Origin: Bacteroidota bacterium | GTDB taxonomy: Bacteria > Bacteroidota > Bacteroidia > Bacteroidales > UBA4417 | Assembly: GCA_013376995.1 (NCBI GenBank) | Contig: JACAAZ010000008.1 | Coordinates: forward strand, 81,305 to 145,304 | Direction: 5' to 3' | DNA: 64,000 nucleotides | Shown: piece after piece, positions 1 to 64,000 of the stretch | Position numbering within the stretch: position 1 is the first letter of the stretch | Layout of the letters: every line of letters begins with the position of its first letter | The notes under the pieces: generated by a model | Database searches by the model: none | The model's input: the letters and a program-made list of their open reading frames with translations, nothing else | Told to the model about the DNA's origin: nothing | Program-made: the position numbers and the translations under genes

Positions 1-76
1 ACATTGTGTGCCTAATGGCACTTTTCAACCTGATTTACCATCGGCTTTTCTATAAACATTGTGTGCCTAATGGCAC
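1..76. repeat. 21-bp direct repeat, two copies 55 bp apart
   Basis: The 21 bases at 1-21 recur exactly at 56-76. Each copy contains a small hairpin, GTGCC-TAAT-GGCAC. The first copy touches the window edge, so more copies may lie to the left. I see only two copies, with a 34-bp spacer, so this is not evidence of a CRISPR array. It lies just downstream of the stop of a decayed minus-strand PAS fragment. Confidence 0.7.
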
Positions 77-92
77 ATTGGTGTTGCATTTT

Positions 93-230
93 TTAAATTA
101 CCTCACGGATAAAACACTGTATAACCTTAATATTCTCGACCAAATAAACATTGCTGACAAACTCCACGTTGATTGCCCGCCCATCAGCCGTTTCAAGGGG
201 CAGGTTTTCGTAAAGGACCAGTTGGTTCTG
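93..230 (-). pseudogene. PAS-domain remnant of a sensor kinase
   Basis: Read on the minus strand, this stretch is open for about 45 codons between a TAG stop just above 230 and the TAA at 93-95. The translation contains LYENLPLETADGRAI followed by VEFVSNVYLVENIKVIQC and FIREVI. This matches the C-terminal half of a PAS/PAC sensor domain, where the usual continuation is an RDITERK-type linker into the next domain. The reading frame lacks a start codon and stops where the linker should begin, and no kinase domain follows. I infer a decayed fragment of a PAS-containing signalling protein. The plus-strand open frame over the same bases looks like its shadow. Confidence 0.55.
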
Positions 231-236
231 CTATAA

Positions 237-1267
237 TTACAGGATGATCATTTTTAGCATTGATTTTTTCATATGTCCTGCGCACCAGAATCTCTTTTGC
301 TTACTTCAAAGATACAATCTCATTTAAGCATCGGTACTCAGGTGCATATTTTATGCTGTTAAGGTAGTCATAATGCAGGTAGAATTCCCTGTAATTCTTA
401 CCAACCAGCTATTACAGAAGCTAATGAAACAGTATTTTTTTTATAGTTCAGTAGATAAAAAGATAAGAATAATCAAAGAATTATTGAGAGATTTTTTAAG
501 TGTTCCCGTAAGCGTTTTCAATGAGGATGGAGCGCATGTGTAATGAGTCAGGAGTGCAAATGTAGGGGATATTCGTGCTATGGGAAACTATGTCCCGGAT
601 TGCAAATCCATGCCGACAGCGCTTTATGGCGCAGCGTGAAGGGCACAGGAAATCTCCAGATGAACCAGCTGCGAATTAAGCAACATTTGAATTCGAAGAT
701 GAATACCTGTAAATAAGATCATATTATCACTTTTTATTAATCCATCGTTGGAATTTTAAAAGGCCGAAATCTGGTACATTTAAATTCCCTGGCTAACTAC
801 AAACAAATTCCCAGTTAATCAGGGCCTAATATTTTGAATGGCATGATCTTATCTTCAATTCATACAGATTATCTTATACCTGCACCCGAACATATTTATG
901 ATCTTACCTATTTATTTTTTCATTTTCAAACATTTGAACGACTTTCAGGTTTATTCTGAATTGCAAACTCAGACCTGAATTTATTCCTTTACCATACTCC
1001 AAATTAATTATCACCCATCCATTTTAACAAAACCTTAGTAGAAAACCAAATTTACTCCTTGCTAAGGCCTTGTCTACCTGCCTTTTTTTAATCCCGGAAA
1101 AAGGATAAACCAAACTCCAGATTTCAACAGTTCAAATCATCACACATTCGTGTGCGGATACCTTTATCTGCTATGCTATGTGTTGTCCAGTCCGAAAAGG
1201 TCCCTCCTCCGGATATGGTTATTGCCAGGGAGAAAAAACATGGTATTAACTTCAAAACCAACCTCTC
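237..1267. other. Noncoding stretch, no gene seen
   Basis: About 1 kb with frequent stops in all frames and AT-rich segments. A minus-strand open piece of about 35 codons near 301-410 (ending EYRCLNEIVSLK) may be another decayed coding fragment, but I do not recognise it. No RNA gene was recognised. The last few hundred bases presumably hold the promoter of the large gene starting at 1268, but I cannot place a convincing -7 box. Confidence 0.5.
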
Positions 1268-4200
1268 ATGAGAAAAAAAATACACTCTTACGGAAATTGG
1301 AAGTTATTTTCTCTTACCCGCGTGACGGGTATGATATTCATGCTGCTTGCAACGGTTCATAGCCCTGTCAAAGCTTTAGTAAGTTCCTATTCCTTTGTAT
1401 CCTCTGCCGGTACCTATACGCCTGTTACCGGTACAATCCTTTTTTCAGGCAACTGGGATGATGCTTCTTCGGGCCTGATAACATTGCCATTTACATTCAA
1501 TTACAATAACACTCCCTTCACAACTCTGAGTGTTACCACAAATGGTTTTATCACCCTGGGTGCAATACCTGCCGGTACACTGTATTGTGGGCTGCAAACC
1601 AGCCCTACCAACTCCATTGCAGCCTATGGAACTGACCTGATAAATTCCGGGACTTCGTCAAATATTCAATATGCTACCCTGGGTGTAACCCCTAACAGGC
1701 AGTTTGTAGTACAATGGACGAACTGCAAGCACTTTGGCCTGTCGAACACCGATGCCTGGAATTTCCAGTTAATTCTTAATGAATCAGATAACAGTGTGCA
1801 GGTAGTGTGGGGAGCGTCAGCTGTTGGAACAACCATGAACGCTAATGCCTGCGCTGATAATCCATCTGAATCCGGAAGTGTGGGGTTGAAAGGCTATACG
1901 CCAGCTGATTTTAACCTCAGGAGTGTGACCAACGGAACCAACGACTGGACAACTTCCGTGTCGGGCGCAAGTTTATCTGATGTTTGCAATATTTCACCCT
2001 CCAATATCCCGCCATCGGGGATAACCTATACATGGACTCCTTCACCGCCTGCACAAATGGTATTTGTATCGGGTAATACCGTGCTTTTAAATAACGGGGC
2101 GGGAGTTCCAATATCAGCTAACAGGCAGGTTTACCAGGTCCAGGTAGTTGTTGCAGGATCACTTTCGCCACTTGATGTAACAAGTTTGTCATTGTCTACT
2201 TCAGGATGTACAAACGCTTCCACGGATATTGCAAATGCAAAGGTCTTTTTTACCGGAAGCAGTCCCGCATTTTCATCTGCAACTCAATTCGGATCAACTG
2301 TTAATAACCCGGATGGTGCCTATACTGTAAATGGAGTATCCACGCTGAGTGAAGGAATTAATTACTTCTGGATAACCTATGATATCAACCTTACAGCTAC
2401 CTTGGGGGATCTTGTCACGGGCTGTTGTACGTCGTTTACAGGCACTGGTTCTATTGGTACACAAACACCTTCCGTTACTTGTCCGGCAGGTTCGCAAACT
2501 ATAATGAATTTAGGCTCATGGACGCCGGTTACATCTTTGGCACCGCATTATAACCAGGGAGGGATGCTGTTACTTTCCGATGGTACTGCAATTTGCCATT
2601 CAAATGACGGAGGGCTTTATGGGAAGACTTATGATAAGCTTACACCTGACCAAAGCGGGAGTTACATTAATGGCACATGGTCTTCCATTGCGCCTATGAT
2701 CAGCGACCGTTTATTCTATTCATCCCAGGTTCTTAAGGACGGCCGCGTTTATGTTGCCGGGGGTGAATACGGGGCGGGCTTAACCGTTGGTGAGGTGTAT
2801 GACCCGCTAACCAATTCCTGGGCTCCAACACCCTCGCCTGGCAGAATAAGTGATGCAAATTCGGAAATACTGGAGGATGGACGTGTATTACAGGCTTTGG
2901 TGCAAGGCACAACACAGAATACCGTTATTTACAATCCTGCAACGAACTCCTACGTAACCGGGCCAAATTGCACCGGGGGGCATAATGAGTCAGTCTGGGT
3001 GAAGTTGCCTGACAACAGTATTCTGTTTGTCAATATTGGTTCCGTTAATTCCGAACGGTATATTCCTTCTTTAAATGCATGGGTCCCTGATGCAACTGTC
3101 CCGGTCAGTTTATATGACCCTTATGGTTATGAAACCGGCGGCGCTGTATTACTGCCCAATGGCAAAGCATTCTTCCTGGGTTCCCTGGGCACAACAGCCT
3201 ATTATACCCCATCGGGTACGTCAAGCCCAGGGACCTGGGCAGCAGGCCCAACCATACCCAATTCACTCGGGGCACCCGATGCTTCCTGTGCCATGATGGC
3301 TAACGGCAAAGTACTATGCGCATTCTCTCCCGCACCGGTATCGCAGGCTTCACTTTTCGTCCCCCCCACATACTTTTATGAATTTGACTATTTAACGAAT
3401 AGTTTCGCACAGACTTCCGCCCCCGGAGGCGGAACAACCCTGACCACAATTGGCAGTTTTCAGACCTGCATGCTCAATCTGCCGGATGGCACTGTATTAT
3501 ACGCACAAAACCAGGATGTTACCTCCCAGCAGTATTATATATATACTCCTTCCGGAAGCCAAACAGCTTCCGGAAAGCCTCATATTGATAATATCCAGCA
3601 GTTGGGTTGTGACATATACACCTTGTCGGGGACCCAATTCAATGGTATTTCGGAAGGTGCAAGTTATGGCGACGACTGGCAGTCGAGTACCAACTATCCC
3701 ATTGTAAGACTTACTTCAGGCAGCAATGTATACTTTTGCCGGACCAGTAACTGGAACAGTACCGGTGTAATGCGTGGAAATGCACCTGATAATGTTACAC
3801 TTACACTTCCGGCGGGATTACCTTATGGTACTTATTCAATGATTGTTTCAGCCAATGGTATCAGTTCCGACCCGGTTTCATTTACCACAGGTTTTTATAC
3901 CTGGTATAATGACCTGGATGGTGACGGATACTACGGATCAACTCAACAGAGTTGTATGAACCCCGGCACAGGATGGTCACTCACCACGCTCGGCCCGGAT
4001 TGCAATGATAATGATAACACCGTATGGCAATCAGCTTCCCTTTATGTAGATGCTGACGGGGATGGTTATGACGCAGGATCTGCTGTTGTTTGTTATGGAG
4101 CAACTGCTCCAATAGGCTATTCGCTTACCACCAACGGAAGCGATTGCAACGATAGTGATGGCAGTATCCATACTCCTCCAACCGTGAGCTTCAGCGGGTT

Positions 4201-6697
4201 ATCCGCATCTTATTGCATAAACGCAGGCGCTGTAACTTTAACGGGCAGCCCTGCAGGTGGCATATTCAGCGGAACCGGCATCAATGGTAATATCTTTGAT
4301 CCAGCAACAGCAGGTGCAGGTGGCCCATACACAATTACTTATTCTTACACGGCAGTTGCCGGTTGTAGCAACAGCAGCAGCCAGACTGTGACGGTTAACG
4401 ATCTTCCTTCGGTAAGTTTCACCGGTCTATCGGCATCTTATTGTGTAAATGCAGGTGCCGTAACCTTAACCGGTATCCCGGCAGGAGGCTCTTTCAGCGG
4501 GAACGGTATCAGCGGGAATAGTTTCAATCCTGCTACAGCAGGAGTTGGCGGGCCATATTCCATAACGTATACTTATACAGACGGAAATAGTTGTCTCAAC
4601 AGCAGCAGCCAGACTGTAACGGTTAATGCGTTACCGGCAGTAAGTTTTACCGGATTAGCAGCATCCTACTGCGTTAATGCTGGTGCTGCTTCCTTAACGG
4701 GTATCCCAGCCGGGGGCACTTTCAGCGGAACCGGAATAACCGGTAATAGTTTTAATCCATTGACAGCCGGAATTGGTGGGCCCTATACCATTGCGTATTC
4801 TTATACTGATGGAAACAGTTGCCTCAACAGCAGCAGTCAGGTTGTATCAGTTAACGCATTGCCGGTTGTAAGTTTCAGCGGGTTAGCAGCATCCTATTGC
4901 ATAAATGCAGGTGTTGTAACCTTAACCGGTACACCTTCAGGAGGCACATTCAGCGGATCCGGTATCACAGGCAACAGCTTCAATCCTGCAACGGCAGGGG
5001 TTGGTGGGCCCTATTCAATTACTTATTCGTACACCAATGGAAATAGTTGCCTCAACAGCAGCATTCAGACAACTGCGGTTAACGCTTTGCCGATAGTAAG
5101 TTTCACCGGTTTATCAGCATCCTATTGTGCAAATGCGGCAGCAGTAACCTTAACTGGCAGTCCTGCCGGGGGCACTTTCAGCGGACCTGGTATCAGTGGT
5201 AACAGTTTCAATCCTTCAACTGCAGGAGCAGGCGGCCCCTACACTATCACATATACATATATGGACGGGAACAGTTGCCTGAACAGCAGCACTCATAATG
5301 TAACAGTTAATCCGCTGCCCGTAGTAAGCTTCACGGGTTTGGCAGCCTCTTATTGCGTATATGCTAATTCCGTTACCTTAACCGGTAGCCCGGCAGGTGG
5401 TACATTCAGCGGACCCGGTATAAGCGGGAACCTGTTCAACCCGGCGGCAGCCGGAGTTGGTGGCCCCTATTCCATAACCTATTCATTTACAAACGGAAAT
5501 GGATGCAGCAGCAGCAGCAGTATAGCAGTCACAGTAAAACCTACCCCTAATGCAATTGCTACACCTGCATCCCAGATCAGTTGTTCAGGGACACCGATAA
5601 CCAGTATCGTATTAAGCGGCGTTGTGCCGGGAACCATCTATAACTGGACAAGGAACAATACTTCTGCTGTGACAGGAATAAATGCCAGCGGTTCGGGAAA
5701 CATAAGCGGTGTATTAACAAATACAACCATCAATCCTGTAACGGTAACTTTCACCATTACACCTTCGGCTAATGGTTGTACCAATACATCGATTTTAGCT
5801 ACAGTCCTGGTGAATCCGCAAACCAAAATCACCTGTAACCCTGACAATAAGTCCATATCAGTTTCGGACAATACATCATTCAGTGTAACAGCAACGGGTA
5901 TTGCGCTAACTTACCAGTGGCAGCAGAGCACAAATGGGGGAACGAGCTACAGCAACCTCACAAACGGGGGTGTTTATTCAGGTGTTGCTACAAACAAGCT
6001 GAACCTGACTTCTGTGCCTGTTACTATGAATGGATATAAGTTCCGCTGTTTAGTTACCGGGACATGCAGTTCCGTTACTTCAGCTTCTGCATTACTGACG
6101 GTGACTTATCCTTGCCAGAATGCAACCGGTTTAACTACTACCAATATTACTTATTCGGCTGCCAAGCTCAACTGGAGCGCCAACGCTGATCCAGCTCAAT
6201 GGCAGGTTCAGTACAAAACCACAAATAACGGTTCCATGTGGAAAGATGTTTTTGTGGCCGGGAACTTAAGAACCGTAACTATTTCGGCACTGCTTGCCAA
6301 CCAAAATTACAACTGGCATATCCGGGCTAAATGCGGTGAAAACTGGACTGCCTATTCGGCCACTGCCAACTTTAAGACAAGCCCCCCCCCTCTTAAAGCC
6401 ACACCTGCAATTAATAGCGCTGATGAAACCAGCTCTGTATCCCTAAATGTTTACCCAAATCCATCAAAGGGAGAGTTTACTCTAATTCTGCAGGTAGATG
6501 AGAACACGAATACCAAAGCCAAAATCCAGATGGTTAACATGATGGGGAAAACTGTTTACACTGAAGATGCAGAGATAGGAAACGGCCTTCTGCAGAAAAC
6601 AATTTCCACACCATCTGCAGTTGCAAATGGGATCTATATTGTGAGAGTTATCATTGATGAAAAGCTTTACAAAACCCAGGTGATTCTTCTCAGATAA
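1268..6697 (+). CDS. Giant T9SS cargo: galactose-oxidase-like propeller plus six 76-aa repeats
   Basis: This 1809-residue secreted protein has a signal peptide (residues 1-35). A Bacteroidota surface-protein N-terminal module follows (about 36-260), then a BNR-associated N-terminal-like domain (about 277-410). Next comes a kelch/galactose-oxidase-like propeller with a C-terminal DUF1929-type immunoglobulin domain (about 418-870). Two Ca-binding type DxDGDGY/DCNDxD segments lie at about 880-960, six 76-residue repeats at 973-1428, then PKD/Ig-like and fibronectin-III-like modules, and a T9SS type A sorting domain (about 1725-1809, YPNPSKGEF). At the place where galactose oxidases carry the late copper-ligand His, this protein reads TSNWNSTGVMRG, so an oxidase activity is doubtful. 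It is probably exported by T9SS and anchored on the surface as an adhesive or carbohydrate-related protein. It stands alone and is followed by a terminator. Confidence 0.85.
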   Translation: MRKKIHSYGNWKLFSLTRVTGMIFMLLATVHSPVKALVSSYSFVSSAGTYTPVTGTILFSGNWDDASSGLITLPFTFNYNNTPFTTLSVTTNGFITLGAIPAGTLYCGLQTSPTNSIAAYGTDLINSGTSSNIQYATLGVTPNRQFVVQWTNCKHFGLSNTDAWNFQLILNESDNSVQVVWGASAVGTTMNANACADNPSESGSVGLKGYTPADFNLRSVTNGTNDWTTSVSGASLSDVCNISPSNIPPSGITYTWTPSPPAQMVFVSGNTVLLNNGAGVPISANRQVYQVQVVVAGSLSPLDVTSLSLSTSGCTNASTDIANAKVFFTGSSPAFSSATQFGSTVNNPDGAYTVNGVSTLSEGINYFWITYDINLTATLGDLVTGCCTSFTGTGSIGTQTPSVTCPAGSQTIMNLGSWTPVTSLAPHYNQGGMLLLSDGTAICHSNDGGLYGKTYDKLTPDQSGSYINGTWSSIAPMISDRLFYSSQVLKDGRVYVAGGEYGAGLTVGEVYDPLTNSWAPTPSPGRISDANSEILEDGRVLQALVQGTTQNTVIYNPATNSYVTGPNCTGGHNESVWVKLPDNSILFVNIGSVNSERYIPSLNAWVPDATVPVSLYDPYGYETGGAVLLPNGKAFFLGSLGTTAYYTPSGTSSPGTWAAGPTIPNSLGAPDASCAMMANGKVLCAFSPAPVSQASLFVPPTYFYEFDYLTNSFAQTSAPGGGTTLTTIGSFQTCMLNLPDGTVLYAQNQDVTSQQYYIYTPSGSQTASGKPHIDNIQQLGCDIYTLSGTQFNGISEGASYGDDWQSSTNYPIVRLTSGSNVYFCRTSNWNSTGVMRGNAPDNVTLTLPAGLPYGTYSMIVSANGISSDPVSFTTGFYTWYNDLDGDGYYGSTQQSCMNPGTGWSLTTLGPDCNDNDNTVWQSASLYVDADGDGYDAGSAVVCYGATAPIGYSLTTNGSDCNDSDGSIHTPPTVSFSGLSASYCINAGAVTLTGSPAGGIFSGTGINGNIFDPATAGAGGPYTITYSYTAVAGCSNSSSQTVTVNDLPSVSFTGLSASYCVNAGAVTLTGIPAGGSFSGNGISGNSFNPATAGVGGPYSITYTYTDGNSCLNSSSQTVTVNALPAVSFTGLAASYCVNAGAASLTGIPAGGTFSGTGITGNSFNPLTAGIGGPYTIAYSYTDGNSCLNSSSQVVSVNALPVVSFSGLAASYCINAGVVTLTGTPSGGTFSGSGITGNSFNPATAGVGGPYSITYSYTNGNSCLNSSIQTTAVNALPIVSFTGLSASYCANAAAVTLTGSPAGGTFSGPGISGNSFNPSTAGAGGPYTITYTYMDGNSCLNSSTHNVTVNPLPVVSFTGLAASYCVYANSVTLTGSPAGGTFSGPGISGNLFNPAAAGVGGPYSITYSFTNGNGCSSSSSIAVTVKPTPNAIATPASQISCSGTPITSIVLSGVVPGTIYNWTRNNTSAVTGINASGSGNISGVLTNTTINPVTVTFTITPSANGCTNTSILATVLVNPQTKITCNPDNKSISVSDNTSFSVTATGIALTYQWQQSTNGGTSYSNLTNGGVYSGVATNKLNLTSVPVTMNGYKFRCLVTGTCSSVTSASALLTVTYPCQNATGLTTTNITYSAAKLNWSANADPAQWQVQYKTTNNGSMWKDVFVAGNLRTVTISALLANQNYNWHIRAKCGENWTAYSATANFKTSPPPLKATPAINSADETSSVSLNVYPNPSKGEFTLILQVDENTNTKAKIQMVNMMGKTVYTEDAEIGNGLLQKTISTPSAVANGIYIVRVIIDEKLYKTQVILLR
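4184..5551 (+). repeat. Six tandem 228-bp (76-codon) repeats inside the giant cargo gene
   Basis: Unit starts at 4184, 4412, 4640, 4868, 5096 and 5324 are spaced exactly 228 bp. Each unit encodes VSFxGLxASYC, then TLTGxPxGGxFSGxGI, GNxFNP, GGPYxITYxY and a second Cys near its end. The exact period with no indels suggests recent amplification or selection on unit length. The two conserved cysteines per unit probably form a disulfide within each immunoglobulin-like module. Confidence 0.95.
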
Positions 6698-6724
6698 ATC
6701 AGCAATTGTTTAATACTGATAAAT

Positions 6725-6756
6725 AACCCGGTTGCAATAAGTAACCGGGTTTTTTT
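6725..6756 (+). terminator. Rho-independent terminator
   Basis: A nine-base stem AACCCGGTT / AACCGGGTT encloses a nine-base loop and is followed by a run of T. It lies 27 bases after the stop of the giant T9SS cargo gene. Confidence 0.9.
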
Positions 6757-7149
6757 CTGCTCTTCATAAGCGGTATTCACAATGAGTCGGTAATACAAAT
6801 TGCACAGGCAGGATCTGCTTGATTTGTGACTCTTACAGAGGAGGTTGAAAATCCGGTGCACGGGTAATCTACCAGGCATATCGTTTGGGGCGCAGCGCAT
6901 GACGCATCTGGAAAGTTTATCTCTTCTTTTGAAAATTAAGAACAGAAAAACAATCGAATAACGAAGTAAGAATCATGACCAATCTCAGTTCTGATTTCTG
7001 AATTCGTTTGTTTCCGCCAGCTGGCGGATTCTGAATTCAATTCCTTTCAGAAGAGCAACAGCCTAACCAGTGTTCATAAATTCGCTGGCAGGGAATGTTA
7101 ATGGAACTTTATTCAGCAGAATACGAATATTGAAGTGCGTAAGATTATG
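6757..7149. other. Intergenic DNA with one copy of the CCGCCA palindrome repeat
   Basis: No gene is seen. Bases 6991-7043 hold a copy of the dispersed repeat described at 21893 and 25013. In this copy the central palindrome TCCGCCAGCTGGCGGA (7013-7028) is perfect. The stretch also has word-like GCGCAGCGC pieces near 6890. Confidence 0.6.
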
Positions 7150-7368
7150 TCAGTGGTCAGGTGATGTGCCCCTGTATTCCAGGATATCACCAGGCTGACA
7201 GTCCAACACATTACAAATAGCTTCCAACGTAGTAAAACGGATGGCTTTAGCTTTCCCTGTTTTCAATATTGAAAGATTGGAAAGTGTTAAGTCCACTTTT
7301 TCGGAAAGTTCGTTTAATGACATTTTCCGTTTTGCCATCATCACATCCAGGTTAACAATTATGGACAT
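7150..7368 (-). CDS. Small Cro/CI-type HTH regulator (YozG-like)
   Basis: A 72-residue protein that is essentially a single XRE-type helix-turn-helix: MAKRKMSLNELSEKVDLT, then LSNLSILKTGKAKAIRFTTL, then LEAICNVLDCQPGDILEY. This is the compact form that regularly accompanies DUF2975 membrane proteins. It starts three bases after the stop of the DUF2975 gene, so the two are co-transcribed from the promoter at about 7953. I infer that it autoregulates the pair through the half-site array at 7956-8010. Family assignment is firm; target genes and signal are unknown. Confidence 0.88.
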   Translation of the reverse strand: MSIIVNLDVMMAKRKMSLNELSEKVDLTLSNLSILKTGKAKAIRFTTLEAICNVLDCQPGDILEYRGTSPDH

Positions 7369-7371
7369 AGC

Positions 7372-7920
7372 TTAAACGGTTAAGTCGATTTCGTTTTGTA
7401 TTTCAATTCCCCTTTTGAAGATCTGGGCAATGACCAAAAGAATGACACCTAAAAACAACCAAACGTCTGCTCCTCCCAGTCTTAGGTATTGAATTTCAGG
7501 CATTCTCACTCCCTGTTTCACCAACCCTTCTGCAACTTTTGCTCCCCAGAAGGAAAACAAACCAATACCCAATCCCATGTATGCAATCTTTAAAATAAAG
7601 CGCCTGGTAGTTTCATTGAATGGTTGTGATAACCTGAGTTCTTTATTGTTAAGGAATTTCACAATGTGGTAAAACATCAAAGCTCTCAAAACAGCTACAA
7701 TAATCATCAAGGATGTCACAGTAACATAATAGCTTTGATTGTAATAATATAACTCCGATAAATTTACCTCCATCCAAAATCTTTTTGCCCCCTCAGGGTT
7801 GAGCAGTAACGTAAAGAATGTGTTGACAATAAAGGCACCGGCCTCAATGCACACACCTATGAATATGATCCATGAAACTACATTCAGCAGTTTCAGGATG
7901 TAATCTGACTTTGTTGACAT
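7372..7920 (-). CDS. DUF2975 four-helix membrane protein
   Basis: A 182-residue integral membrane protein with four predicted hydrophobic helices: about residues 12-35, 52-80, 105-125 and 145-165. Length and helix pattern fit DUF2975, which is usually encoded directly before a small HTH regulator, as here. It is the first gene of a two-gene operon. Its function is not known; by analogy with other membrane-protein/HTH pairs it may sense a membrane signal and control the regulator, but nothing in the sequence proves that. Confidence 0.85.
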   Translation of the reverse strand: MSTKSDYILKLLNVVSWIIFIGVCIEAGAFIVNTFFTLLLNPEGAKRFWMEVNLSELYYYNQSYYVTVTSLMIIVAVLRALMFYHIVKFLNNKELRLSQPFNETTRRFILKIAYMGLGIGLFSFWGAKVAEGLVKQGVRMPEIQYLRLGGADVWLFLGVILLVIAQIFKRGIEIQNEIDLTV

Positions 7921-7945
7921 AATTATTTAGGTTTAAATTAGGCTG

Positions 7946-8010
7946 CAAATATAATCAATAATTTATTGTTTATCAATAAATATATATTTTTTTTCGGAAA
8001 TTGTTTATTG
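7946..8010 (-). promoter_or_regulatory. Promoter and CAATAA/TTATTG half-site array of the DUF2975-HTH operon
   Basis: On the minus strand, TATATTTG (7953-7946) matches the Bacteroidota -7 consensus TAnnTTTG. A TTG at 7976-7974 sits 20 nt upstream, the usual place for the -33 box. Half-sites CAATAA (7956-7961), TTATTG (7963-7968), CAATAA (7974-7979) and TTATTG (8005-8010) form overlapping inverted repeats, CAATAA-T-TTATTG and TTTATTG-N5-CAATAAA. They cover the -33 region, as expected for an operator of the adjacent HTH protein. Confidence 0.65.
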
Positions 8011-8315
8011 TATACCAAAAACTGGAAAGCTAAAATAATCCTATTTAATGTTGAGTAGCCCTTGCCGGAAAGTCGACCACTCAATGCTTATCCGAGGACT
8101 GAAGCGAATCCATTGGTATAATAAGGGATAAATGGATTTGCTCCAACATATCAGGAAATAGAGACTGGGTTATTATTCTCCGCAAACTATGTTCAATTCC
8201 TTTCACATAGGCTTAGTGCATTGAGTATAGCACTGAAAATTAATAATAAAGCTTCGCGTCCTGCGATTTGCCGTGCTTCATTAAGACTACATATAAATTG
8301 TTATGATTCCCCTAT
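8011..8315. other. Intergenic region, no gene seen
   Basis: About 300 bases between the minus-strand DUF2975 promoter and the stop of the minus-strand protease. There is no plausible coding frame, and no strong hairpin with a T-run in either direction. A GCTTCGCGTCCTGCG piece near 8250 resembles the word-like intergenic repeats. Confidence 0.5.
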
Positions 8316-10952
8316 CTACCTGCGGATGACAAACTTTCTGGAATACATCCCACTTGCATCAATCATCTGGAGAAAATAAATTCCATCCGCCAGCTTATCG
8401 ACCGGAATACTGAAATCCTGTCTACCGGAAGCCTTGAAATCGTCCGATACACGCTTCCCCTCCACATTCACAACCTGGATTTGATTGAAATTCCCGTTAA
8501 ATGAAGACAGGTCCAGGTGCAAAACATCTTTTACAGGATTGGGATAGATCCTAATGACGCTGACAGACGGATCTTCTATTCCCAAAGGATTCCTGGTGAC
8601 AGAGAGATCAAGCAGGTAGGTGCCGGCTGTACCAGTAAACTTAGGCGATACCAGGAAGTAAATGGTTCCTCCGTTTGGAGAAACAATGCTATTGGCCATT
8701 ACATCATCAAAAGGGTCTGAAAAAGTTGCACCATCAGTAGAATAGGAGAAAATCGCATCCTCTGTATAGCTCTGACCATTCCCGCTGCTTTTGGAGTCGT
8801 TTAGCCGGGCAGTGATCGTGTAACTATAGCCTGAAGGCAGGTCGATCTTATAATAATCATAATCTACACTGCTGGCAGAAGTATTGCTGATATTCGAACC
8901 GGTTGTGTTAACGGTTGCATTGTTTCCCGAGAAAGTTAATGGCAAAGCGGAAGCCTGTGCTGGTGAATTATTGGGTTCCCAGGAGTCGGCGGTAAAAGGG
9001 GCTTGCTGAACAATAACCTGGATCGGGTTCTGGTAATCGGTTGATCCAGTCAACTGCCAGCCTTGACCTGGTCCGTCCGGGAGGTATTGTATGGCTAGCA
9101 GGTATGTTCCGGGATCACAGGTAATATTCGAACTGGCGAATGTCAATCCATTGATATAGTGGTTATTTGCCGGCAGGTTATTCCCTGTTATTTGCTGAAC
9201 CGTAAAGACTGCATACCCTGAAAGGTCATACAGGGAAACATCAAACGTGCCGTTAAAGGCAGTCGTGCCTGTATTGAGTACATCCAGGTGAACGGAAACA
9301 GCCTGTCCCTGGATGAGCGTTGCTCCGGGTGTGAGGGCCATTGCTGAATATAATTCGATGGTATTGCTATGATGTACAGTCATTGGGGGAAAGTTCGTAA
9401 AACCCAATGTATCTGAAACCTGTATCCAGAGGTTATCCCCGCCAGGGCTATAAAAAATCCCTACGGAATAGCTGCCGGGCAACATTGTCAGGATTCCACT
9501 GGAAGAAAAAGTAAGGCCATTTGTATAATGGTAACCGGCCTGGAGTGACATCCCTGTGAGAACCTCTACATAGTCAACGAATATGCCATTATTGTCAAAT
9601 ATGGCTGCACAAAATTCGCCGTTGAAATCCTGGTTGGTATTATTTAAAATATTGGTATGGACAGTGAAGGTATCCCCATACTCAATGTTCGAAGGTGAAG
9701 CTGCCACGTTATCGAACAAGGATAAAGCGGAAGATTGGCTACTTCCCCCGGGGCCCTGAATTCCAATTACAGCCTGCTGTCCGCTATTAAAACCACCTGT
9801 TCCGCCCCCGGTTCCCGTACCTGTCGGATCCAGTGCGTCCACATCAAAGTAACCATCGAACTGTCCCGACCAGCCCCAGTTGAAATGAAAGAAATTATTG
9901 GCATCATATCCATCACAATTAAAACAATGCCCTCCCCCGTTTCCAAAACCGGCATAGAGGATCGGGCGGCCTGCATCCAGTTCTGCTTTCAGAAGATTGA
10001 CCCAATCTGGTTTATTGAGATAGGCAGAACGGGAAACTCCCTGAACACCCGAATACCCAAAATAGGTTTTAAAAGCATATTCCGCACAGCTTTGCACAGG
10101 GCTTTGTGATGAGATCACATAGGCTGAACTCCCTCCGGTGCTTCCTACCCCATAATGCATGTCAACACTCACCCCGCATTCATAAATCAATTTGGCAACA
10201 GCGGTATTGGACCCGTTAACTGACAGGGGCATCGAGTTCCAGTCGTAGGTTGTGCTTCCAAAATCTGCCGATAAAGTTCCATATTTAGGATCTGTATAAG
10301 AATGAAAACCAGCTCCGTTCGCCGGTGCACCCCAGAATTTCATGATCTGTGCCATCCCTGTGGCTACACAGCCGGTTACGGTCCGTTCACTGTAAGTATT
10401 GTCGAACGGACACATGGCATTATAATAAGGAGATTGGTCCCATGTGGTCTGTTCGAGCGGACTGACGGTATGAACCGATTTATCCCCCGTCTTTGATACC
10501 GAACCGGATTTGAGTTCTTCCCAGCAGGATTTGACTTCGCTGGAAGCCGGAATGTTATTTTGGATGAGTTCTTCGATCTGCTCCTTGTAACCATTCAGCC
10601 AATAGGCCACATCCGGTGCTATACTGGTAACATCAAAACCAACTTCATCAGAATATGCAAGAACTGGTTTTACATTGTCATCTCCTGATACGATAATGAA
10701 ACCCTTTGATGAATTACTATTAAAAATGTAATAGCAAACTAATTCACTCCCTGATCCCTGGCGATTGGCATATTCTGAATACACAGTTTGTACCAATGCC
10801 AGCTCATTAGAGCCTTGTGACGCTCGTGAGTGAACCTGTCCGGTTAAAAAATTTTGTCCGACAGTCCTGGCTGTCTTCTCATCAACCTGTTTCCCATAGG
10901 TAAATTGGAAGAAAACAAGTGATGCGAAAAGGAAACTTGTAAATCTTTTCAT
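8316..10952 (-). CDS. Secreted C10 (streptopain-type) cysteine protease with T9SS domain
   Basis: I choose the ATG at 10952 (MKRFTSFLF..., 878 residues), because it gives a clean signal peptide; an in-frame ATG 11 codons earlier exists. After a Spi-like propeptide (about 20-150) comes the peptidase C10 domain (about 165-405), with the nucleophile Cys195 in TVTGCVATGMAQ and the catalytic His342 in GGHCFNCDGYD. Two CARDB-like beta modules, a pre-peptidase C-terminal-like domain (about 660-790) and a T9SS type A sorting domain (IYPNPVKDVL) follow. Long inhibitory propeptides and surface export are typical for this family in Bacteroidota. It probably degrades external protein. It is monocistronic. 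Confidence 0.9.
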   Translation of the reverse strand: MKRFTSFLFASLVFFQFTYGKQVDEKTARTVGQNFLTGQVHSRASQGSNELALVQTVYSEYANRQGSGSELVCYYIFNSNSSKGFIIVSGDDNVKPVLAYSDEVGFDVTSIAPDVAYWLNGYKEQIEELIQNNIPASSEVKSCWEELKSGSVSKTGDKSVHTVSPLEQTTWDQSPYYNAMCPFDNTYSERTVTGCVATGMAQIMKFWGAPANGAGFHSYTDPKYGTLSADFGSTTYDWNSMPLSVNGSNTAVAKLIYECGVSVDMHYGVGSTGGSSAYVISSQSPVQSCAEYAFKTYFGYSGVQGVSRSAYLNKPDWVNLLKAELDAGRPILYAGFGNGGGHCFNCDGYDANNFFHFNWGWSGQFDGYFDVDALDPTGTGTGGGTGGFNSGQQAVIGIQGPGGSSQSSALSLFDNVAASPSNIEYGDTFTVHTNILNNTNQDFNGEFCAAIFDNNGIFVDYVEVLTGMSLQAGYHYTNGLTFSSSGILTMLPGSYSVGIFYSPGGDNLWIQVSDTLGFTNFPPMTVHHSNTIELYSAMALTPGATLIQGQAVSVHLDVLNTGTTAFNGTFDVSLYDLSGYAVFTVQQITGNNLPANNHYINGLTFASSNITCDPGTYLLAIQYLPDGPGQGWQLTGSTDYQNPIQVIVQQAPFTADSWEPNNSPAQASALPLTFSGNNATVNTTGSNISNTSASSVDYDYYKIDLPSGYSYTITARLNDSKSSGNGQSYTEDAIFSYSTDGATFSDPFDDVMANSIVSPNGGTIYFLVSPKFTGTAGTYLLDLSVTRNPLGIEDPSVSVIRIYPNPVKDVLHLDLSSFNGNFNQIQVVNVEGKRVSDDFKASGRQDFSIPVDKLADGIYFLQMIDASGMYSRKFVIRR

Positions 10953-11264
10953 GGATCTTAAATCTAAAACTTGTTTATAAAACAAAATCCCGCACGGAAT
11001 TATCCAAAATAATTAGGATATTTTTTATCTCATTGATTTTCATCCTCTTTGAGACTGTAAACTAAAAACTGACTTCCCATTATTAAAGATACGAAAGTCA
11101 AGGGTTGCATTTCTGTTTCAGAAGAAATTTCTTCTATCACACTGATGCTGATTTTCAGATAAATATTTGCATCAAAGACAAAAAGGAATTTTAAATATAT
11201 TCGTAATCAACAAGGTACGGAGAACAAATCCTCACCTTTAGTGTTAAGCAAAAAAGATTTTCAA

Positions 11265-11690
11265 ATGGCAGAAAAGAAATCAAAACTGGTTGAGATAAAA
11301 ACCAAACCTACCGCTGCAAGTGTGGAGGAGTTTATTAATTCTGTGCAGGATGAACAGAAGCGAAAAGACTGCTTTGAGTTATTGGAAATGATGAAAAAAG
11401 CAAGCGGGGAAGAACCTGTCTTGTGGAGCAGTTCGATTATTGGATTTGGGATCAAAAGGTATAAAAGCCCGGGCACGGGCAGGGAAGTTGATTGGCTGCG
11501 AATTGGATTCTCACCTCGCAAAGCGAACTTCTCATTATACTTAAGCCTTTACATCAAGGAGCATGAGGCTGCACTTCAGAGACTCGGAAAGTACAAGACG
11601 GGTGTTGGATGCTTGTATATAAACAAGTTAGAGGATGTAGACCTGGACGTTCTCAGGGAGATGGTTGAGACTGCCTTAGCAAAGGAATAG
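11265..11690 (+). CDS. DUF1801 domain protein
   Basis: A 141-residue soluble protein from the ATG at 11265 (MAEKKSKLVEIK); a GTG eight codons upstream is the less likely alternative. The pattern ASVEEFINSV, then DCFELLEMMKKASGEEPVLW, then IGFGIKRYKSP and FSPRKANFSLYL is characteristic of DUF1801. That is a small alpha/beta fold related to the frataxin-like YdhG group. It is cytoplasmic, with no signal peptide. The biochemical role is not established. It is a single gene followed by word-like repeats. Confidence 0.85.
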   Translation: MAEKKSKLVEIKTKPTAASVEEFINSVQDEQKRKDCFELLEMMKKASGEEPVLWSSSIIGFGIKRYKSPGTGREVDWLRIGFSPRKANFSLYLSLYIKEHEAALQRLGKYKTGVGCLYINKLEDVDLDVLREMVETALAKE

Positions 11691-12135
11691 CGCGTAGCGC
11701 ATAGAGCGTAGCGCTTAGCGCATAGCGCGAAGGGCATTGAACGCAGTGTATTAGGCGCTGGGAATGGAGCAATGAACGCAGTTAATGGCTTAGGTGGCAG
11801 AACATATTTTGCTTTGTGTATCTTAGTGTCTTCGTGCCTTTGTGGCCTAAAAACTAGCCATGAAGGCACAATCAGCCTGAGGCGGACTAATTTCACGAAG
11901 AAATTAATGAGAAATAACAAAGATGGAAGTTGAATCAAGCTACTTTCATAATTCTGAATTCACTATTTCAATTGTTCTGATTTCAGATCACCATGAAGTC
12001 GCAGATTTAGTTTCGGGCCCTATTGATTTTAGACGATTGTATCGATAGAATATACAACCTCTTTCCCAAATCTTTACCTTTACCTATATCAACCCTATTT
12101 GATATTTTTTAATTTGCTTTTCTGTCTGCTTTACG
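11691..12135. repeat. Intergenic word-like repeats (TAGCGC family)
   Basis: Bases about 11690-11750 are a degenerate tandem run of TAGCGCATAGCGC/TTAGCGC words. Bases about 11805-11890 contain the CTTCGTGCCTTTGTGGC motif that also occurs near 21780, 22040 and 25165. A minus-strand open frame across this DNA (11576-11938) reads ALCAKRYALCATRY and is a product of the repeats, not a gene. No promoter was placed with confidence for the gene at 12136. Confidence 0.65.
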
Positions 12136-12681
12136 ATGTATCCGTTTAATAAACAACGCCCTTTTAAACCAATCAAACGAGGATTTTACGCCTTTCCATT
12201 ACTTTTGCTCTTCTTGCTTTATCATCAAACTGCATCTCCTCAAAAATTGGAAGTAAAGGCAGGATTTGGGAATTATGAAGGATTTAACTTGGGGCTCTGC
12301 AATAGCTTCAAGAAACTCAGACTAGAATATGGGATAGGAACCGACCTGAATCTCTACGGACAAGGATTCCTGATTGCTGCTCATGCCTCTGCTGGTAGGA
12401 TCCTCACATTGAAAAAGCCTTCCTCCATTCATTCGCTCTCCCTGAACTTCAAAATAACCGCCTGGAAACTATCGAACAAGAGCAATGTCTTTTCTGCTTT
12501 ATCGCCTTCCGTTGAATTCCAGTACCAGAGAAAGATCAGCGGGCATTACAGGCTGGGCATCTTTTGCGGTGCAGCCTGGACCTACATTTTTCAGTACGAA
12601 AGGAAAACCTATGAGGATGTAGGTTACGCCCGGGAATGGCTTCCCAACTTCGGTTTAACCTTATACCGGAAACTTAAATGA
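12136..12681 (+). CDS. Small predicted outer-membrane beta-barrel protein
   Basis: A 181-residue protein with a positively charged start, a hydrophobic segment (about 19-33) ending near SPQ, and then alternating polar/hydrophobic strands such as KLEVKAGFGNYEGFNLGL. It ends in an aromatic strand, FGLTLYRKLK. This is what an eight-stranded outer-membrane barrel looks like, but I recognise no named family. Its TGA overlaps the ATG of the glycerophosphodiesterase-like gene by four bases (ATGA), so the two are translationally coupled and probably work at the same envelope site. Confidence 0.6.
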   Translation: MYPFNKQRPFKPIKRGFYAFPLLLLFLLYHQTASPQKLEVKAGFGNYEGFNLGLCNSFKKLRLEYGIGTDLNLYGQGFLIAAHASAGRILTLKKPSSIHSLSLNFKITAWKLSNKSNVFSALSPSVEFQYQRKISGHYRLGIFCGAAWTYIFQYERKTYEDVGYAREWLPNFGLTLYRKLK

Positions 12682-13493
12682 GAGCAATCTATATATTTTT
12701 CATTCTCATTGTGCTCTTTACTGGATGCAAAAAGCTGGTGTATTACCCAGACAAGACAATTCCAGTTGAAACTACACGCATACTTGCTCACCGCGGTGGA
12801 GGAAATGCCCAATTCAGGGATAATACGCTGGCGGGCATCAAGTCCGCTCTCAGGTGGAAAGATGGTATCGAGGTGGATGTCCAGCTAAGCAAAAATGGAA
12901 CTGTCTGGCTTTCACACTCTTCTGAGGTAGTGGCTTGCGATCAAACCTTCCGTTGCTTTGCTGAAACGCCCGATGATGATATCAAATCGATAACAAGCTG
13001 TAACGGACAAGATATCAGCTATACGCAACTTGAGGATGTCTTCCGGTTTATTCGGGACAGTTTTCCCGATAAGCAGGTTTCCCTGGATATTAAACCCTGG
13101 GGAGTGTGCGGCATCAACAGCGTGGATGTTGAAGGAACCATGAGGTACGAAGGGGAAAACATCCTGAATCTGGCAAAGCAATACAATTTGGAAGGGAATA
13201 TCAAATTCGAGACAGAGACGGCTTCTGTATTAGGGTATATTCAATCTAAAACTACTAAAGCGGAAATATACCTGACGGCATTCGGAGACTTTGAATTAGC
13301 TATGGTTCGTTGTTTAAAGGAAAAATACACAGGCATCTCCTACAAAAACAATGACGGCGAAATGCTAACGAAAGAAAAAATCGACCTGCTTCACAGGAAA
13401 GGACTAAGGATCATGGTGTGGAACCTGGCGAGCAGTGATGAGATCCCGGAACTTACTCAAATGGGGGTGGATTATATACAGCAGGATTTGTAG
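12678..13493 (+). CDS. Glycerophosphodiester phosphodiesterase-like lipoprotein
   Basis: A 271-residue protein with a lipoprotein signal (lipobox FTGC, Cys17) and a GDPD TIM-barrel. It shows LAHRGGGN (His38, Arg39), DNTLAGIKSAL (Asp48-Asn49-Thr50 in place of the usual Glu-Asn-Thr), GIEVDVQLSKNG (Glu65, Asp67) and SHSS (His80). The metal/catalytic His-Asp pair of the family is His-Ser here, and the Glu of ENT is Asp. Catalysis is therefore probable but not certain. The C-terminal LRIMVWNLASSDEIPEL matches the family's GlpQ-type end. It would cleave glycerophosphodiesters or act on lipid head groups in the periplasm. Coupled to the upstream barrel gene. Confidence 0.8.
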   Translation: MRAIYIFFILIVLFTGCKKLVYYPDKTIPVETTRILAHRGGGNAQFRDNTLAGIKSALRWKDGIEVDVQLSKNGTVWLSHSSEVVACDQTFRCFAETPDDDIKSITSCNGQDISYTQLEDVFRFIRDSFPDKQVSLDIKPWGVCGINSVDVEGTMRYEGENILNLAKQYNLEGNIKFETETASVLGYIQSKTTKAEIYLTAFGDFELAMVRCLKEKYTGISYKNNDGEMLTKEKIDLLHRKGLRIMVWNLASSDEIPELTQMGVDYIQQDL

Positions 13494-13895
13494 TGATAGT
13501 GGGGCGCGGATTGCAAATCCGCTATGACAGGGGGCATAGCGCGCAGGGTGTAAGGCATAGCGCATGGCGCACAGGGCGAAGGGTAATGATTGCTCATTTA
13601 AGGAATTAAGAACCGCAGAACAATCGAATAGTGAAGTATGAACTGTGAATAATCTCACTTCTGATTTCTAATTTCGTCTGTTCTAATGCTCTGATTTCAA
13701 TTTCGTGAACATGGGCGAAGCGCCTGGCGAATAGAGTAATTCTAACTCCATAAGAAATTAAGAACCCCAGAACAATCAAATAGCGAAGTTTAAACCTAAC
13801 AATCCGGAAAACAAATCTGGTCCTATCTTAGTTTATCTGTATTGCATTAGCCGCAACCCGTTAAGTCAGTATTTTCAACCTCAAAAATATGAGCA
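13494..13895. repeat. Intergenic word-like repeats
   Basis: Bases about 13500-13585 carry GGCATAGCGC / AGGGCGAAGGG words. Bases about 13595-13700 and 13745-13800 carry two copies of a piece reading AAGAACCgCAGAACAATCgAATAGTGAAGT, followed by a degenerate form of the CTTCTGATTTCTAATTTCGT motif. No gene is seen. The open frame 13404-13658 (minus) is composed of these repeats. Confidence 0.6.
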
Positions 13896-14357
13896 ATGGA
13901 AAGTAAAACACCATCCTGGAAAAAAGGAAGAGGTAAATTAGGTTTGCTACAACCACTTATAGGGTATTGGATAGCAGAAACAGACTCTCCAATGGGAAGG
14001 ATGAAATGCACGCGTGAATTCAAACCTTTATTAGGCGGACATTATATTGAACTGAATGCTAAATGGATGTTTTCCGAAAAGGTTTATGAAGAGGTAGCCA
14101 TAATTGGAATCAATAATGAAATAGTTTCGTTCTGGTCATTTACTTCAGATGGTAAAAAGTCGCAGGGACAACTTGCCGACGGGAGCGATATTCATCCTGA
14201 AGCCATTTGCTTTGAAGCACAAATGCCAGCAGGCTTAGCAAGGATGATTTATTGGCCCGACGAACATAATGGCTTTTATTGGGCTGTTGAATCCAAAGTG
14301 AAAAAAGGTTGGAACCGGTTTACAGAACATCATTATATAGCTACGAAAAGCATTTGA
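13896..14357 (+). CDS. Lipocalin-like small cytoplasmic protein (DUF1579-like)
   Basis: A 153-residue protein without signal peptide. It shows LQPLIGYWIAETDSPMGRMK, then TREFKPLLGGHYIELNAKW and IIGINNEIVSFWSFTSDGK. The pattern of a Trp-containing first strand, a CTREF/LGGHYI strand and FWSFTSDGK strands resembles DUF1579 and related lipocalin-like barrels. I would not push beyond a small ligand-binding-type beta-barrel of unknown function. It is convergent with the T9SS gene at 14515-16545, with word-like repeats between them. Confidence 0.65.
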   Translation: MESKTPSWKKGRGKLGLLQPLIGYWIAETDSPMGRMKCTREFKPLLGGHYIELNAKWMFSEKVYEEVAIIGINNEIVSFWSFTSDGKKSQGQLADGSDIHPEAICFEAQMPAGLARMIYWPDEHNGFYWAVESKVKKGWNRFTEHHYIATKSI

Positions 14358-14514
14358 AGTGAGGAAATCTATCCTGACTTGAATTTCTTCCACTAGTATT
14401 TCCGCATAAGAGCAAGGCGCATAGAAGAGAACCTGGAGTTCATGAATTGAATATAACGCTTCGCGCCGCGCGCTTAGCGCTTTGCCTGGTGTCAGCAAAA
14501 TCCCCGTAAGTCAA

Positions 14515-16545
14515 TTATTTGTCTCCCGCAACTACGATCTTTCTGGTAATAGTAGCTTTACCCTGCATCTCCAGTTTTAACATGTAAACGCCATTGGTCA
14601 AACCTGACAGGTCTAGCCTGTCACCGGTAAAATCCTTGATTTGCTTTACGGTAGCACCAGGGGTTGAATGCAGGCTGATCCGTGCATGTGTTGCACCCGA
14701 AATATAGACAAATCCTGATGCCGGATTGGGATAAACAGCAAGGTTGCAAATCCCTGGATCATCTATTCCGGTTGTATAAAAGAAGTTTACAGCATACTGG
14801 TTATGAGCTACATTATTCTGTGCAAAGGCATCGATGGTTGTAGTTCCGGGAATTGTTGCTGTTGGGATGACAATCACAATTTCAGTACTGTCAATCGGGA
14901 CAGCCTGAACCAGCGGAACCAGGCTTGTACCTTCAGGAACTCCATAATTATAGTTGAAATTGTCAGGGCTGAAACCATTGATGGAATTGCCATCCACTCT
15001 AATATCATTTAACCTGTTCTCGGTATTCAGGATACCGTTTTCAACCGAATAGGCCGATTGGTAAATTTCTTTTGTAAAGCCATTCTGAACCCAGAGTTCC
15101 ACAAGCAGGTCATCCCATCTTTCAATATGGGTTTCGGTAAGATCTACTGTTGCCGTATAAGTGAAAGGCGTTCGGTCTGCAAGGTTTACAAAGGTTCCGA
15201 CGGCATCCGGGATCATCTTCATCATTACATGGTCAAAGCTGTTTTCACCATTTGAGCCGGTATTATTATAAGTGGTCTTCTCAACTACGGCAACGTAAAG
15301 TCGGCTTCCCGGGAAATTGCTGAAAGGCAGGACTGTGGCATTCACAGTGATGACATGATCATTGAAGGTGTGGGTTGCCACTATATTCATTCTGGCCACC
15401 TCGGAACTATCCGGCCCAAATGCATTCTGGACCGCTCCCATGTTAGTATTCACATATTTCCCGTCGCATTCGAGCCAGGGCACCCAGGTTACCCCGTAAT
15501 AATCCCTTCGTACACCGCCTTCAGCAGTATAATAAGGGTCACCAGCACCAGGCCAGTTCATTTGGTATTTTATAACAGCGATGTTGTCCTCGTGAGAATC
15601 GCACCAGGGTACAAAGGAAGTGTTGAAAAAGGCACAGGGGAGACAGGTAGAACTGGTGAATTCTTCAAAAATAGGCCTTCGGGGAACGGAATAACATACC
15701 TTGTTGACAGTCTTCGAGAGCGTATCGTTACCGGGATCAGGATCCGGGGCGCCATTTACCGAGTTAAGCCAGACAGTCAGCTTATGCATGCCTATAGGGG
15801 CATCCATAAGTTCATCACAGGTGAATTCCGTTGTCCCAAAAGTAGGCACCGATAAGCCGGTAAGGGTTGTTACATGGACATCACCACCATCGAGCCGCCA
15901 GTCAATTTCGGCAGTATTTATTGTACCTGAGCCGACGTTTTCCAGTACTCCCCTGACTTCTGCGGGGTTAGAGAAATAAACTGGTGTCTGGTTGATGGAT
16001 GCCAGCGCCCCGTTCAGGGTAACAGGATTGATAAGTATTACATTGTCAAGGAACCAGTTATCGAGGTTGTACATGTTGCCCGTAAGGAAGAAGCAGAACT
16101 GGAACCCGGCAGAACCAACATCGCTGTTATTGATTTCAAGATCCATCTGCGAAGGGCCTAAATCTCCAAATGGTGATATCTGCCAGACTGTATGCCAGGT
16201 ACCTGAGCTGCCTGATCGTGTGGCTACTCCAAGTTTGGGAGCAGGGTTTGTATACCAGTCGTAGTAATGGGTAAAGGCCAGGTGAACGGACGTCAGACCT
16301 GTCAGGTCTATAACAGGCGAGATCAACTGTGTGTCAGTCCCGGTTCCATATGTGAAATTGGCTTCAGGGGCAATACCACCAGCATTATTCGACTGGCTGA
16401 TTGACCATTGGTCATTCATACCATTGATTGACCAGCCAGCAGGCGGCATCTGGTTGGATGAGAAATCCTGGGAAAGATAGGTTTGGCCGGAAGCCAGAAA
16501 ACCGGTCAACAATATACAGATCAGGATAAAACTTGTGTATTTCAT
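14515..16545 (-). CDS. Omp28-like T9SS cargo with jelly-roll N-terminal module
   Basis: A 676-residue secreted protein: signal peptide (1-20), a choice-of-anchor-J-like beta-sandwich (about 22-175, QDFSSNQMPPAGWSINGMN), and a CARDB-like module (about 180-285). An Omp28-type thioredoxin-fold domain follows (about 285-480), with FEEFTSSTCLPCAFFN placing a CxxC at Cys301/Cys304, then a linker and a T9SS type A sorting domain (about 600-676, VYPNPASGF). Omp28-family proteins are surface proteins in Bacteroidota; the CxxC suggests redox activity or a structural disulfide, which the sequence does not settle. Its 5' flank (16562-16617) carries a repeat found again at 21621. Confidence 0.83.
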   Translation of the reverse strand: MKYTSFILICILLTGFLASGQTYLSQDFSSNQMPPAGWSINGMNDQWSISQSNNAGGIAPEANFTYGTGTDTQLISPVIDLTGLTSVHLAFTHYYDWYTNPAPKLGVATRSGSSGTWHTVWQISPFGDLGPSQMDLEINNSDVGSAGFQFCFFLTGNMYNLDNWFLDNVILINPVTLNGALASINQTPVYFSNPAEVRGVLENVGSGTINTAEIDWRLDGGDVHVTTLTGLSVPTFGTTEFTCDELMDAPIGMHKLTVWLNSVNGAPDPDPGNDTLSKTVNKVCYSVPRRPIFEEFTSSTCLPCAFFNTSFVPWCDSHEDNIAVIKYQMNWPGAGDPYYTAEGGVRRDYYGVTWVPWLECDGKYVNTNMGAVQNAFGPDSSEVARMNIVATHTFNDHVITVNATVLPFSNFPGSRLYVAVVEKTTYNNTGSNGENSFDHVMMKMIPDAVGTFVNLADRTPFTYTATVDLTETHIERWDDLLVELWVQNGFTKEIYQSAYSVENGILNTENRLNDIRVDGNSINGFSPDNFNYNYGVPEGTSLVPLVQAVPIDSTEIVIVIPTATIPGTTTIDAFAQNNVAHNQYAVNFFYTTGIDDPGICNLAVYPNPASGFVYISGATHARISLHSTPGATVKQIKDFTGDRLDLSGLTNGVYMLKLEMQGKATITRKIVVAGDK

Positions 16546-16561
16546 ACAATTAAGTCTTAGG

Positions 16562-16617
16562 CAGTTCTTGAATAATCAGCTGATAAAGAAACGATAAAAA
16601 AATACTCTTAACAAGTG
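16562..16617. repeat. 56-bp repeat, copy 1 of 2
   Basis: This stretch begins CAGTTCTTGAATAATC and ends CTTAACAAGTG. It matches 21621-21677 almost base for base, with a few substitutions and one inserted A. It lies directly upstream of the minus-strand Omp28-like gene, so here it forms part of that gene's 5' region. The second copy lies in a noncoding stretch. Confidence 0.8.
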
Positions 16618-17070
16618 TGCTCAGAAATTGAATGATTGCTATCGATGAAGACAAAAGATAAAAGTAAAAAGACAAAAGATAAAGGTAGAAAGACAAAGGA
16701 CAAAAGATAAAAGACAAAAGATAAAAGTAACGGGCAAATCCGCCTAAGGCAGAAAGGCAAAAGTCAAATCCCAATGGCAGAGAATTAAGATTGGTGACGA
16801 GCTGGGTTTCTGGTGAAGTTCCTTCCGTTTCTGTAATGATTTCCTCCCTCTAAAAAGTCAAAGGTCCTCAAGGGATCGTTCAACAAGTTGAGAACATGTA
16901 CAGAACTGTTCTCCAGGAATCGTTAAGAGTACAATATGTCGAACAATCTTACTGGCTTGTTGTTAATAGAGTTTGCTCTCTTAAAACCACTCAACCATCT
17001 ATAGAATAAGCTTGTATGAATATCCACATTGAACAGAATAACCCGGAAAAGAAACCAAAGCAGATTCCAT
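16618..17070. repeat. A-rich GACAAAAGATAAAAGTAAAAA word repeats
   Basis: Bases about 16646-16734 are a degenerate tandem of GACAAAAGATAAAAGTAAAAA words, also seen at about 31426-31513. The reverse-strand reading SFYFYLLSFYFYL is an artefact of the repeat. The remainder up to 17070 shows no gene. A TTG-initiated extension of the next gene into this DNA is unlikely. Confidence 0.75.
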
Positions 17071-18312
17071 ATGAAGAAAATTATACCTTTTTTCATTTTC
17101 ATGTTATTTATGTACCCGGTATCAAAGCTGATTGCACAGGAAAAGCAGGATAGACCGGAAAAATTCATGCCGACGGAACTGAATATATCCAGTTCTGCAG
17201 TTTTTGAACTGATGGGGGTTACTCCATCCCAGATATCAAGATCTTCTGATGTGAAAGATTTTAAGGTAGACTGGTCATTCAAATCCTGGAAGCTTAACCC
17301 GAATATTGCCTTGCAGGGCCAGCCGGTCTGGGAACTCTTTTACAGCCGGCGCTCCCTTGAGAAATACAGGCAGGCATCCTGGCTTGGAAGAACGCTCGCT
17401 TCAATGGAAGTTTCCGTTGGGACCGTTCAAAACGAAAAAGGTGACCGCAGGATCGGGTTTGGCGGAAAACTCAATTTGTTTAAATCGAATGAGCCGATAA
17501 GGAAACAGGGTTTTTTTGATGATATTATCCAGCGATACAGCGATGAACTCAAATCAAACAGTGAACAGCTCAAATCAGTGAAGGCACAAATGGATACCGT
17601 CAAGGATATAGCGCTATACAGGACCCTTTCCACGCAATTGATCACACTCGAAAACGGCAGGAACGATATTTTTTCCCAACAGAAGGAGGAAGTGGTGAAT
17701 CAATCAGCAGCCTTCTCGGAACTTTACTGGAACACCTCCTATGTAGATATTGGAGGAGGAGATGTGTATACTTACCAGACCGACAGCCTGGGTTCCTTAA
17801 AAAAACTGAGCCTGAACAGGAATACCGGTTATTCAGGTTGGATCACAGCAGGTATAGGCATCGGGAAAAAATGGCTGATCAGCGGAATGGCAAGGACACT
17901 TATCTATGACGAACGCATCAGTTTTACAACCCGTGACACGATCACACAACAAGAGTTTCCGCGGGATACAGTTATTGGAAACAACCTGCTGACTTGTGGT
18001 ATTAACATTCGCTACGGATCTCCATTTTTCAATGTTTTCCTGGAATTCTTCACCGACCAGAGAAAAACCAAGGATAAACTTACAGTAATTGGTGCAGGGA
18101 AGGAAGACGTTGCCAAACTCCCGGCCAACCAGGTAGTCATTAACAAAACGGTTTCATGGAATGTTCAACCTGTTTATTCCATTACCTTGGGAGGAGACTG
18201 GAGAATGAACAGGAGTGTCATGCTGAATTTCGGCATGCGTATGGAATTTGATTCCAAATGGAATAAACAGACCTTTACTCCAATTACAACGCTTCTCTGC
18301 CTCATGCGCTAG
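17071..18312 (+). CDS. Secreted outer-membrane-type protein of unknown family
   Basis: I take the ATG at 17071 (MKKIIPFFIFMLF, 413 residues), which gives a normal signal peptide ending near LIAQE; an earlier in-frame start would add 14 poor residues. The mature protein begins PTELNISSSAVFELMGVTPS and FKVDWSFKSWKLNPNIALQG. It has a charged helical segment (about 150-215, SDELKSNSEQLKSVKAQMD) and then strand-rich sequence such as SGWITAGIGIGKKWLISGMA. It looks like a partial beta-barrel with an inserted coiled-coil. I do not recognise a named family. It is a single gene, with no partner on the same strand nearby. Confidence 0.7.
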   Translation: MKKIIPFFIFMLFMYPVSKLIAQEKQDRPEKFMPTELNISSSAVFELMGVTPSQISRSSDVKDFKVDWSFKSWKLNPNIALQGQPVWELFYSRRSLEKYRQASWLGRTLASMEVSVGTVQNEKGDRRIGFGGKLNLFKSNEPIRKQGFFDDIIQRYSDELKSNSEQLKSVKAQMDTVKDIALYRTLSTQLITLENGRNDIFSQQKEEVVNQSAAFSELYWNTSYVDIGGGDVYTYQTDSLGSLKKLSLNRNTGYSGWITAGIGIGKKWLISGMARTLIYDERISFTTRDTITQQEFPRDTVIGNNLLTCGINIRYGSPFFNVFLEFFTDQRKTKDKLTVIGAGKEDVAKLPANQVVINKTVSWNVQPVYSITLGGDWRMNRSVMLNFGMRMEFDSKWNKQTFTPITTLLCLMR

Positions 18313-18856
18313 CCCCTGGCGCTCATGGATAATAACCTAGAGCTGATTTCCCGGAAATAGGCAACAAAATCGTTGCATGGTTGAATTGCGAGATCTTACA
18401 GTAATATTTTCTTTGTAAGGCTTCCTCACCTCTCTCTTTTATGGATGTACCAATTCCCGGGCATGCTTGTTCAAATGTTGAAGTGGATATGCATACAATC
18501 GGGAAGAGCCTGCCGTAAAGCATGGAGGATGAGGAATGTTCTCATGCGCAAGCTACGGCTATTTTACGGAAAGATTGACAGGCGATCTTTTCCTATTATA
18601 ATATACTTTTATAAAATAATGGTCAGCTTTACCGGGCTATAACCAGACCCAGGCATGAGATGAGGGAAAACGAAGCGCGGTCTAACCCACGAAATTTCCG
18701 GCAGTTTATTAACCTTTAAGCCCAGCACATATTCAATCCTACAAATGCTATATTATTACCTGCTTCCGCAAATACAGGACACCTCGAAAAGGAATCAAGC
18801 TTAACGGATAAGTTTGAAACCTTTGCGAGGTGCAACCTGGCTGAGAGCGTTCCGGC
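18313..18856. other. Intergenic region, no gene seen
   Basis: About 540 bases between a plus-strand gene and a minus-strand gene (convergent). No convincing hairpin terminator was found. Short open frames here (18323-18523 minus, 18445-18642 plus) lack signal sequences or recognisable composition. Confidence 0.5.
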
Positions 18857-19435
18857 TTACAAACTCTTGATCAATATCATTCTTTGCCGGATATGAATAG
18901 TCAGGTACCTGGCCGGGTTAACGGGATCACCCATTCCATAAAGAATATATTCATTTCCTGAAGTTGATTTGCCAATCTGAACCACGCTGGCACTGTTCGG
19001 CAGGCTTACCTGGTTGGAAACAGGTAAGTCAGGTGAAGAAAGAATATAGGTTATCCCGAACTGGCTGGTGCTGTTCGCAAATCCGGCTGCAGCCGTGTTC
19101 AAACTGAATACCTGGTCCGGGGAATCTGCCAGTTCCGTCGACTTTACAGGGCATCCACTGCATTTTAGAAAATACATGTATTTCCCTGTAAGCGTGTTCT
19201 TAGTTGAATCAAGGGTCAAATTACAGCTATTATATCCCCCGGAAAGTATCCCTTCACTGGCATCTGTAATTGAGAAATCAAAATCGACCTCTGGTCTATA
19301 GCTCACTGTAGTACTTTTATGTGTCTTTATGAAATTTACACAATCGGAGATCACACTGCTGGGGGTCAGTGATTGCGCTGTTGCTAACCTGCAGAGCAGG
19401 ATTAGCGAAAGCAGTATCTTAAATGAGTTGTTCAT
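18857..19435 (-). CDS. Small secreted protein, unknown family
   Basis: A 192-residue protein with a clear signal peptide (about 1-20, ending ATAQ). The mature part shows two Cys in a KCSGCPVKST motif and another in YNSCNLTLDSTKN, consistent with a secreted disulfide-bonded beta protein. The central VDFDFSITDASEGILSGGYN gives no family I know. It begins 30 bases after the stop of the 554-residue gene on the same strand, so they form an operon and are probably secreted together. Confidence 0.65.
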   Translation of the reverse strand: MNNSFKILLSLILLCRLATAQSLTPSSVISDCVNFIKTHKSTTVSYRPEVDFDFSITDASEGILSGGYNSCNLTLDSTKNTLTGKYMYFLKCSGCPVKSTELADSPDQVFSLNTAAAGFANSTSQFGITYILSSPDLPVSNQVSLPNSASVVQIGKSTSGNEYILYGMGDPVNPARYLTIHIRQRMILIKSL

Positions 19436-19465
19436 CTCGCTTTGATAGGTTTTTGAGTATGTATG

Positions 19466-21130
19466 TTAGAATTCTCCTGTATTGTTTCCTTCATGGGATT
19501 CCGGTACCTGGTTGTCAGGGTCAACTGAGATCTGGAATGTGTATTCTTCATTCGGATCAGGAGTGGCACCACCTATTCTTTTCAGGAAGCACTTATTGGG
19601 GAAATTCGGAAACGTGTAGATTGTTACTATTGGTCGTATAAATGCAAATGCTTCAGGTGTGCCCGGGACAATACTGGTAGTCGTTTGGGTACGACCCAAT
19701 GCGTCAGATGTAATTCTTGTCTGAAGCGTTCCGGCGGGAGGGAAATTAGTTCCACTGACGTTTGTAGTATTCACCAGGGTAAAGGAAGATGTTGATATGG
19801 TCTTCTTAGATAGCAGTATTTTAAAACCTTTTGAAGAGATAACTGTATCAGCGTTTTGAACACCAAAACTAAGGTCCGGGAGTTTAAATGTAGCTTGTTT
19901 GGCACTACCTAAACCAGGAATTGAGATGTCTTCTGTATTGTTTTGATTCATAAAAGAAATGAATGCACTTGATATCTCCATGAATTTATTCTGACCAGCA
20001 TCGATCTGTATCAATCCGCCCGTGATTGGGGTAAACTTTACAAACTGCGCAGGAGGGCCCAGTGGAACAAGGTCAGGCAATGCCAAAAGTGAGATCTTCT
20101 TGAATGCAATGGACGAAGCCGGGATTCCAAATTTATCAGCGCCATAAAAGGCAAATGAGCTCCCATCGTATAATCCTGCAAGAGGGTTTCCACTATTCGA
20201 TCCGCCGGCAGTCACGATAGAATTAAAACTGGGAATTGACTGGTTTACAGCCATAAGCATATCGAAAATAGTATTGAATCCCTGATTTACATATACATCG
20301 TCTGTCTCTCCCTCTCGAATTGCCCGGATCTGAAATTGCACGCTGCTGGCAGTCCTAGTTGTGAAATTGATATTCCCGGTAGTCATGCAGACGTTGCCAA
20401 TGGGCATGCCATATGAAACACCGCTGGAATTCTTGCCAAGATCCGAGAACTGCATGTTCTGAAGATTGGTACCCGTTAATGTTACCGTGTAGGTTGAGCC
20501 CCTTGACAAAAGCATTGTCTTGCCATCCGGGCTCAGGGCGGGTATAGGCGAAATTGTGGCGTTCAACAATGAGCCAACATCCACTGATTTACAGTAAAGT
20601 TTACTGGGTCCATTGATTCCATGCTTAATAAGAATGGTAAATGTAGTCCGGTTACCGGCAGGGATATCAGTGGAAAGCAACTTGATCAGGATCTTACCGG
20701 ATTGGGTAAGTACCCTTGAGGATGGAATGGGGGTATCAGAATTTGAAGATGTTACCCCGATAAGGTGAACTTCAGGCAGGACGTCAAAATAATCTCCTTC
20801 TGCATAAACTACATTCCCGATACCATTAGCCAATGGTAACCTGTAGGCATCTGTAGGCACTATCAGCATAAAGGGCGAACCTTGAACACTACCTCCATGA
20901 ATCTGCACCGTGGAGAGGGCATCCTGGCTAAAAACAGCTGTGCCACCCGATACATTATAGATATTAATATTCCCGGTACTGCTATTATAAGTGGTATTGC
21001 TTCCTCCAACAGCTCCTGCCCTTACAACAGGAGAGTCAGCAATTGCCTGGCTAAAACTGCAGGCCAGGAATAATGCAACTAACAAAATGTTAAGAACATT
21101 CATGAAACGCTCTAAGTACAATTTTCTCAT
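19466..21130 (-). CDS. Large secreted protein with CARDB-like C-terminus, no T9SS domain
   Basis: A 554-residue protein with a signal peptide in MRKLYLERFMNVLNILLVAL...SQAIA. The first Met is kept because it supplies the positive n-region; Met10 (21103) is the alternative. Beta-rich domains follow, with features such as GSVQGSPFMLIVPTDAYRL and SRGSTYTVTLTGTNLQNMQF (an IPT/TIG-like module). The C-terminus, FQISVDPDNQVPESHEGNNT, is the end of a CARDB domain. Unlike most large secreted proteins here it stops right there, without a sorting domain, so it may be periplasmic or truncated. First gene of a two-gene operon. Confidence 0.7.
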   Translation of the reverse strand: MRKLYLERFMNVLNILLVALFLACSFSQAIADSPVVRAGAVGGSNTTYNSSTGNINIYNVSGGTAVFSQDALSTVQIHGGSVQGSPFMLIVPTDAYRLPLANGIGNVVYAEGDYFDVLPEVHLIGVTSSNSDTPIPSSRVLTQSGKILIKLLSTDIPAGNRTTFTILIKHGINGPSKLYCKSVDVGSLLNATISPIPALSPDGKTMLLSRGSTYTVTLTGTNLQNMQFSDLGKNSSGVSYGMPIGNVCMTTGNINFTTRTASSVQFQIRAIREGETDDVYVNQGFNTIFDMLMAVNQSIPSFNSIVTAGGSNSGNPLAGLYDGSSFAFYGADKFGIPASSIAFKKISLLALPDLVPLGPPAQFVKFTPITGGLIQIDAGQNKFMEISSAFISFMNQNNTEDISIPGLGSAKQATFKLPDLSFGVQNADTVISSKGFKILLSKKTISTSSFTLVNTTNVSGTNFPPAGTLQTRITSDALGRTQTTTSIVPGTPEAFAFIRPIVTIYTFPNFPNKCFLKRIGGATPDPNEEYTFQISVDPDNQVPESHEGNNTGEF

Positions 21131-21620
21131 CTTTTTAATATTTAGGTTAACTATTAAGGTTGAATTACTTTACAATAATTGTGTTGAGGAAGCCGGGAGA
21201 AATAAACAGGAAGATATCCCTGTTTGCAAGGAAAAGAGAGTTTGAAACTAGAGTAAAGGTCAAGTTAGCTGTGCTTTAATCCTCTTATTATTAGATCTTT
21301 AAATTTCTTATATTTATTTAGTCTAATTTTTAATTACTTTTTAACAACCTGATCTGAATAATGTTCATCAATAATTCTATATGATTAAAAATCAATTGGA
21401 TTGAGTCTTTTCATTACCCGCCTCATGGCATCATGATGCTTTGGCATAGGAGCTGAGGTATGAACCGGGATAGGTGAACATCCTCAAAATCCTTAATAAA
21501 GGCAGCCAATTTGCTTATTACTTGATATGATCAGGATTCCTGGATTTAGGATACAAAGTACATCGCCAAGGACTAAGCGCAAATGAGAGATAATTACGCT
21601 GCTTGAGGAGGAAGAGAAAA

Positions 21621-21677
21621 CAGTTCCTGAATAATCTTCCGATTAAGAAAGGATAAAAAAAATACTTTTTACAAGTG
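21621..21677. repeat. 56-bp repeat, copy 2 of 2
   Basis: Matches 16562-16617 with scattered substitutions and one extra A. Here it is not next to a gene. Confidence 0.8.
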
Positions 21678-21892
21678 GAAAAGTCAAAATGCACCAGGCG
21701 AAAGGCTTTGGCTCAGAAGTCTTAAATGAATCATCTTTGAGTCAGCTCTGAAAAGTGATCTTTTGCCACCAAGACACGAAGCCTCTAAGTTTCACCAAGA
21801 TCAAATTACAGATTGTCAATACTTTGTGCAACTTGGTGCTTTAGTGCCTTTGTGGCAATTTTGCTGTTTTTGACTTTTCGAAGAGGCTTCAA

Positions 21893-22104
21893 ATTTTTAA
21901 ATTCGTTTGTTTCCGCCAATTGGCGGATTCGGAGTTCTCTTCCTGGAATAAAGGCTTAGCGCTTAGGGCATAGCGCAATGGTCCTGGCGCAGGAGAGCAC
22001 AGGAAAAAAAGCTATTCTTTGTGCCCACTTTGTGTCTTCGTGACTTAGTGGCATAAGATATTCGCCACAAAGACAATAAGGAACAAAGCTTCACAAAGGT
22101 TTTT
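21893..22104. repeat. Composite intergenic repeat module, copy 1
   Basis: Order of parts: TTAAATTCGTTTGTTTCCGCC, palindrome CCGCCAATTGGCGG, GGAGTTCTCTTCCTGGAATA, TAGCGC words, GGAGAGCACAGGAAAAAAAG, GTGCCCACTTTGTGTCTTCG, GCCACAAAGAC and finally CTTCACAAAGG. The same parts occur in the same order at 25013-25230. Confidence 0.85.
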
Positions 22105-22564
22105 TCAGAAGTTATTAAAATGAAAATGGCACTACATCAAACTTCTAACTTCTTAATTCATTTGTTTACGCCAATTGGCGGATTCTGAGTTCAATTCATT
22201 ACTGATGCGCATGGGGCAGATTGGAAAGCCCCATTAACCTGAAATCAAGACAACACAGAACGCCAGGCACATAGCGCTATGCGCACAGCTCTTTGCAGTG
22301 GTCCCTATATTCTGATTTCTCAGCCTATTCAAATGGGAGTATGATTGGAGAATCATAGCAGCCGAATTCGCATCATTTATAGTTCGATTTTTTGAATATG
22401 TTAATGATTTAACTTATATCCTAAAATAAATATCAGATTGGCATTAATAGGTCGTACCTTGTCAGTCCGCCCCGGAAACTCAATTCCGGTTTTTACGATA
22501 TTCCGTTTTTTACAACATCGTTCATTATCAATCATTCACATTTTAAGGATATGAGGAGAATAAT

Positions 22565-24076
22565 ATGAAATCAAAATTATGTTTTTACTTATTTTTTGCA
22601 GGAAGCCTTATCCCATGTTTCCTATCTGGTCAATTTATTCAACAAGGAGCAAAGCTTGTAGGAACAGGTGGTGATGCAAATGCATTCCAGGGAACTTCAG
22701 TGGCTATTTCTTCTGATGGGAATAATGCGGTTTGGGGGGGTATTTATGACAATTCTCAACAAGGTGCAATATGGGTTTTTACCCGCAATGCAGATACCTG
22801 GTCGCAGCAAGGTCAAAAACTTGTTGGAACAGGCGGAGCCGGCGATTTTGTATACCAGGGCTATTCAGTAGCCATTTCAGCTGATGGAAATACAATAATC
22901 GAAGGTGGCTGGAGAGACAATACTGATACGGGGGCCGTTTGGATATTTGCCCGGAATGCAGGTGTATGGTCTCAACAGGGATCAAAACTCGTTGGCTCCG
23001 GTGCAATAGGAGGACAAATCCTTCTGGGTACTTCTGTCGCTATATCCTCTGATGGCAATACTGCCCTGGTAGGCGGTTCGGGCGATAATGGCAAAGGAGC
23101 AGTATGGGTATTTACCCGTAGTGAAGGGATATGGACACAGCATGGTGAGAAACTTGTTGGTACCGGTGGCATCGGTCAAACCAACCAGGGAACGACAGTA
23201 GCTATTTCCGGCGATGGAAATACATTCGTCACAGGAGGTCCGGTGGATAATGGTTACCTGGGTGCAGTCTGGGTCTTTACCAGGAACGGTAATGACTGGG
23301 TACAGCAGGGTGAAAAACTGGTTGGTAACGAAAGTATTGATGCCTCTATGCAGGGCTCATCGGTTGCTATTTCTTCTGATGGAAATACTATTCTCGCCGG
23401 AGGCCCCGGTGACTTCCTGAACGAAGGCGCTATCTGGGTATTCGTGCGGAATAGTGGTGTATGGTCACAACAGGGGCCGAAGCTGTACGCAGAAGGCTCT
23501 ACCTCGCCAATAATAGTTGGTAAGTCAGTGGCAATTTCAGGTGATGGTAACACAGCCATGGTATCCAGCCCTGGAGCAGACGGATCCGTAGGAAAAGTCT
23601 GGGTTTTCACACGATCTGCAGGAGTGTGGACAAAACAAAGCACAGCATTACTCGGAACTGGTACAGTAGGCGCAGCAAGGCAGGGATGGTCAGTCGCCCT
23701 TTCTTCAGAAGGAACATTAATAGAAAGTGGTCCTTATGACAATGCTGGTGCTGGTGCTATTTGGTTTTTTCATGACCCGACACTCGGGATGCCCGGGAAT
23801 TCCGATAAGGCATCTAATTTCTCATTAGAGCAAAATTATCCCAACCCATTCAGCGAGAACACCCTTGTTAAATTTCAAATTTCTATTCAGTCTGAAACAA
23901 GAGTTAATGTTTATGATATGACGGGCAGAGTTGTTTCAACCCTTATAAATGAAAGGCTGAATCCGGGAAAATATGAATTGAATTTTGACGGGAGCACTCT
24001 TTCCGGGGGAACTTATTTCTATAGCCTTGAAACAGGAAAAAGTAAAGAAACAAGGAAGATGATTATTTTGAAATAG
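22565..24076 (+). CDS. T9SS cargo with seven FG-GAP-like repeats (beta-propeller)
   Basis: A 503-residue protein with a signal peptide (1-23) and seven repeats of about 55-60 residues. Each repeat has a VAISSDGNT strand, a GGxxDN turn and GAVWVFTRNAGVWSQQG. The repeated VAIS-DGN / VWVF pattern is a propeller blade, and seven blades fill one ring. The last ~85 residues form a T9SS type A sorting domain (LEQNYPNPFSENTLV). Probable surface-exposed binding or structural protein. The FISUMP lipoprotein gene begins 26 bases downstream on the same strand and is likely co-transcribed. Function unknown. Confidence 0.85.
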   Translation: MKSKLCFYLFFAGSLIPCFLSGQFIQQGAKLVGTGGDANAFQGTSVAISSDGNNAVWGGIYDNSQQGAIWVFTRNADTWSQQGQKLVGTGGAGDFVYQGYSVAISADGNTIIEGGWRDNTDTGAVWIFARNAGVWSQQGSKLVGSGAIGGQILLGTSVAISSDGNTALVGGSGDNGKGAVWVFTRSEGIWTQHGEKLVGTGGIGQTNQGTTVAISGDGNTFVTGGPVDNGYLGAVWVFTRNGNDWVQQGEKLVGNESIDASMQGSSVAISSDGNTILAGGPGDFLNEGAIWVFVRNSGVWSQQGPKLYAEGSTSPIIVGKSVAISGDGNTAMVSSPGADGSVGKVWVFTRSAGVWTKQSTALLGTGTVGAARQGWSVALSSEGTLIESGPYDNAGAGAIWFFHDPTLGMPGNSDKASNFSLEQNYPNPFSENTLVKFQISIQSETRVNVYDMTGRVVSTLINERLNPGKYELNFDGSTLSGGTYFYSLETGKSKETRKMIILK

Positions 24077-24102
24077 ATATATAAACGCAAAAATTACAAG
24101 CT

Positions 24103-24828
24103 ATGATTAAGAGAGACAGAATTCAGGTTTACGCAATACTTTTAATGGGAGTTTTTATAACACTTACAGTTAGTTGTAAGAAATCTAATGACAGCAATCC
24201 TTCAAACGCGATTGTAGATAATGACGGCAATGTTTATCATTCAGTTACCTTAGGAACTCAGGTATGGATGCTTGAAAACCTTAAAACAACTACCTATCTA
24301 AATGGTGACTCTATACCAAATGTCAAAGGAAATGTACAATGGTTCTCACTCACATCCGGTGCGCAATGCTGCTACCAAAATGATACAGCAAATGCATCAA
24401 AGTATGGAAGACTGTACAATTTTTATGCTGTAACCGATAGTCGTAAAATAGCCCCCAAAGGCTGGCATGTTGCCACTGATGCAGAGTGGACGACACTAAA
24501 AAACTATCTGTCAGCCAACCTTGGGACATCAGGATCGTTTGCCAAAGCAATTGCCGCAACAACCGATTGGGCTTCCTCAACTATTGTATTATCGATTGGC
24601 AACGATTTATCTAGAAATAATTCTTCCGGTTTTACAGCAGTTCCGGGTGGCTTCCGTTGGGACTATGGCGCATTTGGCAATCTCGGTAGCATCACATATT
24701 GGTGGACTGGCACTGAAAGCGGTTCAACCAGCGCTTATTTCCGATTGCTCTATTCCGACAGTGTTGATGAGCACAAAGCAAGCGATTTGAAGGGACTAGG
24801 GCTTTCTGTTCGTTGTGTCAAGGATTGA
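24103..24828 (+). CDS. FISUMP-domain lipoprotein
   Basis: A 241-residue lipoprotein with lipobox LTVSC (Cys25) followed by KKSND. The body is a Fibrobacter succinogenes major paralogous (FISUMP) domain: VDNDGNVYHSVTLGTQVWM, LENLKTTTYLNGDSIPNV, YGRLYNFYAVTDSRKIAPKG, WHVATDAEWTTLKNYL and GLSVRCVKD at the end. FISUMP domains share a fold with formylglycine-generating-enzyme/C-type-lectin-like proteins, but the catalytic role, if any, is unknown. Second gene after the seven-repeat T9SS cargo, an arrangement repeated at 37556-39744. Confidence 0.88.
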   Translation: MIKRDRIQVYAILLMGVFITLTVSCKKSNDSNPSNAIVDNDGNVYHSVTLGTQVWMLENLKTTTYLNGDSIPNVKGNVQWFSLTSGAQCCYQNDTANASKYGRLYNFYAVTDSRKIAPKGWHVATDAEWTTLKNYLSANLGTSGSFAKAIAATTDWASSTIVLSIGNDLSRNNSSGFTAVPGGFRWDYGAFGNLGSITYWWTGTESGSTSAYFRLLYSDSVDEHKASDLKGLGLSVRCVKD

Positions 24829-25265
24829 AGTGCTTAGCGCAGAGTGCATAGGGCGTAGCGTAGAGATTGCTATTAATCAAACTTCTGAATTCTTAATTCG
24901 TTTGTTTCCGCCAGTCGGCGGATTCTGAGTTCTCTTCATGGAATAATGGCTTAGCGCGAAGGGCATAGTGCGAAGCGATTTACAAGAAGTACTTTGCATT
25001 GAGTCCTGGATAAACTTCTGAATTCTTAATTCGTTTGTTTCCGCCAGTCGTCGGATTCTGAGTTCAATTCCTCGAATAAAGGCATAGCGCTTAGTGCATA
25101 GTGCATAGGGCCTGGCGTGGGAGAGCACAGGAAAAAAAGCTATTCTTAGTGCCCACTTTATGTCTTCGTGCATTCGTGGATTAAATATTTGCCACAAAGG
25201 CACCAAGGCACGAAGGTTCACGAAGGATTTGCCTGAAAATACTAAAAGGGAAAGGGAGTTGAAGA
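24829..25265. repeat. Composite intergenic repeats
   Basis: Starts with TAGCGC words (24831-24866). A partial copy of the composite module follows at 24876-24942, more words at 24951-24980, and a full copy at 25013-25230 next to the stop of the minus-strand esterase. No gene. An open frame of 114 codons on the minus strand (24877-25221) is made entirely of repeat. Confidence 0.75.
25013..25230. repeat. Composite intergenic repeat module, copy 2
   Basis: Same order of parts as 21893-22104: TTAATTCGTTTGTTTCCGCC, near-palindrome CCGCCAGTCGTCGG, GAGTTCAATTCC, TAGCGC words, GGAGAGCACAGGAAAAAAAG, GTGCCCACTTTATGTCTTCG and GCCACAAAGGCACCAAGGCA. The shared stretch is long enough to exclude chance. 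Confidence 0.85.
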
Positions 25266-26768
25266 CTAATAAACCATCAGCTTCCTGAACAGAATCTGTC
25301 CATCAACATTCATCTTCACTATATAAACTCCTGGGGTCCAGGTATTTACATTTATACGGTAATGATTCCCATTCTCCATAAGGGAAAAATGCATCTCTTT
25401 CCCGGCAGAATTGTAAACCTCGATACCTGTTTTGATCAAAGGAAAGCTTGATTCGATGGTAGCTTCTCCCCTGGCGGGAACGGGGTAGATTCGGATATTC
25501 GCTGCAGTGAGTTCCTGGTAGCCAGTATTATCAAGCACAGTGACCATATGGCTTATCGTATCCCAACTCTGATTTGCATTCCGAACATATAAATTCACAT
25601 TGTACATCCCGGCTGAACTGTATACATGAACCGGATTTTGCATGCTGCTGCTCCACCCATCACCGAAATTCCATTTCCAGCCGGCAGCCCCTGAACTTTG
25701 GTCATTAAAGGTTATCTCCAATGCATTGGCTGAAACTGAAAAGGCTGCTGTGGGCTTGTTTATTTGCCAGAAGAAATGGGTGCTTTTCTGAACTATAGTA
25801 TCCCAATATTCATTACCCCCAGTTCCATTATCCCACATCCCGTTGGAGGTTCCATAAAACTCATGTCCCTGCCCCTCTACGAAATAGGTATCCTTTGCAG
25901 GGATGCCAATAGTGGCAAGGCGAATACTTATTGAGTGGCTGCCAAAGACATCGGCAAGGCTGGCATACCCGAATGGCGGCCCGGAATTGAAAGGCACGGT
26001 CGCATCAGCTGTACCGTGAACCAGGAATATAGGCGTTGAATTATTCGTCCCGATCTTAAGCGTGTCATCCACTCCTCCCCATAGGCCCAAAACTCCATCC
26101 GGTGTCCCGCTGAAACCCAGGTTGGCCCCTATGTCGGGATTGCCGAGTGAGGGGCCAGTATAATTCTGGAAGAAGGCAGTATAGTTAACCGGCCCAACAT
26201 AGACAGGCAGTTCAGTAGCATCCAGGTAAACGGAATTAATCGCAATAAACGAGCCTGCACTGCTGCCTGCGAGGTAAACCTTTGCCGGATCTATCCCGTA
26301 CTGTGCAGCATTGGCCCTGAGAAACCTTACTGCAGTGCGCCCATCCTGTATCCCCCTATAGGCAGCCCGGTCATAATGAAGATCCGGGTTGTCCAATACT
26401 TCAAGCCCCTGCCGGTAATCAATGGTAGCGGTAACATAGCCTTTGCGCGCAAATGTGTCACAGAAAGCAACCATATCATCTACGTTCCTGTTGCCCGTTA
26501 TGAAGCCTCCGGGATGGGCGAATATGATGGCAGGACGATTTGTGAAAGTATCATTCTGCGGGCGATAGAGATCAAGCACAAGGTTCTGGACTGTCGTTGC
26601 TGACTCATTAATATATGGAGAGTTCAGAAAAGGCGCTGTACCGTAAATGATCCCGGCTGTCTTGACTGATCCAGGAAATAGGGTTTGTACATAGCGGAAA
26701 TCCTGTGCCTTGCAAGTAAGAGCAAACAGAAAGAAGGGGAATATTATGGCGTAAAGGGTATTTTTCAT
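25266..26768 (-). CDS. Secreted carboxylesterase with PKD and T9SS domains
   Basis: A 500-residue protein: signal peptide (1-21), alpha/beta-hydrolase domain (about 40-330), PKD domain (about 335-400, WKWNFGDGWSSSMQNPVHVY) and T9SS type A sorting domain (about 420-500, IYPVPARGEATIE). The triad is visible: Ser170 in AGSSAGS, Asp255 in HGTADATVPF and His302 in EGQGHEFYG. AHPGGFITG (84-92) is the oxyanion-hole segment of the HGG esterase type. It likely hydrolyses acyl esters such as acetylated or feruloylated polysaccharide or lipids at the cell surface; the substrate is inference. Single gene with its own -7 box at 26791-26798. Confidence 0.87.
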   Translation of the reverse strand: MKNTLYAIIFPFFLFALTCKAQDFRYVQTLFPGSVKTAGIIYGTAPFLNSPYINESATTVQNLVLDLYRPQNDTFTNRPAIIFAHPGGFITGNRNVDDMVAFCDTFARKGYVTATIDYRQGLEVLDNPDLHYDRAAYRGIQDGRTAVRFLRANAAQYGIDPAKVYLAGSSAGSFIAINSVYLDATELPVYVGPVNYTAFFQNYTGPSLGNPDIGANLGFSGTPDGVLGLWGGVDDTLKIGTNNSTPIFLVHGTADATVPFNSGPPFGYASLADVFGSHSISIRLATIGIPAKDTYFVEGQGHEFYGTSNGMWDNGTGGNEYWDTIVQKSTHFFWQINKPTAAFSVSANALEITFNDQSSGAAGWKWNFGDGWSSSMQNPVHVYSSAGMYNVNLYVRNANQSWDTISHMVTVLDNTGYQELTAANIRIYPVPARGEATIESSFPLIKTGIEVYNSAGKEMHFSLMENGNHYRINVNTWTPGVYIVKMNVDGQILFRKLMVY

Positions 26769-26790
26769 GTGTCGGATATAGGTATTATTA

Positions 26791-26798
26791 CAAAGATA
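26791..26798 (-). promoter_or_regulatory. -7 box of the esterase gene
   Basis: TATCTTTG on the minus strand matches TAnnTTTG and lies 22 bases before the ATG at 26768. No clear -33 TTTG partner is seen at the expected distance. Confidence 0.5.
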
Positions 26799-26990
26799 TG
26801 AAAATAGGGGGGACTTTACATTAGGGCGGGAATGTGGTCGCAGCAGAGGCCATTAATTCTCCATACCTCTTTGCCTGATGCGCTGTTAGCAGCTTCAATC
26901 CAGTCTATTTGAACAATTTCATGACAATGCACGCCTTACCCTCTAGCTCCGGGTCCCATTATCCTTCTTTCTCCGATCATCAATAAATAT

Positions 26991-26998
26991 TACCTTTA
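26991..26998 (+). promoter_or_regulatory. Possible -7 box of the hydroxylase operon
   Basis: TACCTTTA matches TAnnTTTG at seven of eight positions and lies 36 bases before the ATG at 27035. No -33 element was placed. Confidence 0.35.
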
Positions 26999-27034
26999 TG
27001 ATTACAAATAAGATCTATCAAGGAGTAAATAATT

Positions 27035-27526
27035 ATGGATGATATCATTGACTTCGAATTGAACGGAAAGAATGTCAGCATTCCGCGTAGTAATGAACAG
27101 ACGCTTCTATGGGCTTTGCGTAATCATTTTGGCCTGACAGGCACCAAATACGGTTGCGGAATGGGCTACTGCGGTGCCTGTACTGTGTTGCTGAATGATG
27201 AGACTGTCCGCACCTGCATGATTTCGATGGAAGATGTGGCAGGTAAAAGGGTAGTAACAATCGAAGGAATTGCTTCAGGCGAAACAATTCACCCTGTTCA
27301 ACAGGCTTTCGTGGATCATGATGCGATGCAATGTGGCTATTGCACCCCGGGGATGATTATGAATGCTGTTGGATTCCTTCATAAACACCCTCATCCTACC
27401 CATGAAGAAATTATTAGCGGGATGGATGATAATTACTGCCGTTGCGGGGCACATCCCAGGATAGTAGCAGCTGTTGAAGAGGCAGCCGGAACCATGAGAA
27501 ACGAAAAGGGTAAAGACATTAAATAA
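27035..27526 (+). CDS. Two [2Fe-2S] cluster subunit of a molybdenum hydroxylase (IorA-type)
   Basis: A 163-residue protein with the xanthine-dehydrogenase-family iron-sulfur architecture. The plant-ferredoxin-type cluster ligands are Cys41, Cys46, Cys49 (YGCGMGYCGACTVLLND) and Cys61. The second, helical cluster ligands are Cys100 and Cys103 (QCGYCTPGM) and Cys135 and Cys137 (NYCRCGAHPRI). Length fits the stand-alone small subunits of isoquinoline 1-oxidoreductase/aldehyde dehydrogenase type. It passes electrons from the molybdenum centre of the large subunit, encoded 12 bases downstream. No FAD subunit is present, so the final acceptor is probably a cytochrome or quinone in the envelope (inference). 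Confidence 0.92.
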   Translation: MDDIIDFELNGKNVSIPRSNEQTLLWALRNHFGLTGTKYGCGMGYCGACTVLLNDETVRTCMISMEDVAGKRVVTIEGIASGETIHPVQQAFVDHDAMQCGYCTPGMIMNAVGFLHKHPHPTHEEIISGMDDNYCRCGAHPRIVAAVEEAAGTMRNEKGKDIK

Positions 27527-27537
27527 GCAGGAAATCC

Positions 27538-29694
27538 ATGAACAGTGATGATATTCTTCAAGAAAGCCTCAGTCGCGAAAAACGAAGCGGTAAAATGCAG
27601 CGCAGGGATTTTGTAAAACTAACGGGGGCCGGTCTTGGCGGGCTATATATATACCTCCTGATGGGATCTTCCTGCAAGAGGTTAAGCGGGGAAAATAAAA
27701 GGAGGGAATTGCCTTCAGATTACAATGCATTCATGCAGATCGCTGAGGATGGGACAGTAACCTGCCTTACCGGTAAAATAGAGATGGGACAGGGAATTAT
27801 CACTTCCCTGGCGCAAATGATGGCTGATCAACTGGGTGTTGCATTTGAGAAAGTAAAAATGGTGATGGGTGATACTGACCTTTCACCTTATGATGAAGGA
27901 ACCTGGGGATCCCTTTCCACCCGTGAATTCGGGCCTTCCATGCTTAAAGCGGCAGATGAGGCCAGGGCTGCACTGTTTGCCCTCGCAGCTGAAAAACTGA
28001 AAACCTCCGCTCAGAACCTTACTGTCAACGATGGTGTTATTATTCGGAAAGACAGGCCTGATACCAGCGTCAGTTACGGAGAACTCGTTAAGGGTAAACG
28101 GATAGAGAAGTACATCGATCCGAAAACCATTTTATCAAAACCCGGGGAACACACCTATATGGGCAAAGCCTTCAAACGGGCTGATGCCTTTGAAAAAGTT
28201 ACCGGCAAAGCCCTGTATGCCGGAGATTATCGTAAACCGGGCATGATGTATGCCGCTATCCTCCGTCCATCATCGCATGCAGCCACTCTTACCAATGCTG
28301 ATACATCGGCAGCCAAAAAAGTAGAAGGGGTAATTGTCATTGAAGATCCATCTATCACTGCCATATTGCATCCCGACCCGGAAACAGCGGCTTCTGCACT
28401 GAAGCTTGTTAAGGCAAGCTATTCTTTCAATGAAAAAAAGGTCGATGATCTAAGCATTTTCGACTACCTGCTGAAAGCCAAATCAGGACGAAATGTGCTG
28501 GAAGAAGAAGGGAACCCGGAAACAGCTGTTAAGGATGCAAATGATGTTGTTGACAGCACTTTTTACAACAGTTATGTTGCTCATTCTCCAATGGAAACCC
28601 ATTCGGCCCTGGCCTGGATGGAAGGGGAAAAACTGACTGCCGTGGTTTCAACCCAATCTCCTTTTGGGGTCCAGGAGAGGATTAGCCGGGAGTTGAAGTT
28701 GCCCCTGGAAAAAGTGAGGGTGATAACACCTTTCCTTGGTGGCGGATTCGGGGGAAAAGCCCCGGCGAACCAGGCCATTGAAGCTGCCCGGCTGGCGATA
28801 CTTTCCGGGAAGCCGGTTATGGTCCACTGGAGCAGGGAGGAAGAGTTCTTTTATGATACTTTCAGGCCGGCAGCCGTTGTCAGGATCATTTCAAGCCTGG
28901 ATGAAGGCCAGAAACTCCGGTCATGGGACTACAAGGTATATTTCGCCGGGTCAAGGGGAACAGAGAGGGTTTATGATATACCGAATTTTCGCACAACAGA
29001 ATTCAGTTCAGACGAGGTACATCCCTTTGCAACCGGGGCTTGGAGAGCTCCAGGAAATAACACGAACACTTTTGCCAGGGAGTCGCAGGTGGATATCCTG
29101 GCATCCAGAACCGGAACAGATCCCCTTCATTTCCGGCTGAATAACCTTAAGGATGAACGGATGATTGCTGTTTTGAAAGCTGTCGCAGACATCTTCGGTT
29201 ATACACCTTCAAAAACACCTTCAGGTCGGGGATTTGGAATTGCATGTGGTTTTGATGCAGGCAGTTACGTAGCTCATATGGCTGAAGTCAAAGTGAATAA
29301 GCAAAGTGGAGAAGTAAAAGTTGTAAGAGTTGCCTGTGCACAGGAAATGGGATTTTGCGTAAACCCTTTAGGCGCTACGCTGCAGATGGAAGGCTGCATC
29401 ATGATGGGGATGGGTTATGCCCTCTCAGAAGAAATCCTTTTCAAAGGCGGAGTTGTGAACACTACCAATTACAGCAACTATAAACTTCCCTTGTTTTCAG
29501 ATATGCCTGAAATCCGAACGAAGATCCTTGACAATAATGGTCCGATGCAGGGAGGAGGTGAACCCGCCATCATTTGCATGGGTGCAGTTATTGCCAATGC
29601 CATCTTTGATGCTACGGGAGCCCGGCTTTATCATCTGCCCATGACTCCTGCCAGGGTGCTGGAGGCATTATCAAAGGTCTCTGTCACTAACTAA
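27538..29694 (+). CDS. Molybdopterin-binding large subunit of molybdenum hydroxylase (IorB-type)
   Basis: A 718-residue protein with a twin-arginine signal, MQRRDFVKLTGAGLGG, and a lipobox-like LMGSSC at Cys46, so it is probably exported folded and may be lipid-anchored. The body has the IorB pattern: LTGKIEMGQGIITSLAQMMA near the start, an aldehyde-oxidase a/b hammerhead-type segment, PFLGGGFGGKAP, and GAWRAPGNNTNTFA. The catalytic Glu675 is in MQGGGEPAIICMG. It hydroxylates an aldehyde or N-heteroaromatic substrate with water as oxygen source (family knowledge); the substrate cannot be read from sequence. Operon with the iron-sulfur subunit; no XdhC-type maturation gene lies in the window. 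Confidence 0.9.
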   Translation: MNSDDILQESLSREKRSGKMQRRDFVKLTGAGLGGLYIYLLMGSSCKRLSGENKRRELPSDYNAFMQIAEDGTVTCLTGKIEMGQGIITSLAQMMADQLGVAFEKVKMVMGDTDLSPYDEGTWGSLSTREFGPSMLKAADEARAALFALAAEKLKTSAQNLTVNDGVIIRKDRPDTSVSYGELVKGKRIEKYIDPKTILSKPGEHTYMGKAFKRADAFEKVTGKALYAGDYRKPGMMYAAILRPSSHAATLTNADTSAAKKVEGVIVIEDPSITAILHPDPETAASALKLVKASYSFNEKKVDDLSIFDYLLKAKSGRNVLEEEGNPETAVKDANDVVDSTFYNSYVAHSPMETHSALAWMEGEKLTAVVSTQSPFGVQERISRELKLPLEKVRVITPFLGGGFGGKAPANQAIEAARLAILSGKPVMVHWSREEEFFYDTFRPAAVVRIISSLDEGQKLRSWDYKVYFAGSRGTERVYDIPNFRTTEFSSDEVHPFATGAWRAPGNNTNTFARESQVDILASRTGTDPLHFRLNNLKDERMIAVLKAVADIFGYTPSKTPSGRGFGIACGFDAGSYVAHMAEVKVNKQSGEVKVVRVACAQEMGFCVNPLGATLQMEGCIMMGMGYALSEEILFKGGVVNTTNYSNYKLPLFSDMPEIRTKILDNNGPMQGGGEPAIICMGAVIANAIFDATGARLYHLPMTPARVLEALSKVSVTN

Positions 29695-30056
29695 AACAAA
29701 CGCTTCCGGTTCCTGCTGTATACTTCCCTGCCTAAGCTCAGTTAAAAGAATCCAAACATGGCGCTTAATGCCGGAAAAACTTGCCGGAATCATCTGAACA
29801 CAGATTTGATGAGGGGAATATGACATTCATTGCGGAGCAGGCTGAAAAAAACATCACCATGGAATAAGCAGGAAAACGACCTCTGCTATTTGCTCTCCCC
29901 TTTGCCCTTTGCACTTTGCCCTTTGCTCTTTGCTTTTTGCCCTTTGCACTTAGCCCTATGCGCCCTGCACTACGCCCTCTCCTCCAGGAATGATCCATTT
30001 TATATCCCCGGAGAAAGCTTAACTTTGTACAACCTCATTCATCTTATCCTGTTATT
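29695..30056. repeat. Intergenic CCCTTTGC word repeats and promoter
   Basis: Bases about 29892-29975 are a tandem of TTTGCCCTTTGCACTT words and merge into TAGCCCTATGCGCC words. A plus-strand open frame over them (29830-30060) reads FALCPLLFAFCPL and is an artefact. The promoter of the next gene sits at 30020-30027. Confidence 0.7.
30020..30027 (+). promoter_or_regulatory. -7 box of the outer-membrane protein gene
   Basis: TAACTTTG is a full match to TAnnTTTG, 29 bases before the ATG at 30057. A T-rich CCATTTTATAT lies where a -33 element would be. Confidence 0.55.
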
Positions 30057-31331
30057 ATGAATCCCGGACCTTCCTGCCTGACATTCATGCTGATTACACT
30101 TACCACTTTCCTGGCACCTTCAGCCTTTGCCCAGAGGAACTTCCACCCCGGCTATCTTATCAGCCATTCCGGTGACACTATACGAGGAAATATCAAATAC
30201 AAGAATCCGGCATATAATCCGGAATATATCCTGTTCAGGGCCTCCGATACTTCTGATATCCGGAAAATAAATCCAGCTGACATCTCCGGGTTTGGAATTG
30301 GCAATCAGCTTTACGTTAGTGCCAATGTTGAAAGAACTTACACCTCTACTTACCAGCTATATTATTCGGATTATTCACCGGCCCCTGAAACCAGGAAAGA
30401 GACCGTATTTCTGAAAACTCTCGTGGATGGAGCTAAAAGCCTTTATGTTCTGCAAACTTCAATAGGTGTACTTAACTTTTATATTAGGCAGGACAATGTT
30501 TTCACCTTCCTGGTTTATAAAAAATACCTGGCCGAAAGCGGGTTACAATCGATCCCCGCTGAAAACAGGAAATTTGAGGCTCAACTTTCTGAATACCTGA
30601 ATAATGATCCGGGGATACAGCAGGAAATGCAGTCACTTTCCTATTCAATTGGCAGCCTCGAAAATCTCTTCCGCATTTACTACCAGGACAAGGAAAGCGA
30701 ACTCAGGTTCCAGAACCAAAACAAAAAAACATGGTTCAAATATGGATTGATGGCCGGGATTTCATCTACCACGCTCGATTTCAAAAAAAATAGTTCAAAC
30801 GCTGGTTTTGCTTATAATGACCTGGTTAACAGTAATTATTCCATATCCTCTGATTTCACCGGGGGCGTTTTCTTTAATTTGCTTTTGCCGGGTAAACTCA
30901 ACCATCTTTCCATCTGCAACGAATTGCTATATTCAGGTTACGAGATCAGAGGAAGTTACATATCCGGTCAGAACAATAAAGATACAACCTTAACAAAACT
31001 GGCTTTTAGTTACCTTAAAATCAACAACCTGCTTCGCTACAGCATCCCTATGGATTTCCTGCAGTTTTACTGCAACCTGGGCGTATCCAATGGGTTAGGA
31101 TTTAACAGGAAGAACTCAAAAGTCTATCGGATGACCACAGGAGATATCAATTCTACGAAGGCTCTGGAGAATTTACGAAACTGGGAACTGGGTGGAATTG
31201 CCGGACTGGGTGTGCAGATCAGGAAGTTATCGTTCGAAGCACGGTATGAATATGCCAACGGGATGTCAGGAGTGTCTGAATTACGGTCCGACACCAGGGG
31301 GTTCAGGTTCATGCTGGGGTATACATTTTAG
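30057..31331 (+). CDS. Predicted outer-membrane beta-barrel protein
   Basis: A 424-residue protein with a signal peptide ending SAFAQ (residue 25). The N-terminal domain starts HPGYLISHSGDTIRGNIKYK, a recurrent Bacteroidota module of the form GYI-NNGDTxxGxIxY seen before barrels. A charged helical segment (about 155-225) follows. The C-terminal half (about 225-424) has many alternating strands and ends in an aromatic strand, SDTRGFRFMLGYTF, as outer-membrane barrels do. I recognise the architecture but no named function. Single gene. Confidence 0.75.
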   Translation: MNPGPSCLTFMLITLTTFLAPSAFAQRNFHPGYLISHSGDTIRGNIKYKNPAYNPEYILFRASDTSDIRKINPADISGFGIGNQLYVSANVERTYTSTYQLYYSDYSPAPETRKETVFLKTLVDGAKSLYVLQTSIGVLNFYIRQDNVFTFLVYKKYLAESGLQSIPAENRKFEAQLSEYLNNDPGIQQEMQSLSYSIGSLENLFRIYYQDKESELRFQNQNKKTWFKYGLMAGISSTTLDFKKNSSNAGFAYNDLVNSNYSISSDFTGGVFFNLLLPGKLNHLSICNELLYSGYEIRGSYISGQNNKDTTLTKLAFSYLKINNLLRYSIPMDFLQFYCNLGVSNGLGFNRKNSKVYRMTTGDINSTKALENLRNWELGGIAGLGVQIRKLSFEARYEYANGMSGVSELRSDTRGFRFMLGYTF

Positions 31332-31686
31332 GAATTCTCCTTATCAAAGCGAAGGTATGGCGCGAAGGGCGTGGCGCGGAGAGCCTGGGGTATGAGGTGA
31401 AAGATAAATCCGTCAGCTGACCGATAAGATAAAAGTAAAAAGACAAAAGATAAAAGTAAAAAGACAAAAGATAAAAGTAAAAAGACAAAAGTAAAAAAGT
31501 AAAAAGATAAAAGGCAAATCCATCTTGTGCATACAAGACAAATCAGCATCCGCGGGATCTGCTGAGTATATTACAATCGCCTGGTCTAGTACTTTACCCC
31601 ATCCACTAAACCTTATGAGCTATGCCCTTAGCGCTAAGCGCCACGCTCAGTTAGTCACGCGTCTCCGGACGCGTGACAACGCTCAG
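31332..31686. repeat. Intergenic A-rich and TAGCGC word repeats
   Basis: Bases 31355-31390 carry GGCGCGAAGGGCGTGGCGCGG words and 31426-31513 carry a near-perfect tandem of AAAGTAAAAAGACAAAAGAT (compare 16646-16734). Bases 31618-31650 carry TTAGCGCTAAGCGCC words, followed by the hairpin-like ACGCGTCTCCGGACGCGT at about 31657-31674. No gene. The short open frames are made of the repeats. Confidence 0.75.
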
Positions 31687-32742
31687 TTAACTTTCCTCCC
31701 TAAAAAACAGCTGGTAGAAGTGCATTCCGCTTTCCGGATCGAAACCTTTCACAATATTCTGCTTGTCTCCATGAATATAGATATGGAAATTCTTATCCAA
31801 CTTGATGATGCTTTTAAATACCCGGGATTGCTTCTTGAGGGCTGCTTCTGAAATTGAGAATTTATCCGTGATCTGGATATCTTTATCCTGCTCAAATTCC
31901 GATTTATACGACTTGAAACTACCAATCATCCCCGGGTCCGACAGAACCTCATTCGCAAAATCATCCATGTCGAATTCCTCGCTCTCTTTGAAAAACTTCA
32001 CCGATTTGTTAAGCATTTCCACCTGGTCAGCCTTTGAAACCTCGAACTCCTCAGGCATCCTGTTAACCACAAAGCTCTTGCAAAGATTAAGGACGTTTTT
32101 GGTTTGATAATACTCATCATTCCTGGGTTGCAGGTGAAGGAACTGGTCCACCCAATACTGTGCATCCGTCGACCTGTTGACAGAATCAACAATGGAAACG
32201 AGATAGCCTTTCTCCGCTTCGCTGTTAAAAATGAGGCAGCCCTTATCCAGCTTATTGATGTTGAATCCCAGCTCACTTTCAATCGTGAATCCGGTGGTAA
32301 CAGGAAGCACCCTGAGGAAGGTATCCTTTGTTTCTGTCTTAAAGAGGCCCACAGCATCAACGGTTTCATTCCCGACGGGGCAATCCTGGAAATAAACCAC
32401 GAACAACTCCCCTACTTTTATTTTAGGATGGTTTGATTGCTCATATAAGTGCTTAGACAGGTTAACGGACTGATCAAACAAGGTATCAGGGTCTTCAAAT
32501 ATTTGTGAAACGTAGGAAAAGACTTCGTTCAGCTTCAGATCTGAGTCGTGATATAGATTGTAATATTCATCAAACCTGAAGGAGGAAAAGAACCAGGTCA
32601 GCAGGCTGTTGCGAGTGTTCGCGTCAAGATTCAGTGTTGATTTAGAGAAAATGATCCCTTCATCGGTTGGCTTATTGCCAATGTGGTGGACAACTGCTGC
32701 ATCTATTATGCATCTTTCAACCAGCGTATTGCTCTCAATCAT
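31687..32742 (-). CDS. Nucleoid-associated protein, YejK/NdpA family
   Basis: A 351-residue cytoplasmic protein. ERCIIDAAVVHHIGNKPTDE at the start, EVFSYVSQIFEDPDTLFDQS, VGELFVVYFQDCPVGNE and VDAVGLFKTETKDTFLRV match the NdpA/YejK family, whose members bind the nucleoid (family knowledge). The length is normal for the Bacteroidota version. It lies downstream of two-component system 1 on the same strand but is separated by a hairpin terminator at 32788-32813, so it is probably a separate unit. Confidence 0.87.
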   Translation of the reverse strand: MIESNTLVERCIIDAAVVHHIGNKPTDEGIIFSKSTLNLDANTRNSLLTWFFSSFRFDEYYNLYHDSDLKLNEVFSYVSQIFEDPDTLFDQSVNLSKHLYEQSNHPKIKVGELFVVYFQDCPVGNETVDAVGLFKTETKDTFLRVLPVTTGFTIESELGFNINKLDKGCLIFNSEAEKGYLVSIVDSVNRSTDAQYWVDQFLHLQPRNDEYYQTKNVLNLCKSFVVNRMPEEFEVSKADQVEMLNKSVKFFKESEEFDMDDFANEVLSDPGMIGSFKSYKSEFEQDKDIQITDKFSISEAALKKQSRVFKSIIKLDKNFHIYIHGDKQNIVKGFDPESGMHFYQLFFREES

Positions 32743-32787
32743 TTGAATAGATGTTATTTACTTATTTACCTGGAATTAATAAAAATG

Positions 32788-32813
32788 AAATGCCCGGGAT
32801 CATCCGGACATTT
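32788..32813 (-). terminator. Terminator of two-component system 1
   Basis: On the minus strand a ten-base imperfect stem, AAATGTCCGG / CCGGGCATTT, has a six-base loop and is followed by CATTTTTATT. It follows the stop of the response regulator gene at 32887. Confidence 0.7.
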
Positions 32814-32886
32814 ACCTTCCTTTCCGCAATATTAAGAGAATAGAATGAGAAAAAAGGCAGGAACAGCACTTTTAACGTTAATAACA

Positions 32887-33561
32887 CTAAACCAAACCGG
32901 AAGTGCTTGCAATCCTGATAGCCTGGGCCTTGGAACTCACATGCAGCTTGGAATAAATATTTGCAATATGCTTCCGGACAGTATGTGTACTAAGAAATAG
33001 CTTTTCGGCAGTGCTCCTGTAATCACAGCCTTCAACCAACAGTTTGAGCACTTCCATTTCCCTGTCAGATAATTCATATAACGAACTGTTTACATCAGCC
33101 TCCTGCATAACGCCTGGCAATGAAGCTTTCATCAGCATATCCATAGCTTTGCGGGCAATATGCGGACTCATTGGAGCACCACCTATTTCTACCAATTGTT
33201 TGATAAAATCAATGATCACTGAAATTTTTTCATCTTTCAGTAAATACCCGTTTGCACCAGCCTTTATAGCTTCAAATATCTTATCATCATCGTCAAAAAC
33301 GGTAAGCATTAAAAATTTCACTTCCGGGTAAAGGGCATGGGCGTGTTGCACGGCTTTTATTCCATCCATCAGGGGCATTTCAATATCCATCAGTACCACT
33401 TCGGGGAGTTTATTACGTGGTAAAGCTTTCATTTGCTCAAGGAAATCCCGCCCGTTCTGGGCCGTAAAAATCACCTCCAGCTCACTGAAATAATCTAGCT
33501 GCTCGCATAGCGAGATCCGGTTCTGGGATTTATCATCGACGATGGCTAAAGAGGTCTTCAT
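32887..33561 (-). CDS. NarL/LuxR-type response regulator 1
   Basis: A 224-residue regulator: receiver domain (about 4-125) with the phosphoacceptor Asp59 in VVLMDIEMPLMDG, a TVFDDDDKIFEAIKAGANG segment and Lys in LLKDE. A LuxR-type HTH (about 158-220) follows, LSDREMEVLKLLVEGCDYRS to HTVRKHIANIYSKLHVSSKA. The receiver closely resembles regulator 2 at 47006, including the VFEDDDKIF motif. It lies 52 bases after the kinase gene in the same operon and ends at a hairpin terminator. Confidence 0.92.
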   Translation of the reverse strand: MKTSLAIVDDKSQNRISLCEQLDYFSELEVIFTAQNGRDFLEQMKALPRNKLPEVVLMDIEMPLMDGIKAVQHAHALYPEVKFLMLTVFDDDDKIFEAIKAGANGYLLKDEKISVIIDFIKQLVEIGGAPMSPHIARKAMDMLMKASLPGVMQEADVNSSLYELSDREMEVLKLLVEGCDYRSTAEKLFLSTHTVRKHIANIYSKLHVSSKAQAIRIASTSGLV

Positions 33562-33613
33562 AAGGGGCGGAAAACTAATAGATCATTCCAGGGTTTGCAA
33601 TAACGCATTTGTA

Positions 33614-35539
33614 TTATTTCAGTTTTGAAAGGGTCACAGTGGTGCCTTTATTAATTTGGCTGTTAATATCCAGGATGGCAGAAATTTGACTTGCCCTTTC
33701 CCGCATATTATCAATCCCGTAATGACCTGGAAAGGTCTCACTTACATCAAATCCTTTTCCCTCATCAGCCAGTGTAATGTTGTATTGAAACTTGCTGTTT
33801 GTATCGATTGAGAGAATGATCTTACCTGTATCCGAATATTTCAGTGCATTGTTGATGGCTTCCTGGAAAATGCGGTAAATATTGAGCGCCTCAATAGATG
33901 ACAGCACCGGCTTATCAGTGATCTGATCCCTGATTTCCATTTTCAAATTTGTACTGTGAGCCAACTGATGTTGAGCATACAATTTCAACTTATCTGCCAG
34001 TTCATCAAAATGAATAATCTCCTTTCTTGAAGCCCAAATGGTCTCCCTGAGATCGGCAATTGTACTTTTGGCGGTTTCATTTATTTTGTGCAAACGGTTT
34101 AATTTGTCATTCTCCGTCAATTTAACCGGTGCATTCAGGATAAAATCCATGTTGCTTCTTATATAACTCAGTTGTCCGCCCAGGTTATCATGCAATTCAG
34201 CAGCTATACGTTTTCTTTCACCTTCTTTTGCCGTTGTTACAGCTATATCGCTGGTACGCTTATTCTCTTCGTGAATCAATCGCAATTGGAGTTGTTGCTT
34301 TTTCCTGTTTTGACGAAAAAGAATGAATGAGAAAATACTCACGACAAACAAAAGAATAACTGATCCATAAAAAAAGTAGCTTTCACGGGAGAGTTCATAA
34401 TTCTGCTGGATGATCTTATTCTTTTGCTTTTGAAAATCGTATTTTGCCTGCAATTCTGCCAGTTCTTCAGCCGAATTTTTCTTGTACAATGAATCCTTTA
34501 ATGAAATAATCTTTAATAAAGTTTCCTCGTACATCATACTATTCCCGGCAACCTTATAATTATCCGCCAAAGCCATATTGAGTAAAATCAATTTTGAATC
34601 CAGCCTATTTTTTTCAGCTATAGCAATACCTTCCCTGCAGACTTTAATTCCCTTCTCGGACTGTTTGTTTTGAGCATAATAATTCCCAAGTTCCATCATA
34701 TCGGATACTATATAAAACGGGTCGCCGATCAGTTTCCGGATATTCACAGCTTCTGCCAGCGGAGCTTCAGCTTTGTCAACTCTTTTCTTATCAATAAAAA
34801 TACTTGCCTCTACAGCCAGGGCATTAGCCAGTGTTTGAAGGTCCTGATTTCCCCGGCTTAGAGTGATGGCTTTTTTAATATAAAATTCTGCTGAATCCCT
34901 TTTATCCAGGTTATTATATATAGCGGCCATATTGATATACGTTATACTCTCCGTGTATGGCGAGTTGTCGGCTCCTTTCTTTAATGCATCGTAAAAACAT
35001 CTTAATGCTTCCGAATTTTGCCCCATCTCCATCTTTACCCAGCCAATATTCGTCAATGCCGATTGCTCTGTTAGTATATCACCAATTGCTTCAGCCCGGG
35101 TAAGCAAGGAAAAAAACGGAGCCAGTGCCTCTTTGTATTTACTCTTCTTGATTAATACCTGTCCTTTTAGCAAAGAGAACCGGATATATGGCTTACTGTT
35201 TTTATCATTATAGTGCAGCTTCTCCAAAAAATTATTGCATACCAGAAGCGCAGAGTCATTCAAACCTTTTTTAATCAGATAATTAGTTAAGTATGATTCT
35301 GCCAAAGCCTCTGAATTAAAATCTTTTTTCTGCTTTGCAAGCTGCTTCGCAGAAGAGGCATATTGCAGCAAATTCTCCATATTCATCGATTGCCTTTGAT
35401 CACAGAGGGCGAATGCGATTTTCAATCTTTTATCCGAATCGGTTGTAAGGGCATAAGCATGCTTCAGGCTGTCAACTCTTGCTGTTTGGGCAATGCCCAG
35501 CATAGGTAAGACAAACAAAAGAATCATCAACCGATGCAT
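33614..35539 (-). CDS. Tetratricopeptide sensor histidine kinase 1
   Basis: A 641-residue kinase: signal peptide (1-18), periplasmic TPR domain (about 25-355), coiled coil (355-385), one transmembrane helix (about 388-408), and a dimerisation/phosphoacceptor helix of the HisKA_3 type with His450 in IAAELHDNLGGQLSYIRS. The HATPase domain follows, with FQEAINNALKYS (N box) and DEGKGFD (G1 box). This is the standard Bacteroidota partner of NarL-type regulators. It is divergent from the T9SS gene at 35809; the ligand is unknown. Same length as kinase 2. Confidence 0.92.
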   Translation of the reverse strand: MHRLMILLFVLPMLGIAQTARVDSLKHAYALTTDSDKRLKIAFALCDQRQSMNMENLLQYASSAKQLAKQKKDFNSEALAESYLTNYLIKKGLNDSALLVCNNFLEKLHYNDKNSKPYIRFSLLKGQVLIKKSKYKEALAPFFSLLTRAEAIGDILTEQSALTNIGWVKMEMGQNSEALRCFYDALKKGADNSPYTESITYINMAAIYNNLDKRDSAEFYIKKAITLSRGNQDLQTLANALAVEASIFIDKKRVDKAEAPLAEAVNIRKLIGDPFYIVSDMMELGNYYAQNKQSEKGIKVCREGIAIAEKNRLDSKLILLNMALADNYKVAGNSMMYEETLLKIISLKDSLYKKNSAEELAELQAKYDFQKQKNKIIQQNYELSRESYFFYGSVILLFVVSIFSFILFRQNRKKQQLQLRLIHEENKRTSDIAVTTAKEGERKRIAAELHDNLGGQLSYIRSNMDFILNAPVKLTENDKLNRLHKINETAKSTIADLRETIWASRKEIIHFDELADKLKLYAQHQLAHSTNLKMEIRDQITDKPVLSSIEALNIYRIFQEAINNALKYSDTGKIILSIDTNSKFQYNITLADEGKGFDVSETFPGHYGIDNMRERASQISAILDINSQINKGTTVTLSKLK

Positions 35540-35808
35540 GTTTCAGGGTTTGATATTGTGGATACGTAGTATAAAAATACTACAAATGAGTTATTGCCCT
35601 GTTGACCAGGTACCGGTAATTTTATTCTGTTAGCAAAGAGCGATAACTATCTGTGGATAAAAGGAATAGATCCAGGCTTGTTAAATATGTATTCTTTAGC
35701 TTGCTAATAGCGGGTCTCAGAAAGAAATTCTATTCAAAAAGCAAATCAAACGTTATTAATCAGTACTGATAAAAAATTGCACATTAATTAATTCTAATAC
35801 AAGTTATC
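35540..35808. other. Divergent intergenic region between kinase 1 and a T9SS cargo gene
   Basis: 269 bases that must hold promoters in both directions. At 35646-35661 it has ACTATC-TGTG-GATAAA, a degenerate version of the ACTATC...GATAGT palindrome found at 46938 and 48473. There is no perfect TAnnTTTG at the matching distance. Otherwise nothing is recognised. Confidence 0.4.
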
Positions 35809-37392
35809 ATGAAAAAAATATACTGCTTCGAGCTGACTATTAATTACATGGCTCGCGCTATTATTATACTTTTCTTCCTCCCTGTTTTTCCGCTTACAGT
35901 TGATTGCCAGACGGCCGGAGCGATCGACAACACTTTTGGCACCAATGGTTTTGCCAACAGCGGCCAAGCTGTTTATATCAGCCAGTTTGGCGGAGTATTG
36001 GTTCAAACTGATCACAAAATAATCTGTGTACAGAGGGTCGGATCCAACTCTGTGTATGATATAGCATTAGTGAGATTCCATCCTGATGGCAGCCTTGATA
36101 ATTCCTTTGGTAATGGTGGTGTTGCTTTAACAGTAACGGCATTTAATGAAACACCAACATGGGCAGTCCTTGCAAATGACGGAAGAATCCTTGTCGGGAG
36201 CAGTGCCTTTGACGGCAGTAGCAACTTTGGGGTTGTTTCGTGTTATACTGCCAATGGTTCACCGGATGACTCTTTTGGAACAAACGGGTATTTCATATCA
36301 AAATTCCCTGGATCCACTTCCGACGGCCTTGGCCCTGTCTGTGTACTGCCGGATGGAAAAATAATTGCTGCCGGAATGACTCATACTACTACTGGTTCTT
36401 CAAACACCCTTATCAAACTTCTTCCAAACGGTACCCTTGACCTAACCTTCGGATTAAACGGGCGGGCTGAAGGGAATAACGTATATGTCTTCTCTATGGC
36501 TCTCCAAAAGGATGGGAAAATATTACTGGGAGGCCGGACAACAAAAAAAATGGCCCTTACCCGGTTTACATCCGAAGGTGATATAGATGCTACTTTTGGC
36601 CTAAACGGGTTGGTTGAAATTAACTATAACCCAACTAATATGTCATGGGCTGAAAACCTGTTTGTTTTACCTAATGGCAATATTATAGGAGCCGGTGCAA
36701 GCACTACTTCAAATCTCCTTTTACATGATTTTATGGCTGCGGAAGTCGACAGCAATGGAGCGATCATCAATAACTACGGGACAAATGGAGTTGCAACATT
36801 TTCCCTGCCGGGTGCATATATCGTAACCCCCGCAGCGGCAGCTTTGCAAGCTGATAACAAAGTGATCATTGCGGGTGAAGTAGCATCAGATACTGTTACA
36901 TCAAAAGGTTATCATTTTGCCATGGTGCGCTTTAACAGCAATGGCACTGTTGATAATAGTTTTGGGAATAACGGCGTGGTTGATTATACAGAGGTTAACC
37001 GTGCAAATTGTGATGCCATTGCTATACAACAGGACAACAAAATTCTGCTTGGAGGCACTATGAATTTTGGCTCAGGAAGCTATACCATTGCTGTGGCGCG
37101 CTTTGAAGCCGGGGCTATGGCAAATGGAATTATAGAACCAAAACAGAAAGCTGAATCCTTAGCCATTTATCCCAATCCTGCGGATGATGAAATCACATTA
37201 AATTTAGAAAAACCGAGTAATTGCGAATTGCAGATAGTTGATATGCATGGTGAGTTAGTCAAAACACTAAGCATTACTGTCGAAAAGCAGCAATCATTAA
37301 AAGTTGACCTACGCAGTTTAATACCCGGTATCTATCAACTCATACTCATTAACAAATCCGGGAATTTGTATGGACGATTTGTGAAGAACTGA
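35809..37392 (+). CDS. T9SS cargo with seven delta-60 repeats
   Basis: A 527-residue protein with a signal peptide (about 1-34). Seven repeats of about 60 residues are each marked by a DNSFGNNGV-type motif: IDNTFGTNGFA, LDNSFGNGGVA, PDDSFGTNGYF, LDLTFGLNGRA, IDATFGLNGLV, IINNYGTNGVA, VDNSFGNNGVV. A strand such as LQKDGKILLGG or QQDNKILLGG follows each. These are delta-60 repeats; exactly seven copies suggests one closed propeller. It ends with a T9SS type A sorting domain (about 450-527, IYPNPADDEITL). First gene of a co-directional run of surface-protein genes; transcribed away from kinase 1. Confidence 0.87.
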   Translation: MKKIYCFELTINYMARAIIILFFLPVFPLTVDCQTAGAIDNTFGTNGFANSGQAVYISQFGGVLVQTDHKIICVQRVGSNSVYDIALVRFHPDGSLDNSFGNGGVALTVTAFNETPTWAVLANDGRILVGSSAFDGSSNFGVVSCYTANGSPDDSFGTNGYFISKFPGSTSDGLGPVCVLPDGKIIAAGMTHTTTGSSNTLIKLLPNGTLDLTFGLNGRAEGNNVYVFSMALQKDGKILLGGRTTKKMALTRFTSEGDIDATFGLNGLVEINYNPTNMSWAENLFVLPNGNIIGAGASTTSNLLLHDFMAAEVDSNGAIINNYGTNGVATFSLPGAYIVTPAAAALQADNKVIIAGEVASDTVTSKGYHFAMVRFNSNGTVDNSFGNNGVVDYTEVNRANCDAIAIQQDNKILLGGTMNFGSGSYTIAVARFEAGAMANGIIEPKQKAESLAIYPNPADDEITLNLEKPSNCELQIVDMHGELVKTLSITVEKQQSLKVDLRSLIPGIYQLILINKSGNLYGRFVKN

Positions 37393-37555
37393 TTTAATAT
37401 CCTTGTCCCATTTCCTGATTTTATTTGTATCAACTTCAATGTGACCGCTTACTCTCTTTTCATCCTCAATAATATCAAGGCACTTTAAAATCCGTCGCAT
37501 TTCATTAAACCTCAATTCCAGGAATATTTCAAATCAAATAATCAACTCTGATATT

Positions 37556-38947
37556 ATGAAAAAAATTGGTGTCCTGATTCTGAGTTTGGCTTTAAGTTCC
37601 GGAGTTTTCGCACAAACCTGGAGTGAACTTGGCGGATTGAATGCCTTATCGCCAAACAGTTATATTCGTAGTATCTGCAGCGATCCGGCAGGTAACATAT
37701 ATGCTGCCGGGTATTTTACCAATGGGTTCAACGCCATTTCAGGCGACAGGGCTGTTGCCAAATGGAATGGTTCGGTATGGAGCCTGTTAACTGGCTTGTC
37801 ATCTCCTGCATATCTAAATGGCGTTTTTACTGAATTATCTTGCGTAAGCAGCGATGCTTCAGGGAATATTTATGTTGGAGGCAACTTCACAAATTCGAGC
37901 GGGAATTACTATGTGGCCAAATGGAATGGCTCTGCGTGGAGCGAATTGGGCGGATTAAATAGTTTTAACCCCAATAGCAGTGTGAAGTGTATCTTCTGCG
38001 ATCCTTTAACAGGATACATCTATGCCGGTGGTTATTTCACCAACGGTGCAAGCCCCACTACCGGAAAATTTTATGTGGCAAAGTACGATGGCGCTTCATG
38101 GAGCGAATTGGGCGGCACAAATGGGTTGTCCGCAAATAACAATATTAACTGTCTTTGTAACGATGCTGCAGGCAATATTTATGCTGCAGGTTATTTTACA
38201 AATTCCAACGGGAAATTTTTTGTTGCCAAATGGAACGGAACGGCCTGGGATGAATTGGGCGGATTAAACGGGTTAGCGGCAAACAATGAGATTTTCAGCA
38301 TCTGCAGCGACCCTGCCGGCAATATCTACGCTGCAGGAAAATTCTCTAATGGAATTTATTCATCCGATGGGTACGAATACGTTGCAAAATGGGATGGAAC
38401 CAGCTGGACAGAGGTCGGCGGCCTGAATGCCCTGGCTGCTAATGACTATATTGAAAGCATTATCAGCGATTCCAAAGGAAATATCTATGCCAGCGGAAGC
38501 TTCTTCAAAGGTGGCCATGGCATTGTAGCGATATGGAACGACACCACCTGGAGCGAATTGGGAGCCCCCGGTTCTTTAGCTGCAAATTCTTCTACTCATA
38601 GTTTATGTAAGGATGTTGCCGGGAATATTTTTGCAGCCGGAGCATTTACCAATTCCAGCGGACTAAATTATGTAGCTAAATACAGCAGCGGCGTTTATGG
38701 CACCAACCTGGTTGAAAACAACAATATTCCGGAAATATTCCCTAATCCGGCAAACGATCAGTTGCAAATAGAATTGCCTTATCATTCCAACCTGGTATCA
38801 TTTATACGGATTTACAATGGCAATGGCAAGATTGTTCTTCAACAAAAGAGGTTCAGCGAAAGAGAAACAATTGATATTTCGAATCTTGTGCCTGGGGTAT
38901 ACTTTTTGACATTTGGTGCATTCAGGCAGAAATTTATAAAAAGATAA
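37556..38947 (+). CDS. T9SS cargo with seven WSELGG/GNIYAAG repeats
   Basis: A 463-residue protein: signal peptide (1-19), then seven repeats of about 50 residues. Each repeat holds WSELGGLNAL, then SICSDPAGNIYAAGYFTNG and YVAKWNG. The repeat is not one I can name, but seven copies with a GNIYAAG core strand and an AKWNG strand fit a seven-bladed propeller. The last ~80 residues are a T9SS type A sorting domain (IFPNPANDQLQI). A FISUMP lipoprotein gene follows within about 40 bases, as at 24103. Confidence 0.85.
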   Translation: MKKIGVLILSLALSSGVFAQTWSELGGLNALSPNSYIRSICSDPAGNIYAAGYFTNGFNAISGDRAVAKWNGSVWSLLTGLSSPAYLNGVFTELSCVSSDASGNIYVGGNFTNSSGNYYVAKWNGSAWSELGGLNSFNPNSSVKCIFCDPLTGYIYAGGYFTNGASPTTGKFYVAKYDGASWSELGGTNGLSANNNINCLCNDAAGNIYAAGYFTNSNGKFFVAKWNGTAWDELGGLNGLAANNEIFSICSDPAGNIYAAGKFSNGIYSSDGYEYVAKWDGTSWTEVGGLNALAANDYIESIISDSKGNIYASGSFFKGGHGIVAIWNDTTWSELGAPGSLAANSSTHSLCKDVAGNIFAAGAFTNSSGLNYVAKYSSGVYGTNLVENNNIPEIFPNPANDQLQIELPYHSNLVSFIRIYNGNGKIVLQQKRFSERETIDISNLVPGVYFLTFGAFRQKFIKR

Positions 38948-38988
38948 ATCAAATCATGCAACTGGTTAATAATAAACACGTTGAAATC

Positions 38989-39744
38989 ATGAAACCTCAA
39001 AACATATTTTGCCTTTTTGCTCTTAGTCTTTTTGTAATAAGTATTCAGGGCTGCAAGAAGGATAAAACGGATGATCAGGGAGAAACTGTTGCTGATATCG
39101 ATGGTAATGTTTACCACTTGGTAACCATAGGCGACCAGGTATGGACCGTGGAGAACTTAAGAACCCGGCATTATCAGAATGGCGACCCGATTCAAAACGG
39201 GTCGGGCATTAAATCGGCCGCCATTGAGGATACAACAGGGACATTTTGGGCTTACGACAATAATTCGGGCTACATTTTGGATTACGGTTTACTTTATAAC
39301 TGGTATGCCGCCAATGATGCACGCAACATAGCACCGATAGGCTTTCATGTGCCAAGCGATGCGGAATTTGGAGGATTGGTTAATTCCCTGGGAGGCGATT
39401 ATTACCTTATGCCCTATGGAGATACTATTGCCGGAAGCAAATTAAAGGAGGCTGGTACTGACCATTGGGGCATTCCGGGGGAACCAGGTTTTAATGTAGA
39501 TGCTACCAATTCCAGTAAATGGGGTGGACGTGGCGGAGGTTGTCGATACCTGGGAGCATATGGATATATTTTTAGAATGTTGAACAGTTCCGGGGAATGG
39601 TGGACAACCACCTCATTTACAGGAGTTGCAGCTGAAAGTCAGGCTTATACCCTGGGCCTCATTGAAAATAGTAAAGGAGCTGGTCGGTATGGGGGGTTCA
39701 AGGAAGATGGATTATCGGTTCGTTGCATTAAAAACAAATATTAA
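38989..39744 (+). CDS. FISUMP-domain lipoprotein, tandem copy 1
   Basis: I take the ATG at 38989 (MKPQNIFCLFALSLF, 251 residues), because it gives a proper lipoprotein signal with lipobox SIQGC (Cys22) and KKDK after it; an ATG 11 codons earlier is the alternative. The FISUMP domain shows VADIDGNVYHLVTIGDQVWT, VENLRTRHYQNGDPI, YGLLYNWYAANDARNIAP, GFHVPSDAEFGGLVNSLG and EDGLSVRCIKNKY. A Gly-rich insertion, SKWGGRGGGCRYLG, is specific to this copy. Its signal peptide is almost identical to that of the next gene, so the two are a tandem duplication with diverged bodies. Confidence 0.87.
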   Translation: MKPQNIFCLFALSLFVISIQGCKKDKTDDQGETVADIDGNVYHLVTIGDQVWTVENLRTRHYQNGDPIQNGSGIKSAAIEDTTGTFWAYDNNSGYILDYGLLYNWYAANDARNIAPIGFHVPSDAEFGGLVNSLGGDYYLMPYGDTIAGSKLKEAGTDHWGIPGEPGFNVDATNSSKWGGRGGGCRYLGAYGYIFRMLNSSGEWWTTTSFTGVAAESQAYTLGLIENSKGAGRYGGFKEDGLSVRCIKNKY

Positions 39745-39788
39745 GATCAATCAAATCAAACAAGCTATTAACTATAAACATAATGGTT

Positions 39789-40493
39789 ATGAAACCTCAA
39801 AACATATGTTGGCTTTTTGCTCTTATTCTGATGGTATTCAGTTTACAGGGATGTAAAAAAGATAAAAACGACAGCATTGATCCCGGCGCAACTGTTACAG
39901 ATATCGATGGTAATGTTTATCAGAAGATAACCATAGGCACTCAAACATGGATGGTTGAAAATCTCAGAACGACTAAGTACAGGAATGGTGACTCGATACC
40001 CGAAGAACCTGACTCTGCTGCATGGCGTATATTGACCGGTGGCGCCTTCTGCAATGACAATTCTCTTTCAAATTATACCGATACCTATGGCCATTTGTAT
40101 AATTGGTATGCTGTTACTGATAGCCGAAACATAGCACCTGCAGGCTGGCATGTTGCCACTGATTCCGACTGGGCAACGCTCACCGACTTTCTGGGTGGTT
40201 GGGAAGTGGCCGGTGGTAAAATGAAAGAAACCGGTACTTCACATTGGTTGAATCCCAATACCGGTGCGACCAATGAATCTGGATTTACAGGCCTTCCCGG
40301 GGGATTTCGTTATGCTGAGGGCGGATTTGTCGGAATAGTCCATAAAGGAAAATTTGGATACTGGTGGACGACCGCTGAGAAAGATGCTGGTAGCGCCTGG
40401 TTCAGAGGCATGACATGCGTAAGCCCATACTTTGGCCGGGAAAGCGTTTCCAAAAATTACGGATTATCCGTTCGTTGTGTTATGGATAAATGA
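39789..40493 (+). CDS. FISUMP-domain lipoprotein, tandem copy 2
   Basis: A 234-residue lipoprotein from the ATG at 39789 (MKPQNICWLFALILM); an ATG two codons earlier is equally possible. Lipobox SLQGC (Cys22) is followed by KKDKND. The body reads VTDIDGNVYQKITIGTQTWM, VENLRTTKYRNGDSIPE, YGHLYNWYAVTDSRNIAPAG, WHVATDSDWATLTDFLGG and GLSVRCVMDK. It is closer in wording to the distant copy at 24103 than to its neighbour, so the family has probably exchanged or duplicated modules within the genome. Confidence 0.87.
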   Translation: MKPQNICWLFALILMVFSLQGCKKDKNDSIDPGATVTDIDGNVYQKITIGTQTWMVENLRTTKYRNGDSIPEEPDSAAWRILTGGAFCNDNSLSNYTDTYGHLYNWYAVTDSRNIAPAGWHVATDSDWATLTDFLGGWEVAGGKMKETGTSHWLNPNTGATNESGFTGLPGGFRYAEGGFVGIVHKGKFGYWWTTAEKDAGSAWFRGMTCVSPYFGRESVSKNYGLSVRCVMDK

Positions 40494-40630
40494 ATATGAA
40501 TTAAGCTGTTGTTTTCACACGAGAAAAGAACTTCAACATCTTTTCATTGGTAATCAATGCTATGGTTAGCCTTCAACATCAACTTGCTGGATAAACATTA
40601 AACAACGTCCATCATAAAATTTGACCAAAT

Positions 40631-42298
40631 ATGTTAAAGCTCTATATTTTCATTTGCAGTCTTTTTGTGAGCTACAATATTTATTCTCAAACTCCTGCTT
40701 TGCTGCTAGACATCAATACCACTGGAAATTCCGTGAAAAGCACAACTGCTGTTTTTGAATTTAACGGGAGCAGCTATTTCTCTGCAGATGACGGTGTACA
40801 TGGTCCTGAACTCTGGAAAACCGATGGCACTACATCAGGGACTTCTTGTTTGCTGGACATCAACGAAGGAGCATATGGATCTTATCCTCATGAATTTGCT
40901 GTAATAGGAAACAAAATGTTATTTGGTGCTACAGACAATTCCGGGCTGGAGGATCTGTGGATCACTGACGGAACAACCGCGGGCACTGAAAGTATTAAAT
41001 CCATATCGCCATATTACAATCCTGCTTCAGGAATCCGTGCAATTACACCATTCGGAACAAAAGCTTTTTTTATTGCCACTGACGGTACAAACGGATCTGA
41101 GTTATGGGTGACAGATGGAACAAGCGATGGCACGATGATGTTAAAAGATATTGACACGATACCGGACAGTGGCGGGCTCGACTGGACCTCATCCTTTATG
41201 GTCCTGAATAACAAAATCTATTTCGAGGCAAGCGAATCCATCCATGGAAGAGAATTATGGGAAAGCGACGGAACTGCTGCCGGGACAAAACTTCTTAAGG
41301 ATATTTACCCGGGAGCAGAAAGCGGCCTTGATTATCTAACCGATTTCACCTTGCTGAATGGAAAGTTTTATTTTTCCGCAAAAGATGAGGTACATGGCTT
41401 TGAGCTATGGGAAAGTGATGGTACGGAAGCGGGCACTCAACTGGTGAAAGATATTAAACCTGGCTCAGCTTCAGGGTTCAGCCCGAGTTTTCAGATCTTT
41501 CCATTTAAAAATAAGATTTACTTCCAGGCTGATAATGGTGATATTAGCATTGGCAGGGAATTATGGAGCAGTGACGGAACATCCGGCGGCACCCAACTGC
41601 TGAAAGACATCAATACTGGATCTAATTATTCGGATGCAAAATATTTCAGTGAATTAAACGGTAAATTGTACTTCTGGGCTATGAAAAATACCAGTCCTTT
41701 CTCAACGATCTTCCAGTTCTGGATGACTGATGGTACTTCTGACGGCACGGTTGTAGCGGCAGACACTTACCCCGGGAACTATACCTCCGGCCTGACAAAA
41801 GTGTATAACGGAAATTTATATACCACGTACTCAGATGCCACCTATGGCTATCAGTTGTTCCGTTTCGACCCTGGTTCGGCAAGTTTGAAAATGTTAAGCC
41901 CGGCAGCCCCTGCCATTGATGCCTGCAATGCAGGAGGACTAGGCACCACTTTTAGTGTCAGCAATGGGAAATTCTTTTACCCGGCAGTTTATGATGCTTC
42001 AAAGGGAATAGAACTGTACACATTTTCAACAGCCTCAAACGGAATTGAAACAAATGCCCTGTCGGAGAATGCATGTATGTTTCCAGTTCCTGCTGACAAG
42101 CAAATGAATATCTACCTGGAACCAAACATCAGGGAGGTAAAAATTATCGACGCGCAGGGGCAGGTAGTCCTCTCAGTTCCTTCTGGGAATAAGCTAATGG
42201 TTTCTTTCGACTGTTCATCCCTGACTCCAGGGATATACATTGCCAGGTTTGAAGCTGGAGAGCATACATTTTCCCGAACGTTTATTGTAAAGCATTAA
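40631..42298 (+). CDS. T9SS cargo with ELWxxDGT repeats
   Basis: A 555-residue protein: signal peptide (1-19, ending YSQ), then seven clear ELWxxDGT repeats (ELWKTDGTTSGT, DLWITDGTTAGT, ELWVTDGTSDGT, ELWESDGTAAGT, ELWESDGTEAGT, ELWSSDGTSGGT, QFWMTDGTSDGT) of about 50-60 residues, and a degenerate eighth (YQLFRFDPGS). Each repeat ends in LLKDI-type sequence. A T9SS type A sorting domain follows (about 470-555, MFPVPADKQMNIYL). The family is common on Bacteroidota surfaces; function is unknown. It begins about 140 bases after the FISUMP pair. Confidence 0.87.
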   Translation: MLKLYIFICSLFVSYNIYSQTPALLLDINTTGNSVKSTTAVFEFNGSSYFSADDGVHGPELWKTDGTTSGTSCLLDINEGAYGSYPHEFAVIGNKMLFGATDNSGLEDLWITDGTTAGTESIKSISPYYNPASGIRAITPFGTKAFFIATDGTNGSELWVTDGTSDGTMMLKDIDTIPDSGGLDWTSSFMVLNNKIYFEASESIHGRELWESDGTAAGTKLLKDIYPGAESGLDYLTDFTLLNGKFYFSAKDEVHGFELWESDGTEAGTQLVKDIKPGSASGFSPSFQIFPFKNKIYFQADNGDISIGRELWSSDGTSGGTQLLKDINTGSNYSDAKYFSELNGKLYFWAMKNTSPFSTIFQFWMTDGTSDGTVVAADTYPGNYTSGLTKVYNGNLYTTYSDATYGYQLFRFDPGSASLKMLSPAAPAIDACNAGGLGTTFSVSNGKFFYPAVYDASKGIELYTFSTASNGIETNALSENACMFPVPADKQMNIYLEPNIREVKIIDAQGQVVLSVPSGNKLMVSFDCSSLTPGIYIARFEAGEHTFSRTFIVKH

Positions 42299-42333
42299 TT
42301 GCATTTCTTCATACAACCTTAAACCATGATATT

Positions 42334-44526
42334 GTGACAAACAGAGACTCTTATTGTTTGCGTTTATTAGCTTTGATCTTTTTCGGGATATTACATTCAG
42401 GTCTATGTGCTCAGCCTGGCTGGAATGTTATAACTCCTCTGCCTACCACTCATTCGCTGAATGCTGTTTCATTTATCAGCGAATCTACTGGATGGATAGC
42501 CGGGAGCGGTGATTTGATCCTGAAAACCAATGACGGAGGTACTACCTGGACAAAGCAGTTCACCAAATCAGCAGGCGACTGGTGGGGGATACACTTTGCT
42601 GATGACCTGCACGGCTGGATTGCAGGCGCCTATGGTGATATATATTCGACATCCGACGGCGGAAGCACATGGACAAAGCAGGCATCTGCTTCAGCTTACT
42701 ATTTTTATGCAATGCAGTTCCCTGATGCAACCAATGGTTTTGTGCTTCCAGAACAGGATTCGCTTTTCTATACATCAAATGCTGGCACTACCTGGAGCCG
42801 TATAAAAATTGATGATACTCAGTATCACTACGGGATGAAATTTGTTTCGGCCAACGAAGGCTGGATTTGTGGCTCTTCAGGTCAGATCTTACACACAGTG
42901 AACGGTGGATTAAACTGGACAGCACAGAATTCCGGCACAACTGTGGATCTTTATTCAATTGATTTTACCGACAGTAATAACGGATGGGCAGCAGGATATA
43001 CCAATAGCAGTAATGGAACAATACTGCACACTTCGGATGGAGGAACAACATGGCATTCAATTGTCGAAAATTTCAGCGATAAAATCACTAAAATCGTTTT
43101 TACCAGTAACCTCAACGGATGCGCAATCTCTAACAGTGGCACCATTTATCATACGGTTAACGGAGGTGCAGCCTGGACAACCACATATTCATCCCCTCAC
43201 GAAGGCTTGTTGGACCTTCAGGTATTTGCCGGAGGAAAAGGATTCGTCTGTGGGTCAAGTGGAGCCATACTAAAAACAACTGATTCCGGTACCTCCTGGA
43301 ATTCACTTTACAGCACTGCTTCGCACGGATACATTATTCGTGATATCAGTTTCCCAGATCAGGAAAACGGATGGGTACTCGACGATGCAGCTTCCCTGGT
43401 TCATACTGCTGACAGTGGAAAAACCTGGAATGACCAGACACCCTATACTTCCAACTTCAGCTCATCTGCAATCTATTTCAGTGATTCCAAGCGGGGTTGG
43501 GTTGTGGGTAACTGGCCGGCAGGGGGATATGGACAAATCCTGAGAACAATTGATGGTGGCAATACATTCACATTTCAACTTAACCTCGGAGTATTTCCCT
43601 TTGTCTCGGTTAGTTTTTCGGACTCTATTCACGGTATTGCCGGTACTAACAACAGGATGATCTACTATACCTCTAACGGAGGAGCAGTTTGGGATTCGAC
43701 AACTGTACCGACTTCAGCAAATTACATGCAAGCCAAGATAGTCAAACTGGTAAATAATTCCACCGGATATGCCATCTTAAGTCATACCCCATCAACAGAC
43801 CTGGCTAAATCCGTCAATGGTGGCGCTTCGTGGTCAGTGATCAAGTCAGATAACACACAATTTACTGCTGCATACACAGCATTGTCATTTGTGGACGCGC
43901 AGAACGGATATATTGCCGGTTTTAATTCAACTGGAACTCCGAATAAAATATATCTGTTGAGAACTACCGATGGAGGCGTTACATGGAGTCAATTGGATTT
44001 CCCATCCAACCTCCCTGGAAACATTGGCAATTCGCAAATCAATGCAATGTATTTCAGCGACATGCAACACGGATGGGTGGCTGGTGGAGGTTATGTAAGT
44101 TTTATTCTTTATACCTCTGATGGAGGAACAAGCTGGACTGTGCAGGAAATGGGAACAACGGTTTCATGGTATACGATGAAGTTTTCGGATAGCCATGTAG
44201 GTTATGCAGCAGGATGGGAGGGAGATATAATAAAAACTACTACCGGGGGATTGCTGGGGATATTTAATCAGCCGGCTGCCCTGGAACGGGGTATAAACGT
44301 ATATCCTAACCCTGCCAGTGAAACAATCACAGTTGTCAATCCTTTTCCAGACAAAAAAATGACCCATCTTACACTGTCTGATATGGCAGGCAATACTGTT
44401 TTCTCTTACAGCATTTCAGTGAATCAGTTTAATTTGAACACTGCACGAATCCCAGATGGAATTTATCTTCTGCAACTTCGTACAGAAAATAAAATCGCCA
44501 GGCAGAAGGTCATTATCCGGCATTAA
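42334..44526 (+). CDS. T9SS cargo with 14 Ycf48/BNR-type repeats
   Basis: A 730-residue protein with a GTG start (GTG-ACA-AAC); an ATG eight bases earlier is out of frame. The signal peptide ends near LCAQP. Fourteen repeats of about 45 residues follow, each of the type GWIAGSGDLILKTNDGGTTW (Ycf48/BNR-like). Fourteen copies would fill two seven-bladed propellers. The last ~85 residues form a T9SS type A sorting domain (VYPNPASETITVV). Ycf48 itself assists photosystem II assembly in phototrophs, but here the repeat is used as a surface scaffold, so no photosynthetic role is implied. Last gene of the surface run before kinase 2. Confidence 0.87.
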   Translation: MTNRDSYCLRLLALIFFGILHSGLCAQPGWNVITPLPTTHSLNAVSFISESTGWIAGSGDLILKTNDGGTTWTKQFTKSAGDWWGIHFADDLHGWIAGAYGDIYSTSDGGSTWTKQASASAYYFYAMQFPDATNGFVLPEQDSLFYTSNAGTTWSRIKIDDTQYHYGMKFVSANEGWICGSSGQILHTVNGGLNWTAQNSGTTVDLYSIDFTDSNNGWAAGYTNSSNGTILHTSDGGTTWHSIVENFSDKITKIVFTSNLNGCAISNSGTIYHTVNGGAAWTTTYSSPHEGLLDLQVFAGGKGFVCGSSGAILKTTDSGTSWNSLYSTASHGYIIRDISFPDQENGWVLDDAASLVHTADSGKTWNDQTPYTSNFSSSAIYFSDSKRGWVVGNWPAGGYGQILRTIDGGNTFTFQLNLGVFPFVSVSFSDSIHGIAGTNNRMIYYTSNGGAVWDSTTVPTSANYMQAKIVKLVNNSTGYAILSHTPSTDLAKSVNGGASWSVIKSDNTQFTAAYTALSFVDAQNGYIAGFNSTGTPNKIYLLRTTDGGVTWSQLDFPSNLPGNIGNSQINAMYFSDMQHGWVAGGGYVSFILYTSDGGTSWTVQEMGTTVSWYTMKFSDSHVGYAAGWEGDIIKTTTGGLLGIFNQPAALERGINVYPNPASETITVVNPFPDKKMTHLTLSDMAGNTVFSYSISVNQFNLNTARIPDGIYLLQLRTENKIARQKVIIRH

Positions 44527-44983
44527 GCCTGTTTAAATAACTAAAGTCTGATTGAAACTTCATGCTAGCTTAAATCCAGGATTCTCCTGATAACAAAGCT
44601 TTAAATAATAAGTGCTAATAATCTTAGATCTAAATTAATAGCGCTTATTGTTTGAATTGAACATCCGCAATTGGGGGATAAACGCCAATGCTTTACCAAC
44701 CGGCAGAAAAATTTAAGATCCAAATAAGCCATAGGCGCGCCTGATCAGTAAAAAATCAAATTATTAACGATTGAATATTATATCCCTCAAATACACATAT
44801 TCATAAATATACCTATCTTCATAAATTGTTTTTTGAATAGTGCGTATGCTGTTACGTTCATTTTTCGATCCGCCTAATTTGCAAGACTCTAGGCCCGGGA
44901 ATAACTGCGTGAATGAAAAAATCGCTACGATTTTCGCTAAGATGAGCGACAAATGATTATTGCAATTGATTAATAATCAGACA
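44527..44983. other. Intergenic region upstream of kinase 2
   Basis: AT-rich DNA, about 460 bases, with no gene I can support. It should hold the promoter of kinase 2, but I see no full TAnnTTTG near 44984. The 62-codon minus-strand frame at 44764-44952 has no coding signature. Confidence 0.45.
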
Positions 44984-46909
44984 ATGAAAAATGTTCTTCT
45001 TTCCAGAGTTCTTTTTTGCACAACCCTGGCTTCCCTAATGGTTTGCAATGTTTCGATGGCTCAGCGGAATAGGATTGACTCCTTGCAGACATTGCTCATA
45101 AGGGACAAAGAGGATACTATAAAAATTATCCATCTCAATCTACTTGCATGGGAGTATAAATCGATAAATCCAGACACCTCTATATCGCTCAGCCTGAATG
45201 CATTAAGCCTGAATAAAAATATAAAATGGAAAAGAGGATTTGCAAAGTTATACACGAATTTAGGGAACTATAAAATGCTCAAAGGAGAGTTGAATGCAGC
45301 TCTTGAATATGAGTTCACCGGACTTAGCCTGTGGGAAGAACTAAAAGATAACAAAGGTAAAAACAGGGCATTTGAAAATATTGCCCGAACTTATTTCAGC
45401 CTTGGCGATTATTCCAGGGCGCTTGAATATTTTATTAAAACTCAGAAGATAGTTGAGAAGGTAGGAACTCAGAATGAGTTGGCAAGTTGCTTATGTAACA
45501 TCGGCAGTGTTTATTTAAGTTCAAAAGATTATCAAAGGTCCCTGGACTATTATTTTAAGGCATTGAAAATTGCTGAAGGCAGCAGATACGTTGAAGTCCA
45601 GGCAAACTGCCTCGGCAACATCGGAGCTGTCTATTCAGAAATGGGAAATAATGCCAAAGCACTTGATTATCATTTCAGAGCCTTGAAAATTACTGAAGAA
45701 AATAGGATCATAAGTGCTCAAGCAGATAACCTGTGCAATATCGGAAATGCCTATTACTATCTGAATAAATATACGGAATCAGAAACCTACTTCTTAAAAG
45801 CGTTAAAGATATATGAAGCCTTAGGGCTTGATGTTGGAATTGCCAATGATCTTGCAAACATTGGCAAACTCTATGTTGCGACAGGAAAATTCTCAAAAGC
45901 GGAGGCAGCGCTAAAAAAGGCAATTGCAATTGAAAACAGCTCTGGTGCTTTGAAGGAATTAAGAGAAGCCGAGGAAATGCTTTCTGTTCTTTATGATACT
46001 ACTGGTAGATATAAACTTGCACTCATTCACTTTAAAAAGGCATCTATACTCAAAGATAGCCTGTTTAGTGCTGAAAGAACGAAAGAACTTACCCGGCAAG
46101 CAATGAATTATGAGTTTGATAAAAAAGAGTCGCTAACAAAAGCCGAACAGCAGAAAAAGGAAGCCCTGGCATTGAAAGAATTTCAAAAGGAGAAACTATT
46201 GAACTATTTTTCCTTTGGAGGAATCGGCCTCATCCTCTTACTGTTTTTCTTTATTTACAGGAATTACCGGGTGCGACAAGAATTGCGCCTGCTTGATATT
46301 CGGAACAGGATTGCACGCGATCTGCATGATGACATAGGTTCCACGCTAAACAGCATTTCGATCTACAGTGAAATCGCGAAGCTCAAAAACACAGAGGAAT
46401 CGCAACGCAACAAATTCCTTGAAACTATTGGCAATTCATCACGGTATATGATTGAACAAATGAATGACATCGTTTGGGCTGTAAATCCGGTCAACGATAA
46501 GTTTGAGAATATTCTGTTCCGAATGAGAAGTTATGTAAGCGAATTAACGGAAGGCGCCAATGTTACTCTGAGCATGCATATGGATGAAAAATGTAAAAGC
46601 ATTTCGCTCAATATGAACAAGCGTAAAAACTTTTACCTGGTGTTTAAAGAAGCTGTGAACAACGCAGTCAAATATTCTGAAGCATCTGAAGTTAATGTTA
46701 GTGTCAACTTGAATGACAATTTCCTGTACCTGAAAGTAGCAGATAACGGTTTGGGATTTGAAGTTGAAAGGGAACTTGAAAATGTTGACAACCAGGGCGG
46801 GAACGGGTTAAAAAATATGAAGGCAAGGGCTGAAGAAATCAAAGCCGTATTCAATATCCTGTCAGTCCCGGGCAAAGGCACGAGTGTTGAATTAAAAATG
46901 AAGATTTAA
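44984..46909 (+). CDS. Tetratricopeptide sensor histidine kinase 2
   Basis: I take the ATG at 44984 (MKNVLLSRVLFCTT, 641 residues) over a TTG eight codons upstream, because it gives a signal peptide ending SMAQ. Domains: periplasmic TPRs (about 45-360) with clear repeats such as CLCNIGSVYLSSKDYQRSLD, coiled coil (365-405), transmembrane helix (about 408-426), and HisKA_3 with His448 in RIARDLHDDIGSTLNSISIY. The HATPase domain follows, with FKEAVNNAVKYS, DNGLGFEVE and GNGLKNMKARAEE. The partner regulator is 96 bases downstream and has its own candidate promoter in the gap. Confidence 0.92.
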   Translation: MKNVLLSRVLFCTTLASLMVCNVSMAQRNRIDSLQTLLIRDKEDTIKIIHLNLLAWEYKSINPDTSISLSLNALSLNKNIKWKRGFAKLYTNLGNYKMLKGELNAALEYEFTGLSLWEELKDNKGKNRAFENIARTYFSLGDYSRALEYFIKTQKIVEKVGTQNELASCLCNIGSVYLSSKDYQRSLDYYFKALKIAEGSRYVEVQANCLGNIGAVYSEMGNNAKALDYHFRALKITEENRIISAQADNLCNIGNAYYYLNKYTESETYFLKALKIYEALGLDVGIANDLANIGKLYVATGKFSKAEAALKKAIAIENSSGALKELREAEEMLSVLYDTTGRYKLALIHFKKASILKDSLFSAERTKELTRQAMNYEFDKKESLTKAEQQKKEALALKEFQKEKLLNYFSFGGIGLILLLFFFIYRNYRVRQELRLLDIRNRIARDLHDDIGSTLNSISIYSEIAKLKNTEESQRNKFLETIGNSSRYMIEQMNDIVWAVNPVNDKFENILFRMRSYVSELTEGANVTLSMHMDEKCKSISLNMNKRKNFYLVFKEAVNNAVKYSEASEVNVSVNLNDNFLYLKVADNGLGFEVERELENVDNQGGNGLKNMKARAEEIKAVFNILSVPGKGTSVELKMKI

Positions 46910-46936
46910 GCAATAGCAATACCTGATCAGGTTCAA

Positions 46937-46983
46937 TACTATCCGGAGGGATAGTACAAAAACAAATGTCAACTTTACTTTTG
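46937..46983 (+). promoter_or_regulatory. Palindrome plus -7 box upstream of response regulator 2
   Basis: TACTATCC-GGAG-GGATAGTA (46937-46956) is a perfect eight-base inverted repeat. Twenty bases after the 18-base core comes TACTTTTG (46976-46983), a full TAnnTTTG match, 22 bases before the ATG at 47006. The palindrome centre falls about 30 bases before the -7 box, roughly where an activator overlapping the -33 region would bind. A sister site is at 48473-48519. Confidence 0.6.
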
Positions 46984-47005
46984 TATATCAATCAATTTTA
47001 TCAGG

Positions 47006-47641
47006 ATGCCAATAAGAGTCGTTGTTTTTGAAGATAACCACATGTTGCGTGAAGGCCTCTATCACCTGATCCACGCCAGTGAAAACTTTTTATGCACAGG
47101 TGCATATCCTGATTGCAGCGACTTATTGTTCAAGATCAGGCAGTCAGAACCTGATATTATCCTAATGGACATTGAAATGCCCGGCATGTCGGGATTGGAG
47201 GCTTTGAAAATAATCAGGCAGAATTTCCCGGGAATTAAGGTTATCATGCAAACGGTATTTGAGGATGATGATAAGATATTTGATGCAGTGATCAACGGTG
47301 CCGTCGGTTATCTTATCAAAAAAACAAAGCCGGCCCGCCTCCTGGAAGCTATTGAGGAAGTATATAATGGCGGTGCTACCATGACACCCGCTATTGCCCA
47401 AAAAGCGCTTGAACTCTTTAGGTCCAATGTATCGAAAAAACCGGGAAATGAATTTCCTAAATTAAACGAACGTCAAGGGGAAATCCTGGAGTTGATCGTC
47501 AGTGGCCTGAATTTCCAGGCAATAGGAGAAAAATTATTTATAACAAAAGCAACAGTCCGCTATCATGTAAAGAATATTTACGACCTGCTGGATGTCAATT
47601 CAAAATCAGCATTAGTAGCTAAAGCATTGAATAAAAAATAA
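47006..47641 (+). CDS. NarL/LuxR-type response regulator 2
   Basis: A 211-residue regulator: receiver domain (about 3-120) with phosphoacceptor Asp55 in IILMDIEMPGMSG, QTVFEDDDKIFDAVINGAVG and Lys in LIKKTK. A LuxR-type HTH (about 147-208) follows, LNERQGEILELIVSGLNFQA to KATVRYHVKNIYDLLDVNSK. Paralogous to regulator 1. The palindrome just upstream is a candidate autoregulatory site. It ends before a strong bidirectional terminator at 47661-47694. Confidence 0.93.
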   Translation: MPIRVVVFEDNHMLREGLYHLIHASENFLCTGAYPDCSDLLFKIRQSEPDIILMDIEMPGMSGLEALKIIRQNFPGIKVIMQTVFEDDDKIFDAVINGAVGYLIKKTKPARLLEAIEEVYNGGATMTPAIAQKALELFRSNVSKKPGNEFPKLNERQGEILELIVSGLNFQAIGEKLFITKATVRYHVKNIYDLLDVNSKSALVAKALNKK

Positions 47642-47660
47642 TGTTTCCCGGGATAAATGA

Positions 47661-47694
47661 AAAAGAGCCGCCCGAACTTCCAGACGGCTCTTTT
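47661..47694. terminator. Bidirectional Rho-independent terminator
   Basis: A perfect ten-base stem, AAAAGAGCCG / CGGCTCTTTT, encloses a 14-base loop. A-rich sequence on the left and T-rich on the right make it work for response regulator 2 (plus) and the lipoprotein gene (minus), which converge here. Confidence 0.92.
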
Positions 47695-47713
47695 CCTGTT
47701 AAACAACGAAATC

Positions 47714-48349
47714 CTATTGCCTGATAAAAATCTCATTCTCACTGAAACCGTCCCTCCGTATGAATTTCCTGAACTGCTTTTTGGTCACTGTAAATTTATG
47801 AGGTGGAACTGTGTCTTTTGAGGTTTCGGTGATCTCCTGCAACTTCTCGAGGTCAAACTTTGATGAAATGCTGCCGATTGTGATCTGCCCCCTGGATATA
47901 CTGATCTTCTTTACTTCCCAGCTTTCATCATTCATCCTTTTGTTCAGGAAATAATATCCTTTGAACTTCCTTAGCACATTGTCCTTGTTTAGTTGAAAAA
48001 CCGTGTCTGTCGCATGGATATGATTCACCAGAGTATCCCCAACCCGAATTACAATAGTTCTTTCATGACTTTTCAGATCCACCAGGGTATCGCCTGATAG
48101 CCTCATATTGCTATCGAGATCGTTAATATGCATCTTATTATCAAAATCATAAGTCCTCACCAATAAATTATCGCTGATCGTCAGGAGTGAGTTGTCCGCC
48201 AGGCTATAATACTTACCGGCCAACCGATCCGGTATTTTTGCCAGGTTGCCGGTATCCGGGGGTTGCGGTTCGGTAAAAGTCACTGGCGATTCACATGCGA
48301 TCATACCTGCCAGAAAAATATAAGCTAATAACACATTCAGTTTTTTCAT
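47714..48349 (-). CDS. Lipoprotein of unknown family
   Basis: A 211-residue lipoprotein with lipobox GMIAC (Cys19). The mature protein begins ESPVTFTEPQPPDTGN and continues with beta-strand-like sequence: LAGKYYSLADNSLLTISDNL, then DSNMRLSGDTLVDLKSHERT. I recognise no named domain. It converges on response regulator 2 and is divergent from the GH5-like gene; the 220-base divergent spacer holds the palindrome at 48473. Inner-leaflet retention signals were not assessed. Confidence 0.7.
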   Translation of the reverse strand: MKKLNVLLAYIFLAGMIACESPVTFTEPQPPDTGNLAKIPDRLAGKYYSLADNSLLTISDNLLVRTYDFDNKMHINDLDSNMRLSGDTLVDLKSHERTIVIRVGDTLVNHIHATDTVFQLNKDNVLRKFKGYYFLNKRMNDESWEVKKISISRGQITIGSISSKFDLEKLQEITETSKDTVPPHKFTVTKKQFRKFIRRDGFSENEIFIRQ

Positions 48350-48472
48350 CGCCTTCTGTTTTAAATGATTATTATTCTGATTCTTATACTTCCAATTTCA
48401 ACAAAACCCAGTTTGCTTTAGCAGAGCACATTTGTTTATCGTACAAATGTATCAAGGATGCTCAATGTAAAA

Positions 48473-48519
48473 ACTATCCCCGGAGATAGTTTCCGGGGAA
48501 CTGCCCTGGCCTAATTTTG
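48473..48519 (+). promoter_or_regulatory. Palindrome plus -7 box upstream of the GH5-like gene
   Basis: ACTATC-CCCGGA-GATAGT (48473-48490) matches the 46938-46955 palindrome at 14 of 18 positions. Twenty-one bases later comes TAATTTTG (48512-48519), a full TAnnTTTG match, 51 bases before the ATG at 48571. A second inverted repeat, TCCCCGGA-N7-TCCGGGGA (48477-48499), overlaps it. Confidence 0.6.
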
Positions 48520-48570
48520 TGTGCATAGGATGACGATATCTCATGATGTCCAACTTTTAAAACATATACC

Positions 48571-49857
48571 ATGAATAGAATTAGCGGTTTAAAAATTATA
48601 ATCATGCTCATTATAGGCTCATGGATTCAATCTCATGCAAGAGCGCAAAACGAGACTATTATGGCTAATGGCAGTCATATAATAGGAACTTGCGGGGATA
48701 CGATTATATTGCGAGGAGTTAATTACGCAGCTTACAATTGGGGGTATGATCCATCTGACCTTCGGATTTCTGAAATAGCAGCATCTGGTGCCAACAGTGT
48801 TCGATTACCCTGGTATACTTCAAGCGCAAGTGGAGGCGGGTTTGTATATGATGACATTTCCTATTTAAATGCAGCTATTAACCAGTGCGTAGTGAATAAA
48901 ATGATCCCGATCATTGAATTACACGACCTTACAGGTGATCCTGATTTTAATAAAATTATTCAACTGAGTAATTGGTACCTGCGGCAGGATGTCAACTCAA
49001 TGATCTCTAATTATAAACACAGCCTGATTATCAATGTAGCGAATGAAGCCGGGAGCGTGATGAATTCTCAGCAGTTGGCTGATTTTATGAATACATACCA
49101 GATCGTTGTAACCAACCTGCGAAACGGGGGCATCTCAGTCCCATTGATGATTGATGCCCCGAATTTCGGGACTGATATCGATCTCCTGGCCTCCATCGCG
49201 CCTGCTCTCCAGGCTGAAGATCCGCTTCATAACCTTATTTTTAGCGCTCACGCATATTGGTATTATTATGCCAGTAATGATTCCACCATTTTCAGGAACA
49301 AGATCACCAATGCTATGTCACAGGGTGTGCCTTTTGTTTTAGGTGAGATTTGCAACCTCCAGTACGGCACTTCCCCTTGTGAATTAACTGTAAACTACAA
49401 GCCCCTGTTGGGAATATGCCAGCAGCTGAATGTCAGCTGGCTTGCCTGGGTTTGGGATCATGATGCATGTTCTGAAAGCCAGGTAAGTACTAATGGGAAT
49501 TTCAACAGCTTATCCACTTATGGAAACACAATCGTGAACAATCCTGATTTTGGTTTGTTCCAACACTCAACTATAGCTTACTATCTCGCAAACAATCAAA
49601 CCTGCAATACAGGTATCCATATAAATCCCGGATTAAAAGAGGTTCCGTTCATCGTTTATGCTTCTGATGGCGGAACCCTCATCAAATCTTTGGTCACCGG
49701 GAATCTTGAAGTAAACGTTTTCGATGAGATTGGGAGGAAAGAGAAAAGTTACCTTCTCGCAGGATTAAGTAATCAGTATCTTGAGTTACCTTCAGGAATT
49801 CATCTTTTCTCAGCGGCATATAAACATAAAATGTATTCACAAAAACTGGTCGAATAA
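48571..49857 (+). CDS. Secreted GH5-like glycoside hydrolase with divergent T9SS tail
   Basis: A 428-residue protein with a signal peptide (1-26, ending RAQ) and a GH5-type TIM barrel (about 30-340). LRGVNYAAYNWGYD, ANSVRLPWY and IELHDLTGD come first. The acid/base Glu159 is in INVANEAG, SAHAYW holds His227 and Tyr229, and the nucleophile Glu259 is in PFVLGEICN. The fold class and catalytic pair fit beta-mannanase/endoglucanase-type enzymes. The last ~70 residues (NVFDEIGRKEKSYLL, ending YKHKMYSQKLVE) look like a T9SS sorting domain lacking the YPNP start. It probably cleaves a beta-1,4 polysaccharide outside the cell. Its promoter carries the palindrome shared with response regulator 2. Confidence 0.83.
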   Translation: MNRISGLKIIIMLIIGSWIQSHARAQNETIMANGSHIIGTCGDTIILRGVNYAAYNWGYDPSDLRISEIAASGANSVRLPWYTSSASGGGFVYDDISYLNAAINQCVVNKMIPIIELHDLTGDPDFNKIIQLSNWYLRQDVNSMISNYKHSLIINVANEAGSVMNSQQLADFMNTYQIVVTNLRNGGISVPLMIDAPNFGTDIDLLASIAPALQAEDPLHNLIFSAHAYWYYYASNDSTIFRNKITNAMSQGVPFVLGEICNLQYGTSPCELTVNYKPLLGICQQLNVSWLAWVWDHDACSESQVSTNGNFNSLSTYGNTIVNNPDFGLFQHSTIAYYLANNQTCNTGIHINPGLKEVPFIVYASDGGTLIKSLVTGNLEVNVFDEIGRKEKSYLLAGLSNQYLELPSGIHLFSAAYKHKMYSQKLVE

Positions 49858-49982
49858 TTCGATCATTCTCCACTGATAACGTGATGGTTTTTAAATAGCC
49901 ATTATTCCTCGCACTTTCCTGGACTGCTTTGTAACAGTTAAAATATTTCAGAGTAAGAATTCAGAATTACAATTAAGAACGT

Positions 49983-51662
49983 ATGCATAGGCGTTTCTGC
50001 TTCTTCATTATTCCAATTGTTTTTGCTTTTACTGCCCAGGCTCAGAACCTGGAAGGAATAGGCAAGCAGAAGCCTTTTACATTCCATGGATCCATTACTG
50101 ACAATCTTATCCTGGTCCACTCCATCGGTCTTCCGGATCAAAGCCAGCCTTTTTCCAACATCATCTCCGGCAATTTCAATGCCTCTGTTTATGGCCTCAG
50201 CCTCCCTTTTTCGTTCACATTGAGCAATAAGCAAAGGGATTATAGCCAGCCATTCAACCAGTTCGGGCTTAGTCCTTCATATAAGTGGATTACCATTCAT
50301 GCCGGATACCGAAACGTACGGTTTTCCAACTTCACCTTGTCAGGGCATACTTTTGCCGGCGTCGGCATCGAACTTAACCCGGGTAAGTTTCGATTTGGAT
50401 TTGTTTCAGGCCGTTTTAACCGGAGCACATCCACCAACCAATACAATCCTACCATTGACTCTCTTCCGGAATATAAGCGAAAAGGGACTGCCATAAAACT
50501 GGGCGTTGGAAGTAATAATTCTTATATGGACCTGGTCCTGCTCAGGATACAGGATGACACTGCCAGCCTCAAGAGCAATTCGGGTGACTATCCTAACAGA
50601 ACCCCTGAACAAAACCTGGTAACGGGGCTGAATACAAGGATTGCCCTTTCAAAAAGCCTTACGTTTGAAGGAGAAGGTGCTGTCAGTTTTTATACTTCCA
50701 ATTTGTATGCCGCCAGAATTGGCTCATCCGATTCATCCCTATTCCAGAAACTATCCAAACTTATCCTGGTAAATCAGTCTACTTTATGGTATACTGCTGT
50801 TCGGACATCCTTGAATTATAAACGAAAAGGGTTCACCACCCGGCTTGAATTCCAACGGATAGATCCCGGGTACAAATCACTGGGAGCATATTATTTTAAC
50901 AGCGATATTGAAAACTTCACTCTTAGTCCTTCATTTAGCATCTGGAAACGGAAAATCCAGTTGCATGGAAGTATCGGCCTGCAACGCGACAACCTGAGGA
51001 ATACCAAGAAAGCCACTACTGTGCGTAAGATAGGCTCTCTGGCTCTTTCTTTTAACCCCTCTCGTGTGTTTGGAATGGATGCCTTTTACAGCAATTTCAA
51101 TACCAATCAGAAAGCCGGTCGATTGCCTGTGACCGATACTACAAAAGTGTTCCAGGCTAATCAGACCTTTTCGCTCACTCCCCGGCTAACCTTCATGAAT
51201 TCTTCAAGGACCCAGATGATTCTGCTGGTGCTTAACCGTACCCATTTAACAGACAATAACCCATCAACCCAGAACCTTATAGAGAACACGGCGTCAACCG
51301 TAAACTTAAATTATATGTTGAGCCTTGTTGCTTCAAAGATCAGCCTGACGGCAGGGCTTACTTACCTGGAAATGAAGAATGCATTGTTTGAAAATAAAAC
51401 CCGGGGGATAACGGCTGGTATTTCCAGGAGCTTTGCCAATGAAACCTTGTATCTCAATTTATGTAATTCCTTTTTGTTTTCCAACTACGCTCAGACTTCT
51501 GGAAAAATAATCAACACCTCATTGGGAGTAAACTTCCATCTTAAAAAACATCATCAGTTTCGCATGAACACATACTTTACCGGTAACTATTACCCTTCCG
51601 GTTCATCCATTCATTCATCCAAACAAATAAAAGGAGATGTGGGCTATTCATTTACTTTTTAA
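49983..51662 (+). CDS. Outer-membrane beta-barrel protein upstream of TANFOR gene
   Basis: A 559-residue protein with a signal peptide (1-21, ending AQAQ). The mature protein reads FHGSITDNLILVHSIG, GLSLPFSFTLSNKQRDYSQP, FNQFGLSPSYKWITIHAGYR and SGHTFAGVGIELNPGKFRFG, then many amphipathic strands, and ends in an aromatic strand, KGDVGYSFTF. That is outer-membrane barrel architecture. From memory, this conserved opening (SQPFNQFG/SPSYKW/HAGYRN) recurs next to TANFOR-type giants in other Bacteroidota, without a known function. Its last 26 bases overlap the start of the next gene, so the two are tightly coupled. Confidence 0.78.
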   Translation: MHRRFCFFIIPIVFAFTAQAQNLEGIGKQKPFTFHGSITDNLILVHSIGLPDQSQPFSNIISGNFNASVYGLSLPFSFTLSNKQRDYSQPFNQFGLSPSYKWITIHAGYRNVRFSNFTLSGHTFAGVGIELNPGKFRFGFVSGRFNRSTSTNQYNPTIDSLPEYKRKGTAIKLGVGSNNSYMDLVLLRIQDDTASLKSNSGDYPNRTPEQNLVTGLNTRIALSKSLTFEGEGAVSFYTSNLYAARIGSSDSSLFQKLSKLILVNQSTLWYTAVRTSLNYKRKGFTTRLEFQRIDPGYKSLGAYYFNSDIENFTLSPSFSIWKRKIQLHGSIGLQRDNLRNTKKATTVRKIGSLALSFNPSRVFGMDAFYSNFNTNQKAGRLPVTDTTKVFQANQTFSLTPRLTFMNSSRTQMILLVLNRTHLTDNNPSTQNLIENTASTVNLNYMLSLVASKISLTAGLTYLEMKNALFENKTRGITAGISRSFANETLYLNLCNSFLFSNYAQTSGKIINTSLGVNFHLKKHHQFRMNTYFTGNYYPSGSSIHSSKQIKGDVGYSFTF

Positions 51663-54600
51663 AAGGATCCTCCTGCTTTGCAGTTTCCAAATAGCAATCG
51701 GGCAAGTGGTAGGGCAATCCCTTTACCCTGTCAGTATAACCCTTATGGTGCAGCCTCCATATAGTCCTCATATTAGCGACTATACTTCGCAGCCGGGAAA
51801 AATCATGGCGACGCTTGTCAATACCTCTCCGAATGGCGGAAGTATCCAGGTTTATCTGTTAGGGTCGATCACAAGTTCAGGAGGAATCAATATTTATACC
51901 GACCCAGCTTACAAAATGCCTGAACCTGTGACCGTATATGCAGGCCAGCCTTACATGATCAGCCAAAACAATATCGAGCAGGTATTTAGTGAAAGTCACC
52001 TAATATTTAACGGGATCACCAAACAACAAGTGATCAATGGCAATGGACTTCCGGAGGATGATTACCAGATTTGCATCAGAGCCTATGATTACAATACCGG
52101 GCAGCCGGTTTCAGGGGAAGACCCGATGGGTTGTGCAAATCTATCCATATCGTCTGTGGAGCCGCCAATCGTTCTTAACCCAATCTGTGGAGATTCCATT
52201 ACCATCCTGCCCCCACAGAGTATGATCATGAACTGGACAATGCCCGTAGGGACCCCGGTCAATACTCAGTATTACCTGAAAATGGTCGAAATATTGCCAG
52301 GCGAACGCGATCCCAATGATGCCATGCATTCTGCCGGGCATCCTGTATTTTTCGAAACCACCCTACCCACTACCAGTTATATTTATGGCCCGGCTAACCC
52401 CGCACTAGTGGAAGGGAAACGCTATGCTTTCGCTGTGACAGCTATCGACCCTACCGGTAAAACGGCTTATAGAAATGGAGGCATGAGTGAAGTTTGCAGC
52501 TTCACCTGCAAGGTTAACAGCCAGGGTCCGGGTAATGGGAATACTACGACTTTGCAAACAACGGTAAGGGAGAATACAATGTCCACCGGCTGCACATCCA
52601 CCTGCAAACATCAACTAACGGAAAACACTTCACCGGGTACTGTCAATGTGAATGATGATCTTCAAATTGCAGGATTTTCGATGAAAGTTACTTCCCTCGA
52701 TAACCCACCTGCTGGAGATGGATCCTTTTCCGGGATAGGGAAGGTGCCGCTGCCCGTTTTGAATAGCCAGAATTTATATGTAAAAGTCCACTTTGATAAA
52801 ATAAAGGTCAATGGAAGCAAGGAAGTTTATGATGGCAAAGCCAGCGGCATCCTCAAAAACAATGCAGATTTCATCCCGCAGGTCGACAACGGATTGCCTG
52901 TTTTACCCGATGATTTCAGCCCTACCGGTTTGTTAAACTATTTCACCGATCCGGGGAACAATGGACAAATGGCCATCAGTAACCCAACAGCTGAATATGA
53001 ACTGCCTATTGGAAAGGAAAATGGAAATTATACGCTGGCCATAACCGGGGTTAATTTCACAGCTGAGCAGGCTACCTTCAATGCAGCCCTGGCTATGAAT
53101 GTTTCCGGGAAAACTATCGCCTTTGGCGCACAGCATATCTGCTTTTCACCTGGAGGGATGTGCAAAAGCGGTATCCTTTTCCTGGCTAAAGATGTTCCTG
53201 TACCCGCAGGTTCAACGGATATGATCACACTTAAGTCCGCTAAATCCGGTTTCATGAACACGATCAGTGACCCGGGAACGTATGTCTCCTTTGATGCTAA
53301 CGGGTTTGAGGAATTGAACCTGGATGCGGAATATTCAACCAGCCATATCAAAAATGTATCGGATAATAAGCCTGCTGCAATTGAACTGAAAGCTACAGCT
53401 AAAGACTGGAGCGACTGGATAGCAAACATTTCCGTCGAACCCTTTTATATTGATGGCCAAAAAGATTTTTCCTTTGATCTGGACAAATCCGTACCGGCTT
53501 ATTATGACCACTCCATCAACAGTAACCCTGTTGGAGTATCTCCAGTCCTTGCTAAGCTGGAAGAACCAGGAGGCCCTGAATGGCAAGGTTTTTATATGCC
53601 CCAGTTGCTTGTATCTTTACCGGCATTTGTGAAGCGGCTCAATGATCCAAAACCGGTAACAGCAAGTTTGAATGACCTGATCATCGATGGCCAGGGAGTT
53701 TCGGTTGATGCAGGTTTGAAGAATGTGCTGGCCCTGGGGGATGGGAGCCTTGCTTCGTGGTATTTTTCTGTGGATGCGTTAGACCTTTCGGTCAGGAAAA
53801 ATTCATTCAACAATGCTTCAATGACGGGCAAGGTTATCTTACCGGTAAGTGGTAACGACCAAGGCCTGAAAAACCAGCTGGACTATACCTGCCTTCTGGC
53901 CTACTCAGGTGAAAAATTAAAGTATAATTTCTCAGTAAAAGCAAAAGATGGAATCAGCGCCCCTCTTTGGGCAGCATACCTGAATATATTCAGTTCTTCG
54001 CAATTTACCATCAATAATGATAACCCTTCTGGGAATATTGTCGCAGATATCCTGCTGAACGGCGACCTTACCATTAAAACACCCGATGTCGACCCTATTG
54101 GCTCCCTCGATTTTGAACTGATGCATTTTGAAGGGTTGGAATTAAGCAGCATTGAGCCCTATTTTACATTAAAATACATGAGCCTCGGCAGTCCTCAAAA
54201 ATCGATGGGAGGAGACGGACTGCCCATGGGTCCCTCAAATGAAATTTCCAGGGGCCTGGCTGGCTTTCCGGTTACACTGAAATATAACGGGCTCTCAACT
54301 GAAGGTGTGGGGTTCAAGTTTGGCGTTGACCTGAAGATCTCTGACAATGCCTTGCTCCCGAAAGTTGAAGGAGATTTTGACATCTATGGTTCCCTGGAAT
54401 ATAAAACCGGGAACCGGCCCCAGATTGGCGGCCCTAAAATATCGACTGATGCTTTCATCATAGAAGGCCCTCTGGGACCGGTATTTATTGATGGGAAACT
54501 AGCTTTTATCAATACCCGGGAATGGGGCCATGCCCTGAGTGGCAGTGTAGGAACCAGTTTACTTGGGGTGAAATTGGGTGGTATTTCAGGATTGGGAACT

Positions 54601-57297
54601 GAAGTAGTCTTTGGCCATAAAACAGAGCCTGATGATTTCTACTATTTCGCAGTAAATTTTCATGGCACCTTTGCCCCTGTAGCCTTTGCACCTCCCAGCA
54701 ACCTGGCCTGGAACGGATTTGGAGGCGGCATGTATTACCATATGTCCATGAATGATAAAGATGTAAACATTGCCGACCCGGATGCAGTGTTAATGAAAAT
54801 CAATGGTGGACAGGATTTAACTAAAAGGTACAAGCCTGACAAGAATTCCCTGGTTGGGTTCCTGGCAACTGTAATGCTTGGGACTGTAGACAAAACCATG
54901 ATGAATTCTGCCTCAACCCTTGATATTGGGATAAATAAGAATTTTTCGCTTGACCATGTACAATACGATCTGAACGGGGTTCTCCTGTCTCCCCCGCTTA
55001 GCCTTGGGAAATTAAGCTTCAAGAACTCACTGGCAACAATAAGCGGTCGGCTAAAACTGGATTTATCTCAAAATATTTACACTGCCGACATGGATGCCCA
55101 ATACATCGCAAAGGTGATTGGCAACGAAGTGGAAACCCCCATGTCAGGAGATGGCAAACTGAATATCCTGGCAGATCTCAATAAGGGTTTGTGGCATATC
55201 TATGCAGGAACACCCAGGAATCCGAATTACCTTCACTATAAGCCATATTACCCGATTCCTTTTGACCTGGACTTCAAAGGATACTTCATGGCAGGGAATG
55301 ACCTGGGCAGTGATTTACCGGAATTCCCTTCAGGATTCCAGGGTATCATGGACCAATGCCATATCACTGTCAAACCAAATCCTGACAGGAACAATCTTGC
55401 CGGCGATGGAAATGGAGGTGGCACAACCGGTATGACCTGCGGAGGATATGTGGATCTGGGGAATCCCGGAGGCTATGATTTTGAGTTCATCAAAGTTAAG
55501 TTCTACGGAATTACGGGGTTTGATGTTTCCTTGTTCCATAGTGATAAAGGTTGCGACGGTCAGCCGGGCAAAGTGGGTATCAATGGATGGTACGCAAACG
55601 GAAAAATATACGGCGGGCTGAACCTGGGCGTAATGGCACATGTGAATCTGTTCGGTGAAAAAATGGATGCAACTATATTCGATGCAACAGCAGGTGCTGA
55701 GTTATCCGCAGGTTTACCCAATCCATTCTGGTTCGATGGTGATTTCTTCATCCATTACGATGTGTTGGAGGGGTATGTATCCGGGAGTATAAATGTTCCT
55801 TTAAAGTATGGCGGTGATAAATGCTCCCCGAATGCCGGGGACCCCCTGGGAGGAATGAATATCATCAGCGATTTGATACCGGCTAATTCCCCGGCTTCAA
55901 CCGGGAAATTGCCAAAATCACAAGCCGGGAAAGTCAGCATTGCTGCCACCCCTGCTGCTGCCTTTAATTTCCCGGTTGAAAAAAACTTCGAGATTAACTA
56001 TAAGGACAAGGAAAACAATGACAAGCATGAATCCTTCCGGATCAACATCACTGAATTTTATATACGGGACCTGGATCATGACAGCATTTTCTGCGGAATT
56101 CATAAATCACCTTCTATAGGTCGAACTGCCTTCAATAATAACAAGGAATTTCATTTTTACAGCAGCGACCTGCCCATGTTTAATCCACAGACAAATTACA
56201 TGATGTATCTTAAAGTTACCGTCTTCGATGCTCAAAACAAACCACTTAAGAATAATGCAACGCATAAGGACTACACCGAGGAAAAGACTGTATATTTTAA
56301 AACCGGAGATTGCCTGAATAACCTGGCGGAAATATTCCTTGGTGGCTATCCTGTCCCCGGTGAACGTCATTTCCTGACCAAACAAACTCCAAACGGATAT
56401 TTCCAGCTGAAACAGGATGCTCCCTGCCTGGTGGAAGATGCAAAGTACGACCTGAAGGTGAGGTTTACCCATGAAAGCGGATCAACCGATGTTCCGGTCA
56501 TACATTCAGGCTCAAGTTCCCGGTTTGTTTTCCAGGTACCGGATTTACCTAACGATAAAGTCGTCAAGATCAGTATTGTTAAAATCCTTAATTCCTATGG
56601 TAAATATGAAAGAGGAAAAGCTGCTTCCGGTTTTAGCCACCAGGCCCTGCTTTCTGTATACAAGTCCTCATACGCCTCTGTTAATCTTTCAACAACCCGG
56701 TTTAACACAGGTGAGAACATCAATGCAAACCTTCCCGATGAAATAGAATTGTATCATTATTATTTCAAGACAAGCCAGTTTAAGACACTTCCGGAGAAAC
56801 TGCTAAGCATGGAAAATGCAGATCAGGTCACTGCTGATCGAAATGGCTTTAATACCGCCAGGTTTGGTGGAAGAGAAAACTTTGATGTGTTTGATGTAAA
56901 CGGGTATACCAAATCGATAGATGCTGCAGCATTATCCATTCACCCGCTGGTTTCCATTACTGAGAACACCGGAAATAACAGTTATCAGAGAGACTTCATC
57001 CTGCCTCTTTACTATGCCATGTACAATGCCGGTAATTGTCTTTCGCCTGATAAAACCTTTTATCATTCCGGTGTTCCTGACAATAAAGCAGTACGGCAAA
57101 ATTCAATACCGTTTATACCGGAATGGGTATTCCCGGATGAATTAACGGCAGACCAGCCACTTGGATACAATGAAATCCCTCCTTCATTAAGATACAGCCG
57201 GACAACTGGAGATCCCAACGAAATAAAGCCAGCGAACCCCGTTCCGGCAAAAAATTCGACAAAAAAAGCCAATACAGGCGGATACAACAGACATTAA
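51637..57297 (+). CDS. 1886-residue TANFOR-type surface/periplasmic protein
   Basis: The signal peptide (about 1-27) comes from the ATG at 51637, inside the previous gene. The N-terminal region (about 28-290) fits the TANFOR domain: YPVSITLMVQPPYSPHISDY, then PEDDYQICIRAYDYNTGQPV, and a fibronectin-III-like part with MVEILPGERDPNDAMHSAG and YIYGPANPALVEGKRYAFAV. The next ~1200 residues are long repetitive beta sequence (KVHFDKIKVNGSKEV, GFPVTLKYNGLSTEGVGFKF), like an elongated beta scaffold. A Gly/Asp-rich part and further beta modules follow. There is no T9SS sorting domain; the C-terminus is polar (AKNSTKKANTGG). Second gene of a four-gene locus. Function is unknown; the coupling to a barrel suggests a surface or trans-envelope assembly. 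Confidence 0.75.
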   Translation: MWAIHLLFKRILLLCSFQIAIGQVVGQSLYPVSITLMVQPPYSPHISDYTSQPGKIMATLVNTSPNGGSIQVYLLGSITSSGGINIYTDPAYKMPEPVTVYAGQPYMISQNNIEQVFSESHLIFNGITKQQVINGNGLPEDDYQICIRAYDYNTGQPVSGEDPMGCANLSISSVEPPIVLNPICGDSITILPPQSMIMNWTMPVGTPVNTQYYLKMVEILPGERDPNDAMHSAGHPVFFETTLPTTSYIYGPANPALVEGKRYAFAVTAIDPTGKTAYRNGGMSEVCSFTCKVNSQGPGNGNTTTLQTTVRENTMSTGCTSTCKHQLTENTSPGTVNVNDDLQIAGFSMKVTSLDNPPAGDGSFSGIGKVPLPVLNSQNLYVKVHFDKIKVNGSKEVYDGKASGILKNNADFIPQVDNGLPVLPDDFSPTGLLNYFTDPGNNGQMAISNPTAEYELPIGKENGNYTLAITGVNFTAEQATFNAALAMNVSGKTIAFGAQHICFSPGGMCKSGILFLAKDVPVPAGSTDMITLKSAKSGFMNTISDPGTYVSFDANGFEELNLDAEYSTSHIKNVSDNKPAAIELKATAKDWSDWIANISVEPFYIDGQKDFSFDLDKSVPAYYDHSINSNPVGVSPVLAKLEEPGGPEWQGFYMPQLLVSLPAFVKRLNDPKPVTASLNDLIIDGQGVSVDAGLKNVLALGDGSLASWYFSVDALDLSVRKNSFNNASMTGKVILPVSGNDQGLKNQLDYTCLLAYSGEKLKYNFSVKAKDGISAPLWAAYLNIFSSSQFTINNDNPSGNIVADILLNGDLTIKTPDVDPIGSLDFELMHFEGLELSSIEPYFTLKYMSLGSPQKSMGGDGLPMGPSNEISRGLAGFPVTLKYNGLSTEGVGFKFGVDLKISDNALLPKVEGDFDIYGSLEYKTGNRPQIGGPKISTDAFIIEGPLGPVFIDGKLAFINTREWGHALSGSVGTSLLGVKLGGISGLGTEVVFGHKTEPDDFYYFAVNFHGTFAPVAFAPPSNLAWNGFGGGMYYHMSMNDKDVNIADPDAVLMKINGGQDLTKRYKPDKNSLVGFLATVMLGTVDKTMMNSASTLDIGINKNFSLDHVQYDLNGVLLSPPLSLGKLSFKNSLATISGRLKLDLSQNIYTADMDAQYIAKVIGNEVETPMSGDGKLNILADLNKGLWHIYAGTPRNPNYLHYKPYYPIPFDLDFKGYFMAGNDLGSDLPEFPSGFQGIMDQCHITVKPNPDRNNLAGDGNGGGTTGMTCGGYVDLGNPGGYDFEFIKVKFYGITGFDVSLFHSDKGCDGQPGKVGINGWYANGKIYGGLNLGVMAHVNLFGEKMDATIFDATAGAELSAGLPNPFWFDGDFFIHYDVLEGYVSGSINVPLKYGGDKCSPNAGDPLGGMNIISDLIPANSPASTGKLPKSQAGKVSIAATPAAAFNFPVEKNFEINYKDKENNDKHESFRINITEFYIRDLDHDSIFCGIHKSPSIGRTAFNNNKEFHFYSSDLPMFNPQTNYMMYLKVTVFDAQNKPLKNNATHKDYTEEKTVYFKTGDCLNNLAEIFLGGYPVPGERHFLTKQTPNGYFQLKQDAPCLVEDAKYDLKVRFTHESGSTDVPVIHSGSSSRFVFQVPDLPNDKVVKISIVKILNSYGKYERGKAASGFSHQALLSVYKSSYASVNLSTTRFNTGENINANLPDEIELYHYYFKTSQFKTLPEKLLSMENADQVTADRNGFNTARFGGRENFDVFDVNGYTKSIDAAALSIHPLVSITENTGNNSYQRDFILPLYYAMYNAGNCLSPDKTFYHSGVPDNKAVRQNSIPFIPEWVFPDELTADQPLGYNEIPPSLRYSRTTGDPNEIKPANPVPAKNSTKKANTGGYNRH

Positions 57298-57316
57298 TGG
57301 TTCAACCAAAAACAAC

Positions 57317-57904
57317 ATGACCATGAACAAAATACCAGGAAACCCTTACAGGAAATATAGAGGACGACAGTTATTAATGCTTGCTCTATGGCTCACTTTC
57401 TTTATCCCAGGGATGAAGGCACAGCTTCCCTTTATAGTTGCCGATCAGCTTATTAATCATACTGCGGCTGCAATTCCATTGTCTCTTGAAGTGCCCGCCA
57501 GCAATACCACCATTTTTATCGGGAACTACAGCCAGGCCGGTCCCGGGTCCACCTCCGTAAAACCTGCCGTAAATGCTGAACCGCAGGCAGGTAAGAATTC
57601 GGGAAATACCGTTTATGGGAGTTATATCCAGGTTGATTATTATTCCCCGGCATTGTATGCCTTGGATTATTACTTTATGAAGTCACAGAATTATATAAAA
57701 CCCTCTCCCGTTTACGTGTGTAAGCCCGGCATTGATTTCCTCGGGAAATATCCAACATTTATTAAACTTTCGGACCGTGCTCCCCAAAAAGTCAAACTGG
57801 ATTTTCACTTTATTGATCCTTTTGATCAATATACAAATTGGGATGACACAAAGCTAAGTTCAGTCGGAGTTGCCGGTACTAAAGAAATACTGATCACAAA
57901 ATAA
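57317..57904 (+). CDS. Secreted 195-residue protein of the TANFOR locus
   Basis: A signal peptide with a long charged n-region (MTMNKIPGNPYRKYRGRQLL), cleaved near GMKAQ. The mature protein is beta-like (IPLSLEVPASNTTIFIGNYS) and ends FIDPFDQYTNWDDTKL... with no sorting domain. A second ATG lies two codons in. No named family is recognised. It sits 20 bases after the giant gene and 7 bases before the fibronectin-III gene, so it belongs to the same transcription unit; being small and always soluble, it could be a chaperone or connector, but this is a guess. Confidence 0.7.
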   Translation: MTMNKIPGNPYRKYRGRQLLMLALWLTFFIPGMKAQLPFIVADQLINHTAAAIPLSLEVPASNTTIFIGNYSQAGPGSTSVKPAVNAEPQAGKNSGNTVYGSYIQVDYYSPALYALDYYFMKSQNYIKPSPVYVCKPGIDFLGKYPTFIKLSDRAPQKVKLDFHFIDPFDQYTNWDDTKLSSVGVAGTKEILITK

Positions 57905-57910
57905 TAACAT

Positions 57911-60034
57911 ATGAACAAATTAGCTCTTTATGCTATGTTAGTCCTGGTTTTTGTTGTTCCAGGCTTCCGGATTCAGGCTCAATCCCAGGTTAAGCAAACT
58001 GAACGGGATACGGTTGCTAAGCCAGGGATAACGGCCATTGCACGAAACTATGGGGACAGTATAGTCATCCGCTGGGCGCCCGGCACTCCAACCCTCTGGC
58101 AGGAAGCAAATCAGAATGGTTACATGTTAATTCGAAGGGAAGTATCGGTGAGTTCGGAGACTAAAGATGTGAAGTTGACTTCTTCTCCATTAAAGCCCTT
58201 ATCGTTAAGTGAGTGGGGAAGCCGCTTCAATTCTGGTAAAGACCAGCTGGCGGCTACAGCAGCCCAGGTTTTGTATGGGAAAAGCATGGTTGATATTGGC
58301 AAAAACCCTGGATTGGCCCAAATGATGGAAAAGAGCATGGATGAGCAGAATAATTTTGGCATAGCACTTTTCCTGGCTGATTATTCGCCTGGCATTGCAA
58401 GTGGCATGGCGTTGCGTTGGGTAGACAAATCCTTTGATAAAAGTAAGTCCTACGTCTATTTTATTTTCCCTGCAGTCAGCGGAAAAGGAATAGTTACAGA
58501 TACTGCAACAGTATTTGTTGATGCCTCTGAGGTAGCCCCCCGGGATCATTTGCCGGTAATCAGGATTGAAGAACTGGACCACCAGATAAGATTCACCTGG
58601 AGGACGATACGAGGGCTGAATAATTTTACCGCCTATTTCTTCGAACGTTCTGAAGATGGGGGAAAAACGTTCAGGAAACTGAATGAAACACCAAAAATCT
58701 TTTCAGAAGGCGAACAGGACCAGGCTTCTGGTATCCGGATGTTATCCTTCGTTGATTCCGTTCCCCAGAATTATAAAAAATACACTTACCGGTTTTATGG
58801 GATCAATGCTTTCGGGGACAGGTCCCAACCGACAGACAATATGACTGCCATAGCAGTTGACCGCACAGCACCGCCGGCTCCTTCGATCATGGGAGCAGAG
58901 AATTTCTCCGGCAACCAGGTCCGTATTACATGGAAAGAAAATACAATCAGCCCTGATTTCAAAGGTTACCTGGTGGGGCGGGCAAATTCCTTCAACGGAC
59001 CGTTTAAACCATTAGTTTTTCAATTCCTGCCTGGAGGTACTACTACATTTGTCGACCCGGACGCCCATCCTGATGAATCGAATGTTTATGTTGTAACGGC
59101 TGTGGATACTTCAGGGAATTCAGCGACATCCATGCCATTTTATGCTATCATGAAAGATACCATTCCACCTGCAGCCCCAACAGGAATGAAATATACGATA
59201 GATTCCCTCGGTAATTTGAAACTCATGTGGAACCCGGGCAAGGAAAAAGATATCCTGGGCTACCTGGTTTACCGGGCAAATGCACCTGATCATGTCTTTA
59301 CCCCGGTTGCAAAAGATTTTATTACCGATACTGTTTTTTATGACACCCTGAACCTTAATACCCTTACGCGGAAAGCGTATTATAAACTAGTCTGTTTTGA
59401 TAACCACCGTAATCCAAGCAACTATTCCGACTACCTGGAGGTTGTCAAACCCGACAGGATCCCACCGGTATCCGCCGTATTCAACAAATTCCTCGTATCT
59501 GATACCAGTGTGGTGCTGAATTGGGCTCCATCTTCAAGTGCTGACCTGGAAAAGCAACTGTTGTACCGTAGGGAGAGTGATTCAGATAATGACTGGAAAC
59601 TGATCGCTACACTGGATAAAAATATTTCCGGTTATATGGATACGAACGTAAAACCTGTCAATTTTTACACCTATTCCATTATTTCTGTTGATGAAACCGG
59701 TTTACGCTCCCTGAGATCATTCCCCTTGAAAGTGAGGGTGTATGACAGGGGCATAAGGCCTGGAGTAAAGCAATTAACCGGAGAATATGACAGCCAGAAA
59801 AAGGTCGTTACTCTTTCCTGGGTTTACTCTCCCAACAATGAGTATTATTGCCAGCTATTTCGTTCTGTTGACGGGGAACATTATACTCTTTATGCCAATG
59901 TTGAGCGCGGGAAGAATTCAATGATTGACAGGAAGGTTGCCGGTAGTCAGGTCTACTATTATAAAATAAAGAGTGTATTTATAGATGGATCCGAATCAGG
60001 GATGAGCAGCCCGGTAACTGTAAGTATAAAATGA
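57911..60034 (+). CDS. Fibronectin-type-III repeat protein of the TANFOR locus
   Basis: A 707-residue protein with a signal peptide (1-24, ending IQAQ). A unique N-terminal part (about 30-200, ITAIARNYGDSIVIRWAPGT) is followed by at least five fibronectin-III-like modules (about 210-707). These show HQIRFTWRTIRGLNNFTAYF, NQVRITWKENTISPDFKGYL, NLKLMWNPGKEKDILGYLVY, SVVLNWAPSSSADLEKQLLY and KVVTLSWVYSPNNEYYCQLF. The modules are joined by DRTAPPAPS or DTIPPAAPT linkers. There is no sorting domain. Last gene of the locus; probably a periplasmic or surface partner of the giant protein. Confidence 0.82.
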   Translation: MNKLALYAMLVLVFVVPGFRIQAQSQVKQTERDTVAKPGITAIARNYGDSIVIRWAPGTPTLWQEANQNGYMLIRREVSVSSETKDVKLTSSPLKPLSLSEWGSRFNSGKDQLAATAAQVLYGKSMVDIGKNPGLAQMMEKSMDEQNNFGIALFLADYSPGIASGMALRWVDKSFDKSKSYVYFIFPAVSGKGIVTDTATVFVDASEVAPRDHLPVIRIEELDHQIRFTWRTIRGLNNFTAYFFERSEDGGKTFRKLNETPKIFSEGEQDQASGIRMLSFVDSVPQNYKKYTYRFYGINAFGDRSQPTDNMTAIAVDRTAPPAPSIMGAENFSGNQVRITWKENTISPDFKGYLVGRANSFNGPFKPLVFQFLPGGTTTFVDPDAHPDESNVYVVTAVDTSGNSATSMPFYAIMKDTIPPAAPTGMKYTIDSLGNLKLMWNPGKEKDILGYLVYRANAPDHVFTPVAKDFITDTVFYDTLNLNTLTRKAYYKLVCFDNHRNPSNYSDYLEVVKPDRIPPVSAVFNKFLVSDTSVVLNWAPSSSADLEKQLLYRRESDSDNDWKLIATLDKNISGYMDTNVKPVNFYTYSIISVDETGLRSLRSFPLKVRVYDRGIRPGVKQLTGEYDSQKKVVTLSWVYSPNNEYYCQLFRSVDGEHYTLYANVERGKNSMIDRKVAGSQVYYYKIKSVFIDGSESGMSSPVTVSIK

Positions 60035-60403
60035 TATAGTCAATATTCTCAAGTTGGCTTAGAGCTTAATCCATTTAAACGTTCATGTATTTTTGACAGC
60101 CTTGAATCGACTACATTAATTTAGTGGGATGCCTTCTTACATCCTGCTTCTTGAATATTCTCAATAGATTTATCCTGGAAAAAAGCATGAATACTCTCAA
60201 GATACAATGGCATGATATCCTATTAGCTTCTTTAAAGTATCTTCCCAGAAGTATGAACATACTGTTGATCCTATTTGTTATTCATCTTGCTGCTAACTAA
60301 CTGACTATCCCCTCATCAACCTGCCAACAAATCGGTCTATAGTGCCTGTGGTTAACTATATTGACTTTCTGCTTCCTGCTTCTTTACTAAAACAGACAAC
60401 AGC
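60035..60403. other. Intergenic region, no gene seen
   Basis: About 370 bases with no plausible coding frame. ACTATCCCC at 60304-60312 is a half of the ACTATC palindrome without a second arm at the right distance, so I do not call it a site. No terminator hairpin was seen after the fibronectin-III gene. Confidence 0.5.
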
Positions 60404-61351
60404 ATGCGAAAAGCCTGCTTACTGGTAATTGTTCTTATTTGCAATGCCGGTACCTCAAATGCACAGTTATCAGATTTGTGCAGTTCCTGCGGGGCTTTGA
60501 TGGAAGAATCATTTACAAAATTCTCTGGCCTGGCAGGTTTAGAAATGGAATCTCAAAACAACTATAAAAGGGTGGCATCCACATTTGAAATAAAAAATTC
60601 AAGTGTATGCTACATAGAAACCTCCAGTATAGATACGTGGTGGTATGCAGAATTCGGGGCTTTTCCTACCCTGGTTGAAGCCAGGATGAAAATTAAATCA
60701 CTTCAATCAGAATTTTCGCAATGCTTTCCTCAAATAGAGTTTATCGAACATGAAAAGAACTCAACATTTTTATTCTTATCAGGTTTTAAACAAACTACAG
60801 GGGATGGCATTAATTTTTTGAATGCTGAATTGGGCATTTACGATAATTATGATGAGAAATATATCCCATTTTTCAGGATGCCTGAAAATGCAGCTACTGT
60901 CCATTATTTTAACCTCAGTAATGATCAGGATGCTTCTGATTTCGCTTCCGGGCTGCGACGGCTGGCATCAGAAGCCTACAGGGGTTTTACGAACGTACTT
61001 GGCAGCCTGGTTCTTGATGATACGCTGTCAAAGTCCTACCGGAGTGAGTATTGCCTTCCCGGCGCTTTGGAATGTGAAATAGAAGAAACAGCTGTATTTA
61101 AACATTTCAAAGCATATTTCGGAGGAGATTTAGATATAACAGTTGCTGAAGCTGAACTCCGGAAGTTAAAGGATCAAATTGGTCAAGCGCTTGGTAAAAA
61201 ATATGTATGGCGGGCAACTGGAAATGGCATAGGCTTCATTGAATCGACCAAAACTGAAATTAACAGCGAACCTTTGATAGAAGCTATTAAGGAAAAAGAA
61301 ACTGGTAATAAATTTACTATCCTGATACGTGTTAATGAGCAAATAGAATAG
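60404..61351 (+). CDS. Secreted 315-residue protein, unknown family
   Basis: A signal peptide (1-20, ending SNAQ), then LSDLCSSCGALMEESFTKFS with a CxxC (Cys26, Cys29). The mature protein has two similar halves: a strand/helix pattern with AFPTLVEARMKIKSLQSEFS in the first and DLDITVAEAELRKLKDQIGQ in the second. The halves may be an internal duplication. No named domain is recognised. It is 48 bases upstream of the LRR-MORN gene on the same strand, so both are likely co-transcribed and both act outside the cytoplasm. Confidence 0.7.
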   Translation: MRKACLLVIVLICNAGTSNAQLSDLCSSCGALMEESFTKFSGLAGLEMESQNNYKRVASTFEIKNSSVCYIETSSIDTWWYAEFGAFPTLVEARMKIKSLQSEFSQCFPQIEFIEHEKNSTFLFLSGFKQTTGDGINFLNAELGIYDNYDEKYIPFFRMPENAATVHYFNLSNDQDASDFASGLRRLASEAYRGFTNVLGSLVLDDTLSKSYRSEYCLPGALECEIEETAVFKHFKAYFGGDLDITVAEAELRKLKDQIGQALGKKYVWRATGNGIGFIESTKTEINSEPLIEAIKEKETGNKFTILIRVNEQIE

Positions 61352-61399
61352 TGATAAACTGGTAATTGCATTGTAGTTAATAAATAAAACCACCTATAA

Positions 61400-63325
61400 A
61401 TGAATAAGTTAATCGTTATCGCGTTCGTTGGATTGATTTATGCCTTTCCCGTTAATGCGCAGCATATTACCGATATTAATTTTGCTGATGCCATAAGGAA
61501 AGACTGCAGTGATTGCATTGATGCGGATAATAATCTGCAGCCCCCGGCTAAAGATCTAAAGAAGCTTGATGTACAAAACTCCGGCATTGAAAGTCTTGAA
61601 GGAATAGGGGAATTCAACTCATTAACTGTACTGGATATCAGGGGTAACAGAAACTTATCCTCTCTGCCTAACCTTCCTGTTTCATTAGTAGAACTATGGA
61701 TAGGTGCAACCGCGATCAACAACCTGGAATCCCTTCCTCCATCCTTACAACTGCTCGAATGTAACGGGTGTCCGTTAACCTCGTTACCCGCTTTGCCTGC
61801 TACGTTGAAAAGAATTTTTTGTGAAAAAAGCAGCCTGACTTCTCTTCCTCCATTGCCTGAAGGATTAACTGATCTTTATGCAAATTATTCGCCTATCCTC
61901 AAATTGCCGAATATACCTTCAACTTTATATGTTCTTTACATATATGGCACAAAGATCACTTCTCTTCCCCCATTTCCGGATGGCTTGAGTTACTTCAAAA
62001 TAACAGATCATACCATTGATTGCATTCCAAGTGATAATCCAAACCTCTGGATACGCGACATCAATGGAGATCGGATTTCTACAACTTTGTGCGATGGCGG
62101 GAAAAAAGCCGGTGTTATGAATACAGAAGCAACAACTGAAAAAGCTGTGGGCAAATGTGTATCAGGCGATTGTGAGAATGGTATCGGCACTTATGTGTCT
62201 AAGAAAGGAGAAGTTACTGCCACCTATAAAGGCAGTTTTAAAAATGGCCAAAACGATGGGAAAGGCATACTCACATTTTCCGATGGTAATTCATACAACG
62301 GTGAATGGAAAAATGGAGTTATTGAAGGTGCCGGGACCATGACCTTTAACAACGGGAAAAAATCTACAGGTATATGGAAAGGCGGAAGTCTTTGGTCGGG
62401 CACAGGTTATTTTGATTTTGGAGAAAATGGCACCTATTATGGCAAAGTGAATGAAAATATGCCTGACGGACAGGGAGTACGCACCTATTCAAATGGGAAA
62501 TCATTCACCGGCACTTTCTCAAAAGCGAAAGCAGTAAGTGGTAACGGATACTTGTTCTATCCGAACGATAAGCACTCTTTTGAGGGGGCTATCGTGAATG
62601 GGGAGCCTAATGGGATGGGTATATATTCCAACCCGAACGGGCAGGTATTCAGCGGAAATTTTGTTAATGGTGACCTGGAAGGTAGTGGCAAATGGACCTC
62701 TCCAAATGGTGGTAATTACAATGGTAGTTTTAAAAACTCACAATTCGACGGGTATGGAATAAGGACTTTTGATGATGGAAGTATTTATAAAGGTAACTGG
62801 TCAGAAGGCAAGCGAAGCGGAACAGGTTCTTTGTACGATAAAAACGGCGATTTAGATTATAGTGGCGAATGGAGCGATGACAAAATGGCCAACCCCGGAA
62901 ACGCAGCCTCCTATAAGAATGATTTATGGGAAAGTGCTAAAAGTGTGTTTAGCCGCGTGACTTTTACCGGCTGGCAGAATCAAACCATAAATGGCCAGAA
63001 AGGAAGCGTGGATATAACAGATGAATTGCATTTAAACAGCGATTATACGTTGTACGGTACACGCGAAACTTCTGTTGTAATCGGGGATACCAGGTACAGC
63101 GGGAAAATAAATATCTCCGGCTCTTACGACCCGGTAACGCAAATAATTCAAATCGAATATGGCAGCCTGATTGAAGGAGATGAATTGCCCGATGGACTCA
63201 CATGGACAGAAAGCGGCACTGGGAATGCCAAGGTTTATGAAAATGATAAGCATCCCGGTTATTATATCATAAGCAGTAGTGATGGCGATGATGATAATGC
63301 TTTTGAAGAAACTGATTATCAGTAA
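61400..63325 (+). CDS. Secreted LRR-MORN repeat protein
   Basis: A 641-residue protein: signal peptide MNKLIVIAFVGLIYAFPVNA (1-20), then a leucine-rich-repeat domain (about 50-215) of the short SLPxLPxxLxxL type (NLPVSLVELW, PALPATLKRIF, PPLPEGLTDLY, PPFPDGLSYF). A MORN domain with about ten repeats follows (about 272-500), including YKGSFKNGQNDGKGILTFSD, YNGEWKNGVIEGAGTMTF and FSGNFVNGDLEGSGKWTS. A beta C-terminal domain (about 510-641) ends DDDNAFEETDYQ. Short LxxLP-type LRRs occur in secreted effectors (IpaH/YopM type); MORN repeats are usually membrane-binding scaffolds. The combination in one secreted protein is unusual. No T9SS domain. Role unknown. Confidence 0.83.
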   Translation: MNKLIVIAFVGLIYAFPVNAQHITDINFADAIRKDCSDCIDADNNLQPPAKDLKKLDVQNSGIESLEGIGEFNSLTVLDIRGNRNLSSLPNLPVSLVELWIGATAINNLESLPPSLQLLECNGCPLTSLPALPATLKRIFCEKSSLTSLPPLPEGLTDLYANYSPILKLPNIPSTLYVLYIYGTKITSLPPFPDGLSYFKITDHTIDCIPSDNPNLWIRDINGDRISTTLCDGGKKAGVMNTEATTEKAVGKCVSGDCENGIGTYVSKKGEVTATYKGSFKNGQNDGKGILTFSDGNSYNGEWKNGVIEGAGTMTFNNGKKSTGIWKGGSLWSGTGYFDFGENGTYYGKVNENMPDGQGVRTYSNGKSFTGTFSKAKAVSGNGYLFYPNDKHSFEGAIVNGEPNGMGIYSNPNGQVFSGNFVNGDLEGSGKWTSPNGGNYNGSFKNSQFDGYGIRTFDDGSIYKGNWSEGKRSGTGSLYDKNGDLDYSGEWSDDKMANPGNAASYKNDLWESAKSVFSRVTFTGWQNQTINGQKGSVDITDELHLNSDYTLYGTRETSVVIGDTRYSGKINISGSYDPVTQIIQIEYGSLIEGDELPDGLTWTESGTGNAKVYENDKHPGYYIISSSDGDDDNAFEETDYQ

Positions 63326-63421
63326 TTAACTACATTAAAAGTTGAAAAAGATGAAATAGAATTATTGGTGTCCGGCATTATGATAGAAGTGACGGTGATG
63401 AGTGCAATACATCAAGTTAAA

Positions 63422-63475
63422 ATGAAAAAGTTAATAGTTTCAATGTTTGTGGGATTGATTATACTTTTAAGCTAA
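63422..63475 (+). pseudogene. 17-codon relic of a duplicated signal peptide
   Basis: ATG at 63422 gives MKKLIVSMFVGLIILLS and then TAA. This closely matches the signal peptide of the LRR-MORN gene (MNKLIVIAFVGLIYAFP), 2 kb upstream. It therefore looks like the beginning of a duplicated secreted gene whose body has been lost. The TAA overlaps the ATG of the next gene (TAATG), so if translated it could feed ribosomes to it. Alternatively it is a real leader peptide for the downstream gene. Confidence 0.45.
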
Positions 63476-64000
63476 TGATAAAATATTTCAAGCAACATAG
63501 TTTTTGGTGGAGCGTTATTAATGGCCTTATCCCGATAATCGGGTTGGTTTTTTTCAAATGGAGCATTCTGTATATCCTTTTCCTGTTGTGTTACCAGTTT
63601 TTTCTTAACGGGGTTTTCAGTTGTATTGCCATTGTTATGTCAATGGGAAGGGTGAATAAATTTATGGAAGGTATTGCTGGCCGGATATTCCAGTCAATTG
63701 GTTTTGCGCTTTTTTACGGTCTGGTATTGGTAATGTTCATATCCTTTTTAATCGAAGCTTTAGACACACATACGCTCGTTGATAACTTTAAGGGAATGGG
63801 ATGGAGCCTGAAGTTTGTGCTTCTTAACTACGTGATCAACTTTACTCTTGGATTCATAATTGGCAAACGCTTTGTTACTTCACGTCCCGAAAAGATCATG
63901 ATTCGTTCTTCTCTTTTGATAATTCCGCTGCTTTTTATTATCCTTATATTAATGTTTGTTTTCCCCAATCAAATGTCAGGCAACGGCTCAAACATCAATC
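63475..64000 (+). CDS. Multi-spanning membrane protein, 5' part (runs off the window)
   Basis: Open from the ATG at 63475 to the window end: at least 175 codons with no stop. It starts MIKYFKQHSFWWSVINGLIP and has about four hydrophobic helices (about residues 15-55, 70-95, 110-130 and 143-163), with a positively charged loop GKRFVTSRPEKIM. It is not an ABC or MFS type I can name. The stop codon lies outside the window, so length and family cannot be judged. Its ATG overlaps the TAA of the 17-codon relic. Confidence 0.75.
   Translation, partial: MIKYFKQHSFWWSVINGLIPIIGLVFFKWSILYILFLLCYQFFLNGVFSCIAIVMSMGRVNKFMEGIAGRIFQSIGFALFYGLVLVMFISFLIEALDTHTLVDNFKGMGWSLKFVLLNYVINFTLGFIIGKRFVTSRPEKIMIRSSLLIIPLLFIILILMFVFPNQMSGNGSNIN

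What the first reader, a model, noticed from the sequence alone, without database searches (positions are those of the whole stretch)
46937..48519. Shared 18-bp palindrome at the same distance from perfect -7 boxes at two promoters
Seen: ACTATCCGGAGGGATAGT (46938-46955) and ACTATCCCCGGAGATAGT (48473-48490) agree at 14 of 18 positions, and both are inverted repeats. They are followed after 20 and 21 bases by TACTTTTG and TAATTTTG, each a full match to the Bacteroidota -7 consensus TAnnTTTG. The centres lie about 30 bases before the -7 box in both cases. Established: NarL/LuxR-type regulators bind inverted repeats and activate from near -40. Inference: response regulator 2 controls its own gene and the secreted GH5-like glycosidase through this site, linking the TPR kinase to polysaccharide breakdown. 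A degenerate copy lies at 35646-35661 upstream of the surface-protein run.
Basis: partly seen in the sequence, partly recalled or inferred. Interest (0 to 1): 0.75.

Follow-up and report, generated by a model that had tools for sequence, protein, structure and literature searches.

The report
Self-regulating two-component switch with local operators
A bacterial response regulator very probably recognises an 18-base palindrome placed in front of its own gene and midway between two oppositely directed neighbouring genes, so one signal would switch on a small local set of genes; relatives of the regulator in other bacteria carry a matching palindrome at the same spot.

Summary
ACTATC-N6-GATAGT occurs at exactly two places in the 5.05-Mb genome, both in this window.

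Comparison ties the palindrome to this NarL/LuxR-type regulator. In a tree of 122 regulators the 10 with helix (V/I)RYHVKNIY form one clade (100/99). Of the 9 outside the window, 8 carry CTAY-N8-RTAG within about 300 bp upstream, against 0 of 112 others. Of all 22 such palindromes in the window and nine clade loci, 16 have TTTG (12) or TTTA (4) at one exact distance; of 26 in 112 control loci, none. The window and its closest relative use ACTATC; the rest mostly ACTAC.

Best reading: an autoregulated two-component system whose regulator binds near -42 and activates itself, a GH5 enzyme and a lipoprotein. The 'degenerate copy' at 35646-35661 is not supported. No binding or transcription was measured. 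The kind is known; the locked geometry, clade-specific operator and exchanged sensor and targets make it a good test case.

The parts
44960..46909 (+). TPR-type sensor histidine kinase (HK2): TPR repeats, HisKA_3, HATPase_c; listed from a TTG, the true start may be a later ATG
   Evidence: ORF; Pfam TPR_12 3.8e-37, HisKA_3 1.8e-09, HATPase_c 8.5e-10
46938..46955 (+). palindrome 1 (operator of the regulator's own promoter), centre -41.5 if TAnnTTTG spans -12 to -5
   Evidence: -12 to -5 from PMC9723704, passage seen
46976..46983 (+). -7 box TACTTTTG of promoter P1 (rr2)
47006..47641 (+). response regulator 2 (receiver + GerE/LuxR helix-turn-helix), recognition helix TKATVRYHVKNIY
   Evidence: Response_reg 5.8e-23, GerE 1.4e-11; alignment
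47714..48349 (-). 211-aa lipoprotein-like gene (lipobox by eye), divergent from the GH5 gene; third probable target
   Evidence: ORF; no Pfam family; homologues in 5 same-genus genomes at 40-49%, a weak one in a sixth
48444..48451 (-). -7 box TACATTTG of promoter P3 (lipoprotein), 21 bp from palindrome 2
48473..48490 (.). palindrome 2, shared operator of the divergent promoters P2 and P3, centre -42.5 for both
48512..48519 (+). -7 box TAATTTTG of promoter P2 (GH5)
48571..49857 (+). GH5 (cellulase family) enzyme, secreted by the look of its N-terminus (no signal-peptide program run)
   Evidence: ORF; PF00150 3.5e-21

Best explanation
The two palindromes are operators of the NarL/LuxR-type response regulator encoded between them (47006-47641). 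When the neighbouring TPR kinase phosphorylates it, the regulator binds as a dimer to ACTAT-N8-ATAGT centred at about -42. This position overlaps the place where a -33 element would stand, and the regulator recruits RNA polymerase in the manner of a class II activator. It thereby raises its own transcription (palindrome 1) and, from the single palindrome 2, drives the GH5 gene and the divergent lipoprotein-like gene together. Shown by computation: the sites, their uniqueness in the genome, the fixed spacing, the third promoter, and the association of the palindrome with one regulator clade. Inferred: binding, phosphorylation dependence, activation rather than repression, and the signal.
For: Exact site at only 2 places in 5.05 Mb, both here. 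Three promoters with TANNTTTG at 20-21 bp here and none in the other 392 genomes of the order searched. The closest regulator (82% identical, L051) has ACTATCTCCAGGGATAGT 20 bp before TACTTTTG in front of its gene and a one-mismatch copy 21 bp before TATTTTTG behind it. Palindrome upstream in 8 of 9 clade members outside the window and 0 of 112 other regulators. Complete count: of 22 CTAY-N8-RTAG places in the window and nine clade loci, 18 lie outside ORFs; 12 of these have TTTG and 4 more TTTA at a box offset of exactly 20 or 21 bp. The 4 places inside ORFs have neither. In 112 control loci, 0 of 26 places (9 outside ORFs) have either. In 10 genomes with such a regulator, 11 of 14 matches lie at its own locus. 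The lipoprotein's homologues in 5 same-genus genomes lack the palindrome in the fetched flanks, and the best regulator match among the 15 same-genus genomes is 43% identical. The helix aligns with that of NarL.
Against: No experiment. Pattern counts alone do not exceed the reversed-pattern control: 189 against 273 places, 14 against 29, 10 against 14; only (5 against 1; 3 against 0) do they. The argument rests on placement. L052 has only a degenerate upstream palindrome, picked out by eye. Two of the 18 places outside ORFs have no box: L052 1500 and L053 1, the latter at a contig edge. Clade members are related, so the Fisher value (1e-11) overstates the evidence. The missing -33 element is weak evidence: the operator itself fills that place, and in F. 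johnsoniae no -33 motif could be identified (PMC7366714, passage). Several same-genus genomes are incomplete (64-74% for three). Terminator-like hairpins lie at 48477-48499 (-) and 48493-48509 (+). Repression from the same position cannot be excluded.
Confidence: 0.83

Rival explanations
1. The regulator binds the palindromes but represses: bound dimers at -42 block polymerase, and the kinase signal relieves or strengthens this.
For: The operator overlaps the -33 position, where a repressor could also act; autorepression is common in regulators (general knowledge). The lack of a -33 motif is not decisive, since F. johnsoniae promoters showed none either (PMC7366714, passage).
Against: Where a box is found its distance is locked at 20 or 21 bp (16 of 18 places outside ORFs), as expected if the regulator touches polymerase; a repressor tolerates more positions (general knowledge).
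Confidence: 0.1
2. The palindromes are RNA hairpins or intrinsic terminators (end of the kinase gene, antisense to the GH5 leader) rather than DNA operators.
For: Palindrome 1 begins 29 bp behind the kinase ORF; terminator-like hairpins overlap or adjoin palindrome 2 on both strands (48499-48477 minus, 48493-48509 plus; 2 found, shuffles mean 1.3).
Against: Palindrome 1 was not called a terminator. Sequence, not only pairing, is conserved and follows the regulator clade (ACTATC or ACTAC). The fixed distance to the -7 box is not expected of a terminator.
Confidence: 0.03
3. Another regulator of the genome, such as the second TPR-kinase/LuxR pair in the window (32887-35539), reads the palindromes.
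For: This genome holds three other loci that match regulator 2 at E <= 1e-30 besides its own.
Against: Regulator 1 has helix TVRKHIANIY, not the clade signature. The palindrome is found upstream of clade members and of none of 112 others.
Confidence: 0.03
4. Chance similarity of two promoters.
For: 12 fixed bases in 5 Mb would give about 0.3 sites by chance (own estimate); relaxed counts do not exceed the reversed control.
Against: The same arrangement recurs at the corresponding places in other genomes and in no control locus.
Confidence: 0.01

Closest known systems
NarL/FixJ (LuxR)-type response regulators; best solved relatives by sequence VraR and NarL
   Same: Receiver plus GerE helix-turn-helix; recognition helix aligns (TVRYHVKN with NarL TVKVHVKH); paired with a HisKA_3 kinase; palindromic operator
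   Different: Operator ACTAY-N8-RTAGT before a Bacteroidota-type -7 box; no binding data. The operators of VraR and NarL were not taken from any call, so no comparison of sites is made
Class II activator promoters such as the lux box near -42.5 (recalled; not read here)
   Same: Palindrome centred at -41.5/-42.5, over the place of the upstream promoter element
   Different: Promoter is of Bacteroidota type; contact with polymerase not shown
Bacteroidota sigma-A promoters (TAnnTTTG at -7, TTTG near -33 in B. fragilis; PMC7366714 and PMC9723704, passages seen)
   Same: Full -7 box at all three window promoters
   Different: No TTTG near -33 at the 19 sites looked at; but the same passage says no -33 motif was identified in F. 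johnsoniae
Hybrid two-component systems and polysaccharide utilisation loci of Bacteroides (recalled)
   Same: A sensor near a glycoside hydrolase gene; propeller/Y_Y_Y sensors in sister loci L051 and L056
   Different: Separate kinase and LuxR-type regulator; TPR sensor here; I did not look for a SusC/SusD pair

Membership tests
NarL/LuxR-type response regulator | receiver domain followed by a GerE helix-turn-helix | tested here: met
   PF00072 5.8e-23 and PF00196 1.4e-11
NarL/LuxR-type response regulator | partner kinase with HisKA_3 and HATPase domains | tested here: met
   adjacent gene 44960-46909
NarL/LuxR-type response regulator | binds DNA when phosphorylated | not testable with these tools
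   -
Class II-type activated promoter | operator centred near -42 at a fixed distance from the core promoter | tested here: met
   16 of 18 palindromes outside ORFs have TTTG (12) or TTTA (4) at box offset 20 or 21; start site assumed from -12 to -5
Class II-type activated promoter | weak or absent upstream promoter element | tested here: inconclusive
   TTTG absent near -33 in 19 of 19 and TTG in 18 of 19, but the operator fills that place and no background rate was measured
Class II-type activated promoter | transcription depends on the activator | not testable with these tools
   -
Autoregulated two-component system | operator in front of the regulator's own gene, conserved in close relatives | tested here: met
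   8 of 9 clade members outside the window
Global regulon | operator at many promoters across the genome | tested here: not met
   only 2 exact places, all six one-mismatch places in ORFs; the relaxed arrangement adds 4 three-mismatch hits in this genome, against 8 for the control

The most novel reading that the evidence does not exclude
The regulator and its operator form a portable cassette. A LuxR-type regulator, its self-operator and a second operator behind it stay together while the kinase's sensor part (TPR here, propeller elsewhere) and the target genes behind it (GH5 plus lipoprotein, S74 proteins, small secreted proteins) are exchanged. A few residues at the start of the recognition helix (TKA against mostly SxD/E) set the operator dialect, ACTATC or ACTAC. 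If true, sensors and outputs could be matched across Bacteroidota by reading the operator alone.
Probability: 0.45. Interest if true: 0.65.

Novelty: new member of a known kind. Interest (0 to 1): 0.52.

Why it matters
Environmental Bacteroidota carry many LuxR-type regulators; my few searches of an open-access library (listings only, the first 15 of 43) turned up no described operator for this type. Here a regulator, its operator, its promoters and its targets can be named from sequence, with a fixed geometry (20-21 bp to the -7 box) that could serve as a rule for finding operators of other such regulators. It also gives a directly testable protein-DNA specificity pair (ACTAT and ACTAC readers).

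Tried and rejected
The 'degenerate copy' at 35646-35661: rejected because the half-sites are 4 bp apart instead of 6 and no TTTG follows. A genome-wide regulon: rejected. The two further hits (L016, L017) and the six one-mismatch sites lie in ORFs. Same-genus regulators: the best matches are 43% identical; none of their fetched loci has the palindrome upstream of the regulator, and none of the four same-genus genomes drawn has the full arrangement. More clade members: 395 genomes of the class, 11 of one family and 396 of another order gave none new at the thresholds set; 394 of another family gave one new, L151, besides repeats of L052 and L054-L057 (L146-L150), which were dropped from the tables. 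A search for perfect 7-base arms upstream of 72 other regulators (L059-L130) found palindromes in 14, of several kinds. Literature: searches returned 0 papers; nothing relevant in the listings; one search gave no VraR or LiaR site. No structure was predicted.

Corrections made on the way. The first clade table read 15 loci on the wrong strand; repeated with corrected strands, same counts. The 19 sites were chosen by me (one of them, upstream in L052, by eye; four other palindromes in the clade loci, L052 1500, L053 1, L054 6370 and L056 2985, were left out; L161 was left out because it had been found by its spacing). I therefore recounted every CTAY-N8-RTAG place without choosing.

Full report
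What is there. A third box, TACATTTG, lies on the minus strand at 48451-48444, again 21 bp from palindrome 2. So palindrome 2 sits midway between two divergent promoters, one for the GH5 enzyme (48571-49857, PF00150 3.5e-21) and one for a 211-aa lipoprotein-like gene (47714-48349, minus; no Pfam family). Palindrome 1 serves the response regulator itself (47006-47641: receiver 5.8e-23, GerE 1.4e-11), whose partner kinase upstream has TPR repeats, HisKA_3 and HATPase_c. TAnnTTTG lies at -12 to -5 in a flavobacterial start-site map (PMC9723704, passage seen). With that, the palindromes are centred at -41.5, -42.5 and -42.5.

Is it more than chance? In the whole genome (5.05 Mb, 43 contigs) ACTATC-N6-GATAGT without mismatch occurs at these 2 places only. 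The six one-mismatch places lie inside ORFs. With a TANNTTTG box at 19-22 bp, 1 of 393 genomes of the order has a match, this one, with 3 promoters. A looser form (TATC-N6-GATA and box) gives 5 matches in the genome, 3 of them these promoters and 2 in ORFs, control 1. Against the claim: with two mismatches allowed the site is no more frequent than its reversed control (189 places against 273), and the relaxed full arrangements also fall below their controls (14 against 29, 10 against 14). The case therefore rests on where the sites lie.

Comparative test. Relatives of the regulator were fetched from named genomes (80 loci, L051-L130, the best 80 of 506) and from unnamed ones. The closest, L051 (82% identity, a MAG filed as uncultured Bacteroidales, CAIKNA010000045.1), has ACTATCTCCAGGGATAGT 20 bp before TACTTTTG in front of its regulator, and ACTGTCTTTTGAGATAGT (one mismatch) 21 bp before TATTTTTG right behind it, in front of a protein with an S74 domain. 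Of the regulators at 52-60% identity (L052-L058), L053-L058 have an ACTAC-N8-GTAGT palindrome upstream (L053 with GCTAC; L056 further off, at -234), and L052, L053, L054, L056 and L057 have one behind the regulator gene.

In an alignment these regulators share the helix (V/I)RYHVKNIY; none of the other 112 loci has (V/I)RYH. A tree of 122 rows makes the 10 carriers one group (100/99) and the window plus L051 a pair within it (100/100). Of 121 loci, window excluded, 8 of 9 carriers have CTAY-N8-RTAG within about 300 bp upstream of the regulator (less at some contig ends), against 0 of 112 non-carriers (Fisher 1e-11, which overstates the evidence because the carriers are related). The ninth carrier, L052, has a degenerate version upstream, seen by eye, and a good copy behind the gene.

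Geometry. Every CTAY-N8-RTAG place in the window and the nine clade loci was counted, on either side of the palindrome. There are 22; 4 lie inside ORFs of 90 aa or more and have no box at the right distance. In 112 control loci, 0 of 26 places (9 outside ORFs) have TTTG or TTTA there. An earlier hand-made set of 19 sites, which includes the one-mismatch L051 site and the degenerate L052 site, gave TTTG in 15 and TTTG or TTTA in 19 of 19 (mononucleotide shuffles of the flank: means 0.27 and 0.8, maxima 4 and 6, 5000 rounds), and the full TANNTTTG in 5, all in the window (3) and L051 (2). TTTG near -33 is absent in 19 of 19 and TTG in 18 of 19. This is weak evidence, because the operator itself fills that place and F. 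johnsoniae promoters showed no -33 motif (PMC7366714, passage). The fixed spacing is the better mark of an activator that touches polymerase.

Regulon size. The full arrangement was sought in 10 genomes that hold such a regulator. It gave 14 matches (control 29): 11 at the regulator's own locus, within about 2.5 kb, and 3 elsewhere, all in G1010; 3 of the 10 genomes had none. One of the 3, L161, precedes a protein similar to the S74 protein of L051 (2e-20), beside small proteins of the kind found behind the regulator in L054; the other two look like chance. So the regulon is local, with perhaps one remote member in one genome.

Exchange of parts. By blastp the window kinase matches the L051 kinase only over the transmitter (219 aa, 64%); the sensor parts gave no match, TPR here and propeller/Y_Y_Y there. 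The targets also differ: GH5 and lipoprotein here; S74 proteins in L051 and L056 (the L056 match is just under Pfam's cut-off); small secreted-looking proteins in L054 (two related ones, each behind its own palindrome). L055 has a similar small protein without a palindrome found in front of it. The lipoprotein has homologues at 40-49% in 5 of the same-genus genomes (and a weak one in a sixth), with different neighbours and no such palindrome in the fetched flanks of the five. The GH5 has a 46% homologue in the genome of L051, on another contig, and a 34% one in the genome of L052, neither with the palindrome in the fetched flanks.

How it most likely works. The kinase senses an unknown cue and phosphorylates the regulator. 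The regulator dimer binds ACTAT-N8-ATAGT at about -42, supplies the upstream contact for polymerase, and activates its own gene and, from one shared operator, the GH5 and lipoprotein genes. Positive feedback would make the response sharp. Binding, phosphorylation, activation and the cue are inferred.

Known or new. Autoregulated LuxR-type two-component systems with palindromic operators near -42 are a known kind (general knowledge; VraR and NarL are the nearest solved relatives by sequence). This is a new member, in a phylum where my searches of an open-access library found no operator for this type (listings only). The clade-specific operator and the exchange of sensor and targets are the interesting part.

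Noticed in passing
window 35566-35583: Inverted repeat GTAGTATAAAAATACTAC in front of the other TPR kinase/regulator pair (33614-35539, 32887-33561, minus strand), seen by eye; possibly that system's own operator.
   Followed up: no
window 44960-46909 and L051 3-1892: The two kinases match only over the transmitter (64% over 219 aa); TPR sensor in one, propeller/Y_Y_Y sensor in the other: a sensor exchange next to an otherwise conserved regulator.
   Followed up: partly
L105 and L115 upstream of the regulator; L088, L123: Regulators of other clades have palindromes of the type TATCCCC-N6-GGGGATA (L105, L115) or ATCCCC-N6-GGGGAT (L088, L123) in front of their genes; self-operators may be general.
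   Followed up: no
L064 (-60), L107 (-86): TTCACCCAAATGGGTGAA and TCACCTGAACAGGTGA palindromes upstream of the regulator.
   Followed up: no
L167-L171: In same-genus genomes the lipoprotein lies beside a DEAD-box-helicase-like and/or a uracil-DNA-glycosylase-like gene (named by eye), not beside a regulator, so the window copy stands in another place.
   Followed up: partly
window 48477-48499 (minus) and 48493-48509 (plus): Two terminator-like hairpins overlapping or adjoining palindrome 2 (2 found, shuffles mean 1.3); probably coincidence.
   Followed up: no
L062 about 450-575: Run of CTACTCT-like 7-base repeats directly before the regulator gene.
   Followed up: no
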